A stretch of DNA of 64,000 nucleotides. It comes from Bacteriovoracaceae bacterium. Its GTDB lineage: Bacteria; Bdellovibrionota; Bacteriovoracia; Bacteriovoracales; Bacteriovoracaceae. The notes below the pieces were generated by a model. The model searched no databases. It had not been told where the DNA came from and saw only the letters and a list, made by a program, of their open reading frames with translations. Positions 1 through 64,000 of the stretch are shown here, piece after piece; the first letter of the stretch is position 1, and each line of letters opens with the position of its first letter. The position numbers were made by a program, and so were the translations under genes. Location: NCBI GenBank assembly GCA_013141065.1, contig JABFRR010000005.1:62001-126000 (forward strand), given 5' to 3'.

Positions 1-167
1 TTTTCAAAAATCGCCTGAGTACTTGTGAGTAGTTCGGTACGCTCAAATGTATAGAAAAATTGAGTGCGAGGGTTACTGATGATACTTTTAAAAAGCGAAA
101 TTTTCGACGCGATTAAGTCTTTTGAAATGTAGGGTCTATCTGGAAAGAATTTAATTTTCACTGTCAT
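1..167 (-). CDS. partial unidentified protein, N-terminus only
   Basis: The reverse strand reads open from an ATG at 167-165 to the window edge, giving 55 codons beginning MTVKIKFFPDRPYISKDLIA. An AAGGAT Shine-Dalgarno lies just upstream and overlaps the stop codon region of the acyl-CoA dehydrogenase gene, only 8 bp away, so this is very likely the next gene of the same operon. The fragment has no signal peptide and no motif I recognise. Function cannot be assigned from 55 residues. Confidence 0.6.
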   Translation of the reverse strand, partial: MTVKIKFFPDRPYISKDLIASKISLFKSIISNPRTQFFYTFERTELLTSTQAIFE

Positions 168-175
168 AAGAATCC

Positions 176-1321
176 TTAGTTTTTCGTGTATTCTTTTTTT
201 AGTTGTCTGGCGATGACAACTCTTTGAACTTGGTTTGTACCTTCGACAATCTGAAGAACTTTTGCATCTCTCATAAAGCGCTCAACTGGATACTCTCTGG
301 TGTAACCAACACCACCAAATATTTGAACGGCATCTGTTGTTACTTTCATTGCTGTATCAGTTGATTTGAGTTTAGCAAAAGAGGCAATCTTTTGATTGGG
401 TTTACCGATATCATAGAGACGAGCTGCTTCGTGAACTAAAAGTCTTGATGCCTCAATTTCACAGGCCATATCGGCCATCATAAATTGGAGACCTTGAAAG
501 TCAAAAATGGGCTGATTAAATTGCTGACGAGACAGTGCATACTTGACTGATTCGTCCAAGGCCCTTTGTGACAATCCAACAGCCGTAGCACCAATGGTAA
601 TTCTTCCTTTATCCAATGCGGCCATGGCCACTTTAAATCCTTCACCTTCACTCAGAAGTCTTTGATCGTCGGGAACAAAACAATTTTCGAAAATGACTTC
701 ACGAGTAGGGCTGGTTCTCCAGCCCATTTTTTTTTCTTTTTTTCCAAAGCTAAGACCAGGAGTTCCGTCTCTCACAATAAAGCTCGATACTCCTTTACTA
801 CCGCCTTCACCAGTGCGTGCCATAACAATGTAAGTTTTAGCAATACCACCTGAAGTGATCCAAAGCTTTGTTCCGTTTAAGACATATCCACCTTCTACTT
901 TTTTTGCAGTGGTTTTAAGTGCGCTAGCATCAGAGCCTGCACTTGATTCACTTAAGCAAAATGCTCCAATTTCTTCACCGCTGGTGAGTGTTGGAAGAAA
1001 TTTTTTCTTTTGAGTTTCACTTCCAAAATCATTGATTATCGCTTGAACCATTGTAGAGACAGAGACTGTGACTGCGTAGGGTACAGAGTATTTTGCAATC
1101 TCTTCTAGTGCGATAGAAAAATCAGTATAAGTGAGTTCTGCTCCTCCAAATTTTTCAGGAATAGTCATTCCACAAAAGCCAAGGGCGCCTAGTTCTGTAA
1201 AAATATCCATTCTGAATTCTTCTCTTTCATCGTCATGTTCCATGAAAGGCTCGATTTTATCTAGGCAGAATTTCGTGAGTTGATTTTTTAATTCGACTTG
1301 TAGTTCGTTCATATTAGTCAC
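176..1321 (-). CDS. acyl-CoA dehydrogenase (Glu-360 type)
   Basis: FAD-dependent acyl-CoA dehydrogenase of 381 residues, full length for the family, catalysing alpha,beta-dehydrogenation of an acyl-CoA in beta-oxidation or branched-chain catabolism. The first family signature (LSESSAGSD) is near residue 123. The C-terminal motif IVEGTNQVQ carries the usual catalytic glutamate at residue 360, as in short/medium-chain enzymes, and residue 239 is Gly. The start is GTG at 1321, inside GTGACTAA, so it overlaps the stop of the upstream dehydrogenase; an in-frame ATG lies three codons later. Electrons would go to ETF, which is not in this window. Substrate length cannot be read from sequence. Confidence 0.93.
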   Translation of the reverse strand: MTNMNELQVELKNQLTKFCLDKIEPFMEHDDEREEFRMDIFTELGALGFCGMTIPEKFGGAELTYTDFSIALEEIAKYSVPYAVTVSVSTMVQAIINDFGSETQKKKFLPTLTSGEEIGAFCLSESSAGSDASALKTTAKKVEGGYVLNGTKLWITSGGIAKTYIVMARTGEGGSKGVSSFIVRDGTPGLSFGKKEKKMGWRTSPTREVIFENCFVPDDQRLLSEGEGFKVAMAALDKGRITIGATAVGLSQRALDESVKYALSRQQFNQPIFDFQGLQFMMADMACEIEASRLLVHEAARLYDIGKPNQKIASFAKLKSTDTAMKVTTDAVQIFGGVGYTREYPVERFMRDAKVLQIVEGTNQVQRVVIARQLKKEYTKN

Positions 1322-2456
1322 GCATTTCCTTTAAGAGATTTTTAGCTATTATCATAATCATGACTTCGTTTGTACCAGCACCAATTTCGTTGAGCTTATT
1401 ATCTCTCATCATGCGCTCAAGTGGAAATTCGCGAGAGTATCCGTATCCACCGTGAAGTTGAATGGCATCGAGAGCTATCTTCGTGGCCATTTTCGGAATT
1501 TGAAGTTTAACCATTGCAGCGACTGTCGGGCCTCGAACGCCGCGGTCATATTCTTTAGCAACAGAATAAAGGAAAGCTCTCATCATTTCAGTTTCGGTTG
1601 CCATTTCTGCAATCATCTTTTGAATTAATTGATAGTTTCCAATATGTTTTCCAAATTGCTTTCTTTCCATAGAATATTTAATACATTGATCAACGCACGC
1701 TTGAGCAATGCCAAGTGAGATTCCAGCAATGGTGATTCTTTCAATATCGAGATTTTTCATCATGTGATAAATTGAATCACCTTCTTTGCCTACAAGTTGT
1801 GATGATGCGACCTGGGCTTTATCAAATACTAATTCTCCTGTAGGAGAAGATCTCATACCCATTTTATGAATTGGTTTACCAACGTGAAAGCCTGGCGTTC
1901 CTTTTTCTACAATGAATGTTGAAAGATTTTTTCTTTCCTCACCTGTACGTGTGTAGACATAAGCTATATCGGCATATTGAGCATTTGTTATCCACATTTT
2001 TGTGCCAGTAATCTCATAGCCTTTTTCAGTTTTTCGCGCTTTGGTTTGAATACCAACGGCATCTGAACCGTATTCAGGTTCACTCATTCCCATACATCCA
2101 ATATGTTCACCTGAAATTAACTTGGGAAGATATTTTGCTTTTTGTTCTGGAGAACCATTGTTTTGAATATTATTTACGCATAAAATCGAATGGGCCAAGT
2201 AGGAAAGTGTCGAGCCCGCACAGGCTTTTCCAAATTCTTCCATGACGATCGTCGATGCTGTAGCTCCAAGACCAGCACCGCCATATTCCGGGTCTGCAGT
2301 GATTCCTAAGATTCCAAGTTCCCCCATTTTTTTAAATGCACTCAAGTTAAAGCTTTCTTCGTGATCGTGTTTTTCTGCAACTGGTGCGAGTTCTTTTGAT
2401 GCAAAATCTCGACATACTAATTGAAGCTCTTTTTCTTCAGCACTAAAAAACCACAT
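1314..2456 (-). CDS. acyl-CoA dehydrogenase, isovaleryl-CoA dehydrogenase-like
   Basis: A second FAD-dependent acyl-CoA dehydrogenase (380 residues), first gene of the leftward operon. It has the family signature MSEPEYGSD near residue 124. At the usual catalytic position it carries Ala360 within EIGAGTNEV, while a Glu occurs at residue 239 in LDIERITIAG. This is the displaced-base arrangement known from isovaleryl-CoA and long-chain dehydrogenases, and EIGAGT is typical of the isovaleryl enzyme. The neighbour gene has the opposite arrangement (Glu360, Gly239). A role in leucine or branched-chain acyl degradation is a reasonable inference, but no carboxylase or HMG-CoA lyase gene is present to confirm it. 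Confidence 0.9.
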   Translation of the reverse strand: MWFFSAEEKELQLVCRDFASKELAPVAEKHDHEESFNLSAFKKMGELGILGITADPEYGGAGLGATASTIVMEEFGKACAGSTLSYLAHSILCVNNIQNNGSPEQKAKYLPKLISGEHIGCMGMSEPEYGSDAVGIQTKARKTEKGYEITGTKMWITNAQYADIAYVYTRTGEERKNLSTFIVEKGTPGFHVGKPIHKMGMRSSPTGELVFDKAQVASSQLVGKEGDSIYHMMKNLDIERITIAGISLGIAQACVDQCIKYSMERKQFGKHIGNYQLIQKMIAEMATETEMMRAFLYSVAKEYDRGVRGPTVAAMVKLQIPKMATKIALDAIQLHGGYGYSREFPLERMMRDNKLNEIGAGTNEVMIMIIAKNLLKEMRD

Positions 2457-2544
2457 TGCACAACCGCCTTTTTGATGAGTATAATTTTAAAAATATATTA
2501 GAAGGAATTTATAACAAATTTCGACGAACACTGTAAGACATGAG

Positions 2545-4278
2545 GTGTTAGTAGTGAGTCTGACAACGCCCGTACCGCGAGATCAAGATAGCGTTTTCCC
2601 CGGAGAGAATTGGTTTTTTTATTGGAAAACCTCTGCCTCACTCTGGAGAACTAAACTTCAAGAGTTTCCAGGAACAAAAATAATTATTCCGCTCAATTGG
2701 TCTTTTCACACCGAAACGGGTGATCAATTTGACTTCGACGATCATAGACCAGAGACAAATCTAAAAAAATTAGTCGAAATCGCGACCGATGTTGGCAAGT
2801 CAGTGATCTTTTTCTTGCCTCTGTGTCCTGCCCCTTTTTTGTCTAATGGGGGATTGCCACATTTTCTCGCGCGAAGCCTCGCTCTGAATTCAGAAGGAAT
2901 GGCCTATGGCGCAATTGATGCCGATGGTCATTTATTGAAGATTTATTCTTTCTTTGATCCAAGAGTTTTTGAAGCCTTTGAAAAATTTGTCAAAACCTTA
3001 GGGCAATATTTTCAAACCAACAAAATCAATTCAGATGTCTGGGGCATACGTTCTGGATTTTTTAAGGATGGTCAATTTCACTCTTTTTTTGAGGACAATT
3101 CGAAGACTTTCGAACAAGCCTTTATCCGCTATCTTCAAACTAAAAAAAAGGATGAAGAAAAGCTCACTTATTTTGAAGAAAAGCAGTTTGAGTTTGAATT
3201 TGTTAAGACGATTCAATCTTTATACGAAAGTAATGCTCGTGATCTGTTGAAAGAAAATTTTGAGGGAGTTTTAGACGTTGCTTTTTTAGGAGCAGGGACA
3301 AATAATTTTTTAAAAAGACTTTCGGGAAATATTTCAACGTCGGATCTTTCATGTGAACTCTATGAGTCTCTAGCGAGAGATATCATTCCTTCATCAGTTT
3401 TATTGTCGAATCGACTTAAGTCTGGAGTTTTGAATCGCGAATTGAGTGACCTGGTAGCTAATTCATATCTACCTTCGCGCCTGGCCACAACTGCCTATGA
3501 ACACGAGGACATTTCAACCTTTCTTCCGCTTTCTTTTTTCAAAGTCTACGAGAAGATTGATGGACTAAGTTCCATGCTTCAAAGTTGGTCTGATTTATAT
3601 TTGTGGGACTATCTTAAAAGCTGTTACGGCTGGAGCTACAAAATTATTTCCAATGACACTTTGAAAATGCATGATGTGAAGACTCCCTATCAAGAGCATA
3701 TTCATCTTTTTCACGGTCATGATATTGATCGAGTCATTTTTAATTTTATTTTAAAAACTTTTATGAATGGTGGAAGAATTATCATCAATCGTTCAGGACT
3801 TTCAGAGGATTTTAATAAAAAATTTGAAACATTTTTTTTAGAAAATAATCTACAAGTCGAAAAAGTTACTTTTCACACTCAAGTTCAAAATGTTTCATTG
3901 GGTGAGGGGAGACTAGTTTTACTAGAAGGGGAAGGATTTAAAGATTTATCAAAAGATGATTATTCGACCTTTTGGAAAACTCTCGTCGACACTTTTACAA
4001 TTATTCATGTTCCCTTAAATAATGCTGAAGGAATTGATTATTACTGGCGTACAAGACCTTCTTCAACCAATGAACTTCGTTTTGAAGAAGTGAGGCGTTT
4101 GAGTGTTTACAATCCAACTAGTTATAGGAAAAAAATAAAAATGCACCTGACAAAAAACTTTGTTGTCTACAAAGTTCTAGATGAAATTAATGTAATCGTT
4201 CAGACCTATCCCAACGAAATCGAAATTGAGTTGTCACCTGAAGGGTCTGTGATAGTTGATTTTGGAGTTTTCTCATGA
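2545..4278 (+). CDS. large unidentified protein, possibly TIM-barrel glycosidase-like
   Basis: A 577-residue protein I do not recognise. It starts with GTG at 2545 and has no signal peptide, so it is probably cytoplasmic. The first 180 residues (WSFHTETGDQF, then IFFLPLCPAPFLSNGGLPH, then WGIRSGFF) have the spacing of a beta/alpha barrel such as glycosyl hydrolase clan A, and the acidic/aromatic style fits carbohydrate binding. No catalytic pair can be named with confidence. The next gene overlaps by 4 bp (ATGA at 4275), so the two are translationally coupled. It is divergent from the dehydrogenase operon with an 88-bp gap. Confidence 0.75.
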   Translation: MLVVSLTTPVPRDQDSVFPGENWFFYWKTSASLWRTKLQEFPGTKIIIPLNWSFHTETGDQFDFDDHRPETNLKKLVEIATDVGKSVIFFLPLCPAPFLSNGGLPHFLARSLALNSEGMAYGAIDADGHLLKIYSFFDPRVFEAFEKFVKTLGQYFQTNKINSDVWGIRSGFFKDGQFHSFFEDNSKTFEQAFIRYLQTKKKDEEKLTYFEEKQFEFEFVKTIQSLYESNARDLLKENFEGVLDVAFLGAGTNNFLKRLSGNISTSDLSCELYESLARDIIPSSVLLSNRLKSGVLNRELSDLVANSYLPSRLATTAYEHEDISTFLPLSFFKVYEKIDGLSSMLQSWSDLYLWDYLKSCYGWSYKIISNDTLKMHDVKTPYQEHIHLFHGHDIDRVIFNFILKTFMNGGRIIINRSGLSEDFNKKFETFFLENNLQVEKVTFHTQVQNVSLGEGRLVLLEGEGFKDLSKDDYSTFWKTLVDTFTIIHVPLNNAEGIDYYWRTRPSSTNELRFEEVRRLSVYNPTSYRKKIKMHLTKNFVVYKVLDEINVIVQTYPNEIEIELSPEGSVIVDFGVFS

Positions 4279-4694
4279 AAGAAATTGAATATATTGTCGG
4301 TGTTTATAACTTTTTTTGTCCTAATCCTGCTGAGCACAATGAAGCCAACTTTTTTTTACTCTATCTTTTAGACGAAAAAGGAATGATTGATATTGAGGGA
4401 GCTCAGGATCTATTTAAAGAAAAATTTGTCACTGAATTCACGCCAACTTACAAAGTACCTGCGCATATGATTGGGCCTTTTTTAAGCTTAGAAACTTTGA
4501 ATCAATATGCTTTTGCATTATGTGAAGAGTTAAACGCCGCTCAAATTAATTTACTTTCGGTAGCAGACTATAATTCTTTACTTGAAAACCAACAATTGGC
4601 TTCAGATTTTCACCGAGATTTGTTGGAAAAAGGTAATGTGCTAGAAAATATTGAAAGAAAGAAAAAAGGCTTACTTTCTCGAATATTTAAGTGA
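4275..4694 (+). CDS. unidentified small protein coupled to the 577-residue protein
   Basis: A 139-residue soluble protein overlapping the upstream stop by 4 bp. There is no signal peptide, no membrane segment and no recognised domain. It is acidic at the start and ends in a basic tail (ERKKKGLLSRIFK). The overlap strongly suggests it works with, or is expressed at a fixed ratio to, the upstream protein. It converges on the LysM lipoprotein gene with a 12-bp gap. Confidence 0.7.
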   Translation: MKEIEYIVGVYNFFCPNPAEHNEANFFLLYLLDEKGMIDIEGAQDLFKEKFVTEFTPTYKVPAHMIGPFLSLETLNQYAFALCEELNAAQINLLSVADYNSLLENQQLASDFHRDLLEKGNVLENIERKKKGLLSRIFK

Positions 4695-4706
4695 TTTAAC
4701 TACTGC

Positions 4707-5768
4707 TTACAGAGTTTGAATCTCTTCATCAATGTCTGGTTCGATTTCTAATTGTTCCATTGGCACTGAAACATTATTAATTAAATCGATCTCTTTAACA
4801 TTATTCACACTTGGATTTGCTGCTTTTTCAACAATTTCTCTTTGTGGAGCAGATAGGCTTTGAATCGCCTCATCAACTTGAACTTCTTCTGTTGTGAGCA
4901 TGGCATCTGTTGGCTCAAGGCTTTCGGTATTTTCAACAAGCACTGGCACTTTTTTTACAGGTTGTACTGCTTGAGGCTGAACGTAATTGGCCATCGATCC
5001 TTGATTTTTATAGTAAAGTGTAAATCCTGCATAAATTAAATTTGGATTTTTGATTAATGGTTTGTTGTTTTCCCAGATAGATTTCCATTTTTTTGGAGTA
5101 GCGTAAACGCTGTTTGAAATTGTGCCTAAAGTTTCACCCGTCTTGATTAAGTGTGGAGTGCCTGATGGATTCCATACAAATGCTCTTGATGGTGCACGAT
5201 ACTTGAGTACTGTTCCAGCTTTGAGAGAATTATTGTTTCTCATTGACCCAGAGTTCATATTTTTAATATCTTTCCATCTCGATACATCGCCGTAGAGAGT
5301 GAAAGCGATTTGCATAAGCGTTTCACCTTTTTTGACAGTGTAGTTTTTAACACCACCGCCCTCATCATCAGACGCTGTTTGTATTTCTTGTTTAATTTCT
5401 GGAATACTTTCTTGGACGATGACAGGAATATCTTTAACAGATTCAATTTTTTCTTTTATTTGAGTTTCAGCAGGTCCGGCAGAAGAAAAATCATCTTGCA
5501 ATGATTTAATTGCTCCATCAGCAGCCACGTTAGTTTGATCATTCGTTTCTTCCATAGATTTACTAAATAGATCATCTCCATTTACTTCTGTAGCTTCACT
5601 CACTCCTTCTACAGCAGCATCAGGAGCGACAGCTAAGTCATCGACTGGAACATTTTCTTCCATATTGGCAGCAGTTTCATTTGAATCTGTCGTTTGATCA
5701 GTCGTTTTAAATTTGTCTATGAGTCCACAAGACGAAAGTACAAGTGAGAGAAATAAAATTTTCAACAT
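4707..5768 (-). CDS. lipoprotein with two LysM domains
   Basis: Probable peptidoglycan-binding lipoprotein. I chose the ATG at 5768 because it gives a compact signal peptide (MLKILFLSLVLSSCG) with lipobox LSSC; an upstream TTG at 5795 would add nine residues. A long acidic, Thr/Asp/Glu-rich linker follows. The first LysM is near residues 145-200 (YTVKKGETLMQIAFTLYGD) and a second follows directly (HLIKTGETLGTISNSVYATP). The C-terminal region is again acidic and low-complexity. Expected location is the outer or inner membrane facing the periplasm, bound to the wall. Similar LysM lipoproteins serve in envelope remodelling; no catalytic domain is present here. Confidence 0.85.
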   Translation of the reverse strand: MLKILFLSLVLSSCGLIDKFKTTDQTTDSNETAANMEENVPVDDLAVAPDAAVEGVSEATEVNGDDLFSKSMEETNDQTNVAADGAIKSLQDDFSSAGPAETQIKEKIESVKDIPVIVQESIPEIKQEIQTASDDEGGGVKNYTVKKGETLMQIAFTLYGDVSRWKDIKNMNSGSMRNNNSLKAGTVLKYRAPSRAFVWNPSGTPHLIKTGETLGTISNSVYATPKKWKSIWENNKPLIKNPNLIYAGFTLYYKNQGSMANYVQPQAVQPVKKVPVLVENTESLEPTDAMLTTEEVQVDEAIQSLSAPQREIVEKAANPSVNNVKEIDLINNVSVPMEQLEIEPDIDEEIQTL

Positions 5769-5885
5769 AGATTTATTTTTCAAGCAAAACTCCAAGCATA
5801 AAGAAAATAATTAGCCATTAAATGATATCACTTATTATTTTAGCGGAATTAAGTCATTTTCAGGAGTGATGGTAAACTTTGCCTC

Positions 5886-6761
5886 TTAATTTAAGAGAGC
5901 GACTTGATCAGATTCTTTTTTGAATTCAACTTCAACTTGGAGTGGCTTGTGGTCTGAACCTTTTGACCAATCCTCAACCTTAGCCGAGCGAATTACTAGG
6001 TCATCAGAGTATAAAAAATGATCAAGGGGATAGCCATTAAACGTCATGCGATTATCAGGACTAAAAGTCGCTTCTTTTAAATCCAATTTTTTAGCAATCT
6101 CATTAAGAATATTCATTCGATCTTTGTTCCAAGTATTAAAATCTCCTGCAAAGACCATTGGTTTTGGTAGGTTTTTAAGTTTTTCGTAAAGACGATTCAT
6201 TTCAAGATTAAAGCTTGAAGTGCTCACAAAGTTAATTGCATGAATTGTAACGACGGTTAATTTTTTATCAGAATAACGAATCGGGTAGGTTGTAATGAGT
6301 GTTACTTTGGGAGTGCCAACGATGGGCTCGCGAACAACGGTACGAAGATAATCAATAGAGCTTGGTGCGACAGAACTTTTGTTGGCCACACCTGTTCTTG
6401 TTTGATCTTTACCTGAAAAAAAAGAAGTTGCAGTTGTACTCAAATATTGTGGCAGAAGCTTAAAAACAGAACTCATTTTTTTATCGAGAAATATTTCTTG
6501 GGCCATGATGATATCGCTAGTAAATCCTAAGTAAATAAACTCCCTAGCAAAAGAAGACTCACTTCCCTTGTATAAATTCCAAACTAAGAATTTGAGCCTT
6601 TTATTGGGAAGTGCTTGCTTACTTGGTCGGCCGAGAATCTTTATAACTTCCCCTTCTTCAGGAATATTTGAAGCGGCCTGGCCACTGTGCTGAGGAACGC
6701 TAATAGAGAGCGATATCAGAGATATGAGACATAAAGATTTCAAAAACTGAGCTTTTTTCAT
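5886..6761 (-). CDS. exported endonuclease/exonuclease/phosphatase-family protein
   Basis: Member of the EEP (DNase I/exonuclease III/sphingomyelinase) superfamily. Visible motifs are WNLYKG, AQE, AGDFNTW, and SDHKPL at the C-terminus, which together carry the metal-binding and catalytic residues of the fold. The frame extends upstream to 6827, but the extra 22 codons run into the IS4-like element whose end is at 6795. The real start is therefore the ATG at 6761, beginning MKKAQFLKSL, which opens a Sec signal peptide ending near QAAS. The IS lies about 34 bp upstream of this start, so the native promoter may be displaced. Substrate (DNA, RNA or phospholipid) cannot be told. Confidence 0.85.
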   Translation of the reverse strand: MKKAQFLKSLCLISLISLSISVPQHSGQAASNIPEEGEVIKILGRPSKQALPNKRLKFLVWNLYKGSESSFAREFIYLGFTSDIIMAQEIFLDKKMSSVFKLLPQYLSTTATSFFSGKDQTRTGVANKSSVAPSSIDYLRTVVREPIVGTPKVTLITTYPIRYSDKKLTVVTIHAINFVSTSSFNLEMNRLYEKLKNLPKPMVFAGDFNTWNKDRMNILNEIAKKLDLKEATFSPDNRMTFNGYPLDHFLYSDDLVIRSAKVEDWSKGSDHKPLQVEVEFKKESDQVALLN

Positions 6762-6794
6762 AGTTTTAAGGCTAACACTTGAATTCTTAGTTTG

Positions 6795-7872
6795 CAGGAA
6801 TTCCCGGTGTAAATTTTTCCCACTCAAGATAAGAGAAAATATTTAATTTTTCGTAATGATTTATGCTTTCTGGCCTTCACAAATCATTTCTGGCCATCTA
6901 AAATGCTTTTCAGAGGTGTTTTATGGGGCGACAAGCAAATAAATTGAAAGTTGAAGAATGTAATGAAATTATTCTATCTGAATTTTCAAAATTTAAGGAA
7001 AAAAGACCAATTTTTGAAATACCTCTCAAGAATTTTTTAATGTCTAGCTTTGCGGTCTTTGCCCTAAAATCACCATCTCTTTTACAATTTGAAAATCAAT
7101 TGAAAGAACATAAAATTAGAATGCACAATCTCAACTCACTTTTTAAAATTGATAGAGTTCCGTCAGATACTCACTTAAGAGATATTTTAGAAACAGTAGA
7201 ATACAATCAGTATCGACCATTATTTCAAAGACTTTTTTTCATATATTCAAAGATCAAAAACGCTAGAGCAGTTTGAGTTTATGAAAATTAATGGTCAATC
7301 TCATTATTTATTAGCAACAGATGGATCTGGATATTTTCGATCGGAAAAATTAGTTTGTGACTGTTGCATGATTGAAGAACATTTTGATGAAAACAATAAA
7401 ATGACTCTTAAATTTGGACATAATATTTTGGCAGGATCAATTGTTCACCCAGATCTAAAGCAAGTTATTCCAATGTGCCCTGAACCCATTATGAGACTTG
7501 ATGGAAGTAGTAAAAACGATTCTGAACAAACAGCATTTAGAAGATTTTTAGCTGATTTTAAAAGAGAGCACCCGAAGTTAAAAATAATTTTCTTACTTGA
7601 TGCTTTGTATGCCAATGGACCTATTATAAAATTACTTCGAGAGTATGGTTATGAGTTTTTAATAGCAGTCAAAGAAACTAAAAGTCTTCTTTTTATGAGT
7701 GTAAAAGAGGGAGAGACTACTGGAGAAACCCAGTTTCACGAAAGAGTTTTTGAGTCTGGTGAAAAAGTTATAAAAACAACAAAAATGAATTACAGATTTG
7801 CAAACAATATAAGACTCCATCAAGACAAGGAAAGTCCATTTATAAATTTTGTTCAAGTTAAAGAAGTCACTG
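6795..7872 (+). mobile_element. IS4-like element, copy 1, 3' end missing
   Basis: Inverted partner of the complete element at 13768-15406. The left end begins CAGGAATTCCCGGTG. The copy matches the other until 7872 (sequence GTCACTG), where IS3-family copy A begins. The last ~560 bp of the element, including its right terminal repeat and target duplication, are absent from the window. The nine bases on its left (CTTAGTTTG, 6786-6794) would be half of the original target duplication. Confidence 0.9.
6923..7872 (+). pseudogene. IS4-like DDE transposase, truncated and frameshifted
   Basis: Transposase with RNase H-type DDE chemistry. Visible are DGSGYF (first Asp) and IIFLLDALYANGP (second Asp). 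The third acidic motif is lost with the missing 3' end. The reading frame breaks at the T7 run near 7223 and at CAAAAACGC near 7256, where restoring one A would join the two open segments 6923-7276 and 7281-7872. Downstream the frame runs a few codons into copy A before stopping at 7892. Not functional. Confidence 0.85.
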
Positions 7873-8025
7873 CGATGTGTCTCAGAAATTAGTGCAGTTT
7901 GAAGGAAGGTTGAAAAACTTTTCTGCTACAAGATTCACTTTCTAATTCAATTTAATTATCAAGTCAAAAAATATTTCATGCTAAATTCAAATCAACACGA
8001 GACGAGTTTATTAAAACTTCAGTCT

Positions 8026-8031
8026 TATAAT
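8026..8031 (+). promoter_or_regulatory. -10 box for the IS passenger gene
   Basis: A perfect TATAAT lies 22 bp before the ATG at 8054. No good -35 is seen at 16-18 bp upstream. A GGAG Shine-Dalgarno follows at 8044-8047. The same arrangement is present in copy B. Confidence 0.5.
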
Positions 8032-8053
8032 ATTTTTTATTTTGGAGATGTAT

Positions 8054-8377
8054 ATGACTTGGTCAAAGGCAGCTGATAGCGAAAAAGTTTTATTTCGAGC
8101 GATCTCTTTATTATTTTATCGTAACGAAAACCTTTTGCATCTTATGCTTAATCCTGATTATCCTAAACTCATGGCGCCACCAGAAGTCATTAAAAGGCGG
8201 GCGCAAGGCTTTTCATCATCAGAACAACTCCTAGTAAGGATTGCCCTTGATGCTTGGAATGGATCGGGAGGCATCCACTTTAATGAGTTGTATGAAAAGC
8301 TAGATCCACACAATTTTCAAAAAATGCTTTTAGTTCTTAATTATTTATATTCTCCACAACAGGCCATACATTTCTGA
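8054..8377 (+). CDS. IS passenger protein of unknown function (copy A)
   Basis: A 107-residue soluble protein starting MTWSKAADSEKVLF, with its ATG 6 bp after a GGAG Shine-Dalgarno. Earlier in-frame TTG and ATG codons at 8042 and 8048 are less well placed. No transposase, helix-turn-helix or toxin motif is recognised. It is predicted mostly helical and ends with SPQQAIHF. It converges on the transposase orfB with a 17-bp gap. The protein is identical in copy B even though the transposase genes of both copies are frameshifted. IS3-family elements usually carry only orfA and orfB, so this is an extra gene. Function unknown. Confidence 0.75.
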   Translation: MTWSKAADSEKVLFRAISLLFYRNENLLHLMLNPDYPKLMAPPEVIKRRAQGFSSSEQLLVRIALDAWNGSGGIHFNELYEKLDPHNFQKMLLVLNYLYSPQQAIHF

Positions 8378-8394
8378 CTTTGTCGTAAGTGCAT

Positions 8395-9408
8395 TTAGTT
8401 AATTTTCACCTCTACTATAGGAGAAAACTCTTTCGCCATTTTGGTATATCGATGAGAATGAGTTTCATAAAATTTTTTTAATCGTTTGATTTCTTGAATC
8501 TAAAATTTTCTTCTCCTCGCCATAATGCCTTTCTGCCGGTGTTATGAATTGGATACCTGAATGTTTATAAGAGTAATTATATTCATGGAAATATCCTACA
8601 AAATAATTTCGCCACTTTGTAAATCAACGAAGCTTCCTGGGAATGTTCTAAAGGTTTTTATTGTTCCAAATAAACTTTCTGAAAAAGGGTTGTCATCCGA
8701 TACCCCGCCCTAGAATAAGAATCGACCATCTGGGCATCTCGGACAAATTTGATCATCTCATGCGAAGTCATTATTGCTCCGTTGTCTTTGTGATTGGTCA
8801 GTCCCTTGCCTGTTATAAATTGATCTTCCAACGCCTTCTTCCACATGATAATTGCATGCTCTGATTTTTCGTGATCCTCAAGTACCCACCCCACTACAAG
8901 ACGGCTCCAAATATCGACGATCACATATAAGTAAAATCGTACTGATCTACATTCAGATTTTATTTGAGATACATCCCAAGACCAAACTTGATTATGCCCT
9001 GTTGCTACAAGCTGAGGCTTCTCACGATTCAATGGACGCTTAATACCTGTCTTACTTCTTTTTTGTTAAAAGGTCCGCATCTTTCGCTATTCTATAAAAG
9101 GTTGCCGGCGAGGCAATAATTCTTTTTCTTCATCAATCAATTTATAATAGATCTCACGCGGAGAATAATCGCCCACTCTTTCTTAAGCAGAACATTAACG
9201 ATCTCTTCCTTTTCTTTAAAAGATAATTTATTCTCAGGGGAGGTTTTTCTTCCTTTTTCTTTATCTCAATTTTATTGCTGGTCTTTTTCCAAAGAAAATA
9301 TGACCGAGTAGGCACTCCCACGGAATCACAAAATTTTTCTATCGTGATTCCAGCATCAACGGCCTCTTGAGCAGTTTTTAATAACTCTTTTTTTTTTTTC
9401 TTCAATAT
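8395..9408 (-). pseudogene. IS3-family orfB transposase, frameshifted (copy A)
   Basis: Catalytic DDE (rve) subunit, read leftward. In pieces, one can see the second helix-turn-helix (VDAGITIEKFCDSVGVPTRS), the first Asp in WSWDVSQ, the second in HKDNGA, and the Glu region (FSESLFGT, recoverable near 8665-8690 by changing frame). Several frame changes separate these, for instance at the 12-base T run near 9388-9399 where copy B has only 7. It ends VEVKIN at 8395. Broken unless recoding restores the frame. Confidence 0.85.
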
Positions 9409-9414
9409 TAAGAT

Positions 9415-9966
9415 TTAGTCTTTCTTTTTAGCATATCGAAAGTTTTTTTTTTGCAACACGAGAAGGGTCGATAACTTAGCAGTTGTTTTCTCTTGCTCCT
9501 GAAGTTCTTGTTGAAGTCTTTCAATTTCGATTTGATCCTCAGACTTTTTATCTGATCTTTGCTTTCTCTTCTCCAAAACTTCAAGTGAGGCATTCTTTAC
9601 TTGATCTCGCCAGCGTTTAATATCTGAATCATATAGTCCATATTTTCTAAGTAATTTGTCCTTGCCTTGATCGTCGGCCTTTAAATAATTTTCAAGTAAA
9701 GAAAATTTTTCTTCTGCAGTATAACGATTAAAGGATTTAGAAGATGACTTTGATTCAACTGAGTCATCATTTTCTTCAACGTTATTGGGTTTGCGCTTTA
9801 AATTTGCCCTATAATTATAAATTTGCGAAGGCGATATTTCAATTATACGACAGAGGTTAACTGTACTAATATCAGGATGAGTGTCTAAAAAATCGACAAT
9901 TTCGTTGGTAGGTGTTGGCCGTTCTTGAAATCTGGCCAATAATTTCGGGTCTAAAAGATTCTTCAT
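9415..9966 (-). CDS. IS3-family orfA (copy A)
   Basis: A 183-residue DNA-binding subunit of an IS3-type transposase. It has an N-terminal helix-turn-helix region (VNLCRIIEISPSQIYNYRAN), a second helical region near YGLYDSDIKRWRDQ, and a C-terminal heptad-like coiled coil rich in Glu/Gln/Lys (IEIERLQQELQEQE). AAGGAG precedes the ATG. Near the 3' end it has A10 and A5 runs where copy B has A7 and A8, changing local residues without changing total length. orfB normally follows by -1 frameshifting. Confidence 0.85.
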   Translation of the reverse strand: MKNLLDPKLLARFQERPTPTNEIVDFLDTHPDISTVNLCRIIEISPSQIYNYRANLKRKPNNVEENDDSVESKSSSKSFNRYTAEEKFSLLENYLKADDQGKDKLLRKYGLYDSDIKRWRDQVKNASLEVLEKRKQRSDKKSEDQIEIERLQQELQEQEKTTAKLSTLLVLQKKNFRYAKKKD

Positions 9967-10091
9967 AGAAAAACTCCTTATACCCCAAATGTTTTTGCGA
10001 ATTTCGTACCAATATCATGTATTTTTTACCATACAAGGAAAAGTTTTTATCTCATGCTTCCGGACTGCAATGTCCCCTGAGACATGGGGTA

Positions 10092-10958
10092 ATGAAAAGT
10101 CTTCTTTTGTGCCTATTTTTATTTGTTTCTTGTTCAACAGCTTGGCAATCCCCAGTCAGGGAGCCGGCCACTACGTCTGAGTTCATGCACTTAGTTCTTG
10201 ATATCGATTGGACTATTGTCACGGAAATTAAAGATCCTCGTCAAATCGTTAAACCCCATCCCAGAGTGATAGAAGTTTTGGGTATTCAATATTTTATTAA
10301 TGAAGGATTAGAAGAATTAATCATTGAAGCTCTCAAGTATCCAGATGTGAAGATCTCGTTTTTTAGTGGAGGTAAGCGTGCGCGAAATAGTGAATTATTA
10401 AGTAAGATAAAACTTAAAGATGGGAGATCCTTAAAAGATATAGCGACAAATATTTTAAGTTTAGAAGAACTAGTTAAAAATGAGCTGGCACCTGAAAATT
10501 CACCATTTGCCACAAGGTTTAAAAAAGATCTGACTTTAATATCCAAAGATCTTTGGCAAATTACTATGCTGGATGACACTCCTAATTTTGTTTTAGATAC
10601 TTTTGAAAAACAAAGTGATTCTGTTTTTTTCATCGGAACTGCATTTGAATATTTTGATTCTTTTGAGAAAACCGAAGGCCACTCTGGAGAGTATGTACCA
10701 AAAAGTTATGAAGCATGGCTTTTAAATCGTAAAAAGTTATTTATACTAAAAGAGGCTTTTGTCGAATCCTATAGAGAATCAAAACGAGGAGAGGGAACTC
10801 TCTTAGAAGGAATGAAAAAACGGGAACGACTTCTGGATTTAAAATCCCATACGTGGAATGCCTATTCACGAAAACTTTATGCCAATGCCATGTTGTCTTT
10901 AGAAAAATATAAGAAAGTTAATTGTGGTGAAATGGCACTAGAACTTATCAGGCTATAG
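10092..10958 (+). CDS. HAD-superfamily lipoprotein
   Basis: A 288-residue predicted lipoprotein. The ATG at 10092 opens MKSLLLCLFLFVSC with the lipidated Cys at residue 14. The sequence LDIDWT (Asp37, Asp39) matches HAD motif I (DxDxT), SFFSGG fits motif II, and LDDTPN fits the acidic motif IV, so a metal-dependent phosphatase is likely. The frame is open upstream to 10017 through IS sequence, but those codons are IS-derived. The IS ends at 10089, two bases before the ATG, so the native leader is gone and GGGG at the IS end is the only purine-rich sequence near the start. It converges on the C11-like gene with a 6-bp overlap. Confidence 0.8.
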   Translation: MKSLLLCLFLFVSCSTAWQSPVREPATTSEFMHLVLDIDWTIVTEIKDPRQIVKPHPRVIEVLGIQYFINEGLEELIIEALKYPDVKISFFSGGKRARNSELLSKIKLKDGRSLKDIATNILSLEELVKNELAPENSPFATRFKKDLTLISKDLWQITMLDDTPNFVLDTFEKQSDSVFFIGTAFEYFDSFEKTEGHSGEYVPKSYEAWLLNRKKLFILKEAFVESYRESKRGEGTLLEGMKKRERLLDLKSHTWNAYSRKLYANAMLSLEKYKKVNCGEMALELIRL

Positions 10959-12356
10959 TTTTAACCAATTTACAGTATGGTTGAAATCCAATTCAAAATA
11001 ATCAATGGACGGTGTTGTTTGATAGAGTGTTATATTAAGCCCGGTGTACCTCTCAGCTTTTACCCCAACTCTCTGAGTATAAGCAGTATAAAGAAGAAAT
11101 TGTCCCTTTATTCTTGAGCTTGGTCGTAATTCAATGACATCTTGAAAGCGAATCAAATTTACAACTTCTGTAAGACGATTTTTTCCTGTTGAATCTAAAA
11201 AATAATATTGAAATGAATTAATTCCTGGAGCAAATGGTGAAATATAAGTAGAAAGGTTTTCAAATTTTTTTACAGGCCATTGTGCTTTTTGAGGGCCCAA
11301 AATAAAAAGCTTAGTTTTAAGAATTTCACTAAAAAGTGGATTGTCTAAATATTCTTCTTTAGTTCCATTTTGCCAATCGTTGAATCCAAATACCATAAGA
11401 GCGTTTGGTACTGGAGCTGATATTTTTAAGCGAGAGTTTGTTTTTAATTTTTTGACTGATTCAATATTCAATAATCTAATGAGTTCCGTTAATTCTTTGT
11501 CAGTAGCAGTATTTTTATTCATACTTCGCAATTCAATTAACATATGACCTAAATCGACTAGTTCAGATTTATCCATACTGAATTTTTTTTGAACTTTTAA
11601 TCTGAGCCTTTTTTGTTCTTCTGGTAAAAGAGAATTAATGATTTTTGGAACTTTCTTAAATAAATTTACAAAAGTCGATATTTCACGATTATCAAAAACA
11701 CTAATCGTTGCTGAACTTCGGCCGACAGCTTCAACTTGTTTGCCCTCGTTCAAGTATGAATATGATCCAATAAAATCATTGGCTAAATTGATAGCTGCTT
11801 CATCGATTTTACTAAACTGTGGTAATTCTGCTAATGAACTAAAGGGAAGACCTGCAGAAAATTCAGCTTCTTCAGATGCTATCGTTAAAGTGCTTGCTGC
11901 CCGAAGTTGAGTGAGAAATTCTAAGTTCGCTTGAAAACAAGCATCAAGCCAAATTATATCTAACTTAATTTTTGATTCACTTAGAAGTTTTTGAAAATCT
12001 TTAGTGGGTAAGTCTGTTAGCCCCATAGGCCCGTTTCCGTGCCCGTACATGACTAACATTTTTTTTGAAAGTGGATCTTTAAATGCAGTTTTCAAATAAG
12101 ATTTTAGTTTCTCTCGGTCGAGATTAGTTCCTAATTTGGGTCTAAAAGATGAAATTGATAGATAAGGTGATTTTTTTATAGACTGAAGCTCTTTTAAGTT
12201 TTTATCAACATCTTGTTGATAGTCTTCATTTTCTCGGCTCCCAAGAAAAACTGTCGCGACTTCCCATTTTGTTTCTGCAAAAAGATTTGCAGAAACAAAA
12301 ATGAGGAGAAATAAGGAGTACTTAAATAGTTTACTTAATTTTTTTAGGTGCTTCAT
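10953..12356 (-). CDS. secreted clostripain-like (C11-type) cysteine peptidase
   Basis: I chose the ATG at 12356 (MKHLKKLSKLFKYSLF), which opens a Sec signal peptide ending at NLFAE; the frame extends four codons further to a GTG at 12368. Counted from 12368, the sequence shows MLVMYGHGNG with His110 and IIWLDACFQ with Cys144. These are the two catalytic motifs of clan CD peptidases, closest to clostripain family C11 in spacing. A beta-rich C-terminal domain of about 170 residues follows (LKISAPVPNALMVFGF onward). It overlaps the upstream 447-residue gene by 26-38 bp, so the two form an operon. It may cleave after basic residues as C11 enzymes do, but the specificity pocket cannot be read here. 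Confidence 0.75.
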   Translation of the reverse strand: MKHLKKLSKLFKYSLFLLIFVSANLFAETKWEVATVFLGSRENEDYQQDVDKNLKELQSIKKSPYLSISSFRPKLGTNLDREKLKSYLKTAFKDPLSKKMLVMYGHGNGPMGLTDLPTKDFQKLLSESKIKLDIIWLDACFQANLEFLTQLRAASTLTIASEEAEFSAGLPFSSLAELPQFSKIDEAAINLANDFIGSYSYLNEGKQVEAVGRSSATISVFDNREISTFVNLFKKVPKIINSLLPEEQKRLRLKVQKKFSMDKSELVDLGHMLIELRSMNKNTATDKELTELIRLLNIESVKKLKTNSRLKISAPVPNALMVFGFNDWQNGTKEEYLDNPLFSEILKTKLFILGPQKAQWPVKKFENLSTYISPFAPGINSFQYYFLDSTGKNRLTEVVNLIRFQDVIELRPSSRIKGQFLLYTAYTQRVGVKAERYTGLNITLYQTTPSIDYFELDFNHTVNWLKL

Positions 12357-13674
12357 TGTCTTCATCACCGTTTACGCCAAAAAGATTATCTGAATCAATT
12401 TGTTTAGCTAAGCTCTGGTAACTAACAAACCCAGCACCTGTTTGAGCGTATCCCAGGGCTTTTTCGAGGGCTATTGCTATGGCCTTGTTTGAATCTGGCA
12501 TGACGTGAAAGTAAGTTGAGAGGCCATTCGTGAAAATATCTAATTTTTTAGTCCCTTTTGGGTCTTTAGTCGATATTTTACGATCGAAGTACATCTGATT
12601 GTAATATTTGTATGAAGTACAACTGTCAAAAAAGTAAATCTGGTATTTGTTTTTATTAAATTTAATCGACTCACCTAAATTTTGTTCAATCGAATCTAGA
12701 TCTAAGTGACCACCAAGTCCTGAGTGACCTCCATAAATCATAATCGCAGAATTTTCAAGTGCATCTTTATAGAACCAATGAAACCCTAGTGAATCTTCAT
12801 CGATAGCTGATGGAGCAAAGAAAAAACGATATACAATCTTATCTTTTTTGATTGTTTCAACAAAAGGCTTAGCTCCATTTAAAGTTTTAGCTATCGTACT
12901 AACTTCTGCAGCAGTCCACTTTTTTGCAGTATAACCTTTTTCAAGTAAATAATTTCTAAAATCACGATAGTTTTCTGCGTTGATGTCTCCACTTGTAAGT
13001 GGATTGCGTCCCTTTGTATTATCATCCATACCAAAGAGCACATGAATATGAATGTCACCTTTAGCGTCTGGAAGATTGTGATATTCTGGATAAGTTAATT
13101 TTGTATTTTCGTATCGACTTACTTTTGCTTTTACAATTTTGTAATCAATGTCTTTTTTAAGCTTACATCCTGGGCTATTTGGATTCCAAAAATACCAGAA
13201 GTCACCTTCTGATTGATAATGAGGATCTGTACACGGGCTGACTTCACCGACAAAGCTCGATGAATAGATAGTTTCAGGATTAATTGCTAAGATAATATCA
13301 TAAGTAGTTTTTGGACCTAATTCCAAAACAACATTACCTGAATACACATATCCAATTTCAAATGTAGATCCATTCTTCGAAAGAATTTTAATATTTGATA
13401 TGACGTGGTCTCCCTTAGGAACGGCCGTATATTGAGCCGCAGACATCGGGCCAATCGTGTGTTCGACTTGGGCTTCAATTAATCTTTTCATCGTTGTGAT
13501 TGTTGGAGTTTGAGTTGAGATGTGCTGAACAGTCCCATTGAAGTTAATCTTTGCTTCTGTTGAATTCGATCCAATGTAGAGCTTCTTTTCATTTTTACGC
13601 TGAATGGGTAAGGCCATAACAGTTGTTGAAACAAGCATTGTAACAAGAGACAATCCTAATAATCTATTAATCAT
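12331..13674 (-). CDS. secreted caspase-like/clan CD-like protein
   Basis: A 447-residue protein with signal peptide (MINRLLGLSLVTML, cleavage near VMALP). TGGAG precedes the ATG at 13674. The N-terminal half (to ~residue 190) is beta-rich with Cys148 and Cys170 that could pair. The C-terminal half has IMIYGGHSGLGG with His317 and IYFFDSC with Cys352, the His then Asp-x-Cys order of clan CD peptidases. The family is not one I can name. The next gene encodes a second protein with the same dyad, overlapping this one, so the pair probably acts together outside the cytoplasm. Confidence 0.65.
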   Translation of the reverse strand: MINRLLGLSLVTMLVSTTVMALPIQRKNEKKLYIGSNSTEAKINFNGTVQHISTQTPTITTMKRLIEAQVEHTIGPMSAAQYTAVPKGDHVISNIKILSKNGSTFEIGYVYSGNVVLELGPKTTYDIILAINPETIYSSSFVGEVSPCTDPHYQSEGDFWYFWNPNSPGCKLKKDIDYKIVKAKVSRYENTKLTYPEYHNLPDAKGDIHIHVLFGMDDNTKGRNPLTSGDINAENYRDFRNYLLEKGYTAKKWTAAEVSTIAKTLNGAKPFVETIKKDKIVYRFFFAPSAIDEDSLGFHWFYKDALENSAIMIYGGHSGLGGHLDLDSIEQNLGESIKFNKNKYQIYFFDSCTSYKYYNQMYFDRKISTKDPKGTKKLDIFTNGLSTYFHVMPDSNKAIAIALEKALGYAQTGAGFVSYQSLAKQIDSDNLFGVNGDEDNEAPKKIK

Positions 13675-13758
13675 AATGACTCCAAAAGTAAGCGTGTATT
13701 CAAAGATGGAGTACTATACCGTAAAATGATTTGGCTTTGGGAAAGTGTGTAAAATCTA

Positions 13759-13767
13759 TTCAATAAG
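13759..13767. repeat. 9-bp target-site duplication, left copy
   Basis: TTCAATAAG here is repeated exactly at 15407-15415 on the other side of the IS4-like element. Confidence 0.92.
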
Positions 13768-15406
13768 CAGCAGTTCCCGGCCTCTTAGCCTGTCAACCCG
13801 ATTTAAAACTCATAGTGTTATAGGGTAATAAATTCACGATTTTTCGAAAAAAATTATTTTTGATGGTAAATGGCTTTGAAGAATAAAAAACAAATCAGAA
13901 CGGGCGTTAAAATTAACCTGTCTCTGGTGGCATTTCACGATAGTAAAGAAGGTAATAAAATTGATCCCAGCTAGATAATGGCACCCATTCAATAGCACTG
14001 GTTAAACTGCTCCATAAGCTTGATTTTTGCTTAAATTTTTCAACTAATTTTTTAAAAGTATAACAACTAATCTCTTGGATCTGGTCAACAAAAAATGCCA
14101 GAAACATACTCATAATAAAATTATGTGTTAAGTTTTTTTCACCATGCCCATAATTATGTTCTAAATTATAACCTCTATTCTTCAAAGTATTAAACGTTTC
14201 ATTTTCTATTTTCCAGCGCGTGCGACCTCCTTCTGCAAGTTGAACAATATTATTTTTGTAACTGCTATATCTGTAATAAATGTGAAATTACGTTCGAGCC
14301 TTTCTGCTTTTCCCTTTTTGCCAATCCATTCAGTGACTTCTTTAACTTGAACAAAATTTATAAATGGACTTTCCTTGTCTTGATGGAGTCTTATATTGTT
14401 TGCAAATCTGTAATTCATTTTTGTTGTTTTTATAACTTTTCACCAGACTCAAAAACTCTTTCGTGAAACTGGGTTTCTCCAGTAGTCTCTCCCTCTTTTA
14501 CACTCATAAAAAGAAGACTTTTTAGTTTCTTTGACTGCTATTAAAAACTCATAACCATACTCTCGAAGTAATTTTATAATAGGTCCATTGGCATACAAAG
14601 CATCAAGTAAGAAAATTAATTTTAACTTCGGGTGCTCTCTTTTAAAATCAGCTAAAAATCTTCTAAATGCTGTTTGTTCAGAATCGTTTTTACTACTTCC
14701 ATCAAGTCTCATAATGGGTTCAGGGCACATTGGAATAACTTGCTTTAGATCTGGGTGAACAATTGATCCTGCCAAAATATTATGTCCAAATTTAAGAGTC
14801 ATTTTATTGTTTTCATCAAAATGTTCTTCAATCATGCAACAGTCACAAACTAATTTTTCCGATCGAAAATATCCAGATCCATCTGTTGCTAATAAATAAT
14901 GAGATTGACCATTAATTTTCATAAACTCAAACTGCTCTAGCGTTTTTGATCTTTGAATATATGAAAAAGTCTTTGAAATAATGGTCGATACTGATTGTAT
15001 TCTACTGTTTCTAAAATATCTCTTAAGTGAGTATCTGACGGAACTCTATCAATTTTAAAAAGTGAGTTGAGATTGTGCATTCTAATTTTATGTTCTTTCA
15101 ATTGATTTTCAAATTGTAAAAGAGATGGTGATTTTAGGGCAAAGACCGCAAAGCTAGACATTAAAAAATTCTTGAGAGGTATTTCAAAAATTGGTCTTTT
15201 TTCCTTAAATTTTGAAAATTCAGATAGAATAATTTCATTACATTCTTCAACTTTCAATTTATTTGCTTGTCGCCCCATAAAACACCTCTGAAAAGCATTT
15301 TAGATGGCCAGAAATGATTTGTGAAGGCCAGAAAGCATAAATCATTACGAAAAATTAAATATTTTCTCTTATCTTGAGTGGGAAAAATTTACACCGGGAA
15401 TTCCTG
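13768..15406 (-). mobile_element. IS4-like element, copy 2, complete
   Basis: A 1639-bp element. Its ends read inward CAGCAGTTCCCGG and CAGGAATTCCCGG, identical at 11 of 13 positions, and it is flanked by a perfect 9-bp duplication. It carries a single transposase gene leftward. Removing the element and one duplication restores an rlmN gene ending CTT ATT GAA TAG. Confidence 0.93.
13913..15278 (-). pseudogene. IS4-like DDE transposase with several frameshifts
   Basis: The full-length coding region is present, starting MGRQANKLKVEE at 15278 and ending MPPETG at 13913, about 455 codons if restored. Motifs are DGSGYF, FLLDALYANGP, and, in another frame, RWKIENETFNTLKN, which is the third acidic region. 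Breaks are at CAAAAACGC (shared with copy 1), a five-A run near 14522 where copy 1 has four, a four-A run near 14440 where copy 1 has five, and CAAAAATAAT near 14250. All lie in A runs. Confidence 0.88.
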
Positions 15407-16429
15407 TTCAATAAGGGAATTAAGCTGGCCACATGCGGCCAGTATTTCACTGCCCTTAGTGGTTCTAATCATAGTTCGTAGTTTAAGTGCTACTAATTTT
15501 TCTTTAAATTCCAGGGTGTCTTCCTCAGTAGGTCTTTGAAATTCGCTACCTGGGAAGGGATTAAAAGGAATAATATTTATTAAGGCCCGTCTATTTGTCA
15601 GCCATTTTGAAAGTTCTAGGGCATCTTCAGATCGATTATTCAAATCTTTTATCAGCAAGTATTCATAGGTAATAAATTGCTTTTTTTTAAGGTCTAATTT
15701 GTCAAATTCGAAAAAGATATCTTCTAAGGGAAAGTGCTGATTGATAGGGATGAGTCTTTTTCTAATATCATTAAATGGAGAGTGTAGTGAAAGAGCTATA
15801 TTAATTTGAGGGTAGTGGGAAAGTTTTTTTATTCCTGGTAAATAGCCTGCTGTTGAGAGTGTTATTTGTCTTGGACCGACTGCTGCGCCCATGGGTTCCA
15901 TTAAAACCTGAATTGATTTTAAGACTTCGTCACTATTATGTAGTGGTTCACCTTGCCCCATGAAAACAATATTTGGATTTTTAACTCTTTCGTCGCTTTG
16001 ACTTTGAAGGTATTGACGAGCAACCAGAAATTGACCAACGATTTCTGAACTCTTTAAATTTCTTTTGAGTCCCATTTTTCCGGTGTAGCAAAAGCTACAA
16101 TTCATTGCACATCCAACCTGCGAGGATAAGCATACTGTGTATTTTTTAAAAAATGGAATAAGCACTGTTTCTACTTGGTTTCCGTCTTCGAGGCCCATGA
16201 GAAACTTAATCGTTCCATCTTCAGATGTAGTGATTTTATTTATAACAGGTACTGAATAATCGAAGGTTTTTTTAAGTAAAAGTGAAAGAGAGTTACTGAG
16301 TTCTTGATTAAATTTGTTTTTATAAATTTGTTGGAAAATGATTGAAGACAATTGAGTACTTACATCGTTCAGTCTTAAAAATAAATTAAGTTCTGCTTGA
16401 GTTTGAGAAAAGATTGAAGGCTTTAACAT
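15392..16429 (-). CDS. rlmN: 23S rRNA/tRNA adenine-C2 methyltransferase RlmN
   Basis: Radical SAM enzyme that methylates A2503 of 23S rRNA and A37 of some tRNAs. It shows the [4Fe-4S] motif CAMNCSFC, the SAM-binding region FMGQGEPLHN, and the C-terminal methyl-transfer Cys in EILAACGQL. At 346 residues it is slightly shorter than E. coli RlmN, mostly at the N-terminus. The last five residues (QEFPV) and the stop codon come from the end of the IS4-like element; the native protein would have ended ...NSLIE, as shown by the duplicated target. The enzyme should therefore remain functional. It is divergent from the HD response regulator gene with a 62-bp gap. Confidence 0.92.
15407..15415. repeat. 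9-bp target-site duplication, right copy
   Basis: TTCAATAAG, an exact repeat of 13759-13767. It spans the last codons of native rlmN on the reverse strand (CTT ATT GAA). Confidence 0.92.
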
Positions 16430-16491
16430 AACACTATTTGCTCTTGATGATTTAACTTGTATTGGCGTTATACACTCTCTAAAATTACAAT

Positions 16492-17544
16492 ATGGAGAAA
16501 ATACTACTAATTGTCGATGACAGTAAAGAAATTATCGAAGTTGTTTCAAATATCTTGGAAGAATTATTTGATAAAGTGGTGTCTGCCAATAGCGTCGAAG
16601 AGGCTAAGAATCGCCTACAAAATAATCAGTTTTCTTTCATTGTTTTAGATATTAATCTCGTGGGCCATAACGGTGCAGAAGTTGTAAAATATTTAGTCGA
16701 TCATCCTGAAAATTTAAACAACGGTTGTCCCGTCTTAATTTTGAGTGGAATTATCAATAACCAGTTTATTGAAAAATTTGGCTCTCGTTTTGCTGCTGTT
16801 GTTATGAAACCTTTTAATCATCAAACTTTACTTGAAACAGTTAGGGCCATTCTTGGTGGAAAAATTACTCAAGTAACTTCGCTCGAGTTGCCTGAAATTC
16901 CTTGTATATTACCCTTTCCAATTCCTCAATTAGAACAAAAAGTAAAAGGTGTAATGGAGCAGGTCAAAAAGAATGCGAAACTAAAACAACTTTTTGGAGA
17001 GCTCACTGTCGATAGAAGTGGTGATAACTTTATGTTGACCCATATAGGAATGCTCATCAATATTTCGACTGGTATTTGTAATAAACTTGAATGGACTACA
17101 GACAAGACACTCGAAAAATTTGTTTATGCTGCTTATCTTCACGACATGGCAATTTCTGATCGCAGTGATTTAGCAAAATTCAAAGGAAATATTTACGACC
17201 TAGAAATGTTAAAAACCAAATTAAGTCCTCAAGATTATAAATTGTTATTCGATCATTCTAATCTCGCGGCAAAGAAGATTGAAATGTTACCAGAAATACC
17301 ACCAGACGTGGCGATGATTGTGAGGCAACATCATGAATTACCAAATGAAAAAGGCTACCCCGCAAAGCTAAGCTTTAATAAGATAACGCCTTTATCGTCA
17401 GTTTTTATTGTGGCCCACGATCTCACTCACTATATTCTTGATAATCCACAATGGACGATGAAAGATTATTTACTAAAAGTGAAAACTAAATTTAAAGGTG
17501 CACATTTTGCTAGAATCCTTTCTGGTTTAGGTGATATGCGCTAA
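16492..17544 (+). CDS. response regulator with HD-type output domain
   Basis: A 350-residue two-component protein. Residues 1-120 are a receiver domain with the acidic pocket (VDD), phospho-acceptor Asp53 (VLDINL) and Lys106 (MKPF). After a linker, residues ~190-340 show an HD-type fold: YLHDMAI, FDHSNLAAKKI and VRQHHELPNEKGYP. The last resembles the HHE..DGxGYP region of HD-GYP cyclic-di-GMP phosphodiesterases, but the Asp-Gly is replaced by Asn-Glu-Lys. It may be a divergent c-di-GMP hydrolase or a metal-binding signalling domain. The TatD-like gene follows after 9 bp. TTGTAT-17-TAAAAT just before the ATG is a possible promoter. Confidence 0.85.
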   Translation: MEKILLIVDDSKEIIEVVSNILEELFDKVVSANSVEEAKNRLQNNQFSFIVLDINLVGHNGAEVVKYLVDHPENLNNGCPVLILSGIINNQFIEKFGSRFAAVVMKPFNHQTLLETVRAILGGKITQVTSLELPEIPCILPFPIPQLEQKVKGVMEQVKKNAKLKQLFGELTVDRSGDNFMLTHIGMLINISTGICNKLEWTTDKTLEKFVYAAYLHDMAISDRSDLAKFKGNIYDLEMLKTKLSPQDYKLLFDHSNLAAKKIEMLPEIPPDVAMIVRQHHELPNEKGYPAKLSFNKITPLSSVFIVAHDLTHYILDNPQWTMKDYLLKVKTKFKGAHFARILSGLGDMR

Positions 17545-17553
17545 AATAGTATT

Positions 17554-18234
17554 ATGTTTATAGATGTCCATGCATATCACCTTTCAGCTGCTCTTCAGAT
17601 TCTTGTAGGAATTGATACAATTGCCATTCACCCTTGGGAATTAAAATCTCCTTTTGATCAATTAGCTTTCGACAACAATTGGATTGATGTATGTAAAAAA
17701 AGTTATCACATGCTTGCCATAGGAGAGTGTGGATTAGATAGGGCGCATGAAAATATCGTTGATATAGATACGCAAAAAGAAGTTTTAAAAAAGCATTTTG
17801 AATTAGCTAATGAGAGATCATTGCCGATAATAATTCATTCAGTAAGAGCTTATTCTGATCTTTTGGGCATGCTAAAACGTAAACCATTTAAAAATAATAT
17901 TCTCCTTCATGCTTTTGGGGGTAATGATTATGAGGTCCAAGAATTATTGAAATACCCTGTTTATTTTTCGTATGGAGCCAGGCTACTAAAAAATCCACTG
18001 ACTATTTCAATTATTCCGATTGATCGACTTTTACTGGAAACAGGAGATCAAACAGAAATATCAATTGAACAAATTTATAGTAAGGCAGCAGAGCTTTTAA
18101 ATATTTCAATTCCAGAATTGCAAAAGATTATTAAAAAGAATTTTTTAACTTTTTTTAATCAATCGAATGATGAGAGTTCCTCTGACTTCATCAAAAATCT
18201 CAATATCCGCCATAAGCCTAGAGAGCTCTTTTAA
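17554..18234 (+). CDS. TatD-family metal-dependent hydrolase
   Basis: A 226-residue TatD-like deoxyribonuclease/hydrolase. It shows the N-terminal metal motif variant FIDVHAYH, the AIGECGLD motif, IIIHSVRA, LLHAFGG and the late Asp in LLLETGDQ. Family members act as 3'-5' DNA/RNA exonucleases. The fold should end at NFLTFF, yet the frame runs about 25 residues further through the antisense of the end of the trmN6-like gene, a 90-bp convergent overlap. This could be a genuine tail or a lost stop codon. It lies 9 bp after the HD regulator gene, probably co-transcribed. Confidence 0.85.
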   Translation: MFIDVHAYHLSAALQILVGIDTIAIHPWELKSPFDQLAFDNNWIDVCKKSYHMLAIGECGLDRAHENIVDIDTQKEVLKKHFELANERSLPIIIHSVRAYSDLLGMLKRKPFKNNILLHAFGGNDYEVQELLKYPVYFSYGARLLKNPLTISIIPIDRLLLETGDQTEISIEQIYSKAAELLNISIPELQKIIKKNFLTFFNQSNDESSSDFIKNLNIRHKPRELF

Positions 18235-18825
18235 TTCGAAAACTAAATCTCTACCATGATGTCCGCCGGGTCTCATGAGAATAAATGCAGAACCTAGAGG
18301 CTTTAAGGAATGAATGATTGCTTTAACCATGGACTCAAAATCACTATCTATAAAAAATCGACAGCGATTTTTAAATTCATTGGGTGAATAAAGTCCTTCA
18401 CCTGGGAAAAAATAAGGTGGATTTGAAACTATATAATCGTATCGATTTTCAAATAGGGGAGTCTTAAGTTCATTATAATTCATCTCAAGAAATCTAAATT
18501 TTTCATAATTTTTTGCTTGGATTTTGTTTTTTTCGAAATGAGAGAGATAAACCGATTGCACCTCTAGGAAGTCTATTTCCAAAAGTTTAGGAAGATGATA
18601 ATTGAGCTCTAGTCCAATTACGCCACATCCTGCACACAAATCGAGTACTCTGATTTCGTTAAGGGTCTCGTTTTTAAGAAATGCAGCTACTTTTTGAGCT
18701 AGGAACACTGAGTCTAAAGAAAAGCGATAATCTTTGGGTTGACTATATTCATAAGAATAAATTGAGTTTTTGATCATTTGAATTTTATTCACTAAAATAA
18801 TCAAAGAATCAACAGGAGAATTCAT
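18145..18825 (-). CDS. trmN6: tRNA1(Val) A37 N6-methyltransferase-like protein
   Basis: A SAM-dependent N6-adenine methyltransferase of 226 residues, similar in layout to E. coli TrmN6 (YfiC), which modifies A37 of tRNA1(Val). It shows the SAM motif VLDLCAGCGVIG and the amino-methyltransferase catalytic motif VSNPPYF, followed by the C-rich GEGLYSPNEFKNRCR segment. A small methyltransferase of other target is possible because NPPY is shared by HemK and rRNA enzymes. Its start abuts the start of the divergent membrane protein gene with no gap. Confidence 0.8.
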   Translation of the reverse strand: MNSPVDSLIILVNKIQMIKNSIYSYEYSQPKDYRFSLDSVFLAQKVAAFLKNETLNEIRVLDLCAGCGVIGLELNYHLPKLLEIDFLEVQSVYLSHFEKNKIQAKNYEKFRFLEMNYNELKTPLFENRYDYIVSNPPYFFPGEGLYSPNEFKNRCRFFIDSDFESMVKAIIHSLKPLGSAFILMRPGGHHGRDLVFELKELSRLMADIEIFDEVRGTLIIRLIKKS

Positions 18826-19182
18826 TTGTTAAAGGATCTTATTTATATACCAATTATTGCCTTGGTTTTAGTCATAGTTAGCTATTATTGGAATTTGAAA
18901 ATCCATCATCGTAAGTTCATTGGCCTTCAAAGGTGGTTTATGGTCTTTGTGGGATTCCTCTTTAATGTCTGGGGACTAGATGTGATTCAACGCGAATTTA
19001 TGGTCGATAATGGCTTTGAGATGCTTAAAGTATGCACTGGCTCCTGGCTAGTCTTTGTTATAGCAACGAACGTTAAGTATGCTACAGTTTATGGTTGGTC
19101 TAAGCGTGATTTTTGGCTAAACTATGGCGGAGATTTGGTGAATTTTATGGTTGCCGGTCTTTTAATATTTCTTGTGACATAA
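18826..19182 (+). CDS. small integral membrane protein
   Basis: A 118-residue protein with four predicted membrane segments (near residues 5-22, 38-55, 72-90 and 103-118). The start is a TTG at 18826 with CAGGAG upstream inside the divergent gene. No family is recognised. msrA follows after 13 bp, so it may be first gene of an msrA-aldehyde dehydrogenase-rmuC run. Confidence 0.7.
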   Translation: MLKDLIYIPIIALVLVIVSYYWNLKIHHRKFIGLQRWFMVFVGFLFNVWGLDVIQREFMVDNGFEMLKVCTGSWLVFVIATNVKYATVYGWSKRDFWLNYGGDLVNFMVAGLLIFLVT

Positions 19183-19195
19183 ATAGGATTATTTA

Positions 19196-19678
19196 ATGGA
19201 AAAGGCTCTTTTAGGTGCGGGTTGTTTTTGGGGAGTAGAGCAAATACTAAGGGCGATGCCTGGAATTGTTTCCACTGAAGTAGGATATGCAGGCGGAAAA
19301 ACTGTGAATCCAAGTTATGAAGAAGTTTGCACGGGACAAACAGATCATGCAGAAGTCGTTTTAATAGAATTTAATCCCTCTGTTCTCACATATGAAGCTC
19401 TACTTGAAATTTTCTTTAGATTGCATGATCCAACGACTCTCAATCGCCAGCATAATGATGTAGGCACTCAGTACCGTTCAGTTATTTTTACTTATGATCA
19501 AAACCAAGCTTCATCTGCTTATGAGACGATTAAAAAACTCAATGAAACAAAAATTTTCAAATCCCCAATCGTGACTCAAATCTTACCTGTACCACTTTTT
19601 TACAGCGCTGAAGCTTACCATCAAGATTATTTAATAAAAAATCCTTCGGGATATATGTGTCACATTCTTCGAGATTAA
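19196..19678 (+). CDS. msrA: peptide methionine-S-sulfoxide reductase MsrA
   Basis: Repairs methionine S-sulfoxide in proteins. It is 160 residues with the catalytic GCFWG motif near residue 9, plus the GYAGG, YEEVCTGQTDHAEVV, and NDVGTQYRS motifs typical of MsrA. There is no signal peptide, so it is cytoplasmic. It is followed after 3 bp by an aldehyde dehydrogenase gene, suggesting co-transcription in an oxidative-damage context. Confidence 0.95.
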   Translation: MEKALLGAGCFWGVEQILRAMPGIVSTEVGYAGGKTVNPSYEEVCTGQTDHAEVVLIEFNPSVLTYEALLEIFFRLHDPTTLNRQHNDVGTQYRSVIFTYDQNQASSAYETIKKLNETKIFKSPIVTQILPVPLFYSAEAYHQDYLIKNPSGYMCHILRD

Positions 19679-19681
19679 AAA

Positions 19682-21073
19682 ATGCAAAATATAGATGATC
19701 TTTTTAAAGCACAAACTCAAAATCGTTGGGCAGTGTCTCAAACTTCTTGTGAAGTTCGAAGAAAGAAACTGCAACATTTAAAAGCAGTTGTTATTCGCAG
19801 AAGAGAAGAAATTAAACAAGCAATTTATGATGACTTTAAAAAACCTTTTCCAGAAAGTGAATTAACTGAGATTCACACAGTTATTGATGAAATCAATTTT
19901 GCTGTAAAAAATTTATCGAAATGGATGAAGCCAAAAAAAGTAAAAACACCCTTGGTATTATTTGGATCGAAATCTCATATTTATTACGAAGCCAAAGGTG
20001 TTGTTCTTATATTGGCTCCTTGGAATTATCCTTTTTCACTTTTAATTAATCCTTTAGTTGCAGCAGTTGCCGCTGGTAATTGTGTTATGGCCAGGCCCAG
20101 TGAAAAAACTATCGCAACCGGGTTAATATTAAAATCTATTATTGAAGAAGTATTTTCTGAAAATGAAGTCAGTCTTTGTATTGGAGAAATTGACCTCGCA
20201 GAAAGCTTACTAAAACTTCCATTTGATCACATTTTTTTTACTGGCAGTACTCAAGTTGGTCAAAAAGTAATGCAAGCTGCATCTAAGAATCTAACATCCG
20301 TTACACTGGAACTTGGTGGTAAATCTCCAGTCATTGTAGACCGAGAGGTTGATCTTGCAGACTGTGTAGCAAAAATATTTTGGGGGAAATTCATGAATGG
20401 GGGACAAACCTGTGTTGCTCCAGATTATGTTTTTATTCCAGAAGAGAAAAAAAATGAATTTGTGAGATTATTTAAAAAAGAAATTGAAAGCAGGTTCGGT
20501 GAGACAAGTCATGAGCGCCTGACGAACGGTGATTTCGCTAGAATCATAGATTTAAAGGCTTTTGATCGCTTGACTCAAAAAATAAGTGAAGAAAAAACAC
20601 TTTTTGAAGATAGACCACTTCGTGAAGAGCGCTATATACCACCGACACTTTTAACCGACGTAACGACTGATAGTCCAATCATGGCAGATGAAATTTTTGG
20701 GCCAATTTTACCACTGATCACATATACAAGCCTAGACACTGTAATTGAAAGTATTAGAATAAATGCCAAGCCTCTGGCACTTTATGTTTTTTCAAAAAAT
20801 AAAAAAATGATGAAACGAATTCTAGTTGAAACAAGTTCGGGAGGAGTCGCATTAAACCATGTCGTTCTCCATCTTGCGAACCCTCATCTGCCTTTTGGAG
20901 GTATTGGGCCTTCGGGACTTGGAAGTTATCACGGGCATTTTGGATTTAAGGCCTTTTCTCACGAAAGGGCGGTATTAAATCAAGGACGCTTTTCACTTTC
21001 TCAATTATATTTCCCACCTTATTCATCTTTCATGAGTAAGATAGCTTTTAAGATACTACGTTTCCTTGAGTAA
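19682..21073 (+). CDS. aldehyde dehydrogenase, class 3 type
   Basis: NAD(P)-dependent aldehyde dehydrogenase of 463 residues. It shows the Rossmann/transition region LAPWNYPFSLLINP, TGSTQVGQKV, LELGGKSP (general-base Glu ~210) and NGGQTCVAPDY (nucleophile Cys ~243). The shorter length, the FGKxHG-like end (GSYHGHFGFKAFSH) and the hydrophobic C-terminus fit the ALDH3/fatty-aldehyde dehydrogenase group, acting on medium or long-chain aldehydes such as lipid peroxidation products. It directly follows msrA. Confidence 0.9.
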   Translation: MQNIDDLFKAQTQNRWAVSQTSCEVRRKKLQHLKAVVIRRREEIKQAIYDDFKKPFPESELTEIHTVIDEINFAVKNLSKWMKPKKVKTPLVLFGSKSHIYYEAKGVVLILAPWNYPFSLLINPLVAAVAAGNCVMARPSEKTIATGLILKSIIEEVFSENEVSLCIGEIDLAESLLKLPFDHIFFTGSTQVGQKVMQAASKNLTSVTLELGGKSPVIVDREVDLADCVAKIFWGKFMNGGQTCVAPDYVFIPEEKKNEFVRLFKKEIESRFGETSHERLTNGDFARIIDLKAFDRLTQKISEEKTLFEDRPLREERYIPPTLLTDVTTDSPIMADEIFGPILPLITYTSLDTVIESIRINAKPLALYVFSKNKKMMKRILVETSSGGVALNHVVLHLANPHLPFGGIGPSGLGSYHGHFGFKAFSHERAVLNQGRFSLSQLYFPPYSSFMSKIAFKILRFLE

Positions 21074-21090
21074 TTTTTGCCGGAGTCCTT

Positions 21091-22293
21091 ATGTCAGAAG
21101 CTATTATTATTTTTCTCTTTTTAAATTTTCTAGGTTTAATTTACTTAATTTTAAAAAACAAAAGTCCAGACTTTAGTTTTTTAACTTTGGAACTGAAGCC
21201 ACTTTCAGACAAACTCATCCAACTTGAGGTCATGATTCAGCAAAGATTTGAAAATCAAAAAGAAGTTAATAAATTACAAGTTTCTGAAATTATCGAAGAT
21301 AAATTTAAGAGAGTTACGGCTGAACAAAATAAAAGTACACAAGACCTCATTCAGCGTTTTTCTGATTTTCAGCATATTCTTTCTAAACAATTAGTTAGTA
21401 TGAACGAAAAAATTACTAAAGATATGCAAGTGAAGCTTGATGAAATTTCCGATCGAGTTCGCGAAAACTTAGACCAAGGATTTAAAAAAACTAATGAGAC
21501 ATTTACTAGCGTAATTGAAAGATTGGCAAAAATAGATGAAGCACAAAAGAAAATAGAATCTCTCTCTACGAACGTCGTGTCTTTGCAAGATTTGCTCACA
21601 GATAAAAAAAGCAGAGGGATTTTTGGAGAAGTCCAACTCAATCAAATACTTCATTCTGTATTTGGTGAAAAAAATGACAAGGTTTACCGAACTCAATATA
21701 AACTTTCCAACGGAACAATGTGTGATTCCATATTGTTTTTACCGGAACCAACCGGAAATATCGTTGTTGATTCAAAGTTTCCACTTGAAAACTTTAGGCG
21801 AATGTTTGATTTAAGTTTTACAGATGTTGAGCGTAAAGAATTTGTTAAAGACTTCAAGAATAATTTAAAAAAGCATATAGATGATATAAATATGAAGTAC
21901 ATTATTCCTGGTGAAACGACAGATCAGGCTATTTTATTTTTACCTGCCGAAGCTATCTTTGCAGAGCTTTATGCATATCACCCTGATGTCATTGAATATG
22001 CTCACAATAAAAGAGTTTGGATAACAAGTCCAACAACCTTTATGGCGATGTTGACAACTATTCAAGTCGTTATTCAAAATATCGAGCGAAGTAAATATAC
22101 AAATGTCATTCATCAAGAACTGAATAAACTTGCTGATGAATTTAGTCGTTACAAAAAACGTTGGGATAGCTTGGCTTCACATATCGAAACAGTCAGTAAA
22201 GATGTTAAAGATATTCATGTGACTACCGAAAAAATAACTAATCGCTTTGGTGCAATTTCAAGTGTTCAAATTGATCATTTAATAGAGCCTTAA
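21091..22293 (+). CDS. rmuC: DNA recombination protein RmuC
   Basis: A 400-residue RmuC homologue, which limits inversions at repeats and has a nuclease-like core. It has an N-terminal membrane segment (residues 3-22), a long coiled coil to ~residue 165, then the RmuC core: RGIFGEVQL, VVDSKFPLENF, GTTDQAILFLPAEAIF and RVWITSPTTFMAML. The Asp-Ser-Lys fits a PD-(D/E)xK-type site. GGAG precedes the ATG. The DUF962 gene follows after 2 bp. A gene linked to inversion control in a window with inverted IS copies is notable but may be chance. Confidence 0.92.
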   Translation: MSEAIIIFLFLNFLGLIYLILKNKSPDFSFLTLELKPLSDKLIQLEVMIQQRFENQKEVNKLQVSEIIEDKFKRVTAEQNKSTQDLIQRFSDFQHILSKQLVSMNEKITKDMQVKLDEISDRVRENLDQGFKKTNETFTSVIERLAKIDEAQKKIESLSTNVVSLQDLLTDKKSRGIFGEVQLNQILHSVFGEKNDKVYRTQYKLSNGTMCDSILFLPEPTGNIVVDSKFPLENFRRMFDLSFTDVERKEFVKDFKNNLKKHIDDINMKYIIPGETTDQAILFLPAEAIFAELYAYHPDVIEYAHNKRVWITSPTTFMAMLTTIQVVIQNIERSKYTNVIHQELNKLADEFSRYKKRWDSLASHIETVSKDVKDIHVTTEKITNRFGAISSVQIDHLIEP

Positions 22294-22295
22294 TT

Positions 22296-22772
22296 ATGAA
22301 AAAACTAAATCACTACTTCGAAGAATATTCAGTCTCACATCAAAACAAAATCAATATTCTGATTCATAAGTTTTGTGTTCCGCTTATAATGTTTAGTTTT
22401 CTTGGAATTATGAAAGCATTTCCGGTACCAGCTGACTGGCCATTATGGCTTGATTGGAGTTTGATTTTTATTGTTTTTTCTTTTAGTTATTATAGTTTTT
22501 TTAAAAATATCAGAGTCATTTTTGCACTTTTATTATTGATAATTCCGATGATTGCAATCCTAGAATTTCTTCGACCTAAGTTTTTTATACTTTCTGTTAT
22601 TCTTTTTGTTTTAGCCTGGATAGGTCAATTTATAGGTCATAAAATTGAAGGGAAAAAGCCAAGTTTTTTTCAGGATCTTTTTTTTCTTTTTATCGGTCCC
22701 ATATGGACCATGAACAAAATCATGGCCCAGTTAGGTATTGACTTAAAAATTAATAATGCCAAGGAAATTTAG
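22296..22772 (+). CDS. Mpo1-like (DUF962) membrane protein
   Basis: A 158-residue membrane protein of the Mpo1/DUF962 family. Yeast Mpo1 is an iron-dependent dioxygenase shortening 2-hydroxy fatty acids. The His-containing motifs HKFCVPLIM and GQFIGHKIEGKKPSFFQD, and four membrane segments, match. The C-terminal codons overlap the convergent menB gene by 23 bp. Role in fatty-acid alpha-oxidation is inferred from family only. Confidence 0.85.
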   Translation: MKKLNHYFEEYSVSHQNKINILIHKFCVPLIMFSFLGIMKAFPVPADWPLWLDWSLIFIVFSFSYYSFFKNIRVIFALLLLIIPMIAILEFLRPKFFILSVILFVLAWIGQFIGHKIEGKKPSFFQDLFFLFIGPIWTMNKIMAQLGIDLKINNAKEI

Positions 22773-23673
22773 AAAAATCACGAGGTCGTTTTTCAACAAA
22801 CGAATTTCTTCCTTCAACAGCTTCTTCAGATGCATAAGCTAATCGTGTCGCTTCACCGGCAAAGAGTTGTTGGCCCACAAGACCATCATCAATCATGTTA
22901 AATCCAAATTTTAGCATACGCATGGCCGTTGGTGACTTTGAGTTAATTTCCATCGTCCATTCTAAGGCCACTTTTTCCAATTCATTATGTGAGATAACGG
23001 CATTTACCATTCCCATGTCAAATGCTTCTTGGGCGGAATAATTTCTTCCTAAAAAGAAAATCTCACGGGCGCGCTTTTGTCCTACCATCCGAGCGAGATA
23101 AGCTGATCCGTAACCAGAATCAAAACTAGCTACATCTGGATCTGTTTGTTTGAATATTGCATGCTCTTTTGAAGCCAGTGTTAAATCACAAACCACATGA
23201 AGAGAATGACCACCACCAACTGCCCATCCCGGAACAACAGCAATAACAATTTTTGGCATAAATCGTATGAGTCTTTGAACTTCAAGAATATGAAGCCTAC
23301 CTAAGCGTGCGAGGTCAACTTTTGAGTTTCCAGTACCATTAGAGTCTGACCCTTCGTATTTGTATCCGTCTTTGCCTCTTATGCGTTGATCTCCACCAGA
23401 ACAAAATGCCCAGCCTGCATCTTTGGGAGACGGCCCATTGCCTGTCAGGATAACAGCTCCTACATCAGCAGAAACTCTAGCGTGTTCCAGTGCCATATAA
23501 AGCTCGTCGACTGTAAGAGGACGAAATGCATTTCTTACTTCTGGTCGATTAATCGCAATTCTGACTGTGCCTTGATTTTTTGCTCTATGATAAGTTATAT
23601 CTTGAAAATTAAAATCTGGCACTTCGACCCATTCTTTATCATCAAAGATATCAGATACTTTTTTATTCATCAT
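22750..23673 (-). CDS. menB: 1,4-dihydroxy-2-naphthoyl-CoA synthase
   Basis: Crotonase-fold enzyme closing the second ring in menaquinone synthesis. It is 307 residues, the longer MenB form. Motifs are INRPEVRNAF, FCSGGDQRIRG, GWAVGGGHSLH (oxyanion hole), FDSGYGSAYLAR, and the C-terminal signature EGRNSFVEKRPRDFSKFPWHY read in parts. It is last of a five-gene leftward operon and overlaps the upstream gene by 4 bp. Other men genes are not in this window. Confidence 0.95.
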   Translation of the reverse strand: MMNKKVSDIFDDKEWVEVPDFNFQDITYHRAKNQGTVRIAINRPEVRNAFRPLTVDELYMALEHARVSADVGAVILTGNGPSPKDAGWAFCSGGDQRIRGKDGYKYEGSDSNGTGNSKVDLARLGRLHILEVQRLIRFMPKIVIAVVPGWAVGGGHSLHVVCDLTLASKEHAIFKQTDPDVASFDSGYGSAYLARMVGQKRAREIFFLGRNYSAQEAFDMGMVNAVISHNELEKVALEWTMEINSKSPTAMRMLKFGFNMIDDGLVGQQLFAGEATRLAYASEEAVEGRNSFVEKRPRDFSKFPWHY

Positions 23674-24371
23674 ATTGCTCCTGGATAACTCATTTGAATT
23701 CGTAAAACTTGCGAACCTCTGTTGTCATTATCAATATTAGTTAGGCCATCAAATAAGACGAGTGATTTATCAGACTCTCGATATTCAACTACGATTTCTT
23801 TGACTAAGGCCCTTAAAACCCAATTTGAAATTTTTAGTGCAAACTTTCTTATGCCTTCAGTTTTGGCTTTTTCTTTTTGAAAATAAAATGAAAAATAATC
23901 CATTTTTGGTAAGACGATAAATTTAATATCGGCTTTGTCTTTATCAAAATTTTTTAAAATATAATTATGGAAACCTTGACCAGAAACCATGTTATCTGTT
24001 CTCTTTAATGTATCACTTGTACTTTTATTATTTTTTAAGTCAGTAATTTTCATAGTGATAATTTTAGTGTCTTTGTTGTATATGAGTTCTTGCTTTTCTT
24101 GAAAGCGATAGTCATTAAAAACAGTGTCTGGCACAAAAGGGTCTTTGCTAAAATCAGAAACTACCTCAGCAATCAGTTTTCCACTTGGGTTGTGATACTT
24201 CGTATTTATGTCAGTAATTTCTCCAGATGGTAACTTGGTATATGAATGTGTTTCGACATAAACCAATTTATTCTTCGAATTAAAAGCCTCACCCTTCATC
24301 ACTAATTTTTCCTGTGCAAATGAGCCAGTTGAAAAAAATAATGAAAGGAGAAGAAGTAAAACAGTTTTCAT
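23670..24371 (-). CDS. exported protein of unknown function
   Basis: A 233-residue protein with a clear signal peptide (MKTVLLLLLSLFFSTGSFAQ). The mature part is beta-rich and lysine/aspartate-rich, and no family is recognised. It could be an outer-membrane lipid or polymer binding protein. It overlaps menB by 4 bp and follows a DUF2878-like membrane protein gene without a gap. Confidence 0.75.
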   Translation of the reverse strand: MKTVLLLLLSLFFSTGSFAQEKLVMKGEAFNSKNKLVYVETHSYTKLPSGEITDINTKYHNPSGKLIAEVVSDFSKDPFVPDTVFNDYRFQEKQELIYNKDTKIITMKITDLKNNKSTSDTLKRTDNMVSGQGFHNYILKNFDKDKADIKFIVLPKMDYFSFYFQKEKAKTEGIRKFALKISNWVLRALVKEIVVEYRESDKSLVLFDGLTNIDNDNRGSQVLRIQMSYPGAI

Positions 24372-24896
24372 TTAAAATCCTTTTAGTTTTTTAGAAATAT
24401 AAAAACATAATGGAAAGAATACTAACCAGCACGCGCCATGGATAGCGTAATACACTGGAAATGGCTGATAAACTTCTAAAAGCATAAATTTTGCACCAGT
24501 AATATAACTCACTGGAGCAAAAAAACCACCAACGATAATTTGAGCTTTCACTTTATTTCTTAGTAAAATAAAAGAGTACGATATTGTTGTTGCATAGAGA
24601 AACCAAATTCCCATCAGCCATAGAGGTGGTAAAAAAGAGAAAACTGAATCTTTGAAGACCAAAATTCCGGTATTTCCCAAAATCGTATCAAGAAGAATTC
24701 CAAGTCCACCAATTGCCAAAACTTCTATAAAATCTTTTTTCTTATTGATTGATACAACAAAAAAATGAATCGCCATTACAATAGTAAAAGCAATCCAACC
24801 AAACATTGCTTGACCTTTCCAATGTGCAATCAGCATTGACCACCAAGCAAAATAAAAAGCGAAAAAATTAATGAAGACTGATTTTTTAGTTAGCAT
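24372..24896 (-). CDS. DUF2878-like membrane protein
   Basis: A 174-residue protein with about six membrane segments and short loops, starting MLTKKSVFINFFAFYFAWWS. The small size, the Trp-rich first helix and the LGILLDTILGNTGIL motif resemble DUF2878 proteins. Function unknown. It is the third gene of the operon from the 303-residue protein gene to menB. Confidence 0.65.
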   Translation of the reverse strand: MLTKKSVFINFFAFYFAWWSMLIAHWKGQAMFGWIAFTIVMAIHFFVVSINKKKDFIEVLAIGGLGILLDTILGNTGILVFKDSVFSFLPPLWLMGIWFLYATTISYSFILLRNKVKAQIIVGGFFAPVSYITGAKFMLLEVYQPFPVYYAIHGACWLVFFPLCFYISKKLKGF

Positions 24897-24922
24897 AAAT
24901 ACATCTTTGTTAAGGTTATTAA

Positions 24923-25513
24923 TTATTTAATCCATATTCTTTTAGGGTCATCATGGTCAACTGGCCATGATTTAAAATTTTGTTTTATTTGCAGTGACGT
25001 AACTAAGTTATGGGTAATTATTTCTAAGTCCTGTAGACTCCAAAAATCATCTGACCAAGAACTTTCTTTTTCAATTGCAAGTTTTCCAGCTAATGAATAG
25101 ACCATTCCACTCATAGGGGGAATTAGAATCCCCATTGTATTTAAAACGCCCTGGAGTCTCGAAAGAACTCCTTTGCCTCCAACTGAGTGCATGGTCACAA
25201 CCACTGCAGCTGGTTTTCCAAAAAATAGATCTCCGCCTTCAAATGATGTAGTTATTTCTAAAAATGTTTGAAGAGGGCTTCCCCAACTGTCCCAGTAAGT
25301 TCCAGTGCTAAATATAAAACCATCTGCCCAATTTAATTTGTGTGCTAACTGAGGGATTGCTTCTTGATGAGTATGATTTTTAAAGAAGTCTTGAAGATGT
25401 AAAAATTCTAATTGAACAGTAGATCCTAAGTGAATCCTCATTTTATCTAATATAAATTGAGTATTTCCTAATTGCTCACCAAGACTGCCATTTAGAACTA
25501 AAATTTTTTTCAT
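24923..25513 (-). CDS. NAD(P)H-dependent FMN reductase/flavodoxin-like protein
   Basis: A 196-residue flavodoxin-fold protein. The N-terminal MKKILVLNGSLGEQLGNT fits the phosphate-binding loop of the FMN reductase family, and FSTGTYWDSWGSPLQTFLE with a Gly-rich segment (VVTMHSVGGKGVLSRLQ) completes the flavin site. It probably reduces flavins, quinones or similar acceptors; the linkage with menB makes a quinone substrate tempting but unproved. It overlaps the upstream gene by 4 bp. Confidence 0.85.
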   Translation of the reverse strand: MKKILVLNGSLGEQLGNTQFILDKMRIHLGSTVQLEFLHLQDFFKNHTHQEAIPQLAHKLNWADGFIFSTGTYWDSWGSPLQTFLEITTSFEGGDLFFGKPAAVVVTMHSVGGKGVLSRLQGVLNTMGILIPPMSGMVYSLAGKLAIEKESSWSDDFWSLQDLEIITHNLVTSLQIKQNFKSWPVDHDDPKRIWIK

Positions 25514-26421
25514 ATTAGGACCTCAGTTTTGTTTTCAAAAAAAAGTCTTAAAAAGTTTTCATCTTGTTCATTAAAGCTTGGCGTACTTAATTTGTAAGCT
25601 GCATGAGAAACCTCAGGCGGCATGTTCCACCATTTTATCACTTGGCTAAAAAGGGACTGATTGGTTAACTGGTCTTGTCGATCAATGGCAGATTTAAAAC
25701 ATTTAAACATATGTATAACATAGGCATTCATATCAGAGGCGACATAATTAATTTCTTCTTTAAAATGAGAATTTTCTTTTAAGTTTTTATTGAGTTCAGG
25801 GTGATCATAAATGGCATCAACTAATTGGAGGAAGCCGATTTGTCCAAAATGAGTGTTGGCATTATTAAAAAAATTATTAGCGTGGTCTAGATCGTGGATG
25901 ACAAAGCTTAGTGGATCTCTTGACTGCAGAACCATCTTAGTAATTTCATCTGGGTTCACTATAAGTGTAATGCATCGGCTACCATTGGCCTGCATTTTTA
26001 AGAGTTCGCGTGGAGAGGGGATGTGGTGAAGTAAGCATATCGGCCATAAGTCTTGAGACCATTTAAGCATAGTAGTATTAGTCGCTAATGGAATTCCCTT
26101 GAGATTAAAATTTAAAAATAAATCATTAAAAGTGACACCACTTAATTTATTTTTTTCCCATTCATTGAGAGTAAATTCACTGGGGATTAAGTCTTCGATC
26201 TTTCTAGAAAAAGATGGAGTTATAAGATGGGATTTTCTTTGGAGCCAGTTTTTAGGGTGTTTCAAACGTAAAAACAAAATTACATAAAGTGTACAAAACT
26301 CAAACGGTGAGAGTTGTGTACTTTGAAGCTTTGAGATGCTGCTCAATAAAGTCTCGCGGTGCAGGACTAATTGGCCTTCATCGATAAGGACTTTTTTATA
26401 GGATCCTGAGCGGTTTTTCAT
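25510..26421 (-). CDS. unidentified cytoplasmic protein with HD-like motif
   Basis: A 303-residue protein with no signal peptide and no family I recognise. The central FVIHDLDHANNFF is reminiscent of an HD-type metal-binding helix, and several other His and Asp residues follow (GFLQLVDAIYDHPE). It is first gene of the menB operon, divergent from the exported-protein gene at 26504. Its role cannot be named. Confidence 0.65.
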   Translation of the reverse strand: MKNRSGSYKKVLIDEGQLVLHRETLLSSISKLQSTQLSPFEFCTLYVILFLRLKHPKNWLQRKSHLITPSFSRKIEDLIPSEFTLNEWEKNKLSGVTFNDLFLNFNLKGIPLATNTTMLKWSQDLWPICLLHHIPSPRELLKMQANGSRCITLIVNPDEITKMVLQSRDPLSFVIHDLDHANNFFNNANTHFGQIGFLQLVDAIYDHPELNKNLKENSHFKEEINYVASDMNAYVIHMFKCFKSAIDRQDQLTNQSLFSQVIKWWNMPPEVSHAAYKLSTPSFNEQDENFLRLFFENKTEVLI

Positions 26422-26503
26422 CTGTAAGTATCTGATATTTAGAAGTTTTTATTAATCAACAAAGTTGCTCAAGTTTAGCTTGGACGACACCGATAAGTCC
26501 ACT

Positions 26504-27157
26504 ATGAAAAAGTTATTGTTTAATTCAAATTGCCTTATTTTGACATTTTTAATTCTTGTCTCACTTCCACTTTTTGCTGAAAATAATGATAAAGATTCAT
26601 CAATTCGTCCGGAAAAAATACTTTCTGATATCGAAAAGATCTCATCACTAAATCAAGCCACAAAAGATGTAGGACAAGTGCAAGTTCCTTGTGAAGCTTG
26701 TATTGAAAAAAAGATTAATCAGAAATTAGTTTTAAAAAGTAAGGAAGTTGAAATTTACGGTCCTTATTTTATGAATGTGAGCGACTCTTATACTGTCCGC
26801 CTTATAAGAACGAGTGATACACCGAAAAAGCTTGATCTAAAATTTAGAAATGGTGGCGGTACAATTTGTGGTAAAGGGATTGGTGGCATAACCAAAGCTG
26901 GTGGACTCTATGCTGAATGTATAATTTATGTAACCGAAACGAGACAAGAAGAATTGGCGCTTGATCTTAGTAACTTACCAGTGCTTAATCCCGGCGAAGA
27001 AGAAATAATCGAAATTACGTTTTCTAAAAAGAATCTTAAAAAGTTTGATTACCAATTAAGTGTTGAGCATTATGGGAAAAATAGCTTTACTAGCGAAGTG
27101 AAAGAATTTTGGCTGGATTTTGGCCACAAAATAAGTTTTAAAGATAGGTTAAAGTAA
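26504..27157 (+). CDS. exported protein of unknown function
   Basis: I chose the ATG at 26504 because it opens a signal peptide (MKKLLFNSNCLILTFLILVS, cleavage near LFAE); the frame extends 13 codons upstream. The mature 200 residues contain a CEAC motif, a Gly-rich segment (RNGGGTICGKGIGGITKAG) and a predicted Ig-like beta fold (SDSYTVRLIRTSD). The QEGLA-type metallopeptidase gene begins 3 bp after its stop, so they are co-transcribed. Confidence 0.75.
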   Translation: MKKLLFNSNCLILTFLILVSLPLFAENNDKDSSIRPEKILSDIEKISSLNQATKDVGQVQVPCEACIEKKINQKLVLKSKEVEIYGPYFMNVSDSYTVRLIRTSDTPKKLDLKFRNGGGTICGKGIGGITKAGGLYAECIIYVTETRQEELALDLSNLPVLNPGEEEIIEITFSKKNLKKFDYQLSVEHYGKNSFTSEVKEFWLDFGHKISFKDRLK

Positions 27158-27160
27158 GGA

Positions 27161-28459
27161 ATGAAAGATCAAAAGTATAAAAATTCAATTCTTGAGCTTT
27201 CACTTATTTTAAATGAGTTACAAAAACCAATTCAAATTCTCGATTCGATTAAATGGCCTGAAGGTACAGATGAATTTATTATTAAAAATAAATTTAAAGA
27301 AATACCAACAATCGCCTACGACAATCGTCCATTAAAATATGTTCCACAAAAAAAACTCCAAGAGTTTAAAGAATTAAGATTAAAAATTTCTCGAGAATTA
27401 GGTGATCGAGATCCACTAGGAATGATACTTGCTAGAAACTGTGGACAATATGAAGATGTCGTTCGCATGTTAATGTCTCGGGGTAAATCTGATTTTTATG
27501 ATTATTCAAAAAAACTCTATGGTAGTCCAAGTGAAATAATGGCCGATGGTAAATCGACTCTCGCAGATTTGGCCGGAATCATATCAAATTTATTGAACAC
27601 ACTCGATAAAAAAGACTTAGGAAATAATTTTGAGCGTATTTTGACTTCAGAGGATGTCGTTGTAGATTTAAAAAATCGCTTGAGTCACTATTTTTTAGAT
27701 GAAAAAATAAAAGTTAAATTATCAGATGGAATTTTATCAGATGCTTCTGCAGGATCTGATTATATAAAAATCCGAAGCGAGTTAATGTTTGCTAAAAAAG
27801 ATGTCGACATTTTTGAAGTCCATGAAGGTTGGGTTCATTTAGGAACAACTCTCAATGGACAGAGTCAGCCATATGCAAAATGGTTGGCGAAGGGACCACC
27901 GTGCTCGACGGTCACACAGGAGGGGTTGGCGGTGACAATGGAGCTATTTACATTTTCCATGTTCCCTAAAAGGGCCAAGAGATTAAATGATCGCTTAGTC
28001 GCTTGTCATATGGCCGAAGAGGGAGCGGATCTCTTGCAGGTAATTAATTTTTTTAAAAATAAAGGACAAGAAGATCGGCAGGCGATAAAAAACGCAAGTC
28101 GTATTTTTAGAGGAGCTCCATTAACAGGTGGTTCACCTTTTACGAAAGATATTTCTTATTTAAAAGGGTTTGTCATGATTTATAATTTCATGCGAATGTG
28201 CATTAAAGAAGGAAATTCTGATTTGATTCCCTTTTTATTTGCAGGTAAAGTTACCTTGGATGAATTGCCACTTTTAAAAAGATTTCATGACGAAGGTGTT
28301 ATCTCTATGCCTAAGTATTTACCGCCAATGATAAAAGATATGAATGGACTGGGCGTCTGGATGGCCTTTAGTAATTTTCTCAATACGATGAACCTCTCTG
28401 ATATATTAAAAGAGCAAAGTTCTTCTGAAGACAAAAATCCTTTTAAAAAAGCAGCTTAA
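27161..28459 (+). CDS. QEGLA-motif (DUF1704) metallopeptidase-like protein
   Basis: A 432-residue protein of the bacterial QEGLA family, annotated elsewhere as flavohaemoglobin expression-modulating and related in fold to eukaryotic tubulin carboxypeptidases of the MATCAP group. It shows VHEGWVH (His221, Glu222, His226) and the name motif TQEGLA at 253-257 whose Glu is the third zinc ligand. Both match the HExxxH...E arrangement. There is no signal peptide. The family was named for its motif and its bacterial substrate is unknown. It converges with the GST gene with a 6-bp gap. Confidence 0.85.
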   Translation: MKDQKYKNSILELSLILNELQKPIQILDSIKWPEGTDEFIIKNKFKEIPTIAYDNRPLKYVPQKKLQEFKELRLKISRELGDRDPLGMILARNCGQYEDVVRMLMSRGKSDFYDYSKKLYGSPSEIMADGKSTLADLAGIISNLLNTLDKKDLGNNFERILTSEDVVVDLKNRLSHYFLDEKIKVKLSDGILSDASAGSDYIKIRSELMFAKKDVDIFEVHEGWVHLGTTLNGQSQPYAKWLAKGPPCSTVTQEGLAVTMELFTFSMFPKRAKRLNDRLVACHMAEEGADLLQVINFFKNKGQEDRQAIKNASRIFRGAPLTGGSPFTKDISYLKGFVMIYNFMRMCIKEGNSDLIPFLFAGKVTLDELPLLKRFHDEGVISMPKYLPPMIKDMNGLGVWMAFSNFLNTMNLSDILKEQSSSEDKNPFKKAA

Positions 28460-28465
28460 AAAATC

Positions 28466-29056
28466 CTAAAGCGGCGGAGCTTCAGTTTCAATAACCCCCG
28501 GGCATTGACTAAATCGTTGTATAAAATCAACTAATTCCGGATGACTGCTCACCGAATATATATCTCGCAACTGAAGCCAGTAGAGAAGACTGACCATGCT
28601 CATCGTAAGATAGTTCCAGTCTTTTATTGGGTCTTGTTTTAAGGCCCAAGGGATTAGGTGTGTGATTAGAGTAGGAATACGTTCTTGTTGCCTGACTAAA
28701 AAATAATGACTTTTATCTCCGATATCAATTCCTCCTTTTCTGAGAGAGAAAAGATTTACTCCGCTTGCCATTGCTGTATCGATAATCGAAAGGATATTTT
28801 CTTGTTCAATGGATAATTCAGGTAATTTCCATTTTTTACTAATGTAGTTAAACATGACTCGAGAGTCATAAATAGGTGTTTCACCATCTAGAAGCATGGG
28901 AATTTGATTTAGTGGATTAACCGATTTTAGGAACTCGCTATCTTCAACTTCAAGGTAATTAACGGGGCGAAAGATAAGAGATTTATCATTCCATAAAAGT
29001 AAGCGTATTTTCCTAACATATGGAGAAGTAAAAGATCCAATAAGTGTTAAGGCCAT
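28466..29056 (-). CDS. glutathione S-transferase-family protein
   Basis: About 196 residues. The thioredoxin-like N-domain shows SFTSPYVRKIRLLL in place of a classic Tyr/Ser motif and NPLNQIPMLLDGETPIYDSRVMFNYI, which is the glutathione gamma-glutamyl binding region. An all-helical C-domain follows. An AGGA lies 8 bp before the ATG at 29056; an in-frame ATG at 29062 is too close to it. Substrate unknown. It is divergent from rlmC. Confidence 0.85.
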   Translation of the reverse strand: MALTLIGSFTSPYVRKIRLLLWNDKSLIFRPVNYLEVEDSEFLKSVNPLNQIPMLLDGETPIYDSRVMFNYISKKWKLPELSIEQENILSIIDTAMASGVNLFSLRKGGIDIGDKSHYFLVRQQERIPTLITHLIPWALKQDPIKDWNYLTMSMVSLLYWLQLRDIYSVSSHPELVDFIQRFSQCPGVIETEAPPL

Positions 29057-29130
29057 GGTCATTTTCCTTTTTAATTTTGATATGATAAAATACAATTTTT
29101 ATTCACGATAAATCAATCGGAAAAATGTTA

Positions 29131-30267
29131 ATGAAATGCAAATGGTACGAATCTCACCATTGTCAGTCTTGTGCTCTTCTGAATGATACATATCAGGCAA
29201 GTTTGGTAAAAAAAGAAAATGACTTGCGATCACTTTTTAAAGGTCTTGAGCTAAATCTTCAAGAAATTGTGGACTGTGAGCCTGTTGAAGCCTCCCGGGG
29301 AAAAGCGAAATTAGCTGTCAGTGGTAATGAAAATACTATTGAATTTGGTTTTTATGATTCTCAACTCAATTTTAAAACTCTTGAAGAATGTCCATTGCAC
29401 ATGGTGGGAATTAACGAGCTATTAGTAGATCTAAAAACTAGGCTCAAAAAATATAATATTATCCCCTATAATTTGCATACAAAAAAAGGGGAGCTTAAAT
29501 ATCTTATTATTTCAAAGAGTTTAGAAAACCAAGAAATTCTGGTGCGATTTGTTGTGAGATCAAAAGAGTCCCTTGATCGTTTAAAAAAATTAGCACAAGA
29601 ATGGATAATGACTTCTCTAGAGGTCAAAGTTGTCTCACTTAATATCCAGCCAGAGCATAAGGCGATATTGGAAGGCGAGGAAGAAATTATTTTGACACCA
29701 GCGGCAAGTATTAATTGCCAGATGGGAGATGTGCATTTGTCTCTTGGTGCAAGGAGCTTTTTCCAAGTGACTCCCAGTGTTTCTTTAAGACTTTATCAAA
29801 GTGTTAGACAGGTCTTATCAGATAATAATATTCATTCATTTTTAGATCTCTATTGTGGCGTTGGCGCATTTTCATTTTTCGCTGCTCAGACATGTCAAAG
29901 AGTGCTAGGTGTTGAGATCTCCAAAGAAGCAATAGAGGCAGCAAAATTGGCTGTGGCCAAAAATAAGATTCTAAAAAGCATTGAATTTCAAAGCTTAGAT
30001 GTTGATAAATTCCTCCTCACTCAAACAGAGACCTTTGATGCGATCTTAGTTAATCCTCCGAGGAGAGGCTTAAATGAATCTATTATAAGCCGTCTTTTGG
30101 AGCTTCGTCCGAAAATGATAATTTATTCAAGTTGCCAAGCTTTAACATTGTCTCGCGATGTAAAAATGCTCGAGGCGCATTATTCAATAAATAAAACACA
30201 AATTTTTGATATGTTTCCCTTTACTGATCATTACGAAACTTTAATGATTTTAGTCAGGAAAGAATGA
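29131..30267 (+). CDS. rlmC: 23S rRNA m5U747 methyltransferase RlmC
   Basis: Methylates U747 of 23S rRNA with SAM. The iron-sulfur Cys set is at the N-terminus (CKWYESHHCQSC, then ECPLH), as in the RlmC/RlmD/TrmA group. SAM motif is FLDLYCGVGAF, catalytic Cys in IIYSSCQALTLSRD, and the C-terminus FDMFPFTDHYETL closely follows E. coli RlmC. Lack of a TRAM domain separates it from RlmD. The ATG at 29131 gives the conserved MKCKWY start. Confidence 0.9.
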   Translation: MKCKWYESHHCQSCALLNDTYQASLVKKENDLRSLFKGLELNLQEIVDCEPVEASRGKAKLAVSGNENTIEFGFYDSQLNFKTLEECPLHMVGINELLVDLKTRLKKYNIIPYNLHTKKGELKYLIISKSLENQEILVRFVVRSKESLDRLKKLAQEWIMTSLEVKVVSLNIQPEHKAILEGEEEIILTPAASINCQMGDVHLSLGARSFFQVTPSVSLRLYQSVRQVLSDNNIHSFLDLYCGVGAFSFFAAQTCQRVLGVEISKEAIEAAKLAVAKNKILKSIEFQSLDVDKFLLTQTETFDAILVNPPRRGLNESIISRLLELRPKMIIYSSCQALTLSRDVKMLEAHYSINKTQIFDMFPFTDHYETLMILVRKE

Positions 30268-30325
30268 AATAAAGTGTGCTATAAATGCATCCAACATTAG
30301 GACAATATTTTAATTGTGAGAAAAA

Positions 30326-30928
30326 ATGGATAACCTAGCTGACTATAAACTTTCAATAGATCCACTCAAGTCTTTCATCGGCTGGTATGATGCTGCTAGT
30401 ATTTGTGAACAAAATCCCACGGCCATGACACTTTCAACTTATGATGTAAAACTTAATCGCCCCGATGCGAGAACGGTATTGTTCAAAGGAATGGAAGACG
30501 GCAAGCTGATTTTTTACACGAATTACAAAAGTGCTAAAGGACTTGAAATTGAAAAAAATAATGAAGTTTGTTTATTGTTTTATTGGCACGAATCAAAAAG
30601 ACAAGTTCGAATTCACGGACGTGCTCAGAAAATGAGTGAAGAAAAATCGGCACAATATTTTCAGTCTCGAGACCGAGAAAGCCAATTGGCTTCGTGGACG
30701 AGTCAACAAAGTCAGCCGATAGAAAGTAAAGAAAGCTTAGAAAAAAAACTTCAGGAAACAACTTTAAAATTTAAAAATGCTGATATTCCTTTACCTATGA
30801 GTTGGGGGGGGTATTTGATTGATCCTTATGAATTTGAATTTTTTGTTTATGGCGATTATAGATTAAATGATAGATTTTTATTTCAACAAAATAATAAAGA
30901 GTGGGCCATCACTCGTTTGCAACCGTAA
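30326..30928 (+). CDS. pdxH: pyridoxamine 5'-phosphate oxidase
   Basis: FMN-dependent enzyme making pyridoxal 5'-phosphate. It is 200 residues, normal length. Visible are NPTAMTLSTYD near the substrate loop, RTVLFKGMEDGKLIFYTNY, SAKGLEIEKN, and the RDRESQLASWTSQQSQP region, with PxSWGGY and an RLNDRFLF C-terminal active-site stretch. It precedes the HIT-protein gene by 20 bp. Confidence 0.95.
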   Translation: MDNLADYKLSIDPLKSFIGWYDAASICEQNPTAMTLSTYDVKLNRPDARTVLFKGMEDGKLIFYTNYKSAKGLEIEKNNEVCLLFYWHESKRQVRIHGRAQKMSEEKSAQYFQSRDRESQLASWTSQQSQPIESKESLEKKLQETTLKFKNADIPLPMSWGGYLIDPYEFEFFVYGDYRLNDRFLFQQNNKEWAITRLQP

Positions 30929-30948
30929 GGTAATTTAGGAAAAGTAAC

Positions 30949-31359
30949 ATGAGTGTAAAGTTTGCAGTTGATCCCATAATAAACGAAAATTCTGTGTTTA
31001 TAAAAAATCTCACTCTGAGTGTGCTTTACTTAAAAAATGATAAAGAAAACCCATGGTTTATTTTAGTTCCCCGTAAATTGGGTGCGATTGAATTAATAGA
31101 TTTAAGTCATGAAGAACAAGTCATGTTGATGGAAGAAGTAACAATTGTTTCTGAATTTTTAAAGTCTCATTACCGCCCAGACAAAATGAATGTGGGCTCT
31201 CTTGGTAATATTGTTCGTCAACTTCATGTACATATTATCGCTCGTTACACCTCTGATCGAGCCTGGCCTGGCCCGATTTGGGGTGTGCCTACTAAGCAGG
31301 AGTTCGACGAAATCGAAATAGAGAATATTAAATCCAATTTCTTTGAATTCGATGAATAA
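30949..31359 (+). CDS. HIT-family nucleotide hydrolase/transferase
   Basis: A 136-residue histidine-triad protein. QLHVHIIAR gives the HxHxx core; the usual third His is followed by Ile-Ile-Ala. An Arg-rich tail and WPGPIWG, a motif shared by proteobacterial HIT proteins of this branch, follow. Hydrolyses nucleotide phosphoramidates or dinucleotides in relatives. It converges on the HAMP-like protein gene with a 4-bp gap. Confidence 0.85.
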   Translation: MSVKFAVDPIINENSVFIKNLTLSVLYLKNDKENPWFILVPRKLGAIELIDLSHEEQVMLMEEVTIVSEFLKSHYRPDKMNVGSLGNIVRQLHVHIIARYTSDRAWPGPIWGVPTKQEFDEIEIENIKSNFFEFDE

Positions 31360-31363
31360 TTGA

Positions 31364-31927
31364 TTACGCGACTTCTTCGGTTTTTAAATCCTTATTCACA
31401 CTAGCATGATTTTTTCTACGTTCTGCAACACCTACACTGTCGATATATTTATTGATAGAGTCTGGAACTTCTTGGAAAAAGTCATTATCTCGAAAATAAA
31501 TTTTTTGATTAATTTTATTACTATCCAACGCAGCTTCTGTAAAATATTTTTGAAGTCTGTAAAGAGGCCCTGCGATCTTGTGAGAAAAGAATAATCCCCA
31601 AACTCCCGCCATTGTTGAAATGCTTAATGCTACAATCAAGAAAACATTTGTCATGAATTTTTTTTGCTCATGTATCATTAGGAAAAAGGGATGATCCGGT
31701 GGCAAGTTAAGTGCGACTCCTCGTTGCATATAAGACTGAAAAAAGTAGTCATTTGCCAAGTAGATGATTGAAGTTGAAACAATTGAAATAAGTAATAATG
31801 AAATCATGAATTGTATCTGGAAATCATTATTAATTAAAAATTTCTTTTCACGAAGTAAAAGACTTATAAGAGGAATTCTTTTCTTTGTTACTTGCATGGT
31901 CTTTTCTTGATTACTGATTGTTTCCAT
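31364..31927 (-). CDS. membrane protein with HAMP-like segment
   Basis: A 187-residue protein with two membrane helices (near residues 38-60 and 94-114). After the second helix the sequence SHKIAGPLYRLQKYF resembles the start of a HAMP linker. There is no kinase or methyl-accepting domain. It could modulate a partner sensor. It overlaps the upstream 258-residue gene by 17 bp, so the two are co-expressed. Confidence 0.7.
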   Translation of the reverse strand: METISNQEKTMQVTKKRIPLISLLLREKKFLINNDFQIQFMISLLLISIVSTSIIYLANDYFFQSYMQRGVALNLPPDHPFFLMIHEQKKFMTNVFLIVALSISTMAGVWGLFFSHKIAGPLYRLQKYFTEAALDSNKINQKIYFRDNDFFQEVPDSINKYIDSVGVAERRKNHASVNKDLKTEEVA

Positions 31928-32687
31928 AGATCATTTCCTCTTTTTCTGCTTGGTTGTAATTCATTTCTATTAGTTTATCTTCTGCACTTGAATCTGAACT
32001 TACTTCATCAATAAAATCATCTTTTTCTTTTGGTTTAGATTTTTTAAAAGACGCCACGGCCCTGTTGATTTCCCCTTGGGCCTTGAATGCTTGAATTTTC
32101 TGACTAAATGCCTCTTCGCGAATGAGCTCGTTTATATACTCAACTTCTTCATTACTTAGTCCATTAGTTGCAAGAGATTTAATTTGGTTAATTTCATTAA
32201 AAGTGTAATTTTCTTGAATCATCAAATAATAAACAAATCGTGGGTCCCAACGTTCAGTATTTGTGATTTCTTCTTTAAGTTTATTTTTTATTTCAATGAT
32301 TTGATTTTGGATTCTTTTAATGTCTTTAACGGCACTGTTGCGGTCAAGATAACTTTGCTCTAAAAGCCCTAAGAGTTCTTTTAAAGCCTCTTTCGTGTCA
32401 TATTGTGCTCTAGCTGTCTTAATTTCTTTTTTAACATCATCGGTGATTTTAACAGTTTTATCATTGATGACGGCACCGATTTTATCTAGGTCTCTTTTTC
32501 TTCTAGCAGTTAAAAGTGAACCATCTTTTTCAAGAGTTTTATCTAAACTTTTTTCTAGCGATTCAATCGCTTGTTCATTTTGTGTAAGTGCAGTCTGAGA
32601 TGGCACTTGTTTACTATCTTTTAGATAGAAGTAAGCACCCCAGAGAACAAGTAATCCGATCACGGCCATGGTTGAGATATTTCTCAT
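31911..32687 (-). CDS. membrane-anchored coiled-coil protein
   Basis: A 258-residue protein with an N-terminal membrane anchor (residues 4-22) followed by Lys/Glu-rich helical sequence with a long predicted coiled coil. No enzymatic motif. It is first gene of a pair with the HAMP-like protein and may form a periplasmic complex with it. Function unknown. Confidence 0.65.
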   Translation of the reverse strand: MRNISTMAVIGLLVLWGAYFYLKDSKQVPSQTALTQNEQAIESLEKSLDKTLEKDGSLLTARRKRDLDKIGAVINDKTVKITDDVKKEIKTARAQYDTKEALKELLGLLEQSYLDRNSAVKDIKRIQNQIIEIKNKLKEEITNTERWDPRFVYYLMIQENYTFNEINQIKSLATNGLSNEEVEYINELIREEAFSQKIQAFKAQGEINRAVASFKKSKPKEKDDFIDEVSSDSSAEDKLIEMNYNQAEKEEMIYGNNQ

Positions 32688-32997
32688 AATGGTTGTCTTT
32701 GTATTATGGCGATTTTGTTCTAAATCAAACGACGTGCTACCGACAAAATCACAGTGAAGCCATAACCCATTCTAAAGATTTGTATGATTCTATCAATTAA
32801 GATTGTGAAAAGGTGAATTAAGAGTAAATATTTTGAGGGCTTAAGGAGGATTTTAGTGTTTTTTTGATGAGAGCTTAATTTCTTTAAAAGTGACCATAAA
32901 AAAAGGCAGGTTAAATTTGAGAATTAATCATTATTGGTCAAATGCCCAATGCTAATTTGCGTTTGTTGATCGATATTTAAAGTAAAAGGAGATCCCT
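32688..32997. other. 310-bp divergent intergenic region
   Basis: Contains no open reading frame of note and no clear hairpin. It separates the coiled-coil protein gene (leftward) from the cytochrome b561 gene (rightward) and must hold both promoters. An AAAGGAG Shine-Dalgarno lies just before 32998. I see no operator repeat. Confidence 0.6.
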
Positions 32998-33723
32998 ATG
33001 AATAAAACATTAATTTATGACTGGCCGACTAGGATATTTCATTGGCTATTTGCCGGTATGTTTATTGCGGCTTTTTTTATAGCTAAGACTTTTGATGATG
33101 ATTCGGCAGTTTACCCCTATCATATGCTCTTAGGCTTAAGTATGGCATATATCGTTATTCTGCGAATTATGTGGGGATTGATAGGAAGTCGTAATGCGAA
33201 GTTTTCATCTTTAACTCTAAAACCCAAAGATCTAGTCAATTACTTGAAAGGAGTTCTCTATTCTAAAAATCAAATTAATGGAGCTCATAATCCGGCCTCT
33301 AGCTGGATAGCTCTCATTATGATGTTCTTGACCCTTGGTCTTGCTGTCACAGGCTATCTGATGACAATGAGTCTGTATAAAGAGCTTGTAGAAGAGATTC
33401 ATGAGCTTCTTGCCAACGCTTTTATTGTTGCGGCTGTAATGCATGTCAGCGGTATTATCCTACACACATATCGATTTCGTGATGGAATTAGTCTAAGTAT
33501 GATAAATGGGAAAAAGAATATTGATTTACCTAATGAAGCCGAAATTAATCACACCTATCGTTTTGCAGGCGCCATCTTTTTTGTAATGTTTCTGGGATTT
33601 ATTTTATTTTTAAATAATAATTATGACCGTCAAAAGCAAAATTTAACTGTTTTAAATAAATCATTTCAGCTGGGAGAATTAGAAAATAACGAAAAAGGTG
33701 AGAATGAAGCAGAAGACGATTGA
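32998..33723 (+). CDS. cytochrome b561-type membrane protein
   Basis: A 241-residue dihaem cytochrome b561/Ni-hydrogenase b-subunit-like protein. It has membrane segments with candidate haem ligands His15 (IFHWLF), His41 (YPYHML), His in EEIHELL and His in MHVSGIILH. Membrane electron transfer between quinone and a partner is expected. A longer fifth segment near residues 193-210 precedes an acidic tail. No partner gene (hydrogenase, catalase-like) is adjacent. A strong AAAGGAG site precedes the ATG. Confidence 0.88.
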   Translation: MNKTLIYDWPTRIFHWLFAGMFIAAFFIAKTFDDDSAVYPYHMLLGLSMAYIVILRIMWGLIGSRNAKFSSLTLKPKDLVNYLKGVLYSKNQINGAHNPASSWIALIMMFLTLGLAVTGYLMTMSLYKELVEEIHELLANAFIVAAVMHVSGIILHTYRFRDGISLSMINGKKNIDLPNEAEINHTYRFAGAIFFVMFLGFILFLNNNYDRQKQNLTVLNKSFQLGELENNEKGENEAEDD

Positions 33724-33740
33724 TACTTACCCCCAAAAAA

Positions 33741-33763
33741 AAGGCAGGAGTGAATCCTGCCTT
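33741..33763 (-). terminator. rho-independent terminator between convergent genes
   Basis: AAGGCAGGA and TCCTGCCTT form a perfect 9-bp stem around a 5-base loop. On the reverse strand it is followed by a T run, so it ends the leftward coiled-coil protein gene; on the forward strand a T-rich stretch allows bidirectional use after the cytochrome b561 gene. Confidence 0.85.
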
Positions 33764-33776
33764 AGCTTAACTTATT

Positions 33777-34358
33777 TTATTTTTCAACACTTGCGGGCAT
33801 ACGCCCTCCAGTTGGAAGTTTTTCAATACTTTTTGCGAAGTTCTCTCCTCTTAATTTTGAGAAGGCTGCATTGTCTTCAGATTTTCTTAATTCTACGGCG
33901 AGATCAGTATTTATTTTGATGAGATTTCTCATGTCTTCAGAAGGCTTAATTTTTTCAGCTTGTCTTTGAAATTCCATCATTGATTTAGTTTTTGCCACTA
34001 ACTCCTTTTTCAAATAACCAGTTTCTTCAGTAAATCTTTTTTCGAGAAAGTCTTGAGCTTTATCATGGTTAATTGATTTTTCAACTAATCGATCTTTTGA
34101 TTTTTGAAGTTCATCTTCAAGATAAGCAATTTTATCAACATACATTTTTTGTTGCTGATCAATCATTTTAGTAAGTGAGATAATTTTTAAATCTTTTTCA
34201 TTATCCGTCATCATGCCTTCAGCAGGATAAGCATCAAAGCTCACTTCCGTTGTTGGTATTCCACCTTCTGCCCACATCAAATCTTTTGCCATTAAAGATG
34301 TAGCAGAAATAGCAAGAGCAAACGAGACACAATAAATTCTGGTTTTCATTAGTTTCAT
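33777..34358 (-). CDS. exported coiled-coil protein
   Basis: A 193-residue protein with a signal peptide (MKLMKTRIYCVSFALAISATSLMA) followed by an acidic region and about 130 residues of predicted coiled coil (SLTKMIDQQQKMYVDKIAYL onward). No family recognised. The terminator at 33741 ends its transcript. It is separated from the HExxH protein gene by 100 bp. Confidence 0.7.
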   Translation of the reverse strand: MKLMKTRIYCVSFALAISATSLMAKDLMWAEGGIPTTEVSFDAYPAEGMMTDNEKDLKIISLTKMIDQQQKMYVDKIAYLEDELQKSKDRLVEKSINHDKAQDFLEKRFTEETGYLKKELVAKTKSMMEFQRQAEKIKPSEDMRNLIKINTDLAVELRKSEDNAAFSKLRGENFAKSIEKLPTGGRMPASVEK

Positions 34359-34458
34359 CCTTTAGATGTTTAATCACTATCGTACTGATCGGTAGGCCCG
34401 TCAAAATACTTTAGTGAATAGCTCGGCAAGATGAATAAAATGTATTAAATAGTTAAAT

Positions 34459-35385
34459 TTAAAGCGATTCTGGTTGAGCATCCCAGTCAGTGGTAGGATT
34501 GCCTTGTCTATTGGTTTCGATGACTCTGGTTAGGGAGTCAATAGCTATAATTTTAAGCATTTCCTTTTCTCTCTCAGAGCAATCATCACCACAAGATTTG
34601 ATGAGTTCCTTCATCATGACGGCCCCAACTGTATAGGGCCCATTGCGATTTTCATCACATGCATGGACACCAGCATAGTCGTGACTTTCTGGGCAGCGAG
34701 AGTGTGCAAATGCTAAGCTCTTAGCATTTCCATCACTATGGCGGGCTTCATGGAAAAAAGTAGAAAGTCTATTTAAGCTATTTGAAATAGCATTTGGGTT
34801 TTCATTATTAATAGTCAGTTCTTTATGAAAGAGTCCTTCACCTATTTGAATAATCCCGACTCTTGGAGACTCAGCTAAAGCTTTAATAGGTTTTTTTAAA
34901 AATCCTTTTGAAATTTTTAGACCGTAGACCTGACTTTCTTTTTTCCCGGCCATGTATAAACCTGCACCAATGTTTGACATGACAGTCACACCTTCATCTT
35001 CGGCTTCAGTTTCAGCATTAAATTCTAATGCATGAGGGACAATATCTGCATTGGGAAAAGTGACACCTTTTCTTTCTACAAAAACAGTCTTTTTAACTAG
35101 AAGCTTGTAGACACTTAAGGCATTTTCTTCAATGACATAATTGACTCTTGTTTCGAGCCAGTTTTTTGCAGTCACACTATTTAATTTTTCAAGTCCTAAT
35201 ACTTTGAGTGTTTCTTCAGATGTCTCTTCTGTAAATTTTAAATTTGATAAAACTTCCAGATCCCTGTTTATGCCGTCTCTAAGTTTTGGTTTAATCGCCT
35301 TTGAGAGAATGATCTCACTTGCCATAGACACCTGGCCCATGAAGACTAATGAAGAAAGCGCGATAACTGAAATGTTCATTTTCAT
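34459..35385 (-). CDS. exported protein with HExxH zinc-peptidase motif
   Basis: A 308-residue protein with a signal peptide (MKMNISVIALSSLVFMGQVSMA). FFHEARH carries His212, Glu213 and His216, the HExxH zinc motif, followed by HSDGNAKSLAF and four later Cys residues that may form disulfides. The spacing HEARHSDG resembles secreted zinc metallopeptidases of metzincin-like or related families, but the third ligand is not certain. No family named. Confidence 0.65.
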   Translation of the reverse strand: MKMNISVIALSSLVFMGQVSMASEIILSKAIKPKLRDGINRDLEVLSNLKFTEETSEETLKVLGLEKLNSVTAKNWLETRVNYVIEENALSVYKLLVKKTVFVERKGVTFPNADIVPHALEFNAETEAEDEGVTVMSNIGAGLYMAGKKESQVYGLKISKGFLKKPIKALAESPRVGIIQIGEGLFHKELTINNENPNAISNSLNRLSTFFHEARHSDGNAKSLAFAHSRCPESHDYAGVHACDENRNGPYTVGAVMMKELIKSCGDDCSEREKEMLKIIAIDSLTRVIETNRQGNPTTDWDAQPESL

Positions 35386-35509
35386 AGATTTTCCTAATAT
35401 TAAGAGACTTCGCTAACCATACAGTTTTCATAAAAAACCTCAATTAAGACTGAAGTATTGAGTAAAATTTATAGATGTATCTAGCACTAAACAATGTTAA
35501 GATAAGTCT

Positions 35510-35887
35510 ATGAATAGTGAAGAAAATAGAACAATTTTGCTTGTCGATGACGAACCTGGCTTATTAGAGCTCATGAAAGAGGGGCTGGAAGATTTTAATT
35601 TTTTGGTATTTTGTGCCTCAAATGGTTCAGAAGCCCTAGAGATGATGAAAAAGCATTCTGTTGATTGCCTAATAACAGATATCAAAATGCCGGTTATGGG
35701 TGGGATTGAATTAGTGACGAAGCTTAGGGAAAGTCGGCTTACTATTCCAGTGTTTTTTATTACAGCTTACCAAGATCTGCCTAAAGAAGTTCTGGCCAAT
35801 TTGCAGCCGAAGGCAATTATATTTAAGCCTTTTGACATTGAAGAAGCTGCTCTTTTGGTTAAAAATTATTTTTTAAGAAATCCCTAG
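35510..35887 (+). CDS. single-domain response regulator
   Basis: A 125-residue receiver with VDDE acidic pocket, phospho-acceptor Asp57 (ITDIKMP), Thr85 (FITAY) and Lys106 (FKPF). There is no output domain, so it works like CheY or Spo0F through protein contact. No kinase gene is adjacent. Its stop overlaps that of the convergent grxB gene. Confidence 0.9.
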   Translation: MNSEENRTILLVDDEPGLLELMKEGLEDFNFLVFCASNGSEALEMMKKHSVDCLITDIKMPVMGGIELVTKLRESRLTIPVFFITAYQDLPKEVLANLQPKAIIFKPFDIEEAALLVKNYFLRNP

Positions 35888-36522
35888 AAAAAATCAGCAT
35901 GATAATTAAAATGAGTAAGCTCTTTTACTTTCATCAAGTATTGATGAATTTTTGAATTAAATTGAAATTCAGGAACGATGTATGCGCCCCAAAGGTGAGA
36001 GGCAATCATAATGTCTACTATTGTAATTTTGGAGTTCATAAAAAAAGGCTGAAGTTTATTTAATAAATTTTCATCGAGGATTTTTTCTAGCTCATTAATA
36101 TATTCTTTTTGATCTCTGACCAAGTTTTTAAATGGACCTCTTTTGATTTCTTTTTTGCTTTGAAAATAGTGGCGAGATTTTTCATCAAATTCAGGTGTCC
36201 ATATCCAATACGGCATGGCCAGAGAGTGGAGTGGGGAACCGATTAACTCAATTAATTTATCAACTTCAGTTTTATTAGTAAAATAAAAATCCCAAGAGAG
36301 TTGATTCTTATTATCTAGGTCTTTTAAAATATCAAGACTTTCATTTTGAGCAATCCCATCGTTCTTAACAATAATTGGTAGCATTTTTTTTCCAGTGAGT
36401 TTCACTGGTGTATTTTCATCATCGTAAGCGACTACAACTGATTCATATTTATGATTCAAAAACCCAAGTCCCATTCGGACTCGAATACAAAAAGGGCAAT
36501 GGACGTAGTGGTAGAGTTTCAT
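35884..36522 (-). CDS. grxB: glutaredoxin 2-like protein
   Basis: Glutaredoxin of the GrxB group: MKLYHYVHCPFCIRVRMG gives the CPFC redox site, GKKMLPIIVKNDG the cis-Pro loop, and the 217-residue length with an all-helical C-domain matches E. coli Grx2. I moved the start to the ATG at 36522 to match the family; the frame has five codons more. Role is disulfide reduction with glutathione. Confidence 0.9.
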   Translation of the reverse strand: MKLYHYVHCPFCIRVRMGLGFLNHKYESVVVAYDDENTPVKLTGKKMLPIIVKNDGIAQNESLDILKDLDNKNQLSWDFYFTNKTEVDKLIELIGSPLHSLAMPYWIWTPEFDEKSRHYFQSKKEIKRGPFKNLVRDQKEYINELEKILDENLLNKLQPFFMNSKITIVDIMIASHLWGAYIVPEFQFNSKIHQYLMKVKELTHFNYHADFF

Positions 36523-36601
36523 AGTTAAATTTAACATGTTTTCTTAGTGATTGAACAGAGTTTTGGCGTGACAATCTCTAGCAATTTAATCAACATTAGG
36601 T

Positions 36602-37930
36602 ATGAAGAAAATATCACCAGATCTCAATTCCTTATTTTGGACTCAACTCTTCGGCGCTCTCAATGACAATCTGTTTAAAAGTGCTTTGGTTATATTGATT
36701 ACCTATAAAAATATAAGTTTGATGGGTCTTTCATCAGGTTCAATGGTTGCTTTATGCGGCGGTCTTTTTATTTTACCTTTTTTTATCGTCTCAGCAACAA
36801 GTGGTCAGCTTGCAGATCGACTCAATAAAGTCTGGCTCACGGTCAAGATTAAAGAAGCTGAAATTCTCATCAGTTTACTTGGTGCTGTTGGGCTTTTTTT
36901 AGAAAATTATCCATTGATGATTTTTGTGCTCTTTTTATTAGGTTTACAGTCTACTTTTTTTGGACCAATTAAGTACGCTCTTATTCCACGCTATTCTTCC
37001 CCAGAGCAATTGGTTTTCGGTAATGCGATGGTGAGTTCTGGGACATTTATTGCAATTTTAATTGGAACAATTCTTGGTGGAATCGTTGCTGGTATTCAAG
37101 ATAATTATTGGCCATTAGTCTTTTTACTATTTTTAGTTTCCGGACTTGGTCTATATTTTGCTAAAAAATTACCAATGGACCACCAAGGAAATATAGAAGA
37201 TATTAATGAGTCAGTCGAATTAGCGGAAGTCGACTGGAATTTTTTTTCCTCAACACGAGATATTTTAAAATTGGTTTTCAAAGATTCCAATATTGGATTA
37301 TTAATTGTTGGCCTTTCTTGGTTTTGGTTTATGGGGGCGGGACTTTTATCATTGCTTCCTTTAATTGCAAAAAATATTTTTAATGGCAATGAATCAGTCG
37401 CAACTCTAATGCTTTTTACTTTTACAATGGGAATGGGAATTGGCCCCTTTCTTCTAGAGAAATTAACAAATGGAAAAATAAAGTTGTTTATTATTCCTTT
37501 AAGTTTAATTTGTATGACAATGGTTATTTTCGATTTAGCATTTATTGTGAAATTAGCTTCAAAACAAAGTGCACATTTTATGTCTTATCCTTTTCCCTTG
37601 GGTTTTAAGGATTTTCTTGGAGTGAGTACGAGCTATCGAACTTTAGTTGATTTATTTTTACTTTCTCTTTTTGGCGGAATGTTTACTGTGACTCAATTTG
37701 CTCAACTACAAAAAATTACTCCCCTGGGAGAGTTGTCCAGAATTGTTGCGGGCAATAATATTGTCAATGCCGCCACCATGGTGACTGTATCACTCCTCTT
37801 AATGTTTTTTCACGGCCAACAATTTTCGTTATCGCTTATTTTGGGAATTTTGGGAGTTTTGAATATTTTCGTTTGTATTATTTTGCTTTATTTTTACCAA
37901 AGTGAATTTAACAAGCTCTGGAGATTTTAA
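36602..37930 (+). CDS. MFS transporter, lysophospholipid (LplT)-like
   Basis: A 442-residue, twelve-helix MFS transporter. FWTQLFGALNDNLFKSALVILIT is the N-terminal hallmark of LplT and of the MFS domain of Aas-type fusion proteins, which flip lysophospholipids inward for re-acylation. ATSGQLADRLNK and GLQSTFFGPIKYALIP also match. The acyltransferase (Aas) gene is not present nearby. A HAD-type phosphatase gene follows after 3 bp. Confidence 0.88.
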   Translation: MKKISPDLNSLFWTQLFGALNDNLFKSALVILITYKNISLMGLSSGSMVALCGGLFILPFFIVSATSGQLADRLNKVWLTVKIKEAEILISLLGAVGLFLENYPLMIFVLFLLGLQSTFFGPIKYALIPRYSSPEQLVFGNAMVSSGTFIAILIGTILGGIVAGIQDNYWPLVFLLFLVSGLGLYFAKKLPMDHQGNIEDINESVELAEVDWNFFSSTRDILKLVFKDSNIGLLIVGLSWFWFMGAGLLSLLPLIAKNIFNGNESVATLMLFTFTMGMGIGPFLLEKLTNGKIKLFIIPLSLICMTMVIFDLAFIVKLASKQSAHFMSYPFPLGFKDFLGVSTSYRTLVDLFLLSLFGGMFTVTQFAQLQKITPLGELSRIVAGNNIVNAATMVTVSLLLMFFHGQQFSLSLILGILGVLNIFVCIILLYFYQSEFNKLWRF

Positions 37931-37933
37931 GTT

Positions 37934-38377
37934 ATGAAGTCTAAGGCCATTATTGTCGACCTAGACGGAACTTTGTGTGATGTAGATCACAGAGTCCATT
38001 TCGTGCAAAAGCACCCCAAGGATTGGGAGGGTTTCAATAGTAAAATGTCTGATGATTTACTTCACAATTGGTGTCAAGAACTCATTGACGCAATGCGAGC
38101 CAGGAATTATAAAATTCTTTTTGTCACCGGACGTGGTGACAGTTATCAAGAAGTAACAAAAACTTGGTTAAAAAAACATGGGATTATTTTTGATCTTTTA
38201 CTCATGAGGTCAGCTGGGGATTTACGAGAAGATGCTGATATTAAAGAAGATCTTTATAAAGATTCAATCCAGAATGTTTACGATGTTCTTTTCGTCCTTG
38301 ATGATAGAGCTTCGGTCGTTGAACGTTGGCGCAATCTAGGTCTCGTTTGTCTTCAGTGTGCGCCGGGAAATTTTTAG
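37934..38377 (+). CDS. HAD-family polynucleotide 3'-phosphatase-like protein
   Basis: A 147-residue HAD phosphatase. AIIVDLDGTLCDVDHR is motif I (Asp9, Asp11), ILFVTGRGDSY motif II, Lys in DIKEDLY motif III and FVLDDRASVVERWRNLG motif IV. The ending (DRASVVERWRNLGLVCLQ) closely parallels the phosphatase domain of T4 polynucleotide kinase. It likely removes 3'-phosphates from nucleic acid ends. It sits 3 bp after the LplT-like gene. Confidence 0.85.
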   Translation: MKSKAIIVDLDGTLCDVDHRVHFVQKHPKDWEGFNSKMSDDLLHNWCQELIDAMRARNYKILFVTGRGDSYQEVTKTWLKKHGIIFDLLLMRSAGDLREDADIKEDLYKDSIQNVYDVLFVLDDRASVVERWRNLGLVCLQCAPGNF

Positions 38378-38446
38378 TTACATTGTTTGATAAAAATTCG
38401 CTAATGACTTATCCTAATAATAGTTTAAATCATTAGGTGGGTAATT

Positions 38447-39157
38447 ATGAAAATTTCACTTTCTTTTTTGTTAGTAGCTCTTTTAGCTTCAGCTTGTAAG
38501 TTTAATGGTGGAGACTCTGCACCAGTAGAGCAAAATGAAGGCAAGTTTGGTGAGATTACAGAATTAGCGGAGAGAAATTTTACACCTTCTGAATTACTTA
38601 TTGGTAGAAGAATTTGTGGGGCTTTAAAATCCAAACGTGAACTGTTTGAATCTCTTGATGATAGAAAAGAGAAATTTCGTTTTCGTGGAGAAGTTAAAAA
38701 TTGTAATGTAGGTTCTATTCCCAACATGGGAGAATTCAATGCTGCAATTTCAAATACCAACTCCGCTTCTCTAGAGTATATTTCAGAGAGAGAAAGACTT
38801 AATTATTTCAAAGATATTGTGACAGATACCAGCGGAGTCATGAATATACTATGTGACAATATTAATAAAAAAGATATTGTATCTAACCAAATATTAAGTG
38901 GTTCATCTTATATTCGATTTAATTTTTTAATCGAAAAAGATTACGATCAAATAAATATCATTAAAAAAAGCAAAGATAATGTGGGCAACTATAGAACGGT
39001 TAGTGCCGAATCTGTTTCTGTTATCACTCAACTTAACCAAGCGCCAGCTAAATTCCGTGGAGTTGAAAAAGAAAGAGCTCTTTATTCTCTTTGTTCAACT
39101 CCAAAAGTTTTTAGTCATCTTAAGCAAACTTGGATGACGGCCATCACTGATTTTTAA
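38447..39157 (+). CDS. lipoprotein of unknown function
   Basis: A 236-residue predicted lipoprotein: signal MKISLSFLLVALLASAC with lipobox LASAC. The mature part has four further Cys residues and no recognised domain. It abuts the transketolase gene with no gap. Confidence 0.75.
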   Translation: MKISLSFLLVALLASACKFNGGDSAPVEQNEGKFGEITELAERNFTPSELLIGRRICGALKSKRELFESLDDRKEKFRFRGEVKNCNVGSIPNMGEFNAAISNTNSASLEYISERERLNYFKDIVTDTSGVMNILCDNINKKDIVSNQILSGSSYIRFNFLIEKDYDQINIIKKSKDNVGNYRTVSAESVSVITQLNQAPAKFRGVEKERALYSLCSTPKVFSHLKQTWMTAITDF

Positions 39158-41149
39158 TTAAAGAGTATGGTAAGCCTTCACAATTCCAGCACTCGATAAA
39201 TCAAATCGAGCATAGAGTTGATCAGCTTTATAGGCTGATTGACCAAACTCACCACCTATACCAAGTGTCACAGCTTTAAAATCCACTCGATGAGTATGTA
39301 GTGCATGAAGAATCATTGATCCCATTCCGCCAAGAACTTGATGATCTTCAATCGTGATGAGTTTCCCTTTCGTTTTTACGAGAGCATGCTTAAGTGTTTC
39401 AATATCAACATGATTAATAAAAGAATGGTTTATGACAGTTGCATTTATACCTTTTTCTTTTAATTCCAAACAAGCTGACAAGGCTTTTCCAACCATTGGC
39501 CCGGCAGCGACGATAGTTACATCTGATCCTTCAGCTAGAACATTCGCTTTATTCCATTGGTATTTTATATTTTCAACATAACTGACTGGATGATTTTCTC
39601 TTCCTAAAAAGAAGACCGTTGAATTTGGAGTGCGGCCAGCTTCACGATCTTTAGCAAAACTAGTGATGGCCTCATACATGAGTGCATCAGCTTCACTTGA
39701 ACTAGAACAATTCACGACATTTAAATGTGGAATACTCGCTAGAGCAGCAAAATAGGTAGTGGCCTGATGACTTGCTCCATCAGCGGCATCTTGAAAACCA
39801 GTATGTGAAAATAAAGCAATCACTGGTGCTTGTGAAAGACCTGCCATTATGAAAGGCAAGTTTCCTTTTGTGACACCAAATTGTGCAAATGTATCGACAA
39901 TAGGTATAAGACCAGCTTTTGAAAGTCCAACTGCTGAAGAAACCATATTGGCCTCTGCAATTCCAACATCGATATAATTATTTGGAAATTCTTTTTGAAA
40001 GGCTTTTATTCCAGTTGAACTTTGTAAGTCAGATGAAATTGAAAAAACGGGATAACCTTCTTTAGCTGCTCTTATACAAGCTCTCGCAAATCCATCTTGT
40101 ACTTTTTCAGTTTTTACAGCATTGGCAGCTGGGTCTTTTGGCGCTGGTTTTGATTTGTTGATTTCATCTACCCAAGATGTGAATTCACTTGGTGCTTCAC
40201 CATTATAAATTTCATTCACAAATGAAAGTAGCTTGTCATCAAAAGCAGAGAGGGGATATCCATGTCCTCCACTTGCACTATCTACTGTTGATTTTACTCC
40301 AAACCCTTTGAGTGTTTTAAATAAGATCGCCACCGGTTGAGTTGGATTTTTATCAGCGAGGCTTATGGCCTCTTCAATTGAATGAAGAACTTTTTCTAAA
40401 TTGTGCCCCTCGGACACTTTAATAACTTTCCAACCTAAGATGGCCAATGAATCAAAAGTTGGAGTCATTGAAAAAGAGTCTTCGTCTATACGTCCACCAA
40501 GTTTGGTATTGTTATCGGAAACAAGCATAACAAAGGGATTCATTTTATTTTTTAAGGCAAGACCAGGAATTGCGGCGAAAGCTTCGCGTGCTTCACCTTC
40601 CATTGCACCTCCATCAGAGAGTGTGCAAATAGTGAGTCTTGTATTGCCAATAATTTTATCGGCCATGGCAAGACCTTGGGCCTGTGGTAAACCTGATCCA
40701 AGTGGGCCATTAGAAATTAAAACACCTTCTGGATTCAAGTGAGCTTCCCCGTGACCGGTGAGTTTACTTTCTATACTTCTGAATTTTTTTAAATCATTAA
40801 AAGTTAAATTATCAAAACCATAATTTGCACGAAGAGCATAGATTCCATTTTCAGTGTGTCCGGCATCGTTGACAAAGTTATAATGGTCAAACCAATTTGG
40901 CTTTTTAAACATTAAAGCATGAGTTGCACTCATAATTTCTGCAAAAGCAGCAGGGCCACCCCAATGGCAAGCAGCTCCACCGATGGTTGCGTGCATATTC
41001 ATAAGGGCCACAAGTGCGCGAGTGGCACGCGGATCTGCTAAGACAATATCATTGCCGGTTTTGTCTTTTAAAGTGAGAGCATATTTTGGAGAGTGAGTGG
41101 GATTTTGGGCAAGTTTTGATTTAATGGATAATGGCTTAATCATTTTCAC
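39158..41149 (-). CDS. tkt: transketolase
   Basis: Thiamine-diphosphate enzyme of the pentose phosphate and Calvin-type rearrangements, 663 residues. The TPP motif is LSDGGAMEGEAREAF ... DNNTKLGG; NGPLGSGLPQAQGLAMA and the pyrimidine-domain FSISSDLQSSTG plus IGIAEANM-type (VGIAEANMVS) signature match. The N-terminal region is unusual: GGAACHWGGPAAFAEI replaces the common SGHPGGPLS motif, though the HxG context is kept. GAGGAG precedes the ATG. Confidence 0.92.
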   Translation of the reverse strand: MKMIKPLSIKSKLAQNPTHSPKYALTLKDKTGNDIVLADPRATRALVALMNMHATIGGAACHWGGPAAFAEIMSATHALMFKKPNWFDHYNFVNDAGHTENGIYALRANYGFDNLTFNDLKKFRSIESKLTGHGEAHLNPEGVLISNGPLGSGLPQAQGLAMADKIIGNTRLTICTLSDGGAMEGEAREAFAAIPGLALKNKMNPFVMLVSDNNTKLGGRIDEDSFSMTPTFDSLAILGWKVIKVSEGHNLEKVLHSIEEAISLADKNPTQPVAILFKTLKGFGVKSTVDSASGGHGYPLSAFDDKLLSFVNEIYNGEAPSEFTSWVDEINKSKPAPKDPAANAVKTEKVQDGFARACIRAAKEGYPVFSISSDLQSSTGIKAFQKEFPNNYIDVGIAEANMVSSAVGLSKAGLIPIVDTFAQFGVTKGNLPFIMAGLSQAPVIALFSHTGFQDAADGASHQATTYFAALASIPHLNVVNCSSSSEADALMYEAITSFAKDREAGRTPNSTVFFLGRENHPVSYVENIKYQWNKANVLAEGSDVTIVAAGPMVGKALSACLELKEKGINATVINHSFINHVDIETLKHALVKTKGKLITIEDHQVLGGMGSMILHALHTHRVDFKAVTLGIGGEFGQSAYKADQLYARFDLSSAGIVKAYHTL

Positions 41150-41303
41150 TCCTCAGTGTGCGGTATAAAATTTGTATAAGCATAGCAAAAGTTTAAGGCC
41201 ATTTTGAAGTTTATTTTAATGGTCAGTGATAGGTTTAGTTAAAGCTTGCAAGACATAGATGCGAAGATTCCGAAAGCCAGGGTTATTTATGCAATTTTTT
41301 ATT

Positions 41304-41310
41304 AATGAAA
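41304..41310. repeat. 7-bp target-site duplication, left copy
   Basis: AATGAAA, repeated exactly at 43057-43063 on the other side of the IS. Confidence 0.9.
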
Positions 41311-43056
41311 ACTACGTCTCGGAGAGGCCCGCGTTAACTTGACTAAAATTTATATTGCAGTTCGTATTGGCCAACAATTTTTTTATGGCAATTATATTGC
41401 CCATGATAAATTTATTTCCCGATTTACCCATTATAAGACATAAGCAGAAAGAAACAATCGCTAATTTAAAAGCTGGCGAAATAGATGATCTGAGAGTTTC
41501 AAATAAACTCCCTATTGATGACATTGTTAAATATGGCCTTCAAGAAAATTTTTTAAAAGATGGATTAAAAAGTTTTCCTGATCCAAGAAAAACTTTTGAT
41601 ATACCAATAGAAGCATTACTTCTGCCGCAAGTTCTTCAGCGACTTAATGACGAGCACTCGCTTTTGCTTGCTCCTTATATGTTAAATTCTGCTGAACTTA
41701 TGACTGAACTTGGTTATTCCGCGAGGGTATTAGAAGAAGGATTTAATAATAAAAATACCTACGAACGAGTTACTCCTTTTCATGGAGAGACGTTAAAACA
41801 TGTTTTGTTAAGTACGAAAGTAGATCAATTATTTAATTGGTTCAATACTGATTGGAACCAGTTAATGAAACTAAACGCTCCAGGAAGAACCAGACAATAT
41901 ATTATTGACGGTACTGAAATTCACGTACCAAAACATTTATATAAAAAATATGATGGCGCTGGTGTCGTCACGAATAATGAAGGTGAAGTTCGTTATGGTT
42001 ATAAAGTAGTTTGGATTCAAGAAATAATTGATCGAAAGGGAGTGATTCGCTCAATGACCATGTCACCAATACAAACTCACGATTTAAAATTAGGAAAAGA
42101 ATTAATAGCAGATTTTGATTTTGAGGAGGGGGCTTTATTATTAATGGATCGCGGTTTTTAGATGGAGAATGGATTACCCACTTAAAGTATGATCGAAAAA
42201 TAGACGTCTGTATGCCACTAAAATGTAACAGCGAAATAACTCAGTTTGCAATTGCCCAAGCGGAGTTTGATAATAAGTGGCAGCCACATCCGACCAGAGA
42301 AAAGCAAAAAATTTGTGAGATAAAAAAATCAGAATTGGAATGGAGCTTGTGCCAAAGTTTTAATAGTGGAGTGCTTGTTAGATTTACCAAAAAAATGGCG
42401 AGGAAGAGAATATTGTTTTCGTTGATACTAGAGCAGGAATAAGTGGCAAAAATATTCTAGCTACCTATGATCAGCGAACCGAGATTGAAGAAAGCCATCG
42501 GCAAATGAAATGCTTTCAGGGGTTAGAAAAACTTCCATCTAAAAAACTTGTTCATGTTGTTTTTAAATTATTATGGGGACGATCGCATATAATCTTTTTA
42601 ATTTATTTTTAAATTCAGAAAAATGTTCAACACTTGAAGACTATACCCTTAAAACTCACCGACAAAGAAGAAGATCCAGCGAGAGAAATCCAGAGATAAT
42701 AATTTATACTGGCGATACATATGCCATCTTAAATAATTTAGATTTCCTAGATATAATTTTGACGTTGAAGAAAAGCACTCAAATGAAGTTGCGAAAAATC
42801 TTTAAAGAATTAACAAGCTAAAAATGTCCGCCTAAAATAATCGAATATTTTTCAAAAAAATTTACATTGATTGTCCGATGAAACCGCTTATCCTAATTTT
42901 AAGAATTGCTCGCTCAGGGGCAAGTAAACAAGGGGTTTTGGTGGGAACTTGATGAATTATTGGTTTTAGTAGTTCAAGTTGAACTTTTTTTAATGTGATA
43001 AGTAGTCGAAAAATGGCGAATTATGAAAAATAATGCCGCCCTCTCCGAGACGTAGT
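41311..43056 (+). mobile_element. IS4-type element with YREK transposase
   Basis: A 1746-bp element. Ends read inward ACTACGTCTCGGAGAGG from both sides, a perfect 17-bp inverted repeat with weaker matching beyond. Perfect 7-bp duplication AATGAAA. It is unrelated in sequence to the other IS4-like copies in the window. It lies between transketolase and the sensor kinase, about 80 bp before the kinase ATG. Confidence 0.93.
41385..42821 (+). pseudogene. IS4-family transposase, frameshifted
   Basis: The catalytic core is readable in pieces: DGTEIHVP (first Asp), LLLMDRGF (second Asp) and, in another frame near 42467, YDQRTEIEESHRQMK, an exact Y-x2-R-x3-E-x6-K signature of the IS4 family. Breaks occur at TTTTTA near 42158, at CAAAAAAAT near 42389 and near 42570, each at a homopolymer. 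The ATG at 41385 is the likely start; a TTG ten codons earlier is open too. Inactive unless recoded. Confidence 0.88.
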
Positions 43057-43063
43057 AATGAAA
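43057..43063. repeat. 7-bp target-site duplication, right copy
   Basis: AATGAAA, an exact repeat of 41304-41310. Confidence 0.9.
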
Positions 43064-43142
43064 ATTGTACACTCAATAAAAAAGAAGTTCTAACCGATAG
43101 GAAATGAATGAATAATTCTCGCAAAAATTAAGATAAGGACCT

Positions 43143-44867
43143 ATGAACCTCAGGCAAAAATTCATATCTATTCTTGTTGTAGTAGGTTCGTTGTTTTTAG
43201 TAGTCATTTATTTCATTTCCACTTCCGTTTTATTAAAAGGTTTTGTTAAGATTGAAGATCAACAAAATCAAAATAATGTTAATCGTTTTAGTGAGCTTTT
43301 AATTAATGAATTGGAAAATTTAACCACTTCAACAATTTCATGGTCAACTTGGGATGAAAGTTACAATTTTGTAAAAAAACCCTCAAAGAAATTTCTCCTA
43401 AGTAACTATTTGATAGATTCGATAATGGATTCAAAATTTTCGAGAGTGATGTATTTCAATCTTGCAGGCGATAATCTTTTTACTCAAGACTATGACTTGA
43501 TAAATCGAAAATTTGTAATAACCAATAAATTTACTTTGGATGATTTTAAAAATAATGTAATTAAGAAGTTGAAAATCAATGAACTATCTAAACCCAGAGT
43601 TGGTTTTTATAAGACCGTAAATCAACTTGAATATTTTTCACTAAATCCCGTTTTGGCCGGCAATGGAAAGGGAGAGTATATTGGTTATTTGGTAATTTTC
43701 CGCGCACTTGATAAAGAATTTATTGAAAAGTCTCGAAGAATTATGAAGTCCGATTTAAGTTTAGATTACTTCAATAATTTAAATGATCTTAATATCACAA
43801 GCAAAAATGTTGATTTCCATAAAACAAAAGAAAGAGTCAATGCAAAAATCAGATTTCCTGATTATCTCAAGAAAGGTCAGTTGGTGTTCAATATACCTAT
43901 GCCGCGAAAAATTTCAATGCATGGAGAGGATACACTTTTTCGCTACTTAGGATTATTAACAATACTAGTAGCCGCGAGTTGTTTAATAGTCTTTAAAGTT
44001 TTTGATTCGAGCGTGCTACAAAGAATTCTAAAGCTCAAAGAGCAGCTACAGTTAATTTCAAGAAATAATTCAAATTTAATTAGAGTTGAAGTAACTGGTA
44101 CAGATGAGATTGGAAAACTATCTGAAGGAATTAATTATACATTAAATGCCGTTGATCAAAAGCAGCTAATTATAAATAGAACTTCTAAATTTTCAGCACT
44201 TGGTGAAGTGGCTGCCTCAATCGCTCATGAAATTAATAACCCGCTTGCGGTTATTTCAGGCCTTTCTGCCCAGATGGCCAAGCTAATCGAAAATCCAGAC
44301 TTCGATAAAACTGAATTTAATAAAAAAATAATTAAAATAAAAATGAATGTTTTAAGAATTGAAAAAATTATTAATTCGCTACGCTTTATTGCCAGAGATG
44401 GTGACTTAGATGATTTTGTAATGATAGGGATGGGAAAAATTTTAGAGGATGTTGAAACTCTATGTATTGAAAGATTGAAACATCAAAATATTAAACTAAT
44501 AACGAAGGACTTCGATCCAGCTATCAAGCTTAGGTGTAGGCCGGTTCAAATTGCACAAGTTCTTGTTAATTTGATGAACAATTCGGTAGATGCTCTTGAA
44601 GATCAAGAGGGAGCATGGATTGAAATTGCTTCTTCTATTGTTGACGATAAAATAGTAATTAGTCATTCAGATAGCGGTCCGAAGATACCCGATCATGTGG
44701 CTTTAAAAATGATGGACCCTTTTTTTACAACAAAAATTTCAGGAAAAGGAACTGGCTTGGGATTAAGTATTTCAAAAAATATTATTGAACAACACGGTGG
44801 AATGATTTCCTTAGAAACCGTTCCGAATACCCGATTTATTATATCATTTCCGCGATTATTGTCTTAA
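43143..44867 (+). CDS. CHASE4-type sensor histidine kinase
   Basis: A 574-residue membrane sensor kinase. Two membrane helices (residues 9-31 and ~263-285) bracket an extracytoplasmic domain with STISWSTWDESY, the CHASE4 signature. A HAMP segment follows, then HisKA with phospho-acceptor His362 in ASIAHEINNPLAV, and a HATPase with NLMNNSVDAL, HSDSGPK and GTGLGLSISK. No response regulator is adjacent. The IS at 41311-43056 lies just upstream and may have changed its promoter. Confidence 0.92.
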   Translation: MNLRQKFISILVVVGSLFLVVIYFISTSVLLKGFVKIEDQQNQNNVNRFSELLINELENLTTSTISWSTWDESYNFVKKPSKKFLLSNYLIDSIMDSKFSRVMYFNLAGDNLFTQDYDLINRKFVITNKFTLDDFKNNVIKKLKINELSKPRVGFYKTVNQLEYFSLNPVLAGNGKGEYIGYLVIFRALDKEFIEKSRRIMKSDLSLDYFNNLNDLNITSKNVDFHKTKERVNAKIRFPDYLKKGQLVFNIPMPRKISMHGEDTLFRYLGLLTILVAASCLIVFKVFDSSVLQRILKLKEQLQLISRNNSNLIRVEVTGTDEIGKLSEGINYTLNAVDQKQLIINRTSKFSALGEVAASIAHEINNPLAVISGLSAQMAKLIENPDFDKTEFNKKIIKIKMNVLRIEKIINSLRFIARDGDLDDFVMIGMGKILEDVETLCIERLKHQNIKLITKDFDPAIKLRCRPVQIAQVLVNLMNNSVDALEDQEGAWIEIASSIVDDKIVISHSDSGPKIPDHVALKMMDPFFTTKISGKGTGLGLSISKNIIEQHGGMISLETVPNTRFIISFPRLLS

Positions 44868-44970
44868 CTCGTTGCAGGAAATTGGCATTAGTCAATTATT
44901 ATCAAACTATAATAGTATATTACTTTAGTTCCAATGATATTCTTCCGATAGTAGTTTCAAGAGGTCATTG

Positions 44971-45222
44971 ATGTGTGAAGTTTGCAGTGCTGAAGGTAAA
45001 GATTATCGTTATCTTAATGGCCCAAAAAATCAAATTACGACTGAACAACTTTATAAGGTTTTCAGAGACAGCGTCGCACCCGTGAAGCTTTGTTACGTTC
45101 ATAGTATTGAATTATTTATGTTAGGTGAAAGACGTTTTTTACATGAACATCTATCTTTCGCTCATAAGCTTGCCAGTAAAGTGAGAAAAAGTGCTGCTGG
45201 GCAATCTCCATTTGGCTTTTAG
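44971..45222 (+). CDS. small unidentified protein
   Basis: An 83-residue soluble protein starting MCEVCSAEGKDYRYL (CxxC near the start) with another Cys and His in LCYVHSIELF, so a small metal site is conceivable. AGAGGTC precedes the ATG at 44971. No family recognised. Confidence 0.6.
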   Translation: MCEVCSAEGKDYRYLNGPKNQITTEQLYKVFRDSVAPVKLCYVHSIELFMLGERRFLHEHLSFAHKLASKVRKSAAGQSPFGF

Positions 45223-45247
45223 TTATTCTTCTTGATACAATCTCTCA

Positions 45248-46687
45248 GTGGAAAATCGAGAAATCTTACAAGCAAAAAGTTTTATCAATAATGAATGGAT
45301 CGGACATTCGACGACTAATATTTTAGTTGTTAAAAATAAATTTGATCAAAGCAGTCTCGCCCATGTTTCTTATGCTGATCCTTCAGAAGTTCAGTTTGCC
45401 ATTTCAAATTCAGTACAAGCTTTTCAAAGTTATTCAAAGACTTCAGCTGAAGAACGACGTGATTACCTGTTAAAAATTAAAGATGGACTTCTTTTAGAAA
45501 AAGAAAAATTTATCAATCTCATTGTCTCTGAAGCAGGAAAACCGATTGAGTACGCCAAGGCTGAAGTTGAGCGCTCACTCTTTATTTTGCAAACAGCAGC
45601 TGAAGAAGCTATGCGAATCAGCGGTGAAGCTATCGCCATGGATTATGGCATTGGAAAAAATCGCACTGGTCTTACTAAGAATTTTCCATTGGGCCCAGTT
45701 CTCGCGATGTCGCCTTTTAATTTTCCTTTGAACTTAGCTCTTCATAAAATAGCTCCAGCACTGGCCGCTGGTTGCAGTGTGATTTTAAAGCCTTCACCTT
45801 ACACTCCACTAACGGCATTGGCCTTAGCTTCACTTTGCAAGCGAGTTGGTTTGCCTTCTGGTGTTTTAAATGTAGTGATTTGTCAAAACTCAGAAACCCT
45901 AATGATGTTACAAGATGAACGCTTGAAACTTCTTTCTTTTACTGGTTCGGCTGATGTGGGTTGGATGTTAAAATCAAAAGCTGGAAAGAAAAAAGTCGTT
46001 TTAGAATTAGGTGGAAACGCCGCTGTCATTGTTGATCGAAGTGCCAATCTTGAAGAAGCAGCTAAAATGATTGCGATGGGAGCTTATAATTATGCGGGAC
46101 AAGTCTGCATTTCAGTTCAAAGAATTTATGTTGATCACAGTGTCTTTGATCAATTTCTCATTCATTTTAAAACGGCAGTCAGTCTGCTAAAAATTGGTTC
46201 TCCAATGGAAGAGGGGACTATCGTTGGGCCACTCATCGACCGGGCCCATTTAGAGAGAATTGATCACTGGGTAAAAGAAGCAACACTTAAAGGTGCCCAA
46301 ATTCTTTTTGGTGGTAATGTTTCTGATCTTGAACATAATATTTATTCTCCAACACTGTTAACTAATACCCAAGCTGATATGAAAATAGTTTGTGAAGAAG
46401 TTTTTGGGCCAGTGGCAATCATTGAAAAAGTACAGTATTTTGATGAAGTCATTAAAGAAGTCAATCGCTCGCGCTATGGACTTCAAGCAGGCTTATTCAC
46501 CAACCAAATTTCTCAAATGAAATACGCTCATGAAAACCTAGAAGTCGGTGCACTAATCATTAACGGACTTCCAGGTTTTAGAGTCGATACAATGCCTTAT
46601 GGTGGTGTGAAGGATTCTGGTCTTGGCCGCGAAGGAGTGCGCTACGCTCTGGCCGACATGTTGGAGCCACGACTACTTGTTTACTAA
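45248..46687 (+). CDS. NAD(P)-dependent aldehyde dehydrogenase
   Basis: A 479-residue aldehyde dehydrogenase of the broad succinate-semialdehyde/lactaldehyde type. SPFNFPLNLALHKIAPALAAG, TGSADVGW, LELGGNAA (Glu ~253), YNYAGQVCISVQ (nucleophile Cys ~287) and EEVFGPVA are visible. The substrate cannot be told; the Cys motif QVCISVQR favours the glyceraldehyde-3-phosphate (non-phosphorylating)/lactaldehyde group. The start is GTG at 45248, 25 bp after the small protein gene. Confidence 0.9.
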   Translation: MENREILQAKSFINNEWIGHSTTNILVVKNKFDQSSLAHVSYADPSEVQFAISNSVQAFQSYSKTSAEERRDYLLKIKDGLLLEKEKFINLIVSEAGKPIEYAKAEVERSLFILQTAAEEAMRISGEAIAMDYGIGKNRTGLTKNFPLGPVLAMSPFNFPLNLALHKIAPALAAGCSVILKPSPYTPLTALALASLCKRVGLPSGVLNVVICQNSETLMMLQDERLKLLSFTGSADVGWMLKSKAGKKKVVLELGGNAAVIVDRSANLEEAAKMIAMGAYNYAGQVCISVQRIYVDHSVFDQFLIHFKTAVSLLKIGSPMEEGTIVGPLIDRAHLERIDHWVKEATLKGAQILFGGNVSDLEHNIYSPTLLTNTQADMKIVCEEVFGPVAIIEKVQYFDEVIKEVNRSRYGLQAGLFTNQISQMKYAHENLEVGALIINGLPGFRVDTMPYGGVKDSGLGREGVRYALADMLEPRLLVY

Positions 46688-46723
46688 TTAACTAATTATT
46701 CTCACTCATTTTCTTACAAAGCC

Positions 46724-46752
46724 TTGATGTTTTATATTCTGAGCGGTGTAAT
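46724..46752 (+). promoter_or_regulatory. candidate sigma-70 promoter for the cytochrome c gene
   Basis: TTGATG and TGTAAT separated by 17 bp, about 40 bp before the GTG start. Reading from sequence only. Confidence 0.4.
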
Positions 46753-46791
46753 TATCATGCACATGCCTTCATTAATAAGCCGAGGTTGTCC

Positions 46792-48471
46792 GTGAAGATT
46801 CTATCCCTTCTATTTTCCATTTGTACTTCTTTGTCTCTAGGTGCTAGTACACCTGATTGGTCAACCGAAGCTGTAATTGAGCCGGGAGATAATAGAGCTA
46901 ATATTTATGGCCTGGATTCTCTTGAACTAGAAGCCACTAAAAATAAAGGTTATATTCATGCGATGAATTACCCAGTCACAGTGACAGGGCTTCTCATACC
47001 CTATCGTCCACTACTCAATTTTATGCATTCAAATCCTAATGACCCATTAAAGAAATTCTTACTTACTATTAGTCGAAAGTTTGCCGGTTTTAAAACAGAG
47101 CGAGAGCTTTATGAATGGCTTGGTTTAAGTCAAAATAACGGTCCCAATGCAGTGGGAATTTATAAAATGCCCTATCCTAATGGTAAAGCCGATCAATTTT
47201 ACGTAGGCGCCGGACTAATTAAAAATTCTCATGGAGAAGGTTTAACATTTAGTTGTTTTGCCTGCCATGCCAACAATCTTTTTGGTACGACTGTGATGGG
47301 CTTAACAAATAAGCGCCCTCATTCAAATAAGTTTTTTCATATGGCCCGTCTTGTTGTTCCTAAAATTCCGAACGCTTTATTTGAGGCAAATACTGAAGCC
47401 ACAAAAGGTGAAATGCAAATGTTTACGCGCACTAAAAAAAATCTGGTCTCGATTGATGGTGTGGTTCCACAGGTGCATGGACTTGATACTTCTCTTCCAC
47501 ACGTGGCCTTGAGCCTGGCCCGTCGAAATAATGATGAATACGCAACAAAAAATTCCATTCTCGAAAAATTCCCACGTAAAAATGAACTTAAAGAATTTGT
47601 TACTGATTCAAAACCGATGCCATGGTGGAACTTGAAGTATAAAACGAGATGGCTTTCTGATGGATCTATCGTCAGTGGAAATCCCATTCTCACAAATTTT
47701 TTATGGAATGAAATTGGTAGAGGAACAGATTTATTGGAATTAGAAAATTGGATGAAAAATAATTCAGCGGCTATTAAAGAAATTACCACGGCCGCTTTTG
47801 CAACAGAAGCGCCGAAGTACACTGATTTTTTTCCACCGACAAGTATTAATATCGAGAGTGCCAAGCGAGGTGAAAAACTTTTTAATCAAACATGTCTTAA
47901 GTGCCATGGAGAATACCAAAAAGCCTGGTCGGGAGATAATGTTGAGGGCCTTTCAGCACTTGAGTTATTAGCGACAACAAAAGTTATCTATGATGATCAA
48001 ACACAAGCTCGCGATGTAGGAACTGATCCAAATCGTTATGAAGCGATGAAATTTTTTGCCAACGAATTAAATAATTTAGCCATTTCGAAATGGATGGAAA
48101 CAAAAGTAGAACCTCAAGTGGGTTATGTGGCTCCACCATTAGTTGGTATCTGGTCTCGTTATCCCTATTTTCACAATAATTCTGTTCCTAGTCTTTGTGC
48201 GGTATTATCCCTCTCTGTAAATCGCCCAAAGAAATTTATCTTAGGCCCATCAGTCAATAAAGAAACAGACTTCGATCAAGAGTGTAATGGTTATCCAGTG
48301 GGGGAAAAAATTCCCAAAGCATGGCTTGCAGACACAGAAGCACTTATCGACACTACTAAGCCAGGTTTAAAAAATAGTGGCCATGAAAAAATGCTTCTTG
48401 ATGCAAAAGGTGCTGAGAAATATTCAAGTCAGGATAAAAGTGACTTAATCCAATTCTTGAAAACACTTTAA
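46792..48471 (+). CDS. dihaem-type cytochrome c
   Basis: A 559-residue exported protein. The GTG at 46792 has GAGG six bases upstream and opens a signal peptide (MKILSLLFSICTSLSLGA); a TTG two codons earlier is also possible. Two haem-binding motifs are seen, CFACH near residue 155 and CLKCH near 367. Later Met residues may serve as axial ligands. The spacing resembles large dihaem cytochromes such as the RoxA/peroxidase-related and thiol-oxidoreductase-like groups, but I cannot choose. It converges on the exonuclease gene with a 4-bp overlap. Confidence 0.85.
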   Translation: MKILSLLFSICTSLSLGASTPDWSTEAVIEPGDNRANIYGLDSLELEATKNKGYIHAMNYPVTVTGLLIPYRPLLNFMHSNPNDPLKKFLLTISRKFAGFKTERELYEWLGLSQNNGPNAVGIYKMPYPNGKADQFYVGAGLIKNSHGEGLTFSCFACHANNLFGTTVMGLTNKRPHSNKFFHMARLVVPKIPNALFEANTEATKGEMQMFTRTKKNLVSIDGVVPQVHGLDTSLPHVALSLARRNNDEYATKNSILEKFPRKNELKEFVTDSKPMPWWNLKYKTRWLSDGSIVSGNPILTNFLWNEIGRGTDLLELENWMKNNSAAIKEITTAAFATEAPKYTDFFPPTSINIESAKRGEKLFNQTCLKCHGEYQKAWSGDNVEGLSALELLATTKVIYDDQTQARDVGTDPNRYEAMKFFANELNNLAISKWMETKVEPQVGYVAPPLVGIWSRYPYFHNNSVPSLCAVLSLSVNRPKKFILGPSVNKETDFDQECNGYPVGEKIPKAWLADTEALIDTTKPGLKNSGHEKMLLDAKGAEKYSSQDKSDLIQFLKTL

Positions 48472-49031
48472 GATTTTATGAGTGCCAGATAAAGTTCACG
48501 TCCAATCCAGGCATCAGTAGCAGCGTAATGGAGTTGATCTAATTTAAGATCGCTTGCTTCCCAATTCGAAAGTTTAGCGCGTTTACTAAGGGTTAAATTT
48601 AAAACCTCTTCAGTCATGCCTTTAAGTCCAAAATTTTTTAACTTTTTATCTCGGGCCATATCAGATAATTCAATAAAACTTTTCGGTGCAAAATCGAAAA
48701 TCTTCTGCAAACCTTTGATGTCATCACGGATCGCGACGCCGGCTTTAATAATTGATTCATCTTCAAACATAGACTTGATTAAAGTAAAATCTTTGAGGTG
48801 GTGGAGTCTAAACAAAATAGCACAGTCATCGCTGGCCAGCTGCAGTAGTGAGACGTGATAAAATTCACCCTTTTTAAAAGAGGGTTTTGTTTCCGTGTCA
48901 AAACCTATTATTGGCTTACCAAGAAGACGTGAGAGCGCCGTGGCTATCTCTTCATCTTTTGATACAGTCAGTATTTCGCCTTCAAAGCGGGCGCGTTTGA
49001 AATTTGGAGCAGAGTCTAATTTATCATTCAT
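48468..49031 (-). CDS. RNase D-like 3'-5' exonuclease
   Basis: A 187-residue DEDD exonuclease domain. IIGFDTETKP gives the first Asp-Glu pair, AGVAIRDDIKGLQ the second Asp and YAATDAWIGRELY the final Asp with preceding Tyr, so it is the DEDDy type. There is no HRDC domain, so it is shorter than RNase D. The substrate may be RNA or DNA. It diverges from yajQ. Confidence 0.88.
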   Translation of the reverse strand: MNDKLDSAPNFKRARFEGEILTVSKDEEIATALSRLLGKPIIGFDTETKPSFKKGEFYHVSLLQLASDDCAILFRLHHLKDFTLIKSMFEDESIIKAGVAIRDDIKGLQKIFDFAPKSFIELSDMARDKKLKNFGLKGMTEEVLNLTLSKRAKLSNWEASDLKLDQLHYAATDAWIGRELYLALIKS

Positions 49032-49096
49032 TGAATTTTTACCTAACTCTTTGTACCATCAACTTCAACAAAGTTTAAGCACAAAATGGAGAGTGT

Positions 49097-49588
49097 ATGC
49101 CCAGTTTTGATCTAGTTTCTAAAACTGACATGATGGAAATGAAAAATGCCCTACAAATGGCCCAAAAAGAGATTAATGCACGATATGATTTCAAGGGGAG
49201 CGATGTCACTTTAGAGCTTAAAGAGACCACCATTGAACTTCGGGCCGAAGACGACTACAAAATGAAAGCAGCGCTGGAAATTTTTCGCGGGCAATTGGTT
49301 AAACGAAACATCGGCCAAAGATGTATTGACCCTCAAAAAGTTGAGCCATCGGGAAACCGCATGATGAAACAAACCATTAATATTAAAAATGGCATCGAAA
49401 AAGAAAAAGCTAAGCAAATTAATAAAATTCTTAAAGAATCTGGCTTAAAAGTGAGTTCAAGTATTCTTGATGATAAAATCAGACTTACAGGAAAAAAAAT
49501 AGATGACCTGCAAGAGGCTTATCAGATGTTACGTGCACATAAAGATGTGGAAATAGAGCTGCAAATGGAAAACATGAAGAGAGATTAA
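49097..49588 (+). CDS. yajQ: YajQ-family nucleotide-binding protein
   Basis: A 163-residue YajQ homologue, a family that includes a cyclic-di-GMP-binding regulator in Xanthomonas. MPSFDLVSKTDMMEMKNALQ, INARYDFKGS, KRCIDPQKV-like (QRCIDPQKVEPSG) and KLSSSILDD-type segments (KVSSSILDDKIRLTGKK) match. It is followed after 3 bp by an anchored protein gene. Confidence 0.95.
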   Translation: MPSFDLVSKTDMMEMKNALQMAQKEINARYDFKGSDVTLELKETTIELRAEDDYKMKAALEIFRGQLVKRNIGQRCIDPQKVEPSGNRMMKQTINIKNGIEKEKAKQINKILKESGLKVSSSILDDKIRLTGKKIDDLQEAYQMLRAHKDVEIELQMENMKRD

Positions 49589-49591
49589 AGA

Positions 49592-50191
49592 ATGAAAATT
49601 CTTATAGAGCGCTTTAAAAAAAGTATTCCTTATGTTCTAGTCATCCTCTTTATAAGCTGGGCAATGTATAAGTATTTTCTAGAAAGAAATATTAAGCCTA
49701 AAACAAGTTTGGCGCTCGATTGGGAATCTTTAGAAAAATCAGAAAAATCAGAAAAATCAGAAAAATTGCCAATAGAAAAAAAGGAATTAATTCCAGTTAA
49801 AGAAAAAGAATTCACAACAATGTCACCGGCCGAAAAAGACGCCTTTAATGAATATGATATAATCGAAAAAAAATGGCTGGAAATTGTAAAAAATAATCTT
49901 GGAGAGAGTTTCTATTTCCAATACCTAGAAATGCGAGAGCAAAACGATAAAGAGAAAATGAGTGCTTATCAAGAATATCACGACTATCTTAGGCAAAAAC
50001 AGGGTGATAAATTTGAGTACAATATTTCTGAAGACCAAAGCGAAAGGGAAAGAAAAATTAATCAAATTTATCTCAATAAATTACTTGAAATAATTGGGCC
50101 CGCCAAATTTCAAGAATACTTGAAATCCCGAGATCAGTTTAACGAAGAAAGCCGCCGCAATAATAAAGAATTTATTCTTATGGAGTTTTGA
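49592..50191 (+). CDS. membrane-anchored protein with EKS repeats
   Basis: A 199-residue protein with one N-terminal membrane helix (residues 11-27), an EKS tripeptide repeat encoded by a 9-bp DNA repeat, and a charged helical C-terminus. No recognised domain. Its stop overlaps the start of the NUDIX gene (ATGATGA). Confidence 0.65.
   Translation: MKILIERFKKSIPYVLVILFISWAMYKYFLERNIKPKTSLALDWESLEKSEKSEKSEKLPIEKKELIPVKEKEFTTMSPAEKDAFNEYDIIEKKWLEIVKNNLGESFYFQYLEMREQNDKEKMSAYQEYHDYLRQKQGDKFEYNISEDQSERERKINQIYLNKLLEIIGPAKFQEYLKSRDQFNEESRRNNKEFILMEF
49733..49765. repeat. 9-bp tandem repeat within a coding region
   Basis: GAAAAATCA repeated three times plus a partial unit. Each unit adds Glu-Lys-Ser, so copy-number change would keep frame. 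Confidence 0.9.
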
Positions 50192-50739
50192 TGAAAATTA
50201 CAAAATGGAAAATTCATCAAAAAGAAGTTGTTTTAACTGCCCATGTTTTTCGTTACCAAAAAGTTAAAAGTGAGTCTCCGACAACTAATCAAGTTGGGGA
50301 TTTTGATGTCGTCCAATGCCTTAATTGGGTTAATGTAATTGCGTTTAATGATAAAGATGAATGTCTCTTAGTGAAGCAATACCGACATGGAATTGAAGAT
50401 GTCACAATCGAAATTCCTGGAGGAGCCGTTCATCACGGCGAAGATCCACTTCTGGCAGCTAAAAGAGAGCTGAGAGAAGAGACGGGGCATTCTGCGAATC
50501 GTTGGTTACATCTTGGCCGCGTTGATGCTAACCCTGCTTTTATGAATAATGCTTGTGATACTTATCTAGCACTCGATGCAATAAAAACTCATGAATTAGA
50601 ACTTGATCCATTTGAAGAAATTGAAGTTGTCTATAAATCAAAAAACGAAATAAGAAGCATGATTTTAAATCGAGAAATTACTCATTCATTAGTCGTAGCT
50701 GCTTTTTATCTTTTTGAATTTGGTTGTACTGAAGCTTGA
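50188..50739 (+). CDS. NUDIX hydrolase, ADP-ribose pyrophosphatase-like
   Basis: A 183-residue NUDIX protein. The Nudix box G-x5-E-x7-REUxEExGU is seen in full as GAVHHGE then DPLLAAK then RELREETGH. The EIPGGAV lead-in and the residues downstream (FMNNACDTYLALD) resemble the ADP-ribose pyrophosphatase (NudF) branch. It is coupled to the preceding gene and overlaps the convergent lipoprotein gene by 34 bp. Confidence 0.88.
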   Translation: MMKITKWKIHQKEVVLTAHVFRYQKVKSESPTTNQVGDFDVVQCLNWVNVIAFNDKDECLLVKQYRHGIEDVTIEIPGGAVHHGEDPLLAAKRELREETGHSANRWLHLGRVDANPAFMNNACDTYLALDAIKTHELELDPFEEIEVVYKSKNEIRSMILNREITHSLVVAAFYLFEFGCTEA

Positions 50740-52941
50740 TTGACCATGTAGTAAAGGAGCTTGCCGATGTTTAATCGTTTAGCTTCAATTTTATCCATGA
50801 AGTTTTCTCGACACCAATCACTTTGAACACAAGAGTCAAAGATTCCAAACTCGGCATCCGTTATCCAGGTCCCAGTTTTAGGGATCGCCATTTTAGAAAC
50901 CATGTAAAGAAATATTCCTTTAGCATATTTTTCTTGCTCACCTTTAAGACCGGCCAATTCAATGATTGAGGCTTTGTAGGTCAAAAATGCAGCAGAGAGT
51001 TCAGTGTAATCAATAATATTATCTTGGTTCATATCAAAGCGAATAAAGGTTGATTCAATATTGATCATTGCACCGAGGATGAGGGTATTATCACGTCTAT
51101 TTACAGGGACACCTGGAGCATTATTGTCACGAGCAAAGCCTTCTACTCCAAGGATATATTCCATTGTCTCTTTTTTACTTGAGTTGTTATAATACTTGGC
51201 TAAACGTGGAAGAGATTTTTTGAAATTCAATTTATTGAGAATTGTCTCATAAAAATTTTCATTAAAACAATTTTTGTCATAAAGTGGATCATCAACATTA
51301 ATTCCAGCATCACAAAGTCGCGAAAGCTCTTGACTAAATTTTCCTGAAATTTCAACTGCAGTTAAAAGCATTCCTATATATTCAGTCGCTTCATTGAGAT
51401 TAATTCTTTGATCTCCATTAGATTGTTGTTGAAATAAATCAGCAAGGAGCATGGCATTTCTAGAAAAAGTTTGGAAATTTGGAGACCACAATTTTAGCTC
51501 TACTAAAATTGGTTTGGCATCTAATAAAAAATTAGCAAACTCATCGGCCTTGATTTGCATTTCACCTTTGGCGTCCAAATGGCCATAGGCTTTAAGTAAC
51601 TTCCAACTTAGCCATTTAGCAATATTGACTTCTATTAAACCAGATTTACTTCTTAAAATTTGACCGTCGTAGACTGCTGATCCAGTGGTTTTTTCTCTGA
51701 AGTATCTGAAGTTTGTAGCACTGTCAATGAAGCTTGCTGAAAGCTGATCTAATCTTTTTTTATTATTAAACATGTCATAACCAGGAAGTGCTTTAAATGG
51801 TATTTCACTAGCAAGCACTGTGCGTTTTTGACTTAAAATATAATTATTGACGGCATCGTCATATGTAACGTTATTGAAATAAATTTTTTCGAAAAAATCA
51901 TGCACAATGTTTAAAACGACATCGAGATCTTGAAGCGTGACTGAATCTTTTTTTCCACCAATAAATTTTGATTTTAAAGCTTCGATACTTGGTTTAAATG
52001 ATTCTACGTCATAATTTTTTATGACTTTTTCAGCAATTAATACCAGTTGGTCAGAGTTAACAAGTTCAAAATTAGCTTGTTTGAATTCAACTAATCGATA
52101 GAGACTTCTAACAGTTGTTAAGTAGAATCTCATTTCTTCACTTTCACTCTTGAAATTTTCGCCGGCAGAATAATAGGCATCAAATACCAGACCAAGTATA
52201 TGGGGCAGTTTAGTGATGGCCAATTTTAATTCATCCGAACTGATGATTTGGACATCGCCACCAACAAGAATCTTTTTTAGGAACATGAGCGAATCTATAA
52301 ATTTTTCATCTATTTTTCCGCTACCTAATTTGGTGTTGAGATCAAGTATGAAAGTGCGAATGTTGAGTTTTTGACCAAGTCCAGGAGATTTTTCAATTAC
52401 ACCAATCGTTGATTTGGCAAATCGTTCAGTAGATTCATTAAATAGTTTTCTTAAAGTCCAAAACTTTGATTGATTTTGTTTTTCATCCATTAATTTAATA
52501 ATATTTGAAAGTATGACAGCTTCTTGATTGACTTGAACAAGGAGTTCAAATAGAGGTGAAATTTTTGAATGTGAAATTCTGTCAGCTTCATCTTTCAATA
52601 AAATCATATTGAGTTGGAATATAAGACTCAATCCTTTTATTATTGAATCACTTTGATCAACAAAGAATTTTTTAACGAATATACCTATTTCAGCTTCTGA
52701 TACGGCCCCTGGATTTTTAGAGCGAACATATTTTGTAAATTGAATAAAATTTTCTTGCAGACACTGAATTTGTTCTTTTTGATTAATTTTAAAGATTTCA
52801 CCTAGTTTTGAGACATCAATTTTACATGTTTGAAGTTCGTCAGTGCGATAAATATCGGCATTTTCAATAGGCTTGTCTGAAACGTAACCACAGCTTGTAA
52901 GCACAAGCGAAAAAATGATCACAATTTGAGTGAAGGTCCAG
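50706..52941 (-). CDS. EF-hand-type lipoprotein, start codons removed by IS copy B
   Basis: The main body (744 codons) of a large lipoprotein. At its 5' end the residues WTFTQIVIIFSLVLTSCG form the core and lipobox (LTSC) of a lipoprotein signal. Two segments late in the protein, SNGDQRINLNEATEYI and DMNQDNIIDYTEL, resemble calcium-binding EF-hands. The frame continues into IS copy B to an IS-encoded ATG at 53042, adding 34 foreign residues. The native first five codons (MKKLR) lie beyond the IS at 55155-55168. Present expression would require an IS-internal start, with a signal lacking its basic N-region unless the longer IS start is used. The native length was 749 residues. Confidence 0.8.
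52939..52941. repeat. 3-bp target-site duplication of IS copy B, left
   Basis: CAG here (CTG on the lipoprotein strand) repeats at 55152-55154. Collapsing the two restores an open lipoprotein frame. Confidence 0.85.
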
Positions 52942-53064
52942 CCCCATGTCTCAGGGGACATTGCAGTCCGGAAGCATGAGATAAAAACTTTTCCTTGTAT
53001 GGTAAAAAATACATGATATTGGTACGAAATTCGCAAAAACATTTGGGGTATAAGGAGTTTTTCT

Positions 53065-53616
53065 ATGAAGAATCTTTTAGACCCGAAATTATTGGCCAGA
53101 TTTCAAGAACGGCCAACACCTACCAACGAAATTGTCGATTTTTTAGACACTCATCCTGATATTAGTACAGTTAACCTCTGTCGTATAATTGAAATATCGC
53201 CTTCGCAAATTTATAATTATAGGGCAAATTTAAAGCGCAAACCCAATAACGTTGAAGAAAATGATGACTCAGTTGAATCAAAGTCATCTTCTAAATCCTT
53301 TAATCGTTATACTGCAGAAGGAAAATTTTCTTTACTTGAAAATTATTTAAAGGCCGACGATCAAGGCAAGGCCAAATTACTTAGAAAATATGGACTATAT
53401 GATTCAGATATTAAACGCTGGCGAGATCAAGTAAAGAATGCCTCACTTGAAGTTTTGGGGAAGAGAAAGCAAAGATCAGATAAAAAGTCTGAGGATCAAA
53501 TCGAAATTGAAAGACTTCAACAAGAACTTCAGGAGCAAGAGAAAACAACTGCTAAGTTATCGACCCTTCTCGTGTTGCAAAAAAACTTTCGATATGCTAA
53601 AAAAAAGAAAGACTAA
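53065..53616 (+). CDS. IS3-family orfA (copy B)
   Basis: Counterpart of 9415-9966 with the same helix-turn-helix and coiled-coil layout, 183 residues. It differs by a few substitutions (AEGKFS for AEEKFS, DQGKAK for DQGKDK, VLGKRK for VLEKRK) and by A-run lengths near the 3' end (A7 and A8 against A10 and A5). AAGGAG precedes the ATG at 53065. Confidence 0.88.
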   Translation: MKNLLDPKLLARFQERPTPTNEIVDFLDTHPDISTVNLCRIIEISPSQIYNYRANLKRKPNNVEENDDSVESKSSSKSFNRYTAEGKFSLLENYLKADDQGKAKLLRKYGLYDSDIKRWRDQVKNASLEVLGKRKQRSDKKSEDQIEIERLQQELQEQEKTTAKLSTLLVLQKNFRYAKKKKD

Positions 53617-53623
53617 ATCTTAA

Positions 53624-54629
53624 TATTGAAGAAAAAAAGAGTTATTAAAAACTGCTCAAGAGGCCATTGATGCTGGAATCACGATAGAAAAATTTTGTGA
53701 TTCCGTGGGAGTGCCTACTCGGTCATATTTTCTTTGGAAAAAGACCAGCAATAAAATTGAGATAAAGAAAAAGGGAAGAAAAACCTCCCTGAGAATAAAT
53801 TATCTTTTAAAGAAAAGGAAGAGATCGTTAATGTTCTGCTTAAGAAAGAGTGGCCGATTATTCTCCGCGTGAGATCTATTATAAATTGATTGATGAAGAA
53901 AAAGAATTATTGCCTCGCCGGCAACCTTTTTATAGAATAGCGAAAGATGCGGACCTTTTAACAAAAAGAAGTAAGACAGGTATTAAGCGTCCATTGAATC
54001 GTGAGAAGCCTCAGCTTGTAGCAACAGGGCATAATCAAGTTTGGTCTTGGGATGTATCTCAAATAAAATCTGAATGTAGATCAGTACGATTTTACTTATA
54101 TGTGATCGTCGATATTTGGAGCCGTCTTGTAGTGGGTGGGTACTTCTGAGGATCACGAAAAATCAGAGCATGCAATTATCATGTGGAAGAAGGCGTTGGA
54201 AGATCAATTTATAACAGGCAAGGGACTGACCAATCACAAAGACAACGGAGCAATACGACTTCGCATGAGATGATCAAATTTGTCCGAGATGCCCAGATGG
54301 TCGATTCTTATTCTAGGCCGGGTATCGGATGACAACCCTTTTCAGAAAGTTTATTTGGAACAATAAAAACCTTTAGAACATTCCCAGGAAGCTTCGTTGA
54401 TTTACAAAGTGGCCGAAATTATTTTGTAGGATATTTCCATGAATATAATTACTCTTATAAACATTCAGGTATCCAATTCATAACACCGGCAGAAAGGCAT
54501 TATGGCGAGGAGAAGAAAATTTCAGATTCAAGAAATCAAACGATTAAAAAATTTTATGAAACTCATTCTCATCGATATACCAAAATGGCCAAAGAGTTTT
54601 CTCCTATAGTAGAGGTGAAAATTAACTAA
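53624..54629 (+). pseudogene. IS3-family orfB transposase, frameshifted (copy B)
   Basis: The rve/DDE subunit. DAGITIEKFCDSVGVPTRS (HTH), WSWDVSQI (first Asp), HKDNGA (second Asp) and, after a frame change, DDNPFSESLFGTIK (Glu) are all present, so every catalytic residue survives. Breaks lie at AGAAAAAAAGAG near 53630, in the 53770-53780 A run, near 53915, at GGTGGGTACTTC near 54137, near 54255, and near 54322. Ends VEVKIN. Confidence 0.85.
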
Positions 54630-54646
54630 ATGCACTTACGACAAAG

Positions 54647-54970
54647 TCAGAAATGTATGGCCTGTTGTGGAGAATATAAATAATTAAGAACTAAAAGCAT
54701 TTTTTGAAAATTGTGTGGATCTAGCTTTTCATACAACTCATTAAAGTGGATGCCTCCCGATCCATTCCAAGCATCAAGGGCAATCCTTACTAGGAGTTGT
54801 TCTGATGATGAAAAGCCTTGCGCCCGCCTTTTAATGACTTCTGGTGGCGCCATGAGTTTAGGATAATCAGGATTAAGCATAAGATGCAAAAGGTTTTCGT
54901 TACGATAAAATAATAAAGAGATCGCTCGAAATAAAACTTTTTCGCTATCAGCTGCCTTTGACCAAGTCAT
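54647..54970 (-). CDS. IS passenger protein of unknown function (copy B)
   Basis: Identical in amino-acid sequence to the protein at 8054-8377, 107 residues, start at 54970 with the same Shine-Dalgarno and -10 box. It converges on orfB with a 17-bp gap. See copy A for its visible properties. Confidence 0.75.
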   Translation of the reverse strand: MTWSKAADSEKVLFRAISLLFYRNENLLHLMLNPDYPKLMAPPEVIKRRAQGFSSSEQLLVRIALDAWNGSGGIHFNELYEKLDPHNFQKMLLVLNYLYSPQQAIHF

Positions 54971-55151
54971 ATACATCTCCAAAATAAAAAATATTATAAG
55001 ACTGAAGTTTTAATAAACTCGTCTCGTGTTGATTTGAATTTAGCATGAAATATTTTTTGACTTGATAATTAAATTGAATTAGAAAGTGAATCTTGTAGCA
55101 GAAAAGTTTTTCAACCTTCCTTCAAACTGCACTAATTTCTGAGACACATCG

Positions 55152-55154
55152 CAG
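55152..55154. repeat. 3-bp target-site duplication of IS copy B, right
   Basis: CAG, matching 52939-52941. Confidence 0.85.
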
Positions 55155-55168
55155 CGAAGTTTTTTCAT
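55155..55168 (-). pseudogene. detached first codons of the EF-hand lipoprotein
   Basis: On the reverse strand this reads ATG AAA AAA CTT CG, and the duplicated CTG completes CGC TG. Joined to 52941 leftward it gives MKKLRWTFTQIVII, a textbook lipoprotein signal with a basic start. The 2.2-kb IS copy B separates it from the rest of the gene. Confidence 0.85.
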
Positions 55169-55174
55169 AATATT

Positions 55175-55202
55175 AGTGTAAAGTCTGAGTGGATAATGTC
55201 AA
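55175..55202 (-). promoter_or_regulatory. native promoter of the EF-hand lipoprotein gene
   Basis: On the reverse strand a perfect -35 TTGACA, a 16-bp spacer and TACACT, ending 6 bp before the native ATG at 55168. The short leader would make a leaderless or near-leaderless mRNA. IS copy B now separates it from most of the gene. Confidence 0.5.
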
Positions 55203-55302
55203 AATAGAATCCTTCGAATTGGGTGTATTTTTACAGGGATTTTTGCCCTTAAAAGTGTCAATATTGTGTTAGTTTTGGCTTAACATATAGGGATTAGGCA
55301 TT

Positions 55303-56649
55303 ATGAGGTATTTTTTACAGTCTTTTAGACTCACTTTACTAATTGGAATTCTGGCCTTTATAGACGCATCCCATGCTGATTCTCAGTATGAAATTACTTA
55401 TGAGAAATTCTATAGACTCAATAAGCCGATATACCGAAGTGATTCTGGTGATTGGTTAAATTTTAGCTTTAAAACCGATAAGGCGATTAAAGATTGGGAC
55501 ACCTTTGCAATGGGTGACGCGAGGTTTTATTTTCAAGATAATGGTGCCTTTAATTATTCGATCCAAGAGGCCTATGGCGTTTATCAGACACAAAATTTCA
55601 AGGTCAATATTGGTCGCCAGATTCTTGATTGGAATACAAACGAAAAATACTGGTCACTTGGATTTTTAAACGGTCTACAATCATTCACTCTTTTAAGTAC
55701 TGAAGAAGAAGGTGTAACGGGAATTGTTGTCTCAAAAACAGTAGGAAATTTTGAATTTAATATTTTAGGCTCATATTTATTTATCCCGCAAATAAATCCT
55801 TCAATTGGCTTTAAAAATGGTGAAGTTAAAAGTCGAAGTGAATGGGTGAGATTACCTCCTCGAAAGACTATATTAAGTAATCAAGAAGTTCCAATTTCTT
55901 ATAGTGTAGCTGACTATCAAGTTGAAAAAATAGTTTTCAATAAATCCCTTGGTGCCAATATTCGCTATTTTTGGGAGAGCGGAGGTGTTTCTGCTTTTGC
56001 TATTTATAAACCAGAAAATAAATTGCGAGTGAATGCCAGTGCTTATTATGACAACTTAGTGACAAATAAAGTCATCGTAACGGCAGATCCAACGATCAAT
56101 CATCATGCCTACTACGGCTTTCAGACTTTTCATTCCTTTGGAGACATTAAGGCACGCGGCGGAGTCAGTTACGTTGATCCCAACGCTAAACTGGGAAAAG
56201 ATTTTTTAATTGATATTACTAATGCTAGAAAAACGTTTAAGTCTGATTTTTTTAATATTAATCCTCGTTACGACAAAGAGGCCTATGCGCACGTGAGTCT
56301 TAATTACGATAAAAGTAAAAATTATAAACTATCACTGAATTATATCCACTTACTAACAGAAGACGTTCGAGGCAATGATGACTTTTTTAGCGATACCGTA
56401 AAATGGAAAAGTACTTTTGGTGGTGGATTCCAGTATTTTATTAATGATCATTTTGATGTTGCCATCGATCTAAAATATGATGTCATCAGGAAAGATAATA
56501 TTGTGAAAGGTGAAGCCAAGTACACTCATAACCAATGGTTGAGTTTGGCACTAGGATTAGAGGTTTTAAAAGCACCCGATAATAATTCATATTGGAGCTT
56601 TTATCGAACGAACGATACATTGTATTCGACTATTGGCCTGGTTTTTTAA
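55303..56649 (+). CDS. outer-membrane beta-barrel protein
   Basis: A 448-residue exported protein with a signal peptide (cleavage near DASHAD). The mature sequence has alternating amphipathic strands (VNIGRQILDWN, SLNYIHLLTED, LALGLEVLKAP) and ends in IGLVF, the aromatic C-terminus typical of outer-membrane barrels. A porin or ligand channel is likely; specificity unknown. The peptidase gene start lies 11 bp after its stop. Confidence 0.8.
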   Translation: MRYFLQSFRLTLLIGILAFIDASHADSQYEITYEKFYRLNKPIYRSDSGDWLNFSFKTDKAIKDWDTFAMGDARFYFQDNGAFNYSIQEAYGVYQTQNFKVNIGRQILDWNTNEKYWSLGFLNGLQSFTLLSTEEEGVTGIVVSKTVGNFEFNILGSYLFIPQINPSIGFKNGEVKSRSEWVRLPPRKTILSNQEVPISYSVADYQVEKIVFNKSLGANIRYFWESGGVSAFAIYKPENKLRVNASAYYDNLVTNKVIVTADPTINHHAYYGFQTFHSFGDIKARGGVSYVDPNAKLGKDFLIDITNARKTFKSDFFNINPRYDKEAYAHVSLNYDKSKNYKLSLNYIHLLTEDVRGNDDFFSDTVKWKSTFGGGFQYFINDHFDVAIDLKYDVIRKDNIVKGEAKYTHNQWLSLALGLEVLKAPDNNSYWSFYRTNDTLYSTIGLVF

Positions 56650-56660
56650 GGAAAAAAATA

Positions 56661-57577
56661 ATGAATGATAAATATCTTTGGCTTGAAGAAATTGAAAATA
56701 AAGATTCCCTTGCATGGGTAAAAAATGAAAATTCCATCACCGTTGATAAGCTCACAAGTTGGAAGTCTTTTAAACAACTTTCAGAGAAAATTGCCTCTGC
56801 CCTAGAAAGTAAAGAAAAGGTTCCATTTGTTCGATTTATTGATAGTGGTTACATCTATAATTTTTGGAGTGATGAAGCACACGTGCAAGGACTCTTGAGG
56901 CGAACAACAATTGAAGATTACCAAAATGCTAGTCCTACTTGGGAGACATTAATTGATCTAGACTTGCTCTCAACAAAAGATAATCAAAAATGGGTTTTTC
57001 ATGATTTTGAAATCTCACCCAATAAAAAAAGAGCGCTTGTTAGTCTTTCTCCTGGTGGATTAGATGCGGATATTGTTAGAGAATATTGCCTAGAGACTAA
57101 AAGATTTTTGCCAGATGGCTTTACTTTAGAACTCTCTAAAGGAAACGCCACTTGGCATAGTGATAATGAATTATTGGTCATGCGTGTATTTGGAGAAGAC
57201 TCTGTTACTTCATGTGGATATCCTCGAACGCTGAGAAAGTGGAAAAGGGGAGAAGACGTGAAGTCTGCAATCATTATCTATGAAATTCCAGTTGAAGAGT
57301 CTTTTTTATATACACAAGCATTTCATTTTGAAAAAAGTAGTCGTGTGATTATTTATCGTAAGATTGATTTTTACAGTGGTGAATTATTTCTCTTACAACA
57401 GGATGAACTCCAAAAAATTCCTTTACCTGCTAAAATTGATACTTATGGGGCAAACGCTAATCAGCTTTTTTTTCATCTTCAAGAAGACTGGGTCACAGAT
57501 ACTTTTAATTATAAGTCAGGTGACGTTCTCGTTTATTATTTTGATAAAAAAAATGTTGAGCTTATCTATAGCGGAAA
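56661..57577 (+). pseudogene. prolyl oligopeptidase family protein, N-terminal half, split by IS
   Basis: Start at ATG 56661 with AGGA upstream (MNDKYLWLEEIENKD). The segment carries the N-terminal region and most of the beta-propeller of an S9-type oligopeptidase (DFEISPNKKRALVSLSPGG, WHSDNELLVMRVFGEDS). At 57578 an IS3-family element starts; the frame runs 31 bases into it and stops at 57608. The catalytic half follows from about 59250. The product is broken. Confidence 0.88.
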
Positions 57578-57604
57578 ATTTCAGGATAGTTGTCGCCTAA
57601 CTTT

Positions 57605-58640
57605 TTAACTTACTTTTTTAATTTCGACATCATCTTTTCTTTTAGGATGATTCAAAAATACTTCATCAATCCAATCCCAGTTTCTTGTGTTTTTTGACCA
57701 ACGACTAGGATTTAATAATTTTGCCTTAATATAAACTTCTTTTCTTAATTGTAAAACTTTTTTATCTAATCCTTCATGTCTTGAAGTGGGTGTTACAAAT
57801 TTTATTCCACTATGAAGGTGTTTATTATTGTACCAATCTACAAAAACTTTACACCAGTCCCTGGCTTCGTCTAACGAGTTAAATCCATTAGCTGGATATT
57901 CTGGACAGTATTTTGTTGTTTTAAATAATGCCTCTGAAAAGGGATTATCATCACTAACTGACGGCCTACTAAATGAAGGCATTACACCAAGTTCTTGTAA
58001 CGTTGCAAGCATTGTTGCACCCTTCATTGGTCCACCATTATCAGAGTGAAGTATAATTTGTCTTTTTTTATCTTCTCCATTTTACAAATTTTATCTACTA
58101 TTTCTGCTGACAATTCCATTGATTCTAATTCAAAGACTTCATGGCCGACTATTTTTCTACTAAAAATATCCATAAATAAATATAAATAATAAAACTGACC
58201 TCGTATCGGACCTTTCATATAGGTAATATCCCATGACCAAATTTCATTAGGGGCCTTTGCAATTAAAGGTGCTGGCCGATCCATTGTTCTCCCTTTACTT
58301 TTTTCCTCTGTGGGCCAGTAACTTTTCTTTTTTAAAAACTCTATAAAAACTTGATTCACTTCCAATAAATATTCCCTCGCTGTCGGCAAGCATTGGTACT
58401 ATTTCCCACGGAGATTTATCTCTATATTTTTCTGAAGTAGCTATCTTTATAATTTTTGCCTCTCAAACTCTGAAAGCTTATTGGCAGGAATGGTCTTCGG
58501 CCCATTCCTTAAATCAATAAGATTTTTTCCCAACGTTCTATTGTTTTGATACATAATCCACAATCTTTGCTGGCTATTTCTTTTCTGCAGCCATTTAAGT
58601 TTGCTTCTTTAATTAATTCAATACAAATTGCTCTTAAGTC
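57605..58640 (-). pseudogene. IS3-family orfB transposase, frameshifted
   Basis: DDE residues are all present: WSWDITYM (first Asp), HSDNGGPMKG (second Asp, in the correct frame near 58040), and NPFSEALFKT (Glu). The frame breaks near 58065 in GAAGATAAAAAAAGAC and again near 58390 upstream of YLLEVNQVF. The C-terminal end (LNHPKRKDDVEIKKVS) is intact. The N-terminal part, with QLVCSDLRAICIELIKEA, lies in another frame near 58560-58640. Confidence 0.85.
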
Positions 58641-58648
58641 AGAGCACA

Positions 58649-59137
58649 CTAATTGTCCTCGTCCACTCCAAACAAAAGATGGCTTTTTTTTAGAAGTACA
58701 ACTCTCGCTGCAAATTCTGCAAGTGCCTTATCTTTTCTTTTTAATTCTCTTATAAGTTCTTCTTCTTTTTTCGTAGCTCAAAGAGTTCAGGATCCTTTCT
58801 AGGCCTTCCAGCAGCAGACTTGAGCCCATTGGTTAAATCTGTTTTCCACTGCTCTAGATTGGCCGTAAAAAGCCCTTCTCTACGAAGAAACTCACCAAGA
58901 GTAAGCTCATCCATTGTTGCAGTCTTAATAACAGCATCTAGTTTTTCTTCAGGTGTCCACTTGTCTACTGATTTTTTTTTTTGTTTTCATGGAACTAGAC
59001 ATACCATACATTTTACTCCAACCAAATATTGTTGATACTGGGAGTCCTAATTCTTTGGCTGCCTTACTAGGTCCTAATTTAATCACTTTTTTAACTGCGG
59101 CATCTTTAAATTCTTTGCTGTAAACCTCTGAACGCAT
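58649..59137 (-). pseudogene. IS3-family orfA, frameshifted
   Basis: Begins MRSEVYSKEFKDAAVKKVIK with the HTH (GPSKAAKELGLPVSTIFGW). The frame stops early at 58949 because of the 11-base T run near 58972-58982; adding or removing one base restores WTPEEKLDAVIKTATMDELT and a coiled-coil end. It overlaps orfB, as usual in this family. Confidence 0.85.
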
Positions 59138-59249
59138 AATTTTCTCACTTCGCCCCCCTCATGGACTCCACCCTCCTTACGTCGGGTGCTTCCATTTCGG
59201 GTTAATTATTTAGAATTTGAAGCGACAACTTTCCTGAAATAGGGGGGAA

Positions 59250-60251
59250 CTGCGTTTATTTAAATGTCTGAACTATGAATGGAAATCTCAAAAAATTGAT
59301 TTACCACAAAATGGAAGTTTGGACTCACTGGTAACTTCTGAATTATCAGATGATTTCTATATTGCTTACGATTCGTTTAATTCACCAGTGACTTATTATC
59401 AAGTGGATGAGTCCTTAAAACCGAAAGCTATTAAAAATCAGCCAAGTTTTTTTAATCACAAAGATATCGAAGTTCAACAACACTTTACTCAAAGTCTCGA
59501 CGGAACGATGGTGCCCTATTTTCTCGTTCATAAAAAAGGTCTGGAGTTCAATTCAAAAAATCCGACGATACTTTATGGCTACGGTGGGTTTGAAGTTTCA
59601 TTAAAAGCTCATTTTAGTAATATTTTGGGAATTGGCTGGCTCGATCAAGGCGGAGTTTATGTATTATCAAATATTAGAGGCGGAGGAGAGTATGGCCCTT
59701 CTTGGCATCAAGCTGCCTTAAAAGATAAACGCGACCGAGCTTACCAAGATTTTTTTGCGATTGCCGAAGATTTATTCAAACGTAAGATCACTTCACCCGA
59801 GCACTTAGGGGCCCGTGGAGGCAGCAATGGTGGTTTATTAATGGGAGTTTGTTACACTCAACGTCCTGATCTTTTTAAGGCGATAAATTGTGGTGTGCCC
59901 TTATTGGACATGCACCGCTATCACAAGCTTCTTGCCGGACATAGTTGGATAGCTGAGTACGGCAACCCAGATGAGGAAATTGATGGAGAGTATATTAGAA
60001 ATCTTTCTCCTTATCATCGTATAAAAGAAAATCAAAAAGGAAATCCGATTATTTTTCTCAACACCTCGACCAAAGATGACCGTGTCCATCCTGGACATGC
60101 AAGAAAATTTGCTGCAAAAATAAAAGAGTTCAATTATCCTTTTTATTATTATGAAAACATTGACGGCGGGCACGCGGGAGCTTCAAATATGAAAGAGCTC
60201 GCTTTTATAGAAGCCCTAGATTATGCATTTTTTTGGACACATTTAAGTTAA
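59250..60251 (+). pseudogene. prolyl oligopeptidase family protein, C-terminal catalytic half
   Basis: The catalytic alpha/beta-hydrolase half of the split S9 gene. GGSNGGLLMG gives the nucleophile Ser, DDRVHPGHARK the Asp, and GGHAG the His, so the triad is complete. The oxyanion region YGYGGFEVS and NIRGGGEYGPSWH are also present. Upstream of 59319 the frame continues with ELRLFKCLNYEWKSQK from the IS junction. Translation of this half alone would need an internal start, such as the TTG at 59319, and would lack the propeller gate. Confidence 0.88.
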
Positions 60252-60276
60252 CATATTTTTTTAAAAGAGGTCATTT

Positions 60277-60627
60277 ATGAAGTTGGTTGTTTTATTGTCT
60301 TTATTAGTTTTTTCACTTAATGCTGTTGCGGAAAACAAGAAAAAATCTGATCTGACAATGTCTGCGATGGGTAATATTCATGAAGCGAAACTGAAGGCAT
60401 CGAAGGCTGAAATGAAAGATGAGGCAGCTGATGAGACAGCACTTTATGCTCAACCAGGTCAAGTAAAGATGAGTGTGACATGTAAAAATCACGCAGGCGC
60501 CAATTTAAAGCAAGAAGATAAGGGTTATGATGAATGCTTAAAAAATATTAAGAATGAACAATTAAATAAAAACAGAAATCCCAACGAAGCTGAAAAAGCC
60601 AGTCTCAATATTGAATTCGGAAAATAA
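60277..60627 (+). CDS. small exported protein
   Basis: A 116-residue protein with a signal peptide (MKLVVLLSLLVFSLNAVAE); the mature part is Lys/Glu/Ala-rich and hydrophilic with two Cys (CKNHAG, DECLKN). AGAGG precedes the ATG. No family recognised. Confidence 0.7.
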   Translation: MKLVVLLSLLVFSLNAVAENKKKSDLTMSAMGNIHEAKLKASKAEMKDEAADETALYAQPGQVKMSVTCKNHAGANLKQEDKGYDECLKNIKNEQLNKNRNPNEAEKASLNIEFGK

Positions 60628-60631
60628 TTAT

Positions 60632-62017
60632 TTAGTTCTGAATACGTTTTAGAACTTCTTCCTGTCCCAGAATTTCAATTGCATGAAAAAGTGAAGGAGA
60701 TGACGTCGATCCTGTTAGGGCCGCACGCAAAGGCATCATGACTTTTCCAAGTTTTACGCCTTCACTTTCTGCAATCGATTTACATGTGGTCTCAATAGTG
60801 GCCACATCAAAACTAGTTAGCGTTTTTAGTGCTTCGGCAATCTTTTTCACGATGGCCTTTCCAGCTTCATCATAATTGGCCAAAGCTTTTTCATCCATTG
60901 AGATTTCGCCAGTAATCCAGTAAATGCGAGCGTCCTCAATTAGAGCAGCTAAATTTTTTGCACGTGTTTTCAATTCATCCATCGCACTTAATAAATATTT
61001 TTCAGTATTAGGCGAGTAGGGGTGACCACTAAGTTTTAAAATATTCATCGACAAGTCGACTAAGCGTTTGTTGTCGGCCAGTTTCATGTAGTGAGCGTTG
61101 ATAAAATTTAATTTATCAAAATCAAAGCGTGCAGGACTCTTTCCTATACCGTCGAAATCAAACCATTCAATTGCTTGTTCGGTTGAAATAATTTCATCAT
61201 CGCCGTGAGACCAACAAAGGCGGAGCAAATAGTTGCGCATAGCTTCGGGTAAATAGCCCATGTCGCGATATTCTTCTACACTGGTTGCTCCATGGCGCTT
61301 AGATAGCTTTGCACCATCTGGCCCTAATATGAGTGGAAGGTGAGCATAGACGGGAATCGTCCAATTCATGGCCTTATAAATAATATTTTGGCGGAAAGTA
61401 TTGTTGAAATGGTCATCGCCACGAATGACGTGCGTGACACCCATGTCATGGTCATCTACAACCACTGCGAGCATGTAGGTCGGAACACCATCAGAACGCA
61501 ATATAATAAAATCGTCGAGTTGTTCAGCGTTTAATTTAACTTCGCCCTGAACTTTATCATTAACAATCACTTCACCTGAAAGAGGGGCTTTGATACGAAT
61601 AACTGGTTTGACTCCGGCCGGTGGAGTGGCTTTGCTGTCTCTCCATCGCCTGTCATAAAACGAAAGCCGGCCTTCGGTCTTTGCGCTCTCACGCATGACT
61701 TCCAATTCTTCTGGTGAGCAATAGCAGTAGTAAGCTTCACCACGTTTGACTAATTCATGAGCGATTTCAGTGTGACGAGGTCCACAAGCATATTGCGAGA
61801 TGATTTCTCCATCCCAGTCAATTTCCAGCCATTTTAATCCGTTAATGATGGCATCCACCGCAGCTTCAGAATGGCGAGCGCGATCAGTATCTTCAATACG
61901 AAAACGCATCTTGCCTTTATGGTGCTTGGCGTACAACCAGTTAAATAAACCAGTGCGCGCAGTGCCGATATGCATAAATCCAGTGGGTGACGGGGGGAAT
62001 CTTGTTACTATAGTCAT
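60632..62017 (-). CDS. gltX: glutamyl-tRNA synthetase
   Basis: Class I aminoacyl-tRNA synthetase charging tRNA-Glu, 461 residues. PPSPTGFMHIGTARTGLFNW gives the HIGH motif variant; AKLSKRHGA gives KMSKS. The zinc-region motif YCYCSPEEL is present. The gene is divergent from metG with a 69-bp gap. Confidence 0.96.
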   Translation of the reverse strand: MTIVTRFPPSPTGFMHIGTARTGLFNWLYAKHHKGKMRFRIEDTDRARHSEAAVDAIINGLKWLEIDWDGEIISQYACGPRHTEIAHELVKRGEAYYCYCSPEELEVMRESAKTEGRLSFYDRRWRDSKATPPAGVKPVIRIKAPLSGEVIVNDKVQGEVKLNAEQLDDFIILRSDGVPTYMLAVVVDDHDMGVTHVIRGDDHFNNTFRQNIIYKAMNWTIPVYAHLPLILGPDGAKLSKRHGATSVEEYRDMGYLPEAMRNYLLRLCWSHGDDEIISTEQAIEWFDFDGIGKSPARFDFDKLNFINAHYMKLADNKRLVDLSMNILKLSGHPYSPNTEKYLLSAMDELKTRAKNLAALIEDARIYWITGEISMDEKALANYDEAGKAIVKKIAEALKTLTSFDVATIETTCKSIAESEGVKLGKVMMPLRAALTGSTSSPSLFHAIEILGQEEVLKRIQN

Positions 62018-62086
62018 GCTATAGAGTTATTAGATTAAGAACTTTTTAGCAAGACATTTTTAATCCACAAATCCTATAATCTCCAG

Positions 62087-63994
62087 ATGAATAAACAATA
62101 CACTCCACCTACTGATGTAAAAGCTGTCCTGCAAAACTTAAAACGACCAAAAACGGCGATCGTTACCGGAGGTATGCCCTATGCCAACGGCCCACTTCAC
62201 CTGGGACATCTTGCTGGAGCTATTGTTCCTCCGGATATTATGGCCCGCTACATGCGTATGCTTATTGGGAAACAAAATGTTTTATTCGTTAGCGGAAATG
62301 ATGATCATGGATCAACTTCTGAAGCTTCAGCGATAAAAGCAGGGATTCCAGTCCGAACATTTATTGATAAAATTCACGATGAACAAGTCGCCACCGTTAC
62401 TCGTTATGGTATTTCATACGATATTTTTTCGGGAACTTCTCAACCCGATTGTTTTCCCATTCATAAAGAGACCTCGCAAGATTTCATGCGAAGACTTTAT
62501 AATAATAAATTGCTTGAGAAAAAAACGACGAAGCAATGGTTTGATCCCTTGATTAGTCGATTTCTGCAGGACCGAAATGTCACGGGCAAATGTCCGAATC
62601 CAAATTGTACAAATGAAACTGCTTACAGTGATGAATGTGAAGTGTGTGGGACACAATACGATCCCTCGCAACTGATCAATCCAAAATCATCTTTGTCGGA
62701 TGCGACTCCTGAGTTACGAGACACAAAACATCTCTGGATTGATATGTGGAAAGTTTCCGATCAACTGACAGAATGGATAAAATCAAAACAAAACAAATGG
62801 CGCAAAGGTGTTTTTAATGAAGTTTATGAAACCGTTCAACCGGCACTTCAATTTGATAACACTCACGAGTCTGTCTTTAAAGAATTGAGAGCAACACTTC
62901 CAAAACATAAATCTCGCTATGCTCCTGGAAAAAAAGTTGTCGTGCAATTTGAAAATCTTGCCGACTATGAAACAGGAAAAAATGCACTTAAAGAGCATGC
63001 CATTTTGTGTGAGCCTCTTGATGGTTGGGCACACCGTTCGATCACTCGCGATATAACGTGGGGAATACCAGTTCCAGCTGATATCGACCCGGAGATGAAA
63101 GACAAAACTCTCTACGTTTGGCCAGATTCATTGATTGCTCCGATTTCATTTACAAAAGTAGCTCTTTTAAAACAAGGCAGAGATCCAAAAGAATGGGAAC
63201 GTTTCTGGAAAGATCCTGAAGCGCGAATTTTCCAATTTTTAGGACAAGATAATGTTTATTTCTATGTCCTGATGCAAGGAGCGATGTGGATTGGAGTCAA
63301 TGATAATTATACGATGACCGATGTCTATTCTGTTTTCCATTTACTGGTTAATGGAGAGAAGATGAGTAAGTCGCGAAAAAACTTTATTCTCGCTGATGAA
63401 CTCACGCAAGAGATGAATTACGAACCTGATCAGGTGAGGTACTTTCTTTCAACACTTAGCTTAGCTGAAAAACAATCCAATTTTGATTTCGATACATTTA
63501 ATGAGCGCAATAAATTTTTAGCCGGGCCATTAAACGCTTCGATTGAAAAACCAATTGCTGCTTGCCTTTCAAAATTTGGCGGCATAGTCCCCGAAGGAAA
63601 ACTTTTAGAGAAAGCAGAAAAAGAGACCATGAAGATAGTTCAGATGTATGTAAAAAATATGGAAAAAGCAGATCATATTACTCTTCTTGGTCAAATTGAA
63701 AACTACGCTCGTTTAATCAATAGTTTTTTCGTTCAATATAAACCGCATGATGACCGCCATGATGAAACAGAAAGAAAAGATGCGCTTTATTCTTCGTTTT
63801 ATATTTTGAAAAACTTGATGATCATGCTCTATCCATTTGTACCTTCAACCATGGAAAAAGTGCGTGAGTCGCTTAATTTACCGGAGAGTGTTTTTTCAAT
63901 TGATGAGTTAGGTATTGCAATACCGGCCGGTCATAAGATTGGTGAAAAGAAACAGTATTTTCCTGGCCCGAGTGAAGAACTATCTGGAGTTTAA
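62087..63994 (+). CDS. metG: methionyl-tRNA synthetase
   Basis: Class I synthetase, 635 residues, stop 6 bp before the window end. TGGMPYANGPLHLGHLAGA contains HIGH (HLGH), NGEKMSKSRK the KMSKS loop near residue 425. A four-Cys zinc knuckle (CPNPNC ... CEVCG) is in the connective peptide. There is no C-terminal EMAP-type tRNA-binding domain; it ends soon after the anticodon domain. Confidence 0.96.
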   Translation: MNKQYTPPTDVKAVLQNLKRPKTAIVTGGMPYANGPLHLGHLAGAIVPPDIMARYMRMLIGKQNVLFVSGNDDHGSTSEASAIKAGIPVRTFIDKIHDEQVATVTRYGISYDIFSGTSQPDCFPIHKETSQDFMRRLYNNKLLEKKTTKQWFDPLISRFLQDRNVTGKCPNPNCTNETAYSDECEVCGTQYDPSQLINPKSSLSDATPELRDTKHLWIDMWKVSDQLTEWIKSKQNKWRKGVFNEVYETVQPALQFDNTHESVFKELRATLPKHKSRYAPGKKVVVQFENLADYETGKNALKEHAILCEPLDGWAHRSITRDITWGIPVPADIDPEMKDKTLYVWPDSLIAPISFTKVALLKQGRDPKEWERFWKDPEARIFQFLGQDNVYFYVLMQGAMWIGVNDNYTMTDVYSVFHLLVNGEKMSKSRKNFILADELTQEMNYEPDQVRYFLSTLSLAEKQSNFDFDTFNERNKFLAGPLNASIEKPIAACLSKFGGIVPEGKLLEKAEKETMKIVQMYVKNMEKADHITLLGQIENYARLINSFFVQYKPHDDRHDETERKDALYSSFYILKNLMIMLYPFVPSTMEKVRESLNLPESVFSIDELGIAIPAGHKIGEKKQYFPGPSEELSGV

Positions 63995-64000
63995 TACTGA

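Follow-up and report, generated by a model that had tools for sequence, protein, structure and literature searches.

Two adjacent genes on the minus strand of the window, the whole stretch of 64,000 nucleotides from a Bacteriovoracaceae bacterium analysed here, encode proteins that are very probably both exported peptidases of clan CD, a clan that includes caspases, separase, gingipains and clostripain. The first-pass annotation had described them as overlapping genes that each carry a signal peptide, and the open reading frames and, by eye, the N-termini bore this out. The pair comprises the following features:

12331 to 13674, minus strand: gene A, for a 447-residue protein of an unnamed family, predicted to be exported and to have a caspase fold (open reading frame, family searches, predicted fold)
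10953 to 12365, minus strand: gene B, for a predicted exported C11 (clostripain family) peptidase, 470 amino acids (Pfam C11 match of 1.7e-16, predicted fold)
12331 to 12365, minus strand: overlap of the A end with the B start, translational coupling of A and B likely
13612 to 13674, minus strand: signal peptide of A, residues 1-21 (by eye)
12276 to 12365, minus strand: signal peptide of B, residues 1-30 (by eye)

Gene B starts with GTG at 12368 or with ATG at 12365 and runs to 10953; depending on the start, the overlap amounts to 38 or 35 nt. As called, the genes overlap by 1 to 112 nt in 11 of the 13 A-B pairs found in total, the lengths in L032 and L200 being inflated by start calls that are too long, and in the remaining two pairs they are 8 and 36 nt apart. 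The N-termini of A and B are alike in layout: basic residues come first, a hydrophobic core follows and small residues close the segment, as in a signal peptide (signal peptides and lipoboxes were assigned by eye or by pattern). Otherwise the sequences differ, as had been claimed before, and a profile comparison of A with B (hhalign) detected no similarity (probability 0.7%).

The sequence and predicted fold of B are those of an ordinary C11 (clostripain) peptidase. It is the only member of the pair that resembles C11, in agreement with the first-pass annotation, with 61.2 bits against a cut-off of 25.8 for Pfam C11 (PF03415). A search of PDB sequences with a B profile retrieved 6n9j (2.3e-12), and the predicted fold was matched to clostripain (Z 26.3, 300 residues aligned) and to 6n9j (Z 25.2). 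With clostripain, PmC11 and fragipain, B shares the family profile, the dyad, the fold and an S1 Asp two residues before the Cys. The corresponding features are:

12039 to 12041, minus strand: His109 of B, predicted catalytic (ATG numbering; His110 from the GTG), in 13 of 13 paired B proteins
11937 to 11945, minus strand: Asp141-Ala-Cys143 of B, predicted nucleophile and S1 Asp (Cys144 in GTG numbering), D-[A/S]-C in 13 of 13
11025 to 11438, minus strand: beta-rich domain of B (about residues 310-447) that precedes the C-terminal end (model)

The H-G and D-[A/S]-C motifs of the 13 paired B proteins were read off the alignment, which replaced a regular-expression scan that had missed or misplaced the motif in G289-G291, G299 and G367. 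Judged only from the S1 Asp, which in PmC11 is Asp177 according to PMC4850288, B is predicted to cleave after Lys or Arg. It differs from other C11 enzymes in that most B proteins have the beta-rich domain of about 140 residues (missing from the 365-residue B of L205), in that the window's B has a shorter His-to-Cys stretch (34 residues compared with 46 in PmC11), and in its genetic linkage to A. The processing site of PmC11, Lys147, lies between the His and the Cys (PMC4850288). In the model of B the first strand directly follows the signal peptide, so that an N-terminal activation site is not apparent.

Protein A matched no Pfam or NCBIfam model, and a literature search of titles and abstract openings, which covered few subscription papers, yielded no description of its family or of the A-B pair. 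A search of 368 genomes of its own phylum found relatives of A in 126 and none in the other 242, many of which are incomplete; relatives were also present in 10 of 198 sampled Elusimicrobiota genomes. This distribution gives no specific support to the predatory lifestyle that had been suggested. The features of A are:

12724 to 12726, minus strand: His317, predicted catalytic, in 86 of 86 rows
12619 to 12621, minus strand: Cys352, predicted nucleophile, in 86 of 86 rows
13075 to 13575, minus strand: beta-rich N-terminal domain (about residues 34-200) that contains Cys148/Cys170 and a WYFWNP loop (alignment, model)
12355 to 13065, minus strand: predicted caspase-like catalytic domain, about residues 204-440 (VIA-align structural matches)
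12985 to 12987, minus strand: Asp230, the first residue region of helix alpha1 and conserved in 84 of 86 rows, proposed as the S1 acid
12355 to 12369, minus strand: C-terminal GDEDN motif, a GDEDN-like tail being found in 70 of 86 rows (pattern)

The 86-row alignment is a deduplicated portion of the A proteins found, some loci lying outside it. His317 and Cys352 are part of the motifs G-G-H317-S-G and D-S-C352, and the same two residues were without exception in another count of relatives (64/64). Tyr314, Gly316 and Gln345 are likewise invariant in the 86 rows, Cys148 is kept in 83 and Cys170 in 85. The catalytic-type His and Cys noted earlier in both proteins are therefore conserved in A and in B, and non-conservation among orthologues was not seen. 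A Gly before the catalytic His and a conserved Cys after a hydrophobic strand, as in clan CD, were found in A as Gly316-His317 and Cys352 in all 86 rows, and the alpha/beta/alpha caspase-like fold of the clan was found by prediction only.

Structure prediction, the check proposed for caspase-like folds, returned such folds for both proteins. For the AlphaFold2 model of A (pLDDT 82.6), VIA-align placed separase at the top (Z 10.9, rmsd 3.1, 167 residues aligned), with further matches to gingipain R (Z 7.7), caspases (about 7.4) and C11 (6.5) and with 6.7 for the best unrelated row; the program warns of common arrangements at Z < 8, and for A only separase matches exceed this value. Foldseek by itself favoured small GTPases, at poor TM-scores, and separase emerged only with VIA-align, so that our assignment leans on VIA-align, the motifs and the succession of secondary structure elements. 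The fold of A is predicted to be caspase-like and closest to that of separase (C50), which shares the Gly-His motif and the order of strand and Cys with the catalytic domain of A. Unlike separase, A is bacterial, predicted to be exported and 447 residues long, with another N-terminal domain. The N-terminal region of eukaryotic separase is large and helical, whereas in the model of A about 170 mostly beta residues precede the catalytic domain. Despite the similar fold, the Pfam C50 model did not recognise A, its match being confined to one of 43 aligned members (E 0.36), and at E values up to 1 the families obtained for A and for the 43 aligned members did not include C11. The gingipains (C25) are, as predicted for A, exported bacterial enzymes of the clan and have a comparable acid after beta1, Asp163, the S1 Asp with which the position of Asp230 was compared (PMC4626109). 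Pfam C25 matched 7 of the 43 members weakly, the best at E 0.042, which falls short of significance, and A differs in its N-terminal domain, which was not recognised. Given the invariance of His and Cys together with the predicted fold, A is probably an active exported peptidase of an undescribed clan CD family. Dissimilar profiles and the invariant dyad rule out that A is a degenerate C11 paralogue of B. As a candidate defence protein A was rejected, PADLOC giving A no more than a 17-residue Cas2 match (E 0.021) and B none, and so was an origin as a mobile or phage gene, the plasmid collection having no match and 0 of 18 candidate viral stretches encoding a relative.

Members of the B subfamily (E <= 1.3e-50) were detected in 13 of the 368 genomes, from six bacterial families, which establishes that the coupling proposed by the first-pass annotation recurs in other genomes, and in all 13 B follows A immediately downstream, in the same orientation (the B of L201 is truncated by a contig end). 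Among 85 A loci, the window not counted, B was the most widespread neighbour cluster, with 12 loci and always at position +1. Among the 25 clusters present at the most loci, each at 3 loci or more, those other than B were scattered or limited to close relatives, and a shared operon function of A neighbours was rejected on these grounds. All paired A proteins fall inside one 27-row clade, and pairwise identities of A and B covary (r 0.79 over 78 pairs, which are not independent). The recurring gene order in 13 genomes and the conserved dyads in A and B indicate that the pair is more than chance.

The A family is widespread and mostly without B. A C11 match (E <= 0.001) was obtained in 74 of the 126 A-bearing genomes and in none of the other 52, so that the idea of A needing some C11 enzyme elsewhere in the genome was rejected as a general rule. 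With the pair genomes excluded, 61 of 113 A genomes compared with 74 of 242 others had a C11 match (odds ratio 2.7, p 3.6e-5); by block, p was 0.16 in f1, 0.46 in f3 and 2.5e-4 in the remaining families pooled. A loose A-C11 association therefore exists, in statistics that ignore ancestry and genome completeness. Since many genomes have A but no B, or even no C11 gene at all, B is an accessory or optional partner. The earlier view of an enzyme with a divergent partner thus holds for the coupling and is reversed for the roles, A forming a widespread family of its own and the C11 gene B being the optional partner.

Just after the signal peptide, paired A proteins carry a short dibasic motif:

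13576 to 13590, minus strand: residues 29-33 of A, EKKLY, pair-specific dibasic tag and proposed cleavage site of B (comparison of paired and unpaired A)

Every paired A protein whose N-terminus is complete (12 of 12) has the motif E-[K/R]-K-L-Y, and 0 of 72 unpaired A proteins examined do, a count over a subset of the A proteins detected which omits L205 (paired) and L207 (unpaired), whose N-termini are lost at contig ends. The same contrast exists within genome G367, where the paired A (L200), with a lipobox-like sequence upstream, has the tag and the unpaired A (L166, identical in sequence to L038) lacks it, and in the window's genome no protein other than A has the tag peptide behind a signal peptide. 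The tag was noticed by inspection. In the tree tests, which additionally omit L055 and L066, tag and pairing switch together only three times, or four times on a tree made without the N-terminal 60 residues; this leaves one or two independent contrasts if only supported branches are counted and three or four if every branch is, numbers too small for the link between tag and pairing to reach significance.

The restriction of the tag to A proteins beside B, together with the Lys/Arg cutting of C11 enzymes, makes trimming or release of A by B the best reading. In this proposed relay, A would be an exported active cysteine peptidase with an N-terminal two-Cys domain followed by the separase/gingipain-like caspase domain, and B an exported C11 peptidase cutting after Lys/Arg, which a minority of species would co-translate with A. 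B would cut A at E-[K/R]-K|L-Y and so remove a short spacer from its N-terminal end. A would thereby gain a defined N-terminus and, in those cases where it is a lipoprotein, be released from the membrane; the clipped A would then cleave a separate target of its own. We put forward this whole sequence of steps tentatively, as somewhat short of an even chance. The zymogen activation proposed earlier gains circumstantial support from the tag and is not demonstrated by it. A precedent is fragipain, a C11 enzyme which processes two unrelated exported protoxins of Bacteroides (PMC8406203), so that there too a C11 enzyme clips another exported protein. In Bacteroides the island that encodes one of the targets does not include the C11 gene (PMC8406203), whereas the window's C11 gene directly follows and overlaps that of its proposed target, a caspase-fold protease. 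The fragipain cut is Arg-Ala and not Lys-Leu (PMC8406203), which counts against the relay, as do the 52 A genomes without a C11 match, by which a C11 enzyme is not needed in general.

The strongest competitor, which we consider rather unlikely, is that A and B are co-expressed active proteases which attack the same substrates in parallel and do not process each other, the tag serving another role, e.g., docking. The dyads are conserved in both proteins, and with 126 genomes having A and 13 having B, A can function without B; by itself, however, parallel attack leaves the restriction of E[KR]KLY to paired A unexplained. Trimming of A by itself at a basic site, perhaps with activation of B as well, is improbable. 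Asp230 stands where gingipain R has its S1 Asp (PMC4626109), so that A may also prefer a basic P1. A basic residue right before the first, aromatic strand was found by pattern in 34 of 72 unpaired A proteins, and a basic N-terminal site may therefore be general and be cut by A or by a third protease, a point that also weighs against the relay. Against self-trimming, the full dibasic tag follows B and not A, and activation of B by A is countered by the position of the first strand in the B model. There is only a slim chance that A, with its predicted caspase fold, works on envelope proteins as a transpeptidase or ligase instead of hydrolysing them, B providing the cut substrates: the fold supports ligases too, peptide asparaginyl ligases are among the structural matches of B, and the N-terminal domain and GDEDN tail of A are conserved, but no substrate gene or sorting partner was evident among the main neighbour clusters at the 85 loci. 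Chance or hitchhiking adjacency of unlinked genes has the slimmest chance of all, for although B can be missing at the same place (in G013 an HrpB-like helicase gene directly follows A, and the same gene succeeds B in L032, L034 and L035) and few gains suffice within the 27-row clade, all 13 B orthologues in six families adjoin A and other neighbours do not recur in this way.

Preferring the trimming of A by B, we regard as rather less likely than not the full picture of a two-step exported relay, in which a dedicated clostripain-type enzyme would clip a protease of separase-like fold at a motif present only beside the gene of the clipper, the target belonging to a large, previously unnamed bacterial family of clan CD. 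Family A itself is conserved, predicted to be exported and present in about one third of the searched genomes of the phylum, and it can be annotated from these data although it has no Pfam or NCBIfam model. It would add to clan CD a bacterial branch whose predicted fold is closest to that of a eukaryotic member, and the A-B pair offers a simple, testable case, with a predicted cleavage site, in which one caspase-fold protease may process another outside the cytoplasm.

In the window, genes A and B lie head to tail on the minus strand, and each begins with a signal peptide as judged by eye.

Window 13674-12331, minus strand: gene A, the upstream gene, 447 aa
Window 12365 (ATG) or 12368 (GTG) to 10953, minus strand: gene B, a C11 (clostripain) peptidase of 470 aa starting inside the end of A

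Re-reading of both open reading frames confirmed the motifs and coordinates that the first-pass annotation had assigned to them; the predicted catalytic dyads are His317/Cys352 in A and His109/Cys143 in B (ATG numbering). Very probably, A and B are both exported peptidases of clan CD.

B matched Pfam C11 at 1.7e-16, a profile of seven B sequences recovered solved C11 structures (6n9j at 2.3e-12), and the AlphaFold2 model of B (pLDDT 76.5) aligned with clostripain with a Z of 26.3 over 300 residues. His109, Asp141 and Cys143 are conserved in 13/13 paired B, that is, those encoded directly after A. According to excerpts of PMC4850288, the Asp two residues before the Cys lines the S1 pocket of PmC11, which prefers Arg/Lys, and as B carries the same Asp it should share this preference. 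One paired B (L205:4664-5761) has only 365 aa, keeping the C11 core and lacking the beta-rich domain.

A matched no Pfam or NCBIfam model, and scanning of 43 relatives gave as clan CD hints only C25 in seven (best E 0.042) and C50 in one (E 0.36). In its AlphaFold2 model (pLDDT 82.6) the N-terminal domain is rich in beta structure, and an alpha/beta domain follows from about residue 204. Foldseek by itself was uninformative, while VIA-align on the Foldseek candidates placed five separase entries on top (Z 10.9 to 10.2) and, below them, gingipain R at 7.7, caspases at about 7.4 and unrelated folds from 6.7 downward; a Z of less than 8 may arise from a common arrangement. Across 86 relatives Tyr314, Gly316, His317, Gln345 and Cys352 are invariant, Cys148 is kept in 83 and Cys170 in 85, and a GDEDN-like tail is present in 70. 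Apart from the dyad, identity falls to about 30%, and this constancy of the dyad argues for catalysis by A. Asp230, kept in 84/86, lies past the first strand, where the first helix begins, a place comparable to that of the S1 Asp163 of gingipain R and of an acid in separases (passages of PMC4626109); A, too, may therefore favour a basic residue at P1. Passages of a 2025 review (PMC12445089) list eight families in MEROPS clan CD. Since A shows the motif and predicted-fold features of this clan and none of the sequence models of its families matched above cut-off, we class A as an undescribed family within a known clan; a description of it was not found in the literature searched. A divergent branch (L137-L140, L150, L151, L153 and L154, from families f3, f8 and f10) keeps His and Cys and stops about where GDEDN would start, thus lacking the tail. 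Two members of 655-657 aa (L040:5857-7824 and L145:5355-7328) carry some 170-180 additional C-terminal residues past GDEDN.

A pattern-based search of a genome collection gave 42 A loci, with titles mostly of the Bdellovibrionota type and Elusimicrobia. At E <= 0.001, A occurred in 126/368 genomes and 75/181 genera of the window's phylum, and in 10/198 genomes sampled from the phylum to which an Elusimicrobia record belongs, including that record's own. The B profile matched 30/368 genomes at E <= 1e-12. Thirteen were set apart at E <= 1.3e-50, the others reaching at best 7.7e-16 to 9.7e-13, and in 13/13 the B-type gene came immediately after A, in the same orientation. These genomes spread over six families (f1, f3, f14, f15, f18 and f29). 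The genes overlap in 11 of the 13 pairs as called, two overlaps being inflated through over-long start calls, and are separated by 8 and 36 nt in the remaining two. Among 85 deduplicated A loci outside the window, B was the neighbour cluster found most often (12 loci, always at +1), and the other listed clusters either varied in position or were restricted to close relatives. In the window's own genus A occurs in 7/14 genomes and B in six of those seven; in the remaining one, G013, the gene directly after A encodes an HrpB-like helicase and is the one that comes after B in L032, L034 and L035. In a tree of 86 A proteins, 13/13 paired A fall into one group of 27 rows (95/88 support) along with 14 unpaired A, so B has had few gains and several losses, or has moved together with A.

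Two near-identical, inverted insertion-sequence copies (window 6786-7872 and 14331-15415) enclose about 6.5 kb with the A-B pair inside. Their arms are 91-100% complementary, the transposase frame of both is split, and the DDE transposase match is weak, slightly below the Pfam cut-off. At the related locus L031 a radical-SAM gene, A, B and a phosphatase-like gene are consecutive and the insertion is absent; the flanking in the window is therefore probably recent and incidental. The gene convergent with B (10017-10958, plus strand) has a weak NIF/HAD-type phosphatase match under the cut-off (E 0.00081), with homologues of 42-46% identity near the A-B pair in L031, L032 and L035.

Within the 27-row group, comparing the paired A (13) and the unpaired A (14) revealed a paired-specific stretch at residues 29-32 of the window's A. 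The tag E-[K/R]-K-L-Y was present in 12/12 paired A whose N-terminus is intact, at a distance of between a few and about 25 residues past the signal peptide, and in 0/72 unpaired rows. Both states occur in genome G367, whose paired A, L200, carries the tag, unlike its unpaired A, L166 (identical in sequence to L038). In L200 a lipobox-like sequence precedes the tag, and therefore a cut at the tag would release this A from the membrane. A degenerate DNA pattern for the tag had 30 matches in the window's genome and 26 when reversed; ten of the 30 encode E[KR]KLY. Of these, only the one in A stands behind a signal peptide; the rest are in very short frames or close to where a long frame ends. Paired and tag labels change only three times on the A tree, or four times without the N-terminal 60 residues. 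Independent contrasts amount to two or one if just the supported branches are counted, and to three or four with every branch counted; each of them agrees with the tag, but fewer than six cannot reach significance.

As the most likely mechanism we tentatively propose a relay in which both proteins are exported and B, as a Lys/Arg-specific C11 enzyme with no apparent prodomain, would cut A at EKK|LY and remove its N-terminal spacer, whereupon mature A would act on an envelope or extracellular target. Fragipain, a C11 enzyme of Bacteroides that according to sections of PMC8406203 processes two unrelated exported protoxins, offers a precedent for such processing. The main rival, that A and B act in parallel without processing each other, seems rather unlikely to us. 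C11 enzymes are not a general requirement for A, since 52/126 A-bearing genomes had no C11 match at E <= 0.001; among genomes outside the pair set, C11 genes were somewhat commoner with A (61/113) than without it (74/242), ancestry not being controlled.

In the Elusimicrobia loci L043-L070, A carries a spacer, about 35 residues long, whose last residues are [K/R]-W-[Y/F]-G; this suggests that A may be trimmed N-terminally also where B is absent. By pattern, a basic residue stands right before an early aromatic strand motif in 34/72 unpaired A, among them 25/26 rows of the Elusimicrobia-containing group, there with the spacer ahead of it. Thus, a basic trimming site may be widespread in family A, with B as the dedicated trimmer of one branch.
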